This document shows positions 1-37,942 of a DNA stretch of 37,942 nt, one piece after another (positions within the stretch are counted from its first letter, which is position 1; the number at the start of each line of letters is the position of its first letter). Source of the stretch: Ignavibacteriales bacterium (GTDB lineage: Bacteria; Bacteroidota; Ignavibacteria; UBA10030; UBA8401). The notes under the pieces were generated by a model. It saw nothing but the letters and a program-made list of their open reading frames with translations. It ran no database searches and was not told where the DNA came from. The stretch is taken from contig JACPGG010000071.1 of assembly GCA_016182545.1 (NCBI GenBank), positions 1-37,942 on the forward strand, written 5' to 3'. Position numbers and translations under genes: made by a program.

Positions 1-684
1 ATCGTTACAGGTGCAAGCAAAGGTATTGGAAGTGAAATAGCTGTGACGTTGGCAAAAGAGGGTGTCAGTGTCGTGCTCGCCGCAAGGAATTCGGAAGCGC
101 TCACTTCATTGCAATTGAAAATTGAAAAAATGGGTGGGATTGCGCGGGCGATTCCCACCGACGTAACATCTGAACATTCTGTAAAGAATCTTGTACTCGA
201 AACGCTCACGCATTTCGGCACAATCGATATCCTGATCAACAATGCGGGCGTTGGTGTATACACGAATGTGATCGATATGAAGACGGCTGATTATGAAGCG
301 ATGATGAATGTTAATTTGAAAGGTGTGTTTTTGTCCAGTCGTGAAGTGTTGTCAACGATGATTAAACAAAAGAGGGGAGAAATCATCAACATTGCATCAC
401 TTGCAGGAAAAAATTCTTTTGCCGGCGGATCTGTCTATTCTGCAACAAAGTGGGGGTTGATTGGATTTGGGCGTTCATTGATGCTGGAGGTTAGAGATCA
501 TAATATTCGTGTCGTGACAATATGCCCCGGCTCGGTCAATACACATTTTGCAGATAAGGAACGAGATCAGCCGGAAATTATTCAACCTGAAGATGTAGCA
601 GAGACCGTACTCTTTGCGCTCACCATGCCGAATCGTGTGAACGTGAGTGAAATTGACATCCGTCCAACAATCAAACCGAGATAA
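1..684 (+). CDS. SDR family NAD(P)-dependent oxidoreductase (5' end outside window)
   Basis: Frame is open from base 1 and reads IVTGASKGIG (TGxxxGIG motif), then NNAG and YSATK (YxxxK) catalytic motif; stop at 682-684. Confidence 0.93.
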   Translation: MVTGASKGIGSEIAVTLAKEGVSVVLAARNSEALTSLQLKIEKMGGIARAIPTDVTSEHSVKNLVLETLTHFGTIDILINNAGVGVYTNVIDMKTADYEAMMNVNLKGVFLSSREVLSTMIKQKRGEIINIASLAGKNSFAGGSVYSATKWGLIGFGRSLMLEVRDHNIRVVTICPGSVNTHFADKERDQPEIIQPEDVAETVLFALTMPNRVNVSEIDIRPTIKPR

Positions 685-704
685 CCTGCCAAACTTGCTA
701 CAAT

Positions 705-728
705 AAAAAAGGGCGGATGAACCGCCCA
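705..728 (-). terminator. Intrinsic terminator for the minus-strand Spy-like gene
   Basis: Inverted repeat GGGCGG-atgaa-CCGCCC; read on the minus strand it is followed by a T run (AAAAAA on the + strand at 705-710). Confidence 0.75.
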
Positions 729-753
729 ATCATTATAAAAGCAGTATTCTATT

Positions 754-1233
754 TCAGTCACGATCAATACGATGGATTTGACGTCGTTCCATCATCGGCA
801 TGCGTTCATTTTTGACTTCGCGCATTGCACGATGCGACATTTTCATTCTTTGGTGCATCGCTTTTTTCCAGATTTTTTGCTGCTCAGGTGTCAGCACTTT
901 GTTCTTTTCAAACCAGCCGTTGAAATGATTCATCTTCATCGCTGTTTGAGCTGAAGCGATGTCATTGAATTTTTTCTCGATCGCTGTCTTATCGGGATTG
1001 TCTGCATCCATGAGACGGCGTACGTCAAGTTGTGCCGACTCCAGTTTGGATCGTAGTTCGATCTGTTTTTTCTCCGTTTCGTAGGAGATTTTTTCAAACT
1101 GGTCTTTTTGTGCGTCAGTTAGTTTAAGATCTTCCATCAACTGCATCCGTTGAGGTCGATCCGGCGGATTATTTGGATTCGCAAATGCGAATGAAGCGGT
1201 GAACAGTAAAAGAGCTACCAACATTGTTTTCAT
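754..1233 (-). CDS. Spy/CpxP-like periplasmic protein
   Basis: 159 aa with signal peptide (MKTMLVALLLFTASFAFA), LTDAQ and LTPEQQ repeats typical of LTXXQ proteins; AAGGAGG Shine-Dalgarno upstream of the start on the minus strand. Confidence 0.7.
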   Translation of the reverse strand: MKTMLVALLLFTASFAFANPNNPPDRPQRMQLMEDLKLTDAQKDQFEKISYETEKKQIELRSKLESAQLDVRRLMDADNPDKTAIEKKFNDIASAQTAMKMNHFNGWFEKNKVLTPEQQKIWKKAMHQRMKMSHRAMREVKNERMPMMERRQIHRIDRD

Positions 1234-1348
1234 AGAGCCTCCTTCGTGAGATTGAATAATTCGGGGTCGTTTGTTGCGTGTTGGACAAACACGTCATAAA
1301 AGAAGTTTAACGTTGAATTGCATCGAACCTTTGACTATTTTTAGACAG

Positions 1349-3550
1349 ATGAGTATGAAAAATCTAGCGGCGTTTCTCGGCATTTTTGGACTGACTCTTT
1401 TTTTTTCCGGATGCTTCGTTTACAATCCCACGGCAGACTTCGTAAAACAGCGATATACGAATTCCATTTCGTATTTCAATACATTTTATAATGCACAGCG
1501 CGCATTCGATGAAGCTGAAGAGGAAGTGATCGCCGCTCAAAAAGAATTTCGAGAAAAACCTGTGCCGGGCAGACAATTCTCCGTCCCTTCCACAGCCCGG
1601 ACTAAATTTACCTCATCGATTGAAAAAAATTCTAAAGTGCTTTCCTTTTATCCGACATCAAAATGGGTGGATGATGCTCTGTTAATGATAGGAAAAGCAT
1701 ATTTTTATCTGGAAGATAACGTTCGGGCTGAAAGAAAATTTTTAGAGTTATCGGTGAAATTTCCCGAAAGCGATCTTATTGATGAATCGACACTCTTTTT
1801 AGGAAGAAGTTTTTTACGTCAAAAGAAAATCACCGAAGGTGTGAAACGTTTGGAGGAACTTCTTGAAAAAACAATTGCGACCGATGAGAATATAGCGGGA
1901 ATGGCGGCGTACGAACTTGGTCAATTTTATCTCTCACAGAATAATTTTGAACTTGCAGAAAAATTCTATTCTCAATCGCTACCAATGGTCGATGACGAAG
2001 AACAACAAGCCCATACCCAATTTCAAATTGCTCAATGTTTAGAAAATCTCAAACTCTATGAGAAAGCAGAAGCAGAATATGAAAAAGTGAGTGATTATGA
2101 ACCGGGATACACTCTGCTGTTCTCCGCAGATCTGGCGAAGGCGCGGACGCTTGTTCAACGTGAAAAATTTTCAGAAGCGGTCGAAATGATGGAATCTATG
2201 CTGGAAGACACCAAGAACACTGAATTCTATGCATCGATCCATTTTGAGATCGCAAACGCCCTTTTGGCGCAAGGTGACCGGATCGGCGCGATGGAAAAGT
2301 ACCGGTATATCGATACGACTTTCGTAAGAACGGATGAATCTGCTAAATCCTATTTTGCATTGGCGCAAATCTATGAACGTGTGGACCGCAGGTATGATTC
2401 AGCACGCGTGTATTATGGAAAAGCAAAATCAGAATTTCCTTCATCAAAAATTACTCAGGAAGCATCTCAAAAATTTGAAGTCTTCACAAAATATGATACT
2501 TATAATAAGGACCTTATTCGATTCGATTCTTTAATAGCGCAAACAAAACGTCAAAGGGAAAAAGATGATTCTGTGAGAACAGCGGCAAGTGACTCCGTTT
2601 CGCTGCAATTGAAAGATTCTACAATTACAGAAATAATCGATCCAAAATCCCGCAAAGCCACCAAACCGGTGAAGAAAGGCGAAGCAAAAAAGGACAGCAT
2701 TCCTCCGTTTGATTCAACAAAAATAAAAGCACAGATAGCGAAAGATCTTGCCTTCAAACAATTATTAGATTCGCTTCAACGTTCTATTATCAGAACGAAG
2801 TTTGAGTTGGGTGGTCTTTTTTTCCTCGAGTTGCCGGTACCGGATTCAGCATTGTATTGGTTCGATCAAGTTGTGATGAACTATCCACAAAGCGAATTTG
2901 CCCCCCGTGCGTTATATACGATTGCGGAAATCTATCGTACCATTAAAGAAAGACCTCAAGCCGTTCGTGATTCAATTCATTCGTTGATTATATCGTCATA
3001 TCCGTCATCTCCATATGCACAGGAATCGCGAAAAATTCTTGGAATTCCCATTGTTGAAATTCAGAAAGACACAGTGATTGAACTTCTCGACAGAGCCGAA
3101 GCATTTGCCGACGCCAATGATTTTATAGGAGCGATTAAAACGTATAAAGAGGTCGTTGAGAAACATTCGTCATCTCCGTTAACTCCCAAAGCGATGTTTA
3201 CTGCCGGTTGGCATTATGAGAATTCGATACGAAACCCTGATAGTGCTTTGGCAGTGTACAGACGTTTGATCGCACGGTACCCGTCTTCACAGTATGCGAC
3301 TGTGGTGCGTCCTAAGATCACTGAATATGACAACGAACAGAAACGTATCGAGCAGGAAAAACAAAAACTTATCGAAGAAGAGAAATTAAAGGAACAAAAA
3401 GAGAAAGAGATGAAAGAATCTGCGTTGAAGCCGCGCACTGCACAACAAGATTCAATGCATATCCCGCAGACGATTCAACCGGATTCTCTCGTGAAACCGC
3501 ATACAGTAAAACCGGATACTCTTTCCGCCACGCCACGGGAAAAGATATGA
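1349..3550 (+). CDS. Large TPR-repeat lipoprotein, SprE/PorW-like
   Basis: MSMKNLAAFLGIFGLTLFFSGC lipobox; start at 1349 chosen over ORF-track 1271; YFNTFYNAQRAF segment and many TPR-like helices; Lys/Glu-rich C-terminus. Confidence 0.6.
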   Translation: MSMKNLAAFLGIFGLTLFFSGCFVYNPTADFVKQRYTNSISYFNTFYNAQRAFDEAEEEVIAAQKEFREKPVPGRQFSVPSTARTKFTSSIEKNSKVLSFYPTSKWVDDALLMIGKAYFYLEDNVRAERKFLELSVKFPESDLIDESTLFLGRSFLRQKKITEGVKRLEELLEKTIATDENIAGMAAYELGQFYLSQNNFELAEKFYSQSLPMVDDEEQQAHTQFQIAQCLENLKLYEKAEAEYEKVSDYEPGYTLLFSADLAKARTLVQREKFSEAVEMMESMLEDTKNTEFYASIHFEIANALLAQGDRIGAMEKYRYIDTTFVRTDESAKSYFALAQIYERVDRRYDSARVYYGKAKSEFPSSKITQEASQKFEVFTKYDTYNKDLIRFDSLIAQTKRQREKDDSVRTAASDSVSLQLKDSTITEIIDPKSRKATKPVKKGEAKKDSIPPFDSTKIKAQIAKDLAFKQLLDSLQRSIIRTKFELGGLFFLELPVPDSALYWFDQVVMNYPQSEFAPRALYTIAEIYRTIKERPQAVRDSIHSLIISSYPSSPYAQESRKILGIPIVEIQKDTVIELLDRAEAFADANDFIGAIKTYKEVVEKHSSSPLTPKAMFTAGWHYENSIRNPDSALAVYRRLIARYPSSQYATVVRPKITEYDNEQKRIEQEKQKLIEEEKLKEQKEKEMKESALKPRTAQQDSMHIPQTIQPDSLVKPHTVKPDTLSATPREKI

Positions 3551-4314
3551 GACAGGAAATTGTACCGATTCATTCTTTTGAATGTCTTACTAACGAAATT
3601 CTTGAACTTACATTTACTTCCGATTATCTCGCTTCAGTTGCAAAGCCAGGGCAGTTTATTAATATCAGGGTAGATAATAACTTTCCTCTGCTCCGCCGTC
3701 CGTTCAGTATTTTTAACATTGATGGCAATAAAATATCGATCGTTTTTAACGTGATCGGAACAGGTACTCGAGTCCTTGCAAAAAAGCGTAAGGGGGATAC
3801 GATTGATATTCTGGGTCCTTGTGGAAACGACTTTCTGACATTTGCAAACGGAGAGTATGACACTGCAATCTTCGTAGGAGGAGGGATCGGTGTGGCACCA
3901 TTCCCTTTTCTTACGAAACATTTTCCTTCAGATAAAAAAATAACAACCTACCTTGGCGCTCGACACAAAGAATTAATTGTGACAAAAGGGTTGAAGAATG
4001 TAAATATTTCAACGGATGACGGAAGTGATGGCTTCCACGGAACTGTTCTTGATCTTGTTAAAGATGATTTTAAGAAGCATGACTATGGAAAGACACGCTT
4101 CTTCATCTGTGGTCCCACACGAATGATGAAAGCTGTTGCGGAATTTGCGAACAACCGGAACAGCGATTGTTACGCTTCGTTGGAAACCGATATGGCATGC
4201 GGTATAGGATTGTGCCAGGGTTGCAACATTGAAACGAACGGCGGAACAAAGAAATATGCGCTCGTTTGCAAAGAGGGGACTATATTTGAAACCCGGACGG
4301 TAAAATTGCAATGA
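3547..4314 (+). CDS. pyrK: Dihydroorotate dehydrogenase electron transfer subunit
   Basis: FNR-like fold (RRPFSIF, GGGIGVAPF) and C-terminal [2Fe-2S] cysteines CGIGLCQGC...C; ATGA overlap with the upstream gene; followed by pyrD. Confidence 0.92.
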   Translation: MRQEIVPIHSFECLTNEILELTFTSDYLASVAKPGQFINIRVDNNFPLLRRPFSIFNIDGNKISIVFNVIGTGTRVLAKKRKGDTIDILGPCGNDFLTFANGEYDTAIFVGGGIGVAPFPFLTKHFPSDKKITTYLGARHKELIVTKGLKNVNISTDDGSDGFHGTVLDLVKDDFKKHDYGKTRFFICGPTRMMKAVAEFANNRNSDCYASLETDMACGIGLCQGCNIETNGGTKKYALVCKEGTIFETRTVKLQ

Positions 4315-5252
4315 TTGAATCTTTTAAACTGAAGAATGTAGAATTCAAGAACCGCGTTCTTGTTGCTTCAGGAACCTTCGGATATGGCGATGAAGTGTCC
4401 GACCTTGTTGATATCGGCAAGCTCGGTGGCATTGTTACCAAATCTCTTTCAATGAAGCCGCGTGATGGAAACCCGAATCCCCGTATCACTGAAACAGCGA
4501 GCGGAATGTTGAATTCCATCGGATTAGCGAACATTGGTGTTGAGAAATTCATCTCCGATAAAATTCCGGTTTTAAGAAAACACAATACGATCATCATCGC
4601 CAATATCGCTGCAAGCAGTATTGAGGAATATTGTTCTGTTCTTGAGATGCTTGAACCACTGTCCGGCGTCCACGGATTCGAAATCAACGTTTCCTGTCCG
4701 AATGTGAAAGAAGGAGGATTGAGTTTTGGGACCGATGTGAAATTAGTCGGTCGCATAACGAAGGAACTTCGGCGAAGAACTCAAAAACCTCTTATCATCA
4801 AACTGACACCGAATGTGACTCATATTTCAGAATTTGCCCGCGTCTGTGAATCAGAAGGTGCCGATGCCGTTTCGGTCATCAATACACTCATTGGGATGTC
4901 AGTCAATATCAATGCGCGCAAGCCAAAGATTGCGACAACGACCGGCGGATTATCCGGTCCGGCAATAAAACCGATCGCGCTGGCAAAAGTATATGAAACC
5001 CGCAACGCAGTGAAAATTCCTGTCATCGGGATCGGCGGCATCTGCAGTTGGGAAGATGCGGTAGAATTTTTCATTGTCGGGGCATCGATGGTCCAAATCG
5101 GAACTGCCAACTTCGTCAACCCTTCCACAGGCATTACTGTTGCTGAAGGAATAAAACAATACTGCCAAAAGAACGACATTGACGACGTTGGAAAAATAAT
5201 TGGTACGCTTCAGACAAACAAAACAATCTCCATCATCGATAGTTGGCTGTAG
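4311..5252 (+). CDS. pyrD: Dihydroorotate dehydrogenase B, catalytic subunit
   Basis: EINVSCPNVKEGG, KLTPN, NTLIGM, GGLSGPAIKPIAL, GIGGI motifs; overlaps pyrK. Confidence 0.95.
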   Translation: MIESFKLKNVEFKNRVLVASGTFGYGDEVSDLVDIGKLGGIVTKSLSMKPRDGNPNPRITETASGMLNSIGLANIGVEKFISDKIPVLRKHNTIIIANIAASSIEEYCSVLEMLEPLSGVHGFEINVSCPNVKEGGLSFGTDVKLVGRITKELRRRTQKPLIIKLTPNVTHISEFARVCESEGADAVSVINTLIGMSVNINARKPKIATTTGGLSGPAIKPIALAKVYETRNAVKIPVIGIGGICSWEDAVEFFIVGASMVQIGTANFVNPSTGITVAEGIKQYCQKNDIDDVGKIIGTLQTNKTISIIDSWL

Positions 5253-5271
5253 AATGCAAACCTGATCTTTC

Positions 5272-6480
5272 ATGCAAGAGACTCTTTCCTATCTCTATTC
5301 TCTCCACAAATTCGGGATGAAGTTCGGACTTCGCAACATCCGCTCGTTGTTGCGCTTTGTGGATAATCCCCACACGATGTTCAAATCTATTCATGTTGCC
5401 GGAACGAACGGAAAAGGATCCACCTCCTCAATGATTGCGGCAATTCTAACCGCGGCAGGATACAAGGTAGGACTATATACATCCCCACATCTGGTTACAT
5501 TCAACGAACGAATCCGAATCAATGGAAAAATGATTTCAGATGCAGATGTTGTGAAATATACAAAAAAACTAAGACCACAAATTCACAGATTGAAGGCGAC
5601 TTTTTTTGAAGCAACAACGGCAATGGCGTTCAAATATTTTGCCGATCAGAAGATAGATGTTGCAGTAATTGAGACAGGATTGGGGGGAAGATTAGATTCA
5701 ACGAATGTAATTACGCCCCTGGTGTCGGTCATAACATCAATCGGCAAAGATCATACCGAGCACTTGGGCAAAACAGTCGCTTCTATTGCGGCGGAAAAAG
5801 CCGGCATAATCAAGGATCATATTCCCGTTGTGATTGGCATGCTATCGAACAGTGCGCGGTCTGTGGTTCTCAACAGAGCAAAAGAAGTCCATTCAACAGT
5901 CCTTTATGCAAATAGAGTTCATCTTCCCAAAAATGTGACAGTGCAATTGAAAGGAAAGCACCAAACGATGAATGCACGATGCGCGGTTGCAGCAAGCATC
6001 GTTGCAAGCAAACACTTTTTGATCGGAGACAATGCTATCCGCAAGGGATTGGAATTGACATCGCAATTGTCCGGGCTGCGAGCACGATTCGAATTTATTA
6101 ATTCTAAACCGGCAATCTTGTTGGATGTTGCACACAACCCAGACGGAATTAAAACCTTAGTGCGGGAGATCAGACGACTTTCGTTCAAAAAACATGTTGT
6201 TGTTTTTGCCGTTATGAAGGATAAGGACTACAGATCAATTGGGAGGGAATTGAAAAAATTAAAAGCTGAATTGGTCATCACACAGCCAAATGTTGAACGT
6301 GCTTTACCGGCGAAAGAATTATTCAAAATATATGCCGCTCAAAATCTTAATGTGCACTTTGCGGAATCGGTTCCGAGCGCACTGTCATTGGGAAGAAAGT
6401 TGGCAGGCAAACATGGACTTCTTACCGTCACCGGTTCACATTATCTTGTTGGTGAAGCGATTACAAAACTAAAAATCTAA
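5272..6480 (+). CDS. folC: Bifunctional folylpolyglutamate synthase/dihydrofolate synthase
   Basis: HVAGTNGKGST, TSPHLVTFNERI, ETGLGGRLDSTN, DVAHNPDG motifs. Confidence 0.94.
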   Translation: MQETLSYLYSLHKFGMKFGLRNIRSLLRFVDNPHTMFKSIHVAGTNGKGSTSSMIAAILTAAGYKVGLYTSPHLVTFNERIRINGKMISDADVVKYTKKLRPQIHRLKATFFEATTAMAFKYFADQKIDVAVIETGLGGRLDSTNVITPLVSVITSIGKDHTEHLGKTVASIAAEKAGIIKDHIPVVIGMLSNSARSVVLNRAKEVHSTVLYANRVHLPKNVTVQLKGKHQTMNARCAVAASIVASKHFLIGDNAIRKGLELTSQLSGLRARFEFINSKPAILLDVAHNPDGIKTLVREIRRLSFKKHVVVFAVMKDKDYRSIGRELKKLKAELVITQPNVERALPAKELFKIYAAQNLNVHFAESVPSALSLGRKLAGKHGLLTVTGSHYLVGEAITKLKI

Positions 6481-6488
6481 AATATTGC

Positions 6489-6517
6489 TTGACATTAAAA
6501 CTGAATTCCTATACCTT
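6489..6517 (+). promoter_or_regulatory. Candidate sigma70-type promoter for rho
   Basis: TTGACA at 6489-6494 followed after about 15-17 nt by TATACCTTAT, directly after folC and ahead of a long 5' leader. Confidence 0.4.
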
Positions 6518-6696
6518 ATCAACAGTTCGGTATACATTCCTAGTAGCTAATCCACACAAAATCGTTTTTATTCAACGGATCATAACAAACTCCAACACAA
6601 ACTATCAGTTGCCTCGTAGCGCTTAATTTTTTCAACAAACAATTTTCATCACCAACAGTATACCTATTCACTTCCAAGGGGAGGTTCTCTTCATTT

Positions 6697-7950
6697 ATGC
6701 CAATGGACATTTCTGAATTAAAGTCCAAAAAAATTTCCGACCTCAACAAGATCGCCAAAGATTTAGGACTCAGCGGCGTCAGCGATCTCCGCAAACAAGA
6801 ACTCATCTTCAAAATTCTCGAAGCCCAAAGCCAGAAGGATGGACAGACATTCAGCAAAGGGGTGCTGGAAGTACTGCCGGACGGATACGGCTTCCTTCGC
6901 TCGGTTGACTATAATTATCTGCCGTCGCCGGACGATATTTACGTCTCACCTTCTCAGATCAAGAAATTCGCTTTACGAACAGGCGATACGGTCAGTGGGC
7001 AGGTAAGACCTCCAAAAGAAGGTGAACGGTTCTTTGCTCTGCTCCGTGTTGAGGCTGTGAATGGAGAGGATCCTGAAAGAATACGTGAACGTGTATTATT
7101 TGATAATCTCACCCCCCTGTATCCGGAAGAGCGAATTAAATTGGAAACGGCTCCGGGTGAATATTCAATGCGCATATTGGATATGCTTGCACCGGTCGGC
7201 AAAGGCCAACGCGGCTTGATCGTTTCACCGCCTAAAGCGGGAAAGACAATCATGCTCCAAAAACTTGCGAACAGTATTGCCCGCAATAGCCCCGATGTGA
7301 AGTTATTGATGCTGCTGATTGACGAACGTCCGGAAGAAGTTACCGATATGGAGAGGAACGTAACGGCAGAGGTTGTCGCATCCACATTTGACGAACCACC
7401 GGAACGTCACGTGCAGGTTGCCGACATGGTGATTGAAAAAGCAAAAAGATTGGTAGAGGCAAAACACGATGTGGTGATCCTACTTGATAGTATCACTCGT
7501 CTTGCGCGCGCACATAACACTGTTGTTCCACACTCCGGGAAAATTCTCTCCGGTGGTGTTGATGCGATGGCGTTGCACAGACCGAAGAGATTCTTTGGGG
7601 CAGCGCGTAACATTGAAGGGGGCGGAAGTCTGACGATCATTGCCACCGCACTTGTTGAAACCGGTAGCAGGATGGATGAAGTTATCTTCGAAGAGTTCAA
7701 GGGGACCGGCAATATGGAAATCGTGCTTGACCGGAAACTTGCCGACCGGCGTGTATTCCCAGCTGTGGATGTCAATCGTTCCGGCACTCGACGTGAGGAA
7801 ATTATCATGCCTGAAGACGAACTCAACAGAGTCTGGATACTCCGTAAATTCCTTAATGAGTTCAATCCTGTGGAAGCGATGGAGTTCCTGCTTGAGAAAT
7901 TGAGAGGAACGAAGTCGAACAAAGAGTTCCTAAAGTCGATGAATAGTTAA
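6697..7950 (+). CDS. rho: Transcription termination factor Rho
   Basis: PPKAGKT Walker [44 protein letters not shown] motifs; GGGGAGG upstream. Confidence 0.98.
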
Positions 7951-7957
7951 CAATACG

Positions 7958-7984
7958 AAGCCATCCTGAAGGATGGCTTTTTTG
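7958..7984 (+). terminator. Intrinsic terminator downstream of rho
   Basis: AAGCCATCC-TGAA-GGATGGCTT 9-bp stem with tetraloop followed by T run. Confidence 0.88.
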
Positions 7985-8040
7985 TTTTGGAAAATCGGCT
8001 AATTCTGGGTAATTTTTGTCCATTGAAAGGATAAATCACC

Positions 8041-9219
8041 ATGAAAGAAGTTGTCATCGTCAGTGCGTGCCGAACACCGATTGGATCGTTCGGCGGAACA
8101 CTAAGTTCGCTTCCGGCTCCGAAACTTGGTGCAATAGTAATTGAAGAATCACTTAAACGTACAAACGTTGCGAAGGAATCAGTCAATGAAGTGATCATGG
8201 GGAATGTGATTCAAGCGGGTGTCGGTCAGGCACCGGCACGACAAGCAGCGATCTATGCCGGATTGCCGAGTTCGGTTGAATGCATGACCGTCAATAAAGT
8301 TTGCGGCTCCGGATTAAAATCAGTGATGCTTGCAGCGCAGGCGATTCAGATCGGTGATGCGGATGTGATCGTTGCCGGCGGGATGGAGAGTATGTCGAAC
8401 GCGCCATTCCTTCTGGACAAAGCGCGATTCGGGTACAAAATGGGGAGCGGCGAAATTCAGGATGCAATGATGAAAGACGGATTGCTTGATGCGTACAAGA
8501 ATTCCGCTATGGGAAATTTTTCGGATGAAACAGCAGTGGAATGCAAAGTGTCACGTCAGGAACAGGATGAGTTTGCAATTCTGAGTTACAAACGTGCACA
8601 AGAATCGATGAAGTCGGGACGGTTCAAAGATGAAATTGTGAAAGTTGGAGTTGCAGGAAAAAAGGGGGAAGTGACATTTGTTGAAGAGGATGAAGAGCCG
8701 ATGAAAACTAATTTTGACAAGATTCCTCAGTTGAAACCTGCATTCTCAAAAGAAGGAACTGCAACAGCGGCGAATTCTTCAAAGATCAATGACGGCGCTG
8801 CTGCATTGGTGCTAATGTCTGCAGAAAAGGCGAAAGAATTAAATCTGAAGCCGATCGCGCGCATTGTTGCGCAAGCATCTGCTGCCAAGAATCCCGAACG
8901 CTTTACAACCGCTCCGGCAGATGTCATTCCGAAAGTATTGAAGAAGGCAAATCTTACACTCGATAAGATAGATCTTTTTGAAGTCAACGAAGCATTTGCT
9001 TTGGTTGCATTGGCGGTAAATAAAATCGCCGGTATCGATGTCAATAAAGTGAATGTTAATGGAGGGGCTGTGGCACTCGGGCATCCGATCGGTGCAAGTG
9101 GGGCTCGGATTCTTGTCACGTTGCTTCATGCACTAAAGCAGCGGAATATGAAACGCGGACTCGCTGCAATATGTATCGGCGGCGGCGAAGCGAGCAGCGT
9201 CGTCATCGAGATGATCTAA
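8041..9219 (+). CDS. Acetyl-CoA C-acetyltransferase (thiolase)
   Basis: NKVCGSGLKSV active-site Cys region, GGMESMSNAP, NVNGGAVALGHPIGASGARI, CIGGGEASS. Confidence 0.96.
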   Translation: MKEVVIVSACRTPIGSFGGTLSSLPAPKLGAIVIEESLKRTNVAKESVNEVIMGNVIQAGVGQAPARQAAIYAGLPSSVECMTVNKVCGSGLKSVMLAAQAIQIGDADVIVAGGMESMSNAPFLLDKARFGYKMGSGEIQDAMMKDGLLDAYKNSAMGNFSDETAVECKVSRQEQDEFAILSYKRAQESMKSGRFKDEIVKVGVAGKKGEVTFVEEDEEPMKTNFDKIPQLKPAFSKEGTATAANSSKINDGAAALVLMSAEKAKELNLKPIARIVAQASAAKNPERFTTAPADVIPKVLKKANLTLDKIDLFEVNEAFALVALAVNKIAGIDVNKVNVNGGAVALGHPIGASGARILVTLLHALKQRNMKRGLAAICIGGGEASSVVIEMI

Positions 9220-9225
9220 ATCGTG

Positions 9226-9344
9226 GTCATGCTGAGCGACCGAGTCATTTTTTTGACGAGGGAGTCGAAGCATCCCATTTCTGGATTCTTCGCCCCGACA
9301 AAAAACGCCTGCCTGCCGGCAGGCAGGTCGGGACTCAGAATGAC
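9226..9344 (+). repeat. Palindromic intergenic repeat element (REP/MITE-like)
   Basis: Ends GTCATGCTGAG...CTCAGAATGAC form imperfect terminal inverted repeats; contains a perfect 20-nt palindrome CCTGCCTGCCGGCAGGCAGG at 9308-9327 flanked by CCCGA/TCGGG. Confidence 0.8.
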
Positions 9345-9364
9345 AAATATAGGAAAGAAAAACT

Positions 9365-10228
9365 ATGCTAATAAAAAACATCACCGTCATCGGTTCCGGC
9401 ACGATGGGGAACGGAATTGCTCACGTGTTCGCTCAATATGGCTATGCAGTTACTCTCAATGATATCAAACAGGAATTTCTCGATCGGGGATTGAAAACGA
9501 TTAGCGGAAATCTCGATCGCCAAATTAAAAAAGGAGCATTGACAGAAGATCAGAAGAAAAGCACTCTTGCAAATATCAAGCCGTCGCTCGTTCTTTCTGA
9601 TGCGGTGAAGAGTGCTGATGTCGTCATCGAAGCGGCGACGGAAAATCCGCAAGTGAAGTTCGATGTGTTCCGCACCGTTGATGCGAATGCGCCCGCCCAT
9701 GCGATTCTTGCCAGCAATACTTCGTCCATTTCGATCACTGAGATCGCTGCCGTCACCAAACGCCCCCGGCAAGTGATCGGGATGCATTTCATGAATCCTG
9801 TTCCGGTCATGAAACTGATCGAAGTGATCCGCGGTCTTGCAACCTCAAATGAAACGTACGCCGCAATAAAAGAATTAGCGGGGAAGATCGAAAAAGTACC
9901 TGTTGAAGTGAACGACTATCCCGGTTTTATTTCCAACAGGATTCTTTTGCCGATGCTGAATGAAGCGATGTATTGTGCTATGGAAGGAGTTGCCACACCG
10001 GAAGCGATCGACACGGTGATGAAACTCGGCATGAATCATCCGATGGGACCGTTGACGCTCGCTGATTTTATCGGACTCGATGTCTGTCTCTCCATCATGA
10101 ATGTGCTTCACGAAGGACTTGGCGATTCAAAATATCGTCCCTGCCCGCTGTTGAAAAAAATGGTGGCTGCAGGACACCTCGGCAGAAAGAGCGGTAAAGG
10201 ATTTTACGAATACCCACAACTGAAGTAG
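9365..10228 (+). CDS. 3-hydroxyacyl-CoA (3-hydroxybutyryl-CoA) dehydrogenase
   Basis: [16 protein letters not shown] nucleotide-binding motif, [38 protein letters not shown]. Confidence 0.95.
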
Positions 10229-10301
10229 AATACTCCGTTGCATTTCACGCTCACGTCAAAACATGACAGACGCTGATGCTGCGATGAATCATGAGGAATG
10301 A

Positions 10302-11444
10302 ATGAACTTCGAACTCAACGAAACCCACAAAATGATCCGCGAAACTGCGCGGCAATTTGCAACCGATATCATATCTAAATCCTGCGATGAACGAGACGAA
10401 AAAGAAATATTTCCTACCGATGAAATAAAACAACTTGGTGAACTCGGCTTTATGGGAATGATGGTCCCGGAACAATACGGCGGAGCCGGGCTCGATTCCC
10501 TCAGTTACGTGATTGCCATGGAGGAGATTTCGCGCGTTGACGCATCGTGCGGCGTTATCATGTCTGTCAATAATTCACTCGTGTGCTACGGACTCAACAA
10601 ATATGGTACAGAAGAACAAAAGCAAAAATATCTTCTCCCGCTTGCACAAGGAAAAAAACTCGGTGCATTTGCATTGTCCGAACCGGAAGCGGGAAGTGAT
10701 GCGACGAACCAACATACCATTGCGGTGAAAGATGACGATCATTACGTATTGAATGGAATAAAAAATTGGATAACGAACGGTACGACAGCCGATTATGTAC
10801 TTGTCATGGCACAAACCGATCCATCCAAAGGTTCCAAAGGGATCAGTGCTTTTATCGTAGAAAAAGGAATGCCCGGTTTTACGTATGGCAAGAAAGAGCG
10901 AAAACTTGGTATCAGGAGTTCGGATACAGTCTCGCTCCTATTTGAAAATGTCAAAGTGCCCGTTGCAAACAGAATCGGCGACGAAGGATTCGGATTTAAA
11001 TTTGCGATGATGACGCTTGAAGGAGGACGAATTGGAATTGCTGCGCAAGCACTTGGGATTGCGCAAGCGAGTTTGGATGCTTCGCTGGAATATTCGAAGC
11101 AACGGAAGGCATTCGATCAACCGATTGCACATCTGCAGGCAATTCAATTTAAGCTTGCCGACATGGCAACGGAAATCGAAGCAGCACGTATGCTCACGTA
11201 CCAGGCGGCTGTGCTGAAGGATGCAGGACAACCATTCGGCAAACAAGCGGCGATGGCGAAACTATTTGCTTCAAAGATTGCAGTCAAATCCGCTCTGGAA
11301 GCAATTCAAATTCACGGTGGATATGGTTATGTTCGTGAATACAAAGTTGAACGGTATCTGCGCGACGCGAAGATCACAGAAATTTATGAAGGAACGTCAG
11401 AGATCCAGAGGATTGTTATATCCCGTGCATTGCTGAAAGACTGA
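10302..11444 (+). CDS. Acyl-CoA dehydrogenase
   Basis: ALSEPEAGSDA, WITNGTTADY, KLGIRSSDT, QIHGGYGYVREYKVERYLRDAKITEIYEGTSEIQRIVISR. Confidence 0.96.
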   Translation: MNFELNETHKMIRETARQFATDIISKSCDERDEKEIFPTDEIKQLGELGFMGMMVPEQYGGAGLDSLSYVIAMEEISRVDASCGVIMSVNNSLVCYGLNKYGTEEQKQKYLLPLAQGKKLGAFALSEPEAGSDATNQHTIAVKDDDHYVLNGIKNWITNGTTADYVLVMAQTDPSKGSKGISAFIVEKGMPGFTYGKKERKLGIRSSDTVSLLFENVKVPVANRIGDEGFGFKFAMMTLEGGRIGIAAQALGIAQASLDASLEYSKQRKAFDQPIAHLQAIQFKLADMATEIEAARMLTYQAAVLKDAGQPFGKQAAMAKLFASKIAVKSALEAIQIHGGYGYVREYKVERYLRDAKITEIYEGTSEIQRIVISRALLKD

Positions 11445-11525
11445 CAATTTCGTGATATGGTCTTTGTCTGTCTTATGAGAAACGGTTTCAGTATATTCAA
11501 TATGAATTTATAAAAGGAGAGTGAA

Positions 11526-12119
11526 ATGAAAAAAGTTCTGATAGCACTTGGAATTGTTTTTGTTCTGTTCATTATGGTTTTGATGTGGGGTGTGGGGAAA
11601 TACAACGGCTTGGTCACGCTCGATGAAAGCGTGAACGGATCGTGGGCGCAAGTACAAAATCAATACCAACGGAGAATGGATCTCATTCCAAACCTTGTTG
11701 CCACCGTACAAGGTGTCGCAAATTTTGAAAAATCAACATTGCAGGCAGTTATTGAAGCACGCGCAAAGGCAACACAAGTGACGCTTTCCCCCCAGTTGTT
11801 GAATGATCCGCAGGCGTTCCAGCGATTCGAGCAAAGTCAGGGACAATTAGGTTCGGCATTATCGCGGCTGCTTGTAACGGTCGAGCAATATCCGAATTTG
11901 AAAGCCAATGAGAACTTCCTGCAACTTCAATCACAATTGGAAGGAACAGAGAACAGAATTGCGGTCGAGCGCAAACGATTCAATGAGGTCGTGCAAGGGT
12001 ATAATGCAACCATCCGCACGATACCGACTTCGTTCATTGCCGGCATCGGCGGATTTCAACAAAAACAATATTTTCAATCTCAGGCAGGTGCTGAGACCGC
12101 TCCGAAAGTTCAGTTCTAA
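11526..12119 (+). CDS. LemA family protein
   Basis: N-terminal TM then YNGLVTLDESVNGSWAQVQNQYQRRMDLIPNLVATVQG; AAAGGAG Shine-Dalgarno. Confidence 0.94.
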   Translation: MKKVLIALGIVFVLFIMVLMWGVGKYNGLVTLDESVNGSWAQVQNQYQRRMDLIPNLVATVQGVANFEKSTLQAVIEARAKATQVTLSPQLLNDPQAFQRFEQSQGQLGSALSRLLVTVEQYPNLKANENFLQLQSQLEGTENRIAVERKRFNEVVQGYNATIRTIPTSFIAGIGGFQQKQYFQSQAGAETAPKVQF

Positions 12120-12121
12120 GT

Positions 12122-12904
12122 ATGATTCACACGCTTGAGGCACAGAGGATAGGACGTTTTCTGTTTTGCTCTCTCTGTGCCTTTTACATTTCAATCCTCC
12201 CGGCACAAAGTGGCGAGATTCCGAAGATCGTCGACCCCGTTACCGATCAGACCAATACACTCAGTCGAAGCGAATACTACGAACTTCGCAGATTGATCAT
12301 TCAATTCGAAGACAGCACATCGAACCAAATTGTCATTTTGATGATTCCATCATTACACGGAAATGAAATTCGTGATTTCGGAATTGAAATATTTAAAAAA
12401 AACATGATCGGTCAAAAGGGAAAAGACAATGGCGTTCTCATTCTTGTAGCGAAGGATGACAGAAAAATGTCTATCGAAGTCGGGTACGGCTTGGAAGGTG
12501 TACTGACCGACGCTCTCTGCGATCAGATCATCAGAAACGAGATCCGTCCGCTATTTAAGGTGGGTGATTACTTTGGTGGACTTTCTGCAGGCATTACATC
12601 GATCACGGAGGTCATCAAAGGCGAGTATACCGGAGAAAAGAAAAAGGGAAATGGTTCGGATTGGATTCCGGCATTACTTGTTCTGGGTGTGATTCTCTTT
12701 GCCGGAATCGCTGCCGCACGAGGAAAACGATATTCGATCAGTTCAAGGGGACACCGTGGTTACAATAATTGGTGGTGGGGTGGTGGCGGATTTGGAGGTG
12801 GAAGCGGGAGCGGATTCGGATCGTTTGGTGGAGGAGGTGGCGGGGGTGGCTGGTCCGCAGGCGGCGGAAGTTTCGGCGGTGGCGGTGCGAGTGGAAGTTG
12901 GTAG
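12122..12904 (+). CDS. TPM domain protein (YgcG-type) with Gly-rich C-terminus
   Basis: Signal peptide, VTDQTNTLSR, VEVGYGLEGVLTDALCDQI, C-terminal TM and (G/S/F)-rich tail; directly follows lemA. Confidence 0.9.
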   Translation: MIHTLEAQRIGRFLFCSLCAFYISILPAQSGEIPKIVDPVTDQTNTLSRSEYYELRRLIIQFEDSTSNQIVILMIPSLHGNEIRDFGIEIFKKNMIGQKGKDNGVLILVAKDDRKMSIEVGYGLEGVLTDALCDQIIRNEIRPLFKVGDYFGGLSAGITSITEVIKGEYTGEKKKGNGSDWIPALLVLGVILFAGIAAARGKRYSISSRGHRGYNNWWWGGGGFGGGSGSGFGSFGGGGGGGGWSAGGGSFGGGGASGSW

Positions 12905-12943
12905 CACCGAATTTATAAGGACAAAATTTTTTTTGAATACGAA

Positions 12944-13969
12944 ATGCTGATACTATTAAAAACTGACGCCTCGCGTCAGGAAATCGAAACAGTAAAAAAC
13001 AGAGTTGCAGAATTAGGATTTACGCCGCACGAAATTCCGGGCGTGCAGCGTGTTGCAATCGGAATTACAGGCAACAAAGCAAAAGTATCTCCGGATAATT
13101 TCCTGACTCTTCCCGGAGTTGTGGATGTTATATCGGTCTCAAAGCCATTTAAACTGGTCGGTCGGGACTTCAAACCTGAAAATACGATTGTTGATGTTGG
13201 CGGTGTAACATTCGGTGGAAATGAAATACAAATCATTGCCGGACCCTGTTCGGTTGAAAGCCGGGAGCAAATTCTTGAAGCAGCGATGCTGGTAAAACAG
13301 TCCGGCGCAAAACTGCTGCGTGGTGGTGCATTTAAGCCAAGAACATCGCCGTATGCATTTCAAGGATTGAAAGTTGAGGGATTGGAATACTTGAAAGATG
13401 CAGCAGAGAAAACAGGGCTGAAAGTCGTTACCGAAGTGAAGGATACAGAAACGCTCGCAGCAGTTGCCGAATGTTCAGACATTTTGCAAATTGGTGCGAG
13501 AAATATGTATAACTTCTCGCTGCTGGAGAAAGTTGGGGATCTCGGCAAACCGGTATTATTGAAGCGAGGTTTTTCTTCCACGATAGAAGAATTGCTAATG
13601 GCGGCTGAATATATTTTATCCAGAGGGAATTACAACGTTATTTTGTGCGAACGAGGGATCAGAACGTTTGAAACATACACGCGCAATACGCTCGACCTTA
13701 ATGCGGTTCCATTAATTAAAAAATTGTCGCATTTGCCCGTGATTGTCGATCCGAGCCACGGAACCGGCGCGTGGGATTTGGTTCCGCCAATGGCGCAGGC
13801 GGCAATTGCTGCCGGTGCAGACGGGCTTATGATCGAAGTTCATGCCCATCCCGAAAAAGCAATGTCGGACGGTTATCAATCGCTGTCGCCTAAAACATTT
13901 CTAGCCATGACAAAACAATTGAAAAAGTTCGAATCGGTTATTCAACGGGCCGTTGCGGTGGATGCATGA
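12944..13969 (+). CDS. 3-deoxy-7-phosphoheptulonate synthase (DAHP synthase, AroF/PheB-like type)
   Basis: [73 protein letters not shown]-terminal ferredoxin-like domain. Confidence 0.95.
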
Positions 13970-14421
13970 GTTTTTTTGAAAAAAATATTTTAACAAAAGA
14001 CGAACTGCAGAAGATCGCCGAAACGATCAAATCGGTTGAGCGTGAGACAATCGGAGAAGTGCGTGTCAACATCCATAAAAGGAGATCGTTCCGAGATAAA
14101 AATCTTTCATTGTACGATCTGGCGGTTAAGAATTTTTATTCGCTCGGGATGGACAAAACCAAGGAAAAATCGGGTGTGTTAATATTGTTGCTGTTAAGCG
14201 AACATAAATTCCAAATTATCGGGGATGAGGGAATCAATAAGAGGGTCTCAAAAGAATTTTGGGAATCATTGGCTAAGAAAACTTCGGAATATTTCGGTCA
14301 GAATAAATTCAGCGAAGGTATTTGTTACGCCGTGAACGAAGTCGGCGCTGTGCTAAAAAAAGAGTTCCCGATGAAACCGGGCGACACGAACGAACTCTCA
14401 AATGAAGTGGTGATCTCTTAA
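13966..14421 (+). CDS. Short TPM domain protein
   Basis: IKSVERETIGEVRVNIHKR...KEKSGVLILLLLSEHKFQIIGDEGINKRV; ATGA overlap with the DAHP synthase gene. Confidence 0.75.
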   Translation: MSFFEKNILTKDELQKIAETIKSVERETIGEVRVNIHKRRSFRDKNLSLYDLAVKNFYSLGMDKTKEKSGVLILLLLSEHKFQIIGDEGINKRVSKEFWESLAKKTSEYFGQNKFSEGICYAVNEVGAVLKKEFPMKPGDTNELSNEVVIS

Positions 14422-14432
14422 ACACAATTATT

Positions 14433-15287
14433 ATGAATTGTACAATTGCGGTTGCACAAATTGATTCCGTCGTCGGAGATGTCAAAAAGAACATTTCGCA
14501 CCACCTCACGTTTATCAAAAAAGCGATCGCGAAGAAAGCGAAGATCATTGTTTTTCCCGAACTGAGTTTGACCGGATATTCTGTCAAAGATCTGAATTGG
14601 GATGTCGCGCTCCGTCCGGAACCGCACACACTCTTCGCTGACTTCCTGAAATTGTCGAAGAAGATCACTATTATCGTTGGAGGAGTCGAAGAGTCAGAAA
14701 ATTTTGGTATCTACAATTCTGCGTTCCTGTTTGAAGATGGGAAAGTCCATTCTGCTCACAAAAAAATCTATCCACCCACCTACGGTATGTTTGAAGAGAT
14801 GCGGTATTTTAACCAGGGGAAAGACGTACGGGTATTCAAATCCAAGTACGGAAATCTCGGCATCCTGATCTGTGAAGATATGTGGCATGCATCGCTTCCG
14901 TATATTCTTGCACACGATAACGCCGATGTCATCATCAGTTTGACGGCAAGTCCCACCCGATTGTCGGGCTCGTCGGAAAAACTGACTGTTGCTGAGGTCA
15001 ATCATGAGCAACATCGGGCGTATGCACGGCTGCTCAGCACATATGTAGTCTTTGTTAATCGTGTCGGGTACGAAGATGGTGTGAATTTCTGGGGAGGATC
15101 CCAAGTTGTTGACCCTTCCGGGTCACCGCTGGTGACAGCAAAATTATTTCAAGAGGATTTGATCTTTGCAACATTAGACGAGAATTCCATCAGACGTGCA
15201 CGTCGCTTTTCACGCCATTTTATCGATGACTCACCAGAGTTCACCATCACACATCTAAAAAAATCTTTGATGCGAAGAGATAAGTGA
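14433..15287 (+). CDS. Carbon-nitrogen hydrolase resembling the NAD synthetase glutaminase domain
   Basis: Glu (FPELSLTGY), Lys (HKKIYPPTYGMFEE) and Cys (LICEDMWH) catalytic motifs; no synthetase domain. Confidence 0.88.
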   Translation: MNCTIAVAQIDSVVGDVKKNISHHLTFIKKAIAKKAKIIVFPELSLTGYSVKDLNWDVALRPEPHTLFADFLKLSKKITIIVGGVEESENFGIYNSAFLFEDGKVHSAHKKIYPPTYGMFEEMRYFNQGKDVRVFKSKYGNLGILICEDMWHASLPYILAHDNADVIISLTASPTRLSGSSEKLTVAEVNHEQHRAYARLLSTYVVFVNRVGYEDGVNFWGGSQVVDPSGSPLVTAKLFQEDLIFATLDENSIRRARRFSRHFIDDSPEFTITHLKKSLMRRDK

Positions 15288-15327
15288 GTATTTTTGTGAT
15301 CATTAACTTAATCACAAGGAAGTTTGT

Positions 15328-16505
15328 ATGAACACTGAATATAAGGAACCGGGACCCGTTCTGGATCATGAAAATCCGTTCGAATCCATGATGCAGCGTT
15401 TTGACAAAGCTGCTGAAATCTTGGGGATGGAAGATGGCGTTTATCAATATCTAAAGACACCCGTAAAACAAGTGACTGTTTCCATTCCGATACAAATGGA
15501 TAACGGCAAAGTGGAAATATTTGAAGGTCACCGCGTTATTCATAATGACATTCTCGGTCCGTCCAAAGGAGGCATTCGATATGCGCCTGACGTCAACATC
15601 GACGAAGTAAAAGCGCTTGCCGCTTGGATGACATGGAAATGTGCCTTGCTCAATGTTCCGTTTGGCGGAGCAAAGGGTGGAGTCAAATGTGATCCGTCAA
15701 AACTGACCAATGTGGAATTGGAAAAAATAACACGACGATACACTGCAAATATGATGGAAGTATTCGGGGACGACAAAGATATTCCGGCACCCGATATGAA
15801 CACAAACGAACAGACAATGGCGTGGATCATGGACACTTATTCCATGCACATGCGTAAAACAGTGAGCGGCGTTGTGACCGGGAAACCGTTGCTCATCGGG
15901 GGTTCGATCGGAAGACGCGAAGCGACCGGAAGAGGGGTCATGATCGCGAGCAAGGATGTAAAATTGTTGGGATCAGTGATGTCACCGGCGGATATCATAA
16001 CAAAAGAGGGATCGACATTCAAAAAGCGTTGGAATATGTGAAACAGAATAAAACGCTGAACGGATTCACGGGAGCTGAGAAAGTCACACAATCCGAATTG
16101 CTTGAACTGGAATGCGATGTGCTCGTTCCGGCTGCTAAAGAGGATCAGATCACACATAAGAATGCCGGAAAGATCAAAGCAAAGATCATCGCAGAAGGTG
16201 CAAACGGACCGACGACTGCGAAGGCAGATCCAATTCTCAATGAACGCGGGATCGTCGTCATTCCGGATATTCTCGCAAACGCCGGCGGAGTGACTGTTTC
16301 ATATTTTGAATGGGTACAAAATCGCGTCGGTTATTACTGGTCGCTTGACAGAGTCAATCGCCGTCTTGAGCGGATGATGAAAGCGTCGTTTGACAATGTC
16401 TATGACACTGCATCGAAGCACAAAGTTGCACTTCGTATCGGCGCGTATATTGTTGCGATCGACAAGGTTGCTAAGACATTAAAGATCCGCGGGATTTACG
16501 CTTGA
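15328..16505 (+). pseudogene. Glutamate dehydrogenase (Glu/Leu/Phe/Val family), interrupted by internal deletion plus frameshift near 15950-15965
   Basis: N part: [46 protein letters not shown] in frame 1; C part: [31 protein letters not shown]...EGANGPTT...DILANAGGVTVSYFEWVQN in frame 3. The GxGNxG segment normally between them is absent. Confidence 0.85.
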
Positions 16506-17122
16506 TGAAGAGAGGGTGCAGGATCATATCGATACTTTTTTTTATCGTCTCGATATGTTTTGCGGCTGATACGAATGTCGTTTCGACGCACCGAACTATT
16601 CTTCAACAGCTGGGACACACTGCAATGATAACGGCTTTGCAAGAGAGCACATCGTTCTCTTACGGAGCCGTTTCTTTTTTGATGGATAGTACGGAGTTGA
16701 ATTCAATCGTACGGAATGATGCACTGGAAGCTCTGCTCTCAAGAAATATCGCCGTTTATACGAATGCCACATCTGCTGATACTATTCTTGCATGTAATGC
16801 GCAGGATGCTACACTCTCGTATGGTGAGATATTCACGGGATCTTTTTTTGGTGCAAGAATGGTGGAGCGAACACTGTCATTAACTATGCAGGTCAATTCA
16901 TCGTCGCAATTTCACAACAGAATACTGTCTGCAAAAAAAATTACAGTCTCAAAGATCGATACGGTACTCTATACAGACATTCAAAATTTGGAAGACCCAT
17001 CGCTTCCATTAAAGACTCTTTCTCAGCCGCAACTTTCATTCTTTGATTCATTTCTTGAACCGGTGATAATAACTGTAGCATCGGCAGTGGCAATTTACCT
17101 TTTCTTCACAATTCGGAGTTAG
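16505..17122 (+). CDS. Uncharacterised secreted/membrane-anchored protein
   Basis: N-terminal signal peptide (RIISILFFIVSICFA) and a single C-terminal TM (EPVIITVASAVAIYLFF); ATG at 16505 overlaps the gdh stop; no family recognised. Confidence 0.7.
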   Translation: MKRGCRIISILFFIVSICFAADTNVVSTHRTILQQLGHTAMITALQESTSFSYGAVSFLMDSTELNSIVRNDALEALLSRNIAVYTNATSADTILACNAQDATLSYGEIFTGSFFGARMVERTLSLTMQVNSSSQFHNRILSAKKITVSKIDTVLYTDIQNLEDPSLPLKTLSQPQLSFFDSFLEPVIITVASAVAIYLFFTIRS

Positions 17123-17184
17123 ACAGGAGAAGATTTGGATAGATCGTTAAAGAGAGCTGTTGTCGGGATAACCGAGCCACATTT

Positions 17185-18102
17185 TTGGCTTTTGGGGACA
17201 TTAATCTCGGTAGAATGATAGGACAACGCATTTTGAAAGGAGAGATTGATTTCCCTTTTCAAAAAATCGATCTTGCCCGGGATTCCGCCGATATTGTTTT
17301 TGCGAACCTTGAGTCACAGATTTCAGAGCAAAATGGAGAGACAGTCAATAAAAAAAGTAACATTGTCTTTACCGGACCTCCGGAAGGAGCCATATCACTT
17401 CGGAATGCGTCTATTGATATAGTCTCGACGGCAAACAATCACGCGCTGGATTATGGTATCCGCGCTCTTCATGAAACAATTGATCGTCTGAGTGCTGAGA
17501 GCATATTGCATGTCGGCACATCTAAATCGTCAAAAACATTATACACTCCTTTAATAATCGAGAAAAACAAAATAAAATTTGCTATCTTTGCTATAACAGC
17601 GTTCGTTAACTTCAACCCCAAAGGTTGGAAGGATGCGGTTGCTACGACTGATACAATCCGTCTCAAAAAGGAAATTCAAAAGTATCGAGACAGTATTGAT
17701 GTCATCATTGTGAGCTATCACGGCGGTGTTGAATATACGTACCGTCCGGTTGAACATGTCAGAATTTTTGCGGAATGGTGCGCCCGGAATGGAGTCGATC
17801 TTTTTATCGGGCATCATCCCCATGTGACATTCGGAGTTCTTCAACGCAATGAAAAGATCATCGTTCATTCTTTGGGAAATTTTGTTTTTTTTCAGCCGCA
17901 GTATTATTGGACGCAACGAAGCTACGGTGTAAAATTCTGGTTTGAAAAACAAGATTCCACTGTGCGGTATGGGATCGATAAATTCATTCCCCTTAAAGTA
18001 GGTTTGCAGACCGAACGGTTGACCGATTCTATAGAAATAAAGAAACTGAGAGAAAGAACGCAAAGGCTTTCAAATTTTGATTTAACAACATATTGGGAAT
18101 AA
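17185..18102 (+). CDS. CapA family protein (poly-gamma-glutamate synthesis-type metallophosphatase), N-terminus probably incomplete
   Basis: AFGDINLGR, ANLESQIS, STANNHALDYG, VSYHGGVEY, GHHPHV motifs; the domain begins right at a TTG with no plausible upstream leader in frame. Confidence 0.85.
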   Translation: MAFGDINLGRMIGQRILKGEIDFPFQKIDLARDSADIVFANLESQISEQNGETVNKKSNIVFTGPPEGAISLRNASIDIVSTANNHALDYGIRALHETIDRLSAESILHVGTSKSSKTLYTPLIIEKNKIKFAIFAITAFVNFNPKGWKDAVATTDTIRLKKEIQKYRDSIDVIIVSYHGGVEYTYRPVEHVRIFAEWCARNGVDLFIGHHPHVTFGVLQRNEKIIVHSLGNFVFFQPQYYWTQRSYGVKFWFEKQDSTVRYGIDKFIPLKVGLQTERLTDSIEIKKLRERTQRLSNFDLTTYWE

Positions 18103-18103
18103 A

Positions 18104-18907
18104 GTGAAGAAAAGATGTTTGTATTGTACTCCGTTAATTTTTGCTCTGCTCGTGATCTCATGCTCCTCAACGAAGGAAGTAGAAAACATTCCGGCGGATG
18201 TCCGGTATCAGCAGGCGAAAGAATTATTTGACGATGAAAGCTACCTTGAGGCGATCGAGGAATTCAAGATCGTCATTGTTCAATATCAAGGGAGCGAGTT
18301 TGCAGATGACGCTCAATATTATCTGGCAGAGTCGCGTTTCCAACGCGGAGAATATATCCTTGCTGCAGCCGAATACGATAACTTGATCCGTACGATGCCG
18401 TCGAGTCCATTTACATCACTGAGCAGATATAAAAAAGGGTTATCTCACTATTTATTGTCGCCAAAATCTCAACTGGATCAGAAGTACACCCGCTTTTCCA
18501 TCGACGATTTTCAAACATACATTGAATATTCGCCGACTGATTCGTTGGTGAACGATGCAGAGGCAAAGATAAGCGAAATGACCGACAGGATTGCACGGAA
18601 GATATTCGAAAGCGGGAAACTGTATTACCGGTTGGATTATTATCGCGCGTCCATCGTGTATTTCAATAAAGTGATTTCGGAGTATAACGATTCGCAATTT
18701 ACCGATGATGCGATGCTGTGGAAGGCGCGCTCTTTGAAAGAGCGGAAGGAATTCGATGCCGCGTCAGCCTCATTGACAGAATTAAAGGCGAAATATCCAG
18801 CGACCGATTTGCAATCCGAAATTCAGGAACTGCAATCCGAAATTGAAATTGATAAAGCGGATCACCAGAAAGATCAGCAAGAAAAACTACTCCCAAAAAA
18901 TGGATAA
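18104..18907 (+). CDS. BamD-like outer membrane assembly lipoprotein
   Basis: GTG start; lipobox (FALLVISCSS), TPR repeats QQAKELFDDESYLEAIEEFKIVIVQYQGSEFADDAQYYLAES. Confidence 0.85.
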   Translation: MKKRCLYCTPLIFALLVISCSSTKEVENIPADVRYQQAKELFDDESYLEAIEEFKIVIVQYQGSEFADDAQYYLAESRFQRGEYILAAAEYDNLIRTMPSSPFTSLSRYKKGLSHYLLSPKSQLDQKYTRFSIDDFQTYIEYSPTDSLVNDAEAKISEMTDRIARKIFESGKLYYRLDYYRASIVYFNKVISEYNDSQFTDDAMLWKARSLKERKEFDAASASLTELKAKYPATDLQSEIQELQSEIEIDKADHQKDQQEKLLPKNG

Positions 18908-19382
18908 TCAACTACCGCTTAAGCAGCACCAAGCAAGCATGACTCAATTGGTTCTTCCGAATGATACCAATCAGCTTGGTAATTTACTCGGCGGTCAATT
19001 GATGCATTGGATGGACCTTGTAGCAGCGATCGCCGCCGCGCGGCATTCGCGGCATGTTTGCGTAACGGCATCGGTCGACGAATTGAATTTCATTCATCCG
19101 ATCAAATTGGGTGAAGTTGTTACCTTGCAAGCATCGGTGAACAGGGTATTTCGTTCGTCAATGGAAGTTGGTGTGAAAGTGTTGTCTGAGAATTTGCTGA
19201 CCGGGATCATCCGTCACGCAAACACTGCGTATTTGACCTTTGTAGCACTTGACTCAAACGGGAAACCGGCAGGGGTTCCTCAGATAAAATTTGAAACTGA
19301 CGAAGAGCACCGCCGATTCGAAGATGCACTGGTCAGGCGCGATAAGCGTCTGGAGCGTCGTAAAAAAACATCACCCATATAG
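18900..19382 (+). CDS. Acyl-CoA thioesterase (hotdog fold)
   Basis: VLPNDTNQLGNLLGGQLMHWMDLVAAIAAARHSR...VDELNFIHPIKLGEVVTLQASVNRVFRSSMEVGVKV; internal ATG at 18900 preferred over ORF-track 18843. Confidence 0.9.
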   Translation: MDNQLPLKQHQASMTQLVLPNDTNQLGNLLGGQLMHWMDLVAAIAAARHSRHVCVTASVDELNFIHPIKLGEVVTLQASVNRVFRSSMEVGVKVLSENLLTGIIRHANTAYLTFVALDSNGKPAGVPQIKFETDEEHRRFEDALVRRDKRLERRKKTSPI

Positions 19383-19386
19383 CATT

Positions 19387-21581
19387 GTGCCGACCGTTCG
19401 AGGAGAATTTCGTTTATTTGATACTGCATCAATCTTTCTTTTTGCGATGGTGATGCAATCGGTGAGCTTTTCTCAACTTCGTTCGATCCCTACCCTCACG
19501 CACACTCAAGAATTTACTCTCCGGTCAAAGATCCAGTTGCCGCTTTTAATCCATTCATCCAGCCAACAGTCCAAGGACATTGCATATTTCGATCCACAGG
19601 AGCACAACATTTCCATTCTACGATATGAAGCGAATGGAATATTTGAATATCTGAAACAAGTGGATACGATCAATGTCGTTTCATCAATGTCGTTTGGGAA
19701 CATTAACAACGACGGGATTGATGATATTGTAGTTGTGCAGAGGGAGAGAAATCGAGTCATCCTCTTTGTCAGCGATAAAATCACTGCATCATATTCGAAG
19801 CAATACTTTTCAGTCGGTTTTTATCCCGAACAGGCGCTGATACAGGATATCTCAGGCGATGGAATTGCCGATATTATCGTATTTGGAAAATTATCTTCCG
19901 GGGTTACCGTTATCAGGGGTAAGCGAGATTATACATTCGGGGAAACAAAAACAATATTTAGTGATTTTCCGGTCAGTTCGCTTACAATTATCCGTTTAAA
20001 CGGCGACAATATCCCGGACGTTGTCGTTCGAAACTGGCTAAGCAATGAAGACATATTTTATTTTGGTCTTGGAAAGATGCAATTCTCGGAACAATCTGCT
20101 TTGTCATACGGTGCTGATTCCACATCAGCCTTGTTTGAAGATGTGAATGACGATGGCATCACCGATGCGATTGTCACTTCAACGCAATATCAATCTTGGG
20201 GAATTTTACACGCGAACAAAGTATCTCCTTGTCAGGAACCGCGGCTTCAATGATTCGAACATCATTTACCGGGGATGGCAGACCGGATATCTTATTAATC
20301 AGCAACGGTATGCCCCAATTTTCACTGATGCTAAACAGGGGGAATGGGTCATTTTATGAAGAGATTGTTTTTGGAATTCCTTATGCGCATTACAGCATAG
20401 CGAGCTCAGATGTTAACAGTGATGGCTTGACAGATATTATCTGTTTCGATTCGGACTCAGCACGGTACACAATATTTTGGCACCAGCAAACGATCTATAG
20501 CGATTCTTTGCCGGCAACATTTGCTGTCGGGCGTAATCCCAATTATCTCTTTGTAACAGATATCAATGAGGATGGATTTGATGACCTCTTTGTGAGTAAC
20601 GGGGGTTCAAATACCGTATCCATTTTGTTAGGATCAAAGAGATCCCTCGGCAGTCAGATGTCATTGGAAACTCCGGATGGACCAACTTCTGTCACGCTGT
20701 ACAATAAAACGGATTCATCCTTAACGCTTATTACATCTCATGGAGATGATTTAAAAATAGGGATTACATCGATAGTCTATCCGTCGAATCAAGCCATGTC
20801 ATTTCTCGGTGACATTGAATCGTACACAATCGCGCTGGCAGGAAAACCGTCATTTATACTCCCCGATATTTCATTACGAAATTCGCCGCTTTCATTATAT
20901 GTATTTTTAAAAGGACAGACCAATTCGATCGTATTCTATCAACAGTTACAATCGACACAGTTTATTGCAAAAAGTCTAACACCGCTGATCCCTTCGCGAA
21001 TCATGTTCTCAACAATTAGCGATCTGAATTCAGACGGATATACCGATCTTGTTTATATGTACAATGACAACCGAACGAACAAAGATCTTATCGGAGCAAC
21101 CTTAAATGATGCAAGAGGGGAGTTCACCGGAAGAACGTACACCGTAACTTTACCGGATACCGGGCATCGACGATCATTTCTGTGGGTTGAAGATTTGAAT
21201 TCGGACCAACAAAAAGATTATATTTTTTATTCAGATCCTGAAAAAATTTTATACTCGATCATCGCAAAGAGAGAAGGAGAATTTACACAACTAGTGGCGA
21301 TTGCCGACAATGTCTCTCTCTCACATCAAAATCAAATCAAGTTCTATGATTATGATAATGATGGCGTTGAAGATATCATTTATTCAGATTCAGAGTCGTC
21401 GTGGGTAAATCTCCTTCGAAGCAAAGGGAATGGAACATTCTTTGCTGCGCAGAGACTTTTTCAACTGCCAAATGGATCGCTATTCCAGTGCGGAGATTTT
21501 GACGGCGATGGTACCATGGATTTTGTCTTTCTGCATACTCAGAAAAATACGATTGAAGTGCGATATGGCAAAACACAATAA
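19387..21581 (+). pseudogene. FG-GAP/VCBS-repeat secreted protein, reading frame broken near 20190-20200
   Basis: Repeats NINNDGIDD, DISGDGIADI, DVNDDGITD in frame 1 until about 20190; SFTGDGRPD, DVNSDGLTD, DINEDGFDD, DLNSDGYTD, DYDNDGVED, DFDGDGTMD in frame 3 afterwards; signal peptide-like N-terminus. Confidence 0.75.
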
Positions 21582-23163
21582 TATAACCATTCTTCTTGTT
21601 GTCGCGCTGACATCACTTGCATTTTCCCAAGACGTGGGGGGAAAGTGTGAAACGTGGAGAGGCTTTGAAAGGTTGAAGAATAAAATGCAGCAGAAGCAGG
21701 AACTTCAATCTGTTACAAGGCCGATATCTCACCGGAGTATAGTGTCTCCGAGCGGCCGTTTTCGCATTCATTATGATACAACAGGTATGCATGAACCGAC
21801 CATGGTCACAACCAATGGGAATCCGATTCCGAACTCCTACCGAGAATATGTTGACTCCGTTGCAGGGATCTTTGATGAGGTATTCCAAATTGAGATAGAA
21901 ATTTATGGTTACCCCGTACCCGCATCCGACGGCGCGAGTGGAGGAGGAAGCGAGTATGATGTGTATATTGAAAATCTTGGAACGGGAAATTATGGGTACA
22001 CCGAATGGGATGAGGAACAGAACATTACACCCGGAAAAACAAATCCTCAATTTCCATGTTTTATTGTTATTGATAATAATTTTGAATCAGGATACTACAC
22101 GACAGGTTTGAATGCAGTAAGGGTTACCGCAGCTCACGAATTTCACCATATGATCGAAGTGAGTACATCCGGCGTTTGGTATGATGATTTTTATTTTTAT
22201 GAAATGTGTGCCACCGGGATCGAATCCACCGTGTATCCTGAAATACGTGATTATATCCAATATATAAAAACATATTATAATAACACCACGCAGTGGCCAT
22301 TATTCACTCAGGTGTCGAAGTCGGGTTATGAGCGGGGGATATTTCCAAAATTCTTGATGGAGAGATTCGGACCCGGAATTATGAATACGATTTGGAATGA
22401 AGTAAAAAATCATCGCCCGGTTCAAGCGACACAAAATGCACTCCAAATCTTTTCAACATCAATTGAAAGAGAGTTCTCCGAATTTACGATCTGGAATTAT
22501 TACACGAACTATCGGACAGATTCGACGGGATATTTCAAGGATGCAAAATTATTTCCGCTAATTAAACCGTTTGCTTTCGACTCCATTTCAACATCACAAA
22601 CGTTGTTCCAGAGCGGTATAAAAAGTTTTACGATACACTTGAACAGACTTCTTTCAAAACAAGCTACAGTTGATACGGTCGATTTTCTAATCGCAAATAC
22701 AAATTTCAATGACGCCTTGAATTCAACGAACCAGACATTCTTTTATGACATTTCGGTTTCACCGTCATCGATCCAGGGGCATCAGCCGATTTCAAATAAT
22801 GTCTTCGTAAAATTTTCCGTACAGGATATGACGAATTGGAAATTCACGGCAATCGCCAAAGGAGGAATTGTACAAAAAAATGTTTCTGCAGTTTTTCCCA
22901 ATCCGTTTGATCCAACTGCGTCGGCATTGTTAATTCCTTTGGGAAACTTTCTTCCTGACAACAGAAATTCTCTTCAGATTTATTCTGTCTCGATGGATTT
23001 GATCTATTCCAAACAGGCAAAATACGCATCGTTTTCTGGCATACAATATGCAAGATGGAACGGCAGAGACGATAAAGGTAACATAGTCCCAACAGGAATT
23101 TATCTGTATGTGCTCGCTCGAGACGGTGAATATCTCAAAGGAAAATTCGCGGTAATCCGATGA
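21565..23163 (+). CDS. Secreted zinc metalloprotease-like protein (MXAN_6640-like) with C-terminal T9SS-type sorting domain
   Basis: Signal peptide MAKHNNITILLVVALTSLAFS; HEFHH zinc motif; C-terminus VFPNPFDPT...LQIYSVSM...ARWNGRDDKGNIVPTGIYLYVLARDGEYLKGKFAVIR. Start at 21565 preferred over ORF-track 21430. Confidence 0.8.
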   Translation: MAKHNNITILLVVALTSLAFSQDVGGKCETWRGFERLKNKMQQKQELQSVTRPISHRSIVSPSGRFRIHYDTTGMHEPTMVTTNGNPIPNSYREYVDSVAGIFDEVFQIEIEIYGYPVPASDGASGGGSEYDVYIENLGTGNYGYTEWDEEQNITPGKTNPQFPCFIVIDNNFESGYYTTGLNAVRVTAAHEFHHMIEVSTSGVWYDDFYFYEMCATGIESTVYPEIRDYIQYIKTYYNNTTQWPLFTQVSKSGYERGIFPKFLMERFGPGIMNTIWNEVKNHRPVQATQNALQIFSTSIEREFSEFTIWNYYTNYRTDSTGYFKDAKLFPLIKPFAFDSISTSQTLFQSGIKSFTIHLNRLLSKQATVDTVDFLIANTNFNDALNSTNQTFFYDISVSPSSIQGHQPISNNVFVKFSVQDMTNWKFTAIAKGGIVQKNVSAVFPNPFDPTASALLIPLGNFLPDNRNSLQIYSVSMDLIYSKQAKYASFSGIQYARWNGRDDKGNIVPTGIYLYVLARDGEYLKGKFAVIR

Positions 23164-23717
23164 AAAAAATGACTTTAAAGTCCGATTATGTTACTAAAGC
23201 GTATTCACGTAAGACAATTTTTCGGGATGTCAGTTTTTCTGTGAACGAAGGATCGGCATTTGCAATTACAGGAAAGAATGGGTCAGGAAAGTCAACTTTG
23301 ATAAAAATTTTGTGCGGGTTGCTGACTCCCACCAAAGGATCTGTTTTACTGAGTGTTAATGAAAAAACGATTACACCGGAAAATTACTACCCGCATATTG
23401 GACTCGTATCGCCGTACTTGAATTTGTATGAAGAATTCACAGGCGAAGAGAACTTACTATTGATCAAGAAGATCCGCGGCTTGAACTCCGGGTCCGATGC
23501 CCGAATTAACGAATTGTTGAACGAATTCAATATTTATGATCACAGAAAAAAAGAAGTTCGGTTTTATTCATCAGGAATGAAGCAACGTTTAAAATATTGC
23601 GCTGCACTCCTGCACAAACCTGTGATCCTGTATCTCGACGAACCATCTGCAAATTTGGATGAAATGGGCATTGGAATAGTCAGGGATGCGATGAATTCAG
23701 AACCCGCTACGCGTTAA
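23160..23717 (+). pseudogene. ccmA: CcmA-like heme exporter ATPase, 3'-truncated
   Basis: Walker A GKNGSGKST, signature YSSGMKQRLK, Walker B VILYLDEPSANLDE; ends at IVRDAM then reads out of frame into ccmB sequence, lacking the H-loop and C-terminus. Confidence 0.82.
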
Positions 23718-24313
23718 ATGCCCTTTTGATGTTTGTTGTAACGACTCTTTCCATGGTGATGTTTTCATTGGGAAGCAACACTGTTCCATATGAAATTTTG
23801 AGCGGAATGCTCTGGATCGTGATTTTTTTCAGTGCAATGTCCGGACTCTCGCGCACCTTCGTAACAGAGGAGGAACGAGGAACCTCGCTGACATTACGCC
23901 TGTTAACAAAGGCAGCAAATGTTTACATAGGAAAGCTGATATACAATACGGTGTTGATTACGTCACTTTCTGTTTTCATTGCGCTCCTGTATCAACTGGT
24001 GATTGACGATTTTCAGATTCAAACGCAGTCTATCTTTTGGATGACTATTCTATTGGGAAGTATCGGATTAGCGGCAGCATCGACGATCCTTGCAGCGATC
24101 ATTGCGAAGGCAAATACAAAAGGGACTCTGTTTCCCGTTCTGGCTTTCCCGATTCTGCTTCCATTGCTGTTGGAATGTATCAAAACCACTGTGTTAGCGG
24201 TCGAAGGGGCATTCTTTGTAGAGGCAATAAAAGATTTTCAAATCTTGATTTCATTCATCATTGTTATGATCGCAGCTTCGTTGATGGTCTTCGAATTTGT
24301 CTGGAACGATTAG
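23693..24313 (+). pseudogene. ccmB: CcmB-like heme exporter permease, 5'-truncated
   Basis: Frame from 23693 reads EFRTRYALNALLMFVVTTLSMVMFSLG...EEERGTSLTLRLL; the normal start and first residues are missing and no upstream start exists in frame. Confidence 0.82.
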
Positions 24314-24314
24314 T

Positions 24315-25019
24315 ATGAACCCACTGATTAAAATTTTCATTTCGCTTGTCATCACCGCCGTGATCATTCTCGGCATATCCATTCCAACGGTACACGGTGC
24401 TCAGGGATTTTTTCAATTCCCATTTATTCCCGGATTGGAAGAAAAAGCGCGGAACATTTTCTTCCATGTTCCGATGGCATGGACATCTGTTCTTGCATTC
24501 TTCATGGCGCTCTATTATGGAATCCAGTACTTGCGGACAAAGAATCAGGATTATGATCTTCGCTCGGTTTCGTCCGCAGGATTGGGATTGATGTTCTGCA
24601 TTCTCGCAACAGTGACCGGTTCCATCTGGGCGAAATTCAATTGGGGATCATTTTGGAATTGGGACCCGAGAGAAACTTCGATTTTTATCCTGCTCTTGAT
24701 CTACGGGGCATATTTTGTTCTTCGATCCGCTGTCGAAGATGATGAGAAGAGAGCAACGCTCTCTTCGGTTTATTCGATTATGGCAGGTGTTACAGTTCCG
24801 TTCTTTATCTTTGTGATGCCGCGTATTATGTCTGGACTTCATCCGGGATCCTTGGGCGACGAACAGGGGAAAGGTCCCGTGCTTGAATTAAAGATGTCGC
24901 CAAATATGCTGGCGATCTTTTTCGTTTCTCTGATCGGCTTCACTATGTTGTATTACTGGATGTATTCACTCCGCATCCGCACGGCACGGGTTGAAAAACA
25001 ACTTCAAACTATTGAGTAG
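24315..25019 (+). CDS. ccmC: Cytochrome c biogenesis protein CcmC (heme transporter)
   Basis: FHVPMAWTSVLAFFMALYYG, WGSFWNWDPRETSIFILLLIY WWD-type motif, LHPGS; ATG at 24315. Confidence 0.93.
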   Translation: MNPLIKIFISLVITAVIILGISIPTVHGAQGFFQFPFIPGLEEKARNIFFHVPMAWTSVLAFFMALYYGIQYLRTKNQDYDLRSVSSAGLGLMFCILATVTGSIWAKFNWGSFWNWDPRETSIFILLLIYGAYFVLRSAVEDDEKRATLSSVYSIMAGVTVPFFIFVMPRIMSGLHPGSLGDEQGKGPVLELKMSPNMLAIFFVSLIGFTMLYYWMYSLRIRTARVEKQLQTIE

Positions 25020-25023
25020 CTCT

Positions 25024-25158
25024 ATGGAACAATTTCTACACGACAATCAACTCTACATCGTCCTTATCCTCGTACTTACGATATGGTTCGGATTTCTTTT
25101 TTACATGTTTCGTCTCGATTCCAAAATTAAAAAGTTGGAAGAGAGTTTAAGAAAATAG
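25024..25158 (+). CDS. CcmD-like small membrane protein (44 aa)
   Basis: MEQFLHDNQLYIVLILVLTIWFGFLFYMFRLDSKIKKLEESLRK between ccmC and ccmE; single TM followed by basic/acidic helix; not in supplied ORF track. Confidence 0.75.
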   Translation: MEQFLHDNQLYIVLILVLTIWFGFLFYMFRLDSKIKKLEESLRK

Positions 25159-25168
25159 GAGAACAACA

Positions 25169-25558
25169 ATGAATGCAAAAATAATCAGCGGAATGGTCAT
25201 TATTGTCGCGGCATTGATCTTCGGTGCAATGACCTTTATCGACAGCAATGTTGAATACACAGATTTTGCGAAGGCACAGGCAGTCGCAAAGAAAGTTCAG
25301 GTCAAAGGGAAATGGATTGCTGAAAAAGAGACACGGTTCGATGCTTCAACAACACAATTCACGTTTTACATGGTTGACGATAATAACAAAGAGTGCAAAG
25401 TTGTCCTTGACGGCGGCAAACCGAACAACTTTGAGATCGCAACCGAAATAGTAGCCAAAGGCCGATTCAAAGATGGATATTTTCATGCGAACGAAGTTCT
25501 CACGAAATGCCCCTCCAAGTATGAAGGCGACGGAACTGCCGTAAAGAAGAGTTTATAA
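25169..25558 (+). CDS. ccmE: Cytochrome c maturation protein CcmE (heme chaperone), CxxxY variant
   Basis: N-terminal TM, OB-fold-like FYMVDDNNKECKVVLDGGKPNNFEIATEIVAKGRF, then FHANEVLTKCPSKYE; position between ccmD and ccmF. Confidence 0.88.
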   Translation: MNAKIISGMVIIVAALIFGAMTFIDSNVEYTDFAKAQAVAKKVQVKGKWIAEKETRFDASTTQFTFYMVDDNNKECKVVLDGGKPNNFEIATEIVAKGRFKDGYFHANEVLTKCPSKYEGDGTAVKKSL

Positions 25559-25560
25559 TT

Positions 25561-27885
25561 ATGCTAGGTGCCATTTTAGTCAAAATTACATTTGCTGCCG
25601 CAATCGCAGCAACAATTCTCTATGTTCTTCAACATCGCAAAGCAAGCGATGACATTTTACGGCTTGCCCGATTGTTCTATTTCGGATCGGTTGCCGGAAT
25701 TTTGTCGGTTGCAGGATTGCTTCTGTACTACATTCTGACACATCAATTCCATTATTATTACGTATGGAGCTACAGTTCGACTGATCTGCCGTTGTCGCTG
25801 CTGATTTCAACATTGTACGCAGGTCAGGAGGGGAGCTTCCTGCTATGGGCACTCTTCACAGGGATCATCGGCGTATTTCTTCTACAATACTCTTCGAAGA
25901 AGGGATACGAACCGGAACTTATGTCGATCTACACGGGAATCTTTACGATGCTTATACTGATGCTGGTCGTAAAGAATCCCTTCAAGTTCATTTGGGAACA
26001 ATTCCCGGATGAACTGCTGAAGGTCGGACTTGCACCAACAGATGGAACGAATTTTATGTGGGTCGATCAGGCGCGCGGTCTTTGGGCTCAAATTCCCGTT
26101 GAAGGAAAAGGATTGAATGCTCTTCTGCAAAATTATTGGATGGTGATCCATCCGCCGATTCTGTTCATTGGATTTACTTCAATGTCCATTCCTTTCGCTT
26201 ACGCTGTTGCCGGATTGTTAAAAAGAGATTATGTGAGTTGGATAAGAATTGCAACGCCATGGACGGCATTCGGCTCACTCGCACTCGGAACGGGAATTAT
26301 CCTTGGCGGCTACTGGGCATATGAAACACTCGGCTGGGGCGGATATTGGGGATGGGATCCGGTTGAAAATTCGTCACTCGTGCCGTGGCTCGTTTGTGTC
26401 GCATCAATACATACTATGCTCGCGCAACGGAAGAACGGTAGTTACATCAAAACAAACTTCATCTTGAGCATGTTCTGCTTCATTCTGGTGTTATATTCGA
26501 CATTCCTTACTCGAAGTGGTGTCCTCGGTGAAACATCGGTGCATTCGTTCGTCGACCCGGGAATGTGGGTCTATTGGCTGCTCTTGATGGTGATCGGAAT
26601 ATTTGTGGCAATCGGTTTCGGTCTATTGGCGAAACGATGGAAAGATATACCCGTAGTTCCTGTTGAACATTCATTCATCTCTCGTGAGTTTGCACTGTTC
26701 CTCGGTGCTTCCGCGTTGGTGTTTGCTTCGGTCTTTATTCTGATCGGAACGTCATCGCCCATCATTACAAATATTCTTAAAGGGAAAACGTCGGCAGTTG
26801 ACCCGGCATTTTACGTGACGACGACATTGCCACTCGGAGTTGCGATCGCGCTTCTCTCGGGACTCGGACAAATTTTGTGGTGGAAAAATTCAAAGTCTGA
26901 TGCATTGTTGAAACAATTAACCGTTCCTGCAATTCTTGCTTTGATATTTACAGTGGTTACATTTTTCTTCGGTGCCACTCATGTTTCAATGATTATCTTT
27001 ATTTTTGCTTCGGCATTTGCTCTCTTTACAAATATTCTTGTCGGCTACCGAATCATACAAGGAAACCCTAAAATGGCAGGCGGTGCGATCACGCATGTCG
27101 GTATTGCGTTGATGTTCCTCGGTTTTGTTTCATCGGCAAAATATGACGATGTGAAGACCGTGAATCTCGAGCAAGGAAAAGAGGTTGATGCTCTCGGATA
27201 TAAACTGAAGTATGTAGGGTATCAGCCGATGGAGCGTGGAAGATTTGCTTTTAATGTTGAAGTGGAAAAAGACGGTGAAAAATTCATAGTATCACCCGTT
27301 ATGTTCAAAGAAAGTGAAAACGGCTCTTTGATCCGAAATCCGGATATCGTAAATTTGTTCACAAAGGATTTCTATGTGTCGCCGCTATCTCTGGAAGCGG
27401 GTGAACAACAACAATCTGCCAACGAGATCACGATCGGAGAAATGGAGCCATTGGATATAGCCGGTATGTCAATCCGGTATCTCGGATATGAATTCACGCA
27501 ATCAAAGGAAAAAGGTAATTACCTTATTGCAAAGCTTGAGGTGAGCAAAAACGGCAAAAAGGAAATCGTCAAACCGACAATGAGCAATATGACAGGTGAC
27601 ATTACATTTGAACCTGCAAAGCATTCGTCCGGAATAAGTTTTACCATCAAAGCAATGAATCCGACCAAAGAGAAAGCACAATCAAGCATTACTCTTACGG
27701 TTGACGGAATTCATGCCCATAGCGATGTTAAAGAGTCCAAAATGGATACACTTGTCGTTGAGGCGAGCGTGAAACCGTTCATCAATCTCGTGTGGATCGG
27801 GACGTTCTCACTCATCATTGGATTTTTGATTACCATCTACCGTCGTGCGCAAGAAGCGCTGCGGAATGAAGCGTGGAAACAGTAG
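25561..27885 (+). CDS. ccmF: Heme lyase CcmF
   Basis: Multi-TM; WALFTGIIG, MVIHPPILFIGF, GGYWAYETLGWGGYWGWDPVENSSLVPWL, TFLTRSGVLGETSVHSF. Confidence 0.95.
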   Translation: MLGAILVKITFAAAIAATILYVLQHRKASDDILRLARLFYFGSVAGILSVAGLLLYYILTHQFHYYYVWSYSSTDLPLSLLISTLYAGQEGSFLLWALFTGIIGVFLLQYSSKKGYEPELMSIYTGIFTMLILMLVVKNPFKFIWEQFPDELLKVGLAPTDGTNFMWVDQARGLWAQIPVEGKGLNALLQNYWMVIHPPILFIGFTSMSIPFAYAVAGLLKRDYVSWIRIATPWTAFGSLALGTGIILGGYWAYETLGWGGYWGWDPVENSSLVPWLVCVASIHTMLAQRKNGSYIKTNFILSMFCFILVLYSTFLTRSGVLGETSVHSFVDPGMWVYWLLLMVIGIFVAIGFGLLAKRWKDIPVVPVEHSFISREFALFLGASALVFASVFILIGTSSPIITNILKGKTSAVDPAFYVTTTLPLGVAIALLSGLGQILWWKNSKSDALLKQLTVPAILALIFTVVTFFFGATHVSMIIFIFASAFALFTNILVGYRIIQGNPKMAGGAITHVGIALMFLGFVSSAKYDDVKTVNLEQGKEVDALGYKLKYVGYQPMERGRFAFNVEVEKDGEKFIVSPVMFKESENGSLIRNPDIVNLFTKDFYVSPLSLEAGEQQQSANEITIGEMEPLDIAGMSIRYLGYEFTQSKEKGNYLIAKLEVSKNGKKEIVKPTMSNMTGDITFEPAKHSSGISFTIKAMNPTKEKAQSSITLTVDGIHAHSDVKESKMDTLVVEASVKPFINLVWIGTFSLIIGFLITIYRRAQEALRNEAWKQ

Positions 27886-27904
27886 TACTTTCTTACAGAT
27901 CAAT

Positions 27905-27936
27905 AAAAAAGCCCAAGTTTTAACTTGGGCTTTTTT
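27905..27936. terminator. Bidirectional intrinsic terminator between ccmF and the convergent zinc-ribbon gene
   Basis: AAAAAAGCCCAAGTTTTAACTTGGGCTTTTTT: symmetric stem with A run on the left and T run on the right. Confidence 0.9.
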
Positions 27937-27944
27937 ATTTCTAA

Positions 27945-28577
27945 TTATAACCGTGTCCGCCAGTCTTGCACTACACTCTTTGATATCTTCAGAACGCCCC
28001 GTTCGACTCTGCTTGGAATTGGATCGGGATAATATTTCTGGCAGCAGGCGTATGCTTCGAGACTTTCCATATCCCAGTACGAAGGGCAGTTTGCGCAATG
28101 GATCGTTTTACCTTCCAAATAGAAATCATCCGAACGGCACGATTCGCTGATGCTCATTGCAGTCACAACTTTTCCTCGCGGCGAAATATAGGCAATGATC
28201 GGAACAGTTTGTTTTCCTTCCGGGTCGTTGAAACGAATGATGCCGTGTTTGGTCACCGTTTCCACATCGATAACGATGTCGTTTCCATCTACTCCCGCAT
28301 TTGTCTTAAAACTTTTTATCTGCCCCTGTCCCGGATTTGTGCCGTACCCAACCGACGGCTGATCGGAGATCACAGGATGATAATTCCTTGTCAATGTCAA
28401 TGCATAATACGTTAACCCTGCCGCCAACACGACAACAAGAATGATCTTCGACATCATCGAAGATTTTTTTGCGACAGGAATCTTCACTTCGTTTACGGTA
28501 GTATTGACAGGATTGCCGCAATTGTTGCAAAACTTTTGCGTTTCGGAGACTTGAGAACCACATTGTGAACAGATCAT
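27945..28577 (-). CDS. Zinc-ribbon membrane protein with DUF2318-like cysteine-rich C-terminal domain
   Basis: N-terminal CSQCGSQVSETQKFCNNCG zinc ribbon, one TM, then SESCRSDDFYLEGKTIHCANCPSYWDMESLEAYACCQKYYPDPIPSRV. Confidence 0.7.
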   Translation of the reverse strand: MICSQCGSQVSETQKFCNNCGNPVNTTVNEVKIPVAKKSSMMSKIILVVVLAAGLTYYALTLTRNYHPVISDQPSVGYGTNPGQGQIKSFKTNAGVDGNDIVIDVETVTKHGIIRFNDPEGKQTVPIIAYISPRGKVVTAMSISESCRSDDFYLEGKTIHCANCPSYWDMESLEAYACCQKYYPDPIPSRVERGVLKISKSVVQDWRTRL

Positions 28578-28590
28578 CCTAAATTCCTTT

Positions 28591-29307
28591 CTACATCATA
28601 AAAAAAACAGATTGAACGCCGAGCGGCTCAATGCTGTAAAACGGTTCGCCATATTCAACATTGATCAGGCTTCCATAGTGCCTGTCACGGGCGTAAATTG
28701 ATTCGAGAAATAATTTTGAAGAGAGCAACGTTTCCCGCTCTTTGCTTTTCGGATTATAGAACTGTGAAGTGAAGGCAAGCAGCGATTCTTTCTTCCTTTC
28801 ATATATGCCCGAAACATCAACGATGAACGACGGCTGAAACTCATACTTCTGCATATAGTGGAAATATTTCTTTGGTCTGAACGGAGATTGCTTCTTTCCC
28901 AGATATGTTGTCGGGATTTTTTCCAATCCGGAATAGAACCACGCCTCTTTTACAAGATGATGAGCATGCACATGGTCCGGATGTCGTTCCTGCCAATGAG
29001 GAATAAAAAGAATATCTGGCTGGAAATGGCGTATGATCTGCATAACCTTTACGACATTCTTTTTTGTTACTTCGATCCCCCCGTCGGGAATCTTTAGATT
29101 CACTCGTGCTGAGAATCCGAGAATTTTCGCAGCCGCTTCTGCTTCATTTCGACGGATCTCACGGGTGCCACGGGTTCCGAGTTCACCTTCGGTAAGATCA
29201 AGCACGCCGACTTTGTATTTTTGCTGTACAAGTTTGGCAACCGTCGCAGCACATGAAAGTTCAATGTCATCAGGGTGTGCGGCAACCGCAAGAACGTCAA
29301 GTTTCAT
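28591..29307 (-). CDS. bshB1: N-acetylglucosaminyl-L-malate deacetylase (bacillithiol biosynthesis, BshB1 type)
   Basis: AHPDDIELSCAAT, DLTEGELGTRGTREIRRNEAEAAAKILG, ERHPDHVHAHHLVKEAWFYSGLEK. Confidence 0.9.
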   Translation of the reverse strand: MKLDVLAVAAHPDDIELSCAATVAKLVQQKYKVGVLDLTEGELGTRGTREIRRNEAEAAAKILGFSARVNLKIPDGGIEVTKKNVVKVMQIIRHFQPDILFIPHWQERHPDHVHAHHLVKEAWFYSGLEKIPTTYLGKKQSPFRPKKYFHYMQKYEFQPSFIVDVSGIYERKKESLLAFTSQFYNPKSKERETLLSSKLFLESIYARDRHYGSLINVEYGEPFYSIEPLGVQSVFFMM

Positions 29308-29388
29308 AGTTGAATTTTTTTTTGATTGTAAGTATGTAGAATATAACGAAGGTTTTCTTTATTCGCACTCTTTTGGTTATATTCTTGC

Positions 29389-30609
29389 ATGGAAAATGAA
29401 AAAATTCTCTCTGTTTCCGACATTACCCGACAGATCAAAGGAGTTTTAGAATTAGGGTTCCCCAATATCCTGGTGCAAGGAGAGATTTCAAATTTTAAAC
29501 TGCACTCATCCGGACATCTTTATTTCACCCTTAAAGATGAGGGAGCACAGATTTCGGCTGTGATGTGGAGAAGCAGGGTAAATCAATTGCTCTTTAGACC
29601 TACCGATGGAATGAAAGTCATTGCCCGTGGTAATATTTCTGTGTACGAACCCAGGGGAAGTTACCAGCTTGATTGTATTCAAATCCAACCTTTAGGAGTC
29701 GGAGAACTTCAACAAGCGTTTGAACGACTAAAGAAAAAATTATCCGAAGAAGGATTGTTCGACGAAGGACATAAAAAACCGCTGCCGGAATTTCCTATGC
29801 GTCTCGGGATCGTTACTTCTCCAACCGGCGCAGCAATCAGAGACATGATTTCCGTATTATCCCGGCGGATGCCTGCTGTTGAAGTTTTGCTTGTGCCGGT
29901 GAAAGTTCAGGGAATAGGGGCTGCAGAAGAAATTGCTGAAGCGATTGATGACTTGAACGAATTGAAATCACTTGATGTCATCATCGTTGGAAGAGGTGGC
30001 GGTTCACTCGAAGATCTTTGGGCGTTCAATGAAGAAATTGTTGCACGTGCAATTTTCCGTTCCAAAATTCCGATAATAAGTGCCGTCGGTCATGAAATTG
30101 ACTACAGCATTAGCGATTTTGTTGCAGATTTGCGCGCCCCAACGCCATCTGCTGCCGCAGAATTGGCTGTAAAACACAAAAATGAACTGATTGAACTTAT
30201 ACGCAATTTTTGCTATACTATGAGCAGTTCAATGGAAAATTCTATCAGTTCACGCAGGCAAACCGTCGAAACACTCGTACACAGTTACTCATTCAACCGG
30301 CCGCAAGACCTGCTTCGACAGCGAAGCCAAAGTGTCGATGAACTGATGCGGAGGTTGGAACAGTCTGTTACTCATTATTTTCAATTCACAAAACACAATC
30401 TGCAATCACTGTCAACACGGATTGAATCGTTAAATCCACGGCTTGTCTTAAAACGAGGGTATACAATCGTGAAGCAACATGGGAAAGCGGTCTCGTCTGC
30501 CCGGCTGCTCGAAGAGAAACAGGAAGCCGATATTGAATTCTATGACGGACGATCGATCGTCAAGGTTGAACAAAAGATTTTTAACACCGATGTCAAAAAA
30601 AGAAAATAA
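29389..30609 (+). CDS. xseA: Exodeoxyribonuclease VII large subunit
   Basis: VQGEISNFKLHSSGHLYFTLKDE, ITSPTGAAIRDM-like VTSPTGAAIRDM, IIVGRGGGSLEDLWAFNEE, SAVGHEIDYSISDFVADLRAPTPSAAAE. Confidence 0.97.
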   Translation: MENEKILSVSDITRQIKGVLELGFPNILVQGEISNFKLHSSGHLYFTLKDEGAQISAVMWRSRVNQLLFRPTDGMKVIARGNISVYEPRGSYQLDCIQIQPLGVGELQQAFERLKKKLSEEGLFDEGHKKPLPEFPMRLGIVTSPTGAAIRDMISVLSRRMPAVEVLLVPVKVQGIGAAEEIAEAIDDLNELKSLDVIIVGRGGGSLEDLWAFNEEIVARAIFRSKIPIISAVGHEIDYSISDFVADLRAPTPSAAAELAVKHKNELIELIRNFCYTMSSSMENSISSRRQTVETLVHSYSFNRPQDLLRQRSQSVDELMRRLEQSVTHYFQFTKHNLQSLSTRIESLNPRLVLKRGYTIVKQHGKAVSSARLLEEKQEADIEFYDGRSIVKVEQKIFNTDVKKRK

Positions 30610-30826
30610 AAATAATTTTGAAAATTCGTTGAAACGATTAGAGGCAATTGTCGATTCACTTGAGCAGGGTGAAGTCTCTCTCGAAGAGTCTCTCAAAATG
30701 TTCGAGGAAGGGATACGCCTTTCAAAAGAATGTTTGGAGACTTTAGGGAAGGCAGAATTAACGGTGAAACAATTGACGAAAGACCTCAACGGCAAATTTC
30801 AACAGACTGAGTTTGAAGAGCAATGA
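30590..30826 (+). CDS. xseB: Exodeoxyribonuclease VII small subunit
   Basis: NFENSLKRLEAIVDSLEQGEVSLEESLKMFEEGIRLSKEC; ATG at 30590 overlaps the xseA end. Confidence 0.94.
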   Translation: MSKKENKNNFENSLKRLEAIVDSLEQGEVSLEESLKMFEEGIRLSKECLETLGKAELTVKQLTKDLNGKFQQTEFEEQ

Positions 30827-32763
30827 CAGAATCACATTATAAATTTCTTAATACGATCAATGTTCCGAAAGATTTACGAACGGTTGACGTTCAGCATTTG
30901 CGTGAAGTATGTAAAGAAGTTCGGGAATTTCTTGTCGACTCAGTTTCGAAATCCGGCGGACATCTCGGTGCCGGACTTGGCGCGGTGGAATTGACCGTTG
31001 CTCTCCATTATGTATTCAACACTCCGGATGACAAGCTCGTGTGGGATACAGGTCATCAAGCATATCCTCACAAAATTCTCACCGGAAGAAAAGGAAGATT
31101 GGAATCGATCCGGCAGTTCGGCGGATTGAGCGGATTCCTTCGCCGCGACGAGAGCGAGTATGATACATTCGGAGCAGGGCATGCGAACACTGCGATTTCA
31201 GCAGCACTGGGAATGGCAGTTGCGAGGGATTTTGCAAAAAAAGATTTCAAAGTTGTGGCAGTTGTCGGGGATGGTTCTCTCACCGGCGGGATGGCTTATG
31301 AAGGTTTGAATAATGCCGGCTTGTTGAAAAAAAATATGATCGTCATTTTGAACGACAATCAAATGGTATCGCTCTCTTCAAATAATCCGACCCTCTGGTC
31401 TCTGCACAATTATTTCTCAGAAGTGCTGACACATCCTTCTTACAATAAATTTAAAGCAAATGTTTGGGACCTTACCGGAAAACTGGATGCGTTCGGGGAC
31501 AGACTTCGTGCAGTGGCAAGTAAAGTTGAAAAAGGGGTCAAAGCAGTCGTAACGCCGGGAATGATGTTTGAGGCGCTCGGATTCAGATATTTTGGACCGT
31601 TTAATGGACACAACGTTGTCAAGTTGGTGGAGGTATTGCGCCACGTTAAAGATTTACCCGGACCGATTCTGCTCCATGTTATTACGGAAAAAGGAAAAGG
31701 GTACGAACCTGCAGAAAGAGATGCATCCAAGCTGCACGGCGTAACGCCTTTCGATAAGATCACCGGCATTTCACCTAAATCTAGTGCACCACCCGCATTC
31801 ACGAAGATATTCGGCAATACGATGGTGGAGATTTGCAAACAGAACCCGAAAGTTGTGGGGATCACTGCCGCAATGCCGGACGGAACGGGACTCGACATAC
31901 TTCAGCAAGCAATGCCGGAAAAATTTTTTGATGTCGGTATTGCAGAACAGCATGCGGTAACATTTGCAGCAGGCATGGCTACGGAAGGATATATTCCGGT
32001 CTGTGCAATCTATTCTACATTCCTGCAGCGCGCGTTTGATCAGATCATTCATGATGTATCGCTGCAGGATTTGCATGTCGTGTTCGTGATGGATAGAGCC
32101 GGTTTGGTCGGTGCGGATGGACCGACACATCACGGTGCTTTGGATATTTCATATCTTCGCTGCATCCCGAAAATGGTTCTCATGGCACCGAAGGATGAAA
32201 ATGAATTGCGTGATATGTTGTATACCGCGGTAGAATATAAGCAAGGACCTATTGCACTCCGTTATCCTCGCGGGAATAGTTTGGGTGTTCCGATGAAAGA
32301 AAAATTGGAGAGCATTCCAATCGGAAAATCAGAAGTGTTGCGGACGGGACAGGACGTTGCAATCCTGGCGATCGGAACGATGGTAAATCAATCATTGAAA
32401 GCAGCCGAGTTGCTGGAGAAGGATGGAATACTTGCTGAAGTAGTAAATATGAGGTTTGTAAAACCACTTGATACCGAAATGCTCGAAAGTATTTCGAACA
32501 GGTTTGCGACGGTCATTACTGTTGAAGAAAACAGTGTGGTAGGTGGATTTGGTTCGGCGGTAGCAGAAAAATTTATCGAGATGAAAAAATTCAACCTGCA
32601 TCTTAAATTTCATGGATTGCCTGATGGTTACATCGAACACGGCTCCCCGTCCGATCTCTGGAAATTGACTCAACTTGATCCGGTAGGGATAGCTTCTGTT
32701 GTGAAAGATTTTTATCGACAGCATTCTCATCCTCACACTATTCCCGGACGTAAAGCGCAATAG
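30823..32763 (+). CDS. dxs: 1-deoxy-D-xylulose-5-phosphate synthase
   Basis: SKSGGHLGAGLGAVELTVALHYVF, WDTGHQAYPHKILTGR, VVGDGSLTGGMAYEGLNNAG, DVGIAEQHAVTFAAGMA, DRAGLVGADGPTHHGALDISYLR. Confidence 0.97.
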   Translation: MTESHYKFLNTINVPKDLRTVDVQHLREVCKEVREFLVDSVSKSGGHLGAGLGAVELTVALHYVFNTPDDKLVWDTGHQAYPHKILTGRKGRLESIRQFGGLSGFLRRDESEYDTFGAGHANTAISAALGMAVARDFAKKDFKVVAVVGDGSLTGGMAYEGLNNAGLLKKNMIVILNDNQMVSLSSNNPTLWSLHNYFSEVLTHPSYNKFKANVWDLTGKLDAFGDRLRAVASKVEKGVKAVVTPGMMFEALGFRYFGPFNGHNVVKLVEVLRHVKDLPGPILLHVITEKGKGYEPAERDASKLHGVTPFDKITGISPKSSAPPAFTKIFGNTMVEICKQNPKVVGITAAMPDGTGLDILQQAMPEKFFDVGIAEQHAVTFAAGMATEGYIPVCAIYSTFLQRAFDQIIHDVSLQDLHVVFVMDRAGLVGADGPTHHGALDISYLRCIPKMVLMAPKDENELRDMLYTAVEYKQGPIALRYPRGNSLGVPMKEKLESIPIGKSEVLRTGQDVAILAIGTMVNQSLKAAELLEKDGILAEVVNMRFVKPLDTEMLESISNRFATVITVEENSVVGGFGSAVAEKFIEMKKFNLHLKFHGLPDGYIEHGSPSDLWKLTQLDPVGIASVVKDFYRQHSHPHTIPGRKAQ

Positions 32764-32764
32764 T

Positions 32765-33781
32765 ATGGCAGACTCGACGATTGACAAACCAAAAATTGGA
32801 ATTGTAGGGTTAGGTTGGATTGCACAAGTGTTTCACTTGCCCATTCTTTCTAAATTGCAGGATGTTGAAATTGCCTGTGTCTGTGACAGAGACAAGAACA
32901 AGGCGCGAGCACTTGCAGACAAATATGGCATTCCTCGATACTATACAAGTTTTGAGGAAATGCTCAAGCACGAAGATCTTCATGCCGTTGATGTATGCAC
33001 ATCGACGGACGCCCATACTGAAGTCTCAATTGCGTGCATGGAAACAAAGCGTGACGTGTTTGTCGAGAAGCCGATAGCGCGAACCTATGCCGAAGCGCTG
33101 AGAATCGCCGACTCGGTTAAAAAGAATAAAAGGAAACTGATGGTCGGAATGAATCATAGGTTTCGTCCGGATACGATGATGTTGCGCAGCTTTATCGAGA
33201 ACAATGAATTTGGTAAAATATTCTACGCAAAGGCGGGATGGTTGAAAAAACCATCCACCGAGAGCAGTTGGTTGATGCAGGGGAAATTATCGGGTGGCGG
33301 TGTCTTTATCGATCTCGGAATCGTGATGCTTGATCTTGCCCTTTGGATGACAGGATATCCGGAAGTTTCCCGTGTCAGCGCAACGGACTATACGCACAAA
33401 ACAAAAGTTGAAGATTCCTCGGTCGCATTTATTACAATGAAGAACGGCGCCACTATTACGATTGAAGTAAGTTGGAATTTTCATATTGAGAATGAACTGT
33501 ACTATTGCAATATCTATGGCGAACAGGGGAGCGGAAAGATCAATCCGTTGATGATCCACAAAGAGATGCATGGGAATGTTGTGAATGTCACTCCGGTGAA
33601 GACTGATGCCTCTCAAAATGCGATCAAAAAATCGTATGAAAACGAATTGAAACATTTCGTCGGCGCTTTAAGAGGGATCCATCCCGTTATTTCCACCGCG
33701 CAAGAAGCAGTACAACGAATGAAGATCGTTGATGCAGTATACAAATCAGCCGACAAAGGCAAAGAAATATACTTTAAATAG
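32765..33781 (+). CDS. Gfo/Idh/MocA family oxidoreductase
   Basis: IGIVGLGWIAQVFHLPIL, VEKPIARTYAEA, GMNHRFRPD motifs. Confidence 0.92.
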   Translation: MADSTIDKPKIGIVGLGWIAQVFHLPILSKLQDVEIACVCDRDKNKARALADKYGIPRYYTSFEEMLKHEDLHAVDVCTSTDAHTEVSIACMETKRDVFVEKPIARTYAEALRIADSVKKNKRKLMVGMNHRFRPDTMMLRSFIENNEFGKIFYAKAGWLKKPSTESSWLMQGKLSGGGVFIDLGIVMLDLALWMTGYPEVSRVSATDYTHKTKVEDSSVAFITMKNGATITIEVSWNFHIENELYYCNIYGEQGSGKINPLMIHKEMHGNVVNVTPVKTDASQNAIKKSYENELKHFVGALRGIHPVISTAQEAVQRMKIVDAVYKSADKGKEIYFK

Positions 33782-33801
33782 AGTATTGTGATTATTGACG
33801 A

Positions 33802-33845
33802 AGACATTACGAACCGACAAATCAGAATTCGTAATGTCTTTTTTA
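33802..33845 (+). terminator. Intrinsic terminator between the Gfo/Idh/MocA gene and ribD
   Basis: AGACATTACGAA (33802-33813) pairs perfectly with TTCGTAATGTCT (33828-33839), followed by T run. Confidence 0.88.
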
Positions 33846-33849
33846 TTGT

Positions 33850-34947
33850 ATGCCGATAGAACATGATGATGCATATTGGATCCGCCGATGCTTTACGTTG
33901 GCGAAAAAAGGGAAAGGATTTACCAGTCCTAATCCTCTCGTTGGCGCCGTTATTGTGAAAGATGGAAAGGTCGTTGCCGAAGGGGATCATAGGCGGTACG
34001 GTGACGATCATGCTGAAGTGAATGCGATCAATGCGGCTTTACGAAAAAATGCCGATCTGGTCGGTTCCACGATCTACGTGAATCTCGAACCTTGTTTTCA
34101 TCAAGGGAACACGCCTCCGTGTGTCGAAGCGATCATCCGACATCGTTTTCAACGGGTTGTTATTTCATCGATCGATCCAAATCCATTGGTGTCCGGCAAA
34201 AGCATACACAAATTGCGAAGTTCCGGCATTGAGTGCACTACCGGAATATTGGAAGCAGATTCCCAATTACTGAATGAAAAATTCTTCAAATATATTACTA
34301 CTCGATTGCCTTTTATCTCATTGAAGGCGGCGCAAACCCAGGATGGTTTTATCGCAAAAAAAAATGGTGCATCAAAGTGGATTACGAACAAAGCATCTCG
34401 CCGCCATGTTCATGAATTGCGCGGTGAATATGATGCAGTCATGGTAGGCGCCGCGACCGTATTGAAAGATGACCCTGAATTGACTGTACGGTCAGCAAAG
34501 GGAAGAAATCCACTCAGGATAATTATTGATGGAAAATTGAGACTTCCGATATCGAGTAAAGTTTGCAGATCAGACGCTGCAACAATTCTCTATACTGTAA
34601 AATCAATCGAGAAGAAAAAAAGGATAGAGGCGTTTGAGAAAAAAGGAGTTGCTGTTGTGCCGCTTCCGGGTAAAAATGGCAGAATGGATCCACATCAGAT
34701 CGTTGACGATCTTGCACGCCATAATATTAGTTCCATACTTATTGAAGGAGGACAACATGTGTTCTCCGAATTTATCAATGCAGCGCTTGTCGATAAGATC
34801 TACCTGTTTACTGCCAACAAATCGTTCGGTACAGGGATTCCGACATTTGGAGATATCCGCATTCCGATCATTGCACGACGGCAGTCTGTCAAATTCTTTC
34901 AGAAAGATATTTTGGAAGAGTACTATTTGACCTATTCATCGTGGTGA
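33850..34947 (+). CDS. ribD: Bifunctional riboflavin-specific deaminase/reductase
   Basis: TSPNPLVGAVIVKDGKVVAEG, HAEVNAI, EPCFHQGNTPPC, SLKAAQTQDGFIA, SKWITNKASRRHVHELR, LIEGG. Confidence 0.95.
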   Translation: MPIEHDDAYWIRRCFTLAKKGKGFTSPNPLVGAVIVKDGKVVAEGDHRRYGDDHAEVNAINAALRKNADLVGSTIYVNLEPCFHQGNTPPCVEAIIRHRFQRVVISSIDPNPLVSGKSIHKLRSSGIECTTGILEADSQLLNEKFFKYITTRLPFISLKAAQTQDGFIAKKNGASKWITNKASRRHVHELRGEYDAVMVGAATVLKDDPELTVRSAKGRNPLRIIIDGKLRLPISSKVCRSDAATILYTVKSIEKKKRIEAFEKKGVAVVPLPGKNGRMDPHQIVDDLARHNISSILIEGGQHVFSEFINAALVDKIYLFTANKSFGTGIPTFGDIRIPIIARRQSVKFFQKDILEEYYLTYSSW

Positions 34948-34951
34948 ACTT

Positions 34952-35833
34952 ATGAAAATAATATTTCTTATCTTACTGATGATGGCGATCGCAATAGGAA
35001 AAGATAAAAAAGAGATCACCGTGTTGAAACAACGGATTGATTCCGTCCTCAACGGCTCTAAGGGAACATACGCAATTGCGTTCAAAGATTTACGATCGGG
35101 AATGAGGCTCTACGTCAACGAACGTGAAAATTTCCATGCTGCAAGCACGATGAAAACTCCGGTCATGATCGAAGTATTCAAGCAATCTCATGAAGGCAAA
35201 TTTTCCCTCGATGATTCAATCGAGCTCAAGAATGAATTTAAAAGTATCATTGATGGCAGCAATTATTCTTTGGATATCTCCGATGACAGCGAGGACGGGT
35301 TGTACGCAAGTCTCGGAAAGAAAGAAACAATCCGGAACCTTGTTTTCAAGATGATTACTGTCAGCAGTAATCTTGCGACGAACATTCTCATCGGGAAAGT
35401 GGGACCTGACAATGTGATGAAAACGATGAAGGAGATGGACCTCAAAGATATTCAGGTACTTCGCGGTGTCGAAGATGGTAAGGCGTTTGAAGCCGGTAAG
35501 AACAATCCGACAACGGCATACGATCTTTCTGTGATCTACGAGTACATCGCCAGGAACAAATCGGTATCTTCCTCTGCCAGCGAAGAGATGATCGATATTC
35601 TTCGGGCGCAAAAATTTAAAAATATGATCCCTGCTCAACTTCCTGCAGATGTGAAGGTCGCTCACAAAACAGGATCCATCACGAATGTTCAGCACGATTC
35701 CGGGATAATCTTTCTTCCTGATGGACGAAAATATATACTTGTCATCCTTTCTAAAAATCTCTCTTCCAATAAGGACGGCATCAAGACCATCGCAGACATT
35801 TCAAAAATTATTTATGACTTTGTTGTGGAATAA
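34952..35833 (+). CDS. Class A beta-lactamase-like serine hydrolase
   Basis: AASTMKTPVMIEVF (SxxK), VSSNLATNILI (SxN), VAHKTGSITNVQHDSGII (KTG); N-terminal hydrophobic segment. Confidence 0.85.
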   Translation: MKIIFLILLMMAIAIGKDKKEITVLKQRIDSVLNGSKGTYAIAFKDLRSGMRLYVNERENFHAASTMKTPVMIEVFKQSHEGKFSLDDSIELKNEFKSIIDGSNYSLDISDDSEDGLYASLGKKETIRNLVFKMITVSSNLATNILIGKVGPDNVMKTMKEMDLKDIQVLRGVEDGKAFEAGKNNPTTAYDLSVIYEYIARNKSVSSSASEEMIDILRAQKFKNMIPAQLPADVKVAHKTGSITNVQHDSGIIFLPDGRKYILVILSKNLSSNKDGIKTIADISKIIYDFVVE

Positions 35834-35836
35834 TCT

Positions 35837-36433
35837 ATGTTTACCGGACTCGTTGAGGAGATAGGAAGAATCGTTTCGATAAAAAAAATGGGCGATGGAT
35901 TGGAATTTGTTATCGAAGCGAGAAAAGTGTTACAAGGTATCGGAATCGATAACAGCATTTGCGTTAACGGTGTATGCTTAACCGTCGTTAAAAAAAAGAA
36001 ATCTCAATTTATCGTCCAAGTAGTTAAAGAAACTCTGAACAAAACAAATTTGGGAGACGTGAAGGTTGGAAAATTTGTGAATCTTGAGCGATCTGTTCGT
36101 TTACACGACAGACTTGGAGGGCATCTGGTGCAAGGGCATGTGGATACGACCGGGACTGTTAAAAAGGTGAAGGTTCTTGAATCTAGTTGGATGTACACGA
36201 TTGCATTCCCGAAAGAATTCAGGAAGTATTTGATCTCTGTCGGCTCGATTTCGGTGGACGGAACAAGTTTAACTGTTGCGAGACTCACGAAGCAAGAGAT
36301 GACGATTGCCATTATCCCATACACATATAAAAACACAGTGTTTCAATTTTACCAAGCGGGGAGCAAAGTAAATTTGGAATTTGATGTGATTGGTAAATAT
36401 ATTGAGAGTATCATTACGTACACCGGAAAATGA
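35837..36433 (+). CDS. ribE: Riboflavin synthase (alpha chain)
   Basis: MFTGLVEEIGRI, DNSICVNGVCLTVV, NLERSVRLHDRLGGHLVQGHVDTTG, SISVDGTSLTVA. Confidence 0.95.
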   Translation: MFTGLVEEIGRIVSIKKMGDGLEFVIEARKVLQGIGIDNSICVNGVCLTVVKKKKSQFIVQVVKETLNKTNLGDVKVGKFVNLERSVRLHDRLGGHLVQGHVDTTGTVKKVKVLESSWMYTIAFPKEFRKYLISVGSISVDGTSLTVARLTKQEMTIAIIPYTYKNTVFQFYQAGSKVNLEFDVIGKYIESIITYTGK

Positions 36434-37215
36434 AAACTTTGAAAGAAATATCCCTGCGGCTTCTGAAATCGAAAATTCTTCGCCCTTTGTACTGGACGGG
36501 AGGAATCTTTATTGTCATTATTTTTATTCTTGATTCGTTTGTGATGCCCTGGTATGTGAATAAAGGAGGCACTCTTGTTGTACCGAATATTGTGGGAATG
36601 AAAGAAGAGGATGCGAAAGCAATGCTTGATTCACTCCACTTCGAAGCAAGAATCGGTGATATACGTTCTGATAATACTTATCCGGAAGGGTACGTGGTCG
36701 GTCAAAATCCATTACCAGAACAGATAGTAAAAACCGGGAGAAGGGTGTATATGACAATCTCCGGGGGCGAACAACAAGTTGTTGTTCCTTCTCTCAAAGG
36801 AAGAACGATCAGAGACACAAAATTTGCTTTGGACCGTGTGGGGTTACGGCAGGGAGGGATACGATATCAAACTTCGATGGAGTTTCCGGAAGGGACAATT
36901 ATTGTGCAAGATATTCCACCCGGAAGTAAGGTGAAGAAAGGGACGTATATTGGAGTCACAGTAAGTGCCGGTGAATCGATCGATAGTATTTACGTTCCAT
37001 CGTTAATCGGAAAAACATTAGGCGATGCACAAAAGATCTTAAAAGAAAAAGGCTTGCGGCTTGGCAACCTTGTCTACCAAGTTAACGAAGACCTCTTGCC
37101 GAACACGATCATCGATCAACTTCCGCGCGAGAATGAAATTGTAACAACTAAAAAGGAGGTCGATCTGTTCGTTGCACAAGCGCCCGATAAGAATAGGCAA
37201 AACCGTGAGAATTGA
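36430..37215 (+). CDS. PASTA domain membrane protein (no kinase domain)
   Basis: N-terminal TM followed by three PASTA-like units: VVPNIVGMKEEDAKAML, VVPSLKGRTIRDTKFAL, YVPSLIGKTLGDAQKIL. Confidence 0.9.
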   Translation: MKTLKEISLRLLKSKILRPLYWTGGIFIVIIFILDSFVMPWYVNKGGTLVVPNIVGMKEEDAKAMLDSLHFEARIGDIRSDNTYPEGYVVGQNPLPEQIVKTGRRVYMTISGGEQQVVVPSLKGRTIRDTKFALDRVGLRQGGIRYQTSMEFPEGTIIVQDIPPGSKVKKGTYIGVTVSAGESIDSIYVPSLIGKTLGDAQKILKEKGLRLGNLVYQVNEDLLPNTIIDQLPRENEIVTTKKEVDLFVAQAPDKNRQNREN

Positions 37216-37218
37216 AAT

Positions 37219-37878
37219 ATGACCGACCGTCGAGTGATTCTCCCTTCCGTATTAGCAGCCAATTTTGCCAATCTTCAAGATGATATTCGGCGTGTTCAAT
37301 CAGCAGGCGCACACATGCTTCATCTTGACATTATGGATGGACATTTTGTGCCGAACATTTCTTTTGGTCCCGGTATAGTAAAAACGATCGATACATTCTG
37401 TCCGCTCCCTCTCGATGTCTATTTAATGATCGAAAGTCCGGACAAGTATCTTGAGACGTTCAGAAATGCCGGAGCGGATATCCTCACTGTTCATGTCGAG
37501 ACATGTCATCATTTGCATCGGACAGTTTCTGCGATAAAAGATCTCGGGATGAAAGCAGGTGTGAGTCTGAATCCCGCAACTCCGTTATCGACAATTGAAG
37601 AAATTTTACCCGCTGTAGATTTGGTATTGATAATGTCGGTTAATCCCGGTTTTGGCGGTCAAAAATTTATTGATTCGAGCATTGTAAAGATCAAACAGCT
37701 TGCTCAAAACTTACGATCGAGGGATTTAACACCGTTGATAGAAGTTGATGGCGGAATTGATGCTACCACAATTAAGAATGTGGTCAATGCAGGAGCCGAG
37801 TATTTGGTAGCCGGGAATGCAATATTCGGCGATAGGAATATAGAAACAAACTTTAAACAATTAGAACGATTGATCTAA
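37219..37878 (+). CDS. rpe: Ribulose-phosphate 3-epimerase
   Basis: ILPSVLAANFANL, HLDIMDGHFVPNISFGPGIV, VLIMSVNPGFGGQKFI, EVDGGI motifs. Confidence 0.97.
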   Translation: MTDRRVILPSVLAANFANLQDDIRRVQSAGAHMLHLDIMDGHFVPNISFGPGIVKTIDTFCPLPLDVYLMIESPDKYLETFRNAGADILTVHVETCHHLHRTVSAIKDLGMKAGVSLNPATPLSTIEEILPAVDLVLIMSVNPGFGGQKFIDSSIVKIKQLAQNLRSRDLTPLIEVDGGIDATTIKNVVNAGAEYLVAGNAIFGDRNIETNFKQLERLI

Positions 37879-37942
37879 GATATGAATACTACGTAAGAAA
37901 TAAAAAACGCAACGATCGTTACACCATTTAGAATAGTGGAAC

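Follow-up and report, generated by a model that had tools for sequence, protein, structure and literature searches.

In Escherichia coli, the switch I region of CcmA reads GIVLTTHQP and the N-terminus of CcmB is an amphipathic elbow helix (PMC10457321). Errors in assembly have been documented as a major cause of apparent pseudogenes in bacteria (Cooley and Wright 2024, PMC11017572). Here we analyzed a window of 37,942 nucleotides (contig JACPGG010000071.1, positions 1 to 37,942) in which ccmA and ccmB are joined out of frame. Based on sequence comparison, we assign a probability of about 0.95 to the reading that this join arose as one of many assembly artefacts and is not a real feature of the organism. 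This reading is preferred because equivalent frame-breaking deletions occur in other genes of the contig and in rpoB and rpoC. Features of the locus and the broken genes found elsewhere are collected in the table.

Table. Features of the window and broken genes elsewhere in its own draft genome (G000). Positions are those of the window unless a contig is given.
Feature	Position	Strand	Basis or observation
Glutamate dehydrogenase gene, broken at 15945-15951	15328..16505	+	NCBIfam NF040817/NF041398; relatives' ORFs compared with the window
Secreted FG-GAP/VCBS-like protein gene, broken near 20196-20226	19579..21581	+	A single ORF in six relatives
ccmA, residues 1-178, matching relatives in frame	23160..23693	+	Relatives' alignment; NCBIfam TIGR01189 over residues 11-179
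Out-of-frame 7-residue tail NSEPATR and stop, ccmA frame	23694..23717	+	Frame compared with relatives' alignment
Putative false junction, about 175 nt of relatives' DNA absent	23690..23700	+	Comparison with relatives
ccmB, EFRTRYALNALL to stop; lacks the start codon and the N-terminal elbow-helix segment	23693..24313	+	PF03379 over profile 13-203
ccmC, intact	24315..25019	+	TIGR01191
Small single-TM ORF at ccmD position (ccmD-like)	25024..25158	+	Position and sequence only
ccmE, intact	25169..25558	+	Open frame
ccmF/nrfE family heme lyase, intact	25561..27885	+	TIGR00353
rpoB, broken	G000:C141:8196-10983 (L231, L232)		Profile positions 1129-1160 missing
rpoC, broken	G000:C141:4007-8069 (L228-L230)		Profile positions 78-93 missing
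pnp	G000		-31 nt; 80/84% identity on two sides
SprA-like protein	G000		-98 nt; frame-break test
Small unknown gene	G000		-29 nt; frame-break test
Subtilisin-like protein	G000		-94 nt; frame-break test
Methylmalonyl-CoA mutase N-terminal-domain protein	G000		-73 nt; 84/71% identity on two sides

As assembled, the ccmA frame (23160-23717) encodes 185 amino acids, and the codon for residue 178 ends at 23693. Up to this residue, the protein is 51-71% identical to its relatives within the family and keeps the Walker A (GKNGSGKST), signature (SSGMKQ) and Walker B (LYLDEP) motifs. The ccmB frame, which differs from that of ccmA, is open from 23666 to 24313. Its 206 residues align in full with relatives from the codon at 23693 onward, where EFRTRYALNALL corresponds to the conserved EFRTRY motif, and they are 82.5% identical to CcmB of a genome from the same genus (G001). 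The first in-frame start-type codons left in ccmB are TTG at 23726 and ATG at 23729. CcmB matches PF03379 above the cut-off, and TIGR01189 and TIGR01190 were matched below their whole-protein cut-offs, which for TIGR01189 is expected because CcmA is truncated. The break is not a chance ORF effect, because in nearly all relatives the two halves match one and the same syntenic gene pair.

Between CcmA residue 178 and the EFRT codon, a median of 175 nt (147-207 nt) is missing relative to 24 related loci, a comparison that sets apart four further loci with longer spacers, and the missing stretch is likewise 175 nt relative to G001. The absent segment holds the switch I/H-loop and C-terminus of CcmA (...ATNDKDDL... 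in relatives), the intergenic stretch, and the start of CcmB with its elbow helix, so that the given sequence contains neither a complete CcmA nor a CcmB with its N-terminus. An earlier note on this DNA had described an out-of-frame join created by a deletion of these same parts and had proposed alignment with the ccmAB genes of a relative. That description agrees with the alignment, in which both halves fall on the relatives' gene pair and the relatives keep the missing part. Its estimate of a 120-170 nt loss was correct as to the deletion and slightly low as to its size. The H-loop is indeed gone, although the histidine implied by that name is replaced in this clade by asparagine. This switch I/H-loop position reads (A/G/T)(T/S)N in 57 of 57 occurrences, counted over two overlapping sets of loci (L003-L031 and L047-L094).

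We compared the locus across a panel of 41 genomes, comprising the window's own draft genome (G000) and 40 relatives. A CcmB match was found in 37 of the 41, and both CcmA and CcmB are complete in the fetched loci that carry the two genes on one contig. The same holds in a second collection of 48 loci, with the exception of those cut by a contig end, those without a detectable adjacent ccmA, and one locus (L087). None of the loci compared belongs to a relative that naturally lacks the CcmA C-terminus and CcmB N-terminus, a possibility that the earlier note had raised. The exceptional locus (L087:1761-2321, JACQYX010000179.1) lies in another damaged draft, where CcmA is complete and unrelated sequence stands in place of the first ~56 residues of CcmB, possibly through an error similar to that in our genome. 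In G039 (L018, G039:C10), CcmA and CcmB form a natural in-frame fusion that has a long linker and measures 539 amino acids when counted from the CcmA start that was matched; it retains the ATND loop and both the C-terminus of CcmA and the N-terminus of CcmB.

This natural fusion is the one precedent for supposing that the window encodes a reduced exporter, in which a short CcmA and a start-less CcmB would be fused by frameshifting or re-initiation, for example at the TTG or ATG noted above. Such an exporter would have lost exactly the parts that the G039 protein keeps and that no locus in the clade naturally lacks. Moreover, the two frames differ, and both the switch I region and the elbow helix known from the E. 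coli complex (PMC10457321) are lost with the deletion. We regard this possibility as close to negligible.

The two genes also differ in their nearest relatives. Over window positions 21409-23714, CcmA and the upstream secreted protein resemble another genus (G011/G018/G021) more closely than G001, and the G+C content of sampled stretches is 0.607 in G001, far above 0.455. A chimeric contig, in which the DNA of two organisms meets at ccmA/ccmB, would account for CcmA being nearest to another genus (71%) and CcmB to G001 (83%). Yet the upstream genes at 13-18 kb once more have G001 as their nearest relative, the whole region keeps its gene order, and there is no step in G+C at the junction. A chimera is therefore hardly credible, though somewhat more likely than a reduced exporter.

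By comparing the relatives' ORFs with the window, we detected two further breaks in the 38-kb contig. The glutamate dehydrogenase gene has an out-of-frame loss of ~100 nt (-103; ~32 residues) that includes the FGNVGS nucleotide-binding motif, and the sequences on the two sides of the break are 94% and 92% identical to the sister gene in G001. The gene for the FG-GAP/VCBS-like protein is also broken out of frame, with about 25-28 nt gone. For a region that is otherwise healthy, three frame-breaking lesions within 38 kb are too many.

The draft genome (205 contigs, 87.85% complete) was then compared with its sister by applying the same frame-break test in both directions, to 0.94 Mb of G000 and 0.89 Mb of G001. 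Twelve of 106 gene places were flagged in G000, and inspection resolved these into six true out-of-frame deletions (the glutamate dehydrogenase gene and the five genes given with a net loss in the table), one N run, and five antisense or intergenic matches. The last five (L179, L189, two in L201, and window position 29072) were dropped as antisense/intergenic ORF matches or gene borders. The single flag among 154 gene places in G001 was a -1 nt difference at an overlapping gene border. True breaks thus number 6 of 106 in G000, with net deletions of 29-103 nt, against 0 of 154 in G001. By our own arithmetic, which treats gene places as independent, the chance of all six breaks landing in G000 is ~0.004.

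The confirmed lesions are all mid-sized deletions. In the genes inspected we saw neither 1-2-nt shifts nor nonsense changes, the marks of a pseudogene that decays naturally. No in-frame deletions of at least 6 amino acids were found between G000 and G001 in 81 alignments, and therefore no excess of in-frame losses is added to the case for an artefact. No common motif or long repeat at the junctions was evident by eye, and the GAATTC at 23695 is absent from the other junctions.

Short N runs are a further feature of this assembly, with 21 (4-81 nt) in the G000 sample and none in the G001 sample. Their presence in G000 implies that gaps were bridged by scaffolding. Two N gaps could be measured and both are overlong (36 N for about 7 nt and 76 N for about 14 nt), and gap lengths in this assembly are unreliable. 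The 36-N gap (L122:9575-9610, G000:C173) lies inside a conserved membrane protein gene, where comparison with the relative points to a loss of only ~7 bases. Simple abutting of contig ends with underestimated gaps is not supported, since both measurable gaps are overestimated.

Five essential genes were checked in G000. Although dnaE, ileS and secA each occupy one frame, rpoB and rpoC are broken. RpoB is unbroken relative to a solved bacterial RpoB up to ...YNGRTGERFDQEVTVG, and the match picks up again at GGQRFGEMEVWA in a different frame; its start is also lost, with the contig ending at 10993. The RpoC frame breaks after CDRCGVEVT and resumes in another frame. Both genes are single-copy, as only the C141 copy was found in a search of the organism's own genome. 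RNA polymerase beta and beta' are indispensable to any living cell. Because no cell exists without them, the assembly must be at fault for the rpoB and rpoC deletions, and the ccmAB deletion belongs to the same class.

It can be argued that short-read assemblers usually produce sequence that is found in the reads, and hence that a real deletion in part of the sampled population was taken up by the assembler. This would have to hold simultaneously for rpoB, rpoC, pnp, the glutamate dehydrogenase gene and others, with carriers that are dead or rare, which makes it extremely unlikely. An assembly artefact remains the preferred reading, and its expected signs were found: the lesion is absent from close relatives, lesions of the same type occur genome-wide including in essential genes, and their rate is far above that in the separately assembled sister genome. 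In this reading, G000 contains many internal deletions of ~25-175 nt whose flanks were joined without the intervening DNA, and one such false deletion runs from late ccmA into early ccmB. We infer that the missing segment is present in the true genome. Most likely, ccmA and ccmB are ordinary, separate and functional genes in the organism and belong to a normal System I operon, ccmABC(D)EF.

The remainder of the system was examined for what it implies about the cell. Membership of CcmA and CcmB in System I is supported by family matches and by the adjacent ccmC, ccmE and ccmF genes; these and the ccmD-like ORF are open, as the earlier note had stated. The remaining ccmB stretch is likewise open, with no decay seen. 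Neither a second ccmB copy nor the missing CcmA tail was found elsewhere in the genome, which leaves no candidate for the alternative ccmAB copy that the note had suggested seeking. Its other suggestion, a search for c-type cytochromes, yielded five intact Cytochrom_C-family genes and clustered CxxCH-type codings (for example, eight at C26:26567-28045 and eight at C42:1819-3009). ResB, of System II, was looked for in the genome and was not found. Because multihaem c-type cytochromes are kept, ResB is absent and ccmB is single, the cell should need a working CcmAB. Open ccmC, ccmE and ccmF, an undecayed ccmB and retained cytochromes would all be expected if CcmAB works in the cell.

These findings bear directly on the possibility that a real deletion became fixed in the lineage, knocking out both proteins so that cytochrome c maturation was lost or rerouted. 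In favor of this, the assembled sequence does contain the join, and both flanks are syntenic. Nevertheless, the same lesions occur in rpoB, rpoC and five other conserved genes, and the dependent genes are neither lost nor decayed, no System II was found, and ccmB has not decayed further. We consider a fixed deletion very unlikely. It is still less probable that the deletion is real and that heme export for many c-type cytochromes proceeds without normal CcmAB. The claim that the heme exporter is disabled in the organism is not sustained, given that lesions of this type in the other contig genes and in rpoB and rpoC point to assembly error.

Any single broken or “fused” gene in G000 should be treated as suspect until its relatives have been checked, since even rpoB and rpoC carry deletions in the range of ~25-175 nt. 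Should many conserved genes be affected, broken genes rather than missing DNA may in part explain the completeness estimate of 87.85%.

The pattern in G000 resembles the assembly-induced false pseudogenes of bacterial draft genomes described in PMC11017572, with frame-broken genes, intact relatives and lesions concentrated in one assembly. Frameshifts and internal stops in general are named there, and the lesions seen here are mid-sized internal deletions of ~25-175 nt. The locus is like E. coli CcmABCD (PMC10457321, PMC9616876) in its gene order, in its ABC ATPase motifs up to Walker B, in the CcmB family match, and in the ccmC, ccmE and ccmF genes downstream. It differs in that E. coli CcmA has TTHQ at switch I (PMC10457321), whereas a clade-wide Asn replaces the switch histidine here (ATND). 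As assembled, it also departs from the E. coli complex in having a CcmA without switch I/H-loop and C-terminus and a CcmB without its elbow helix.
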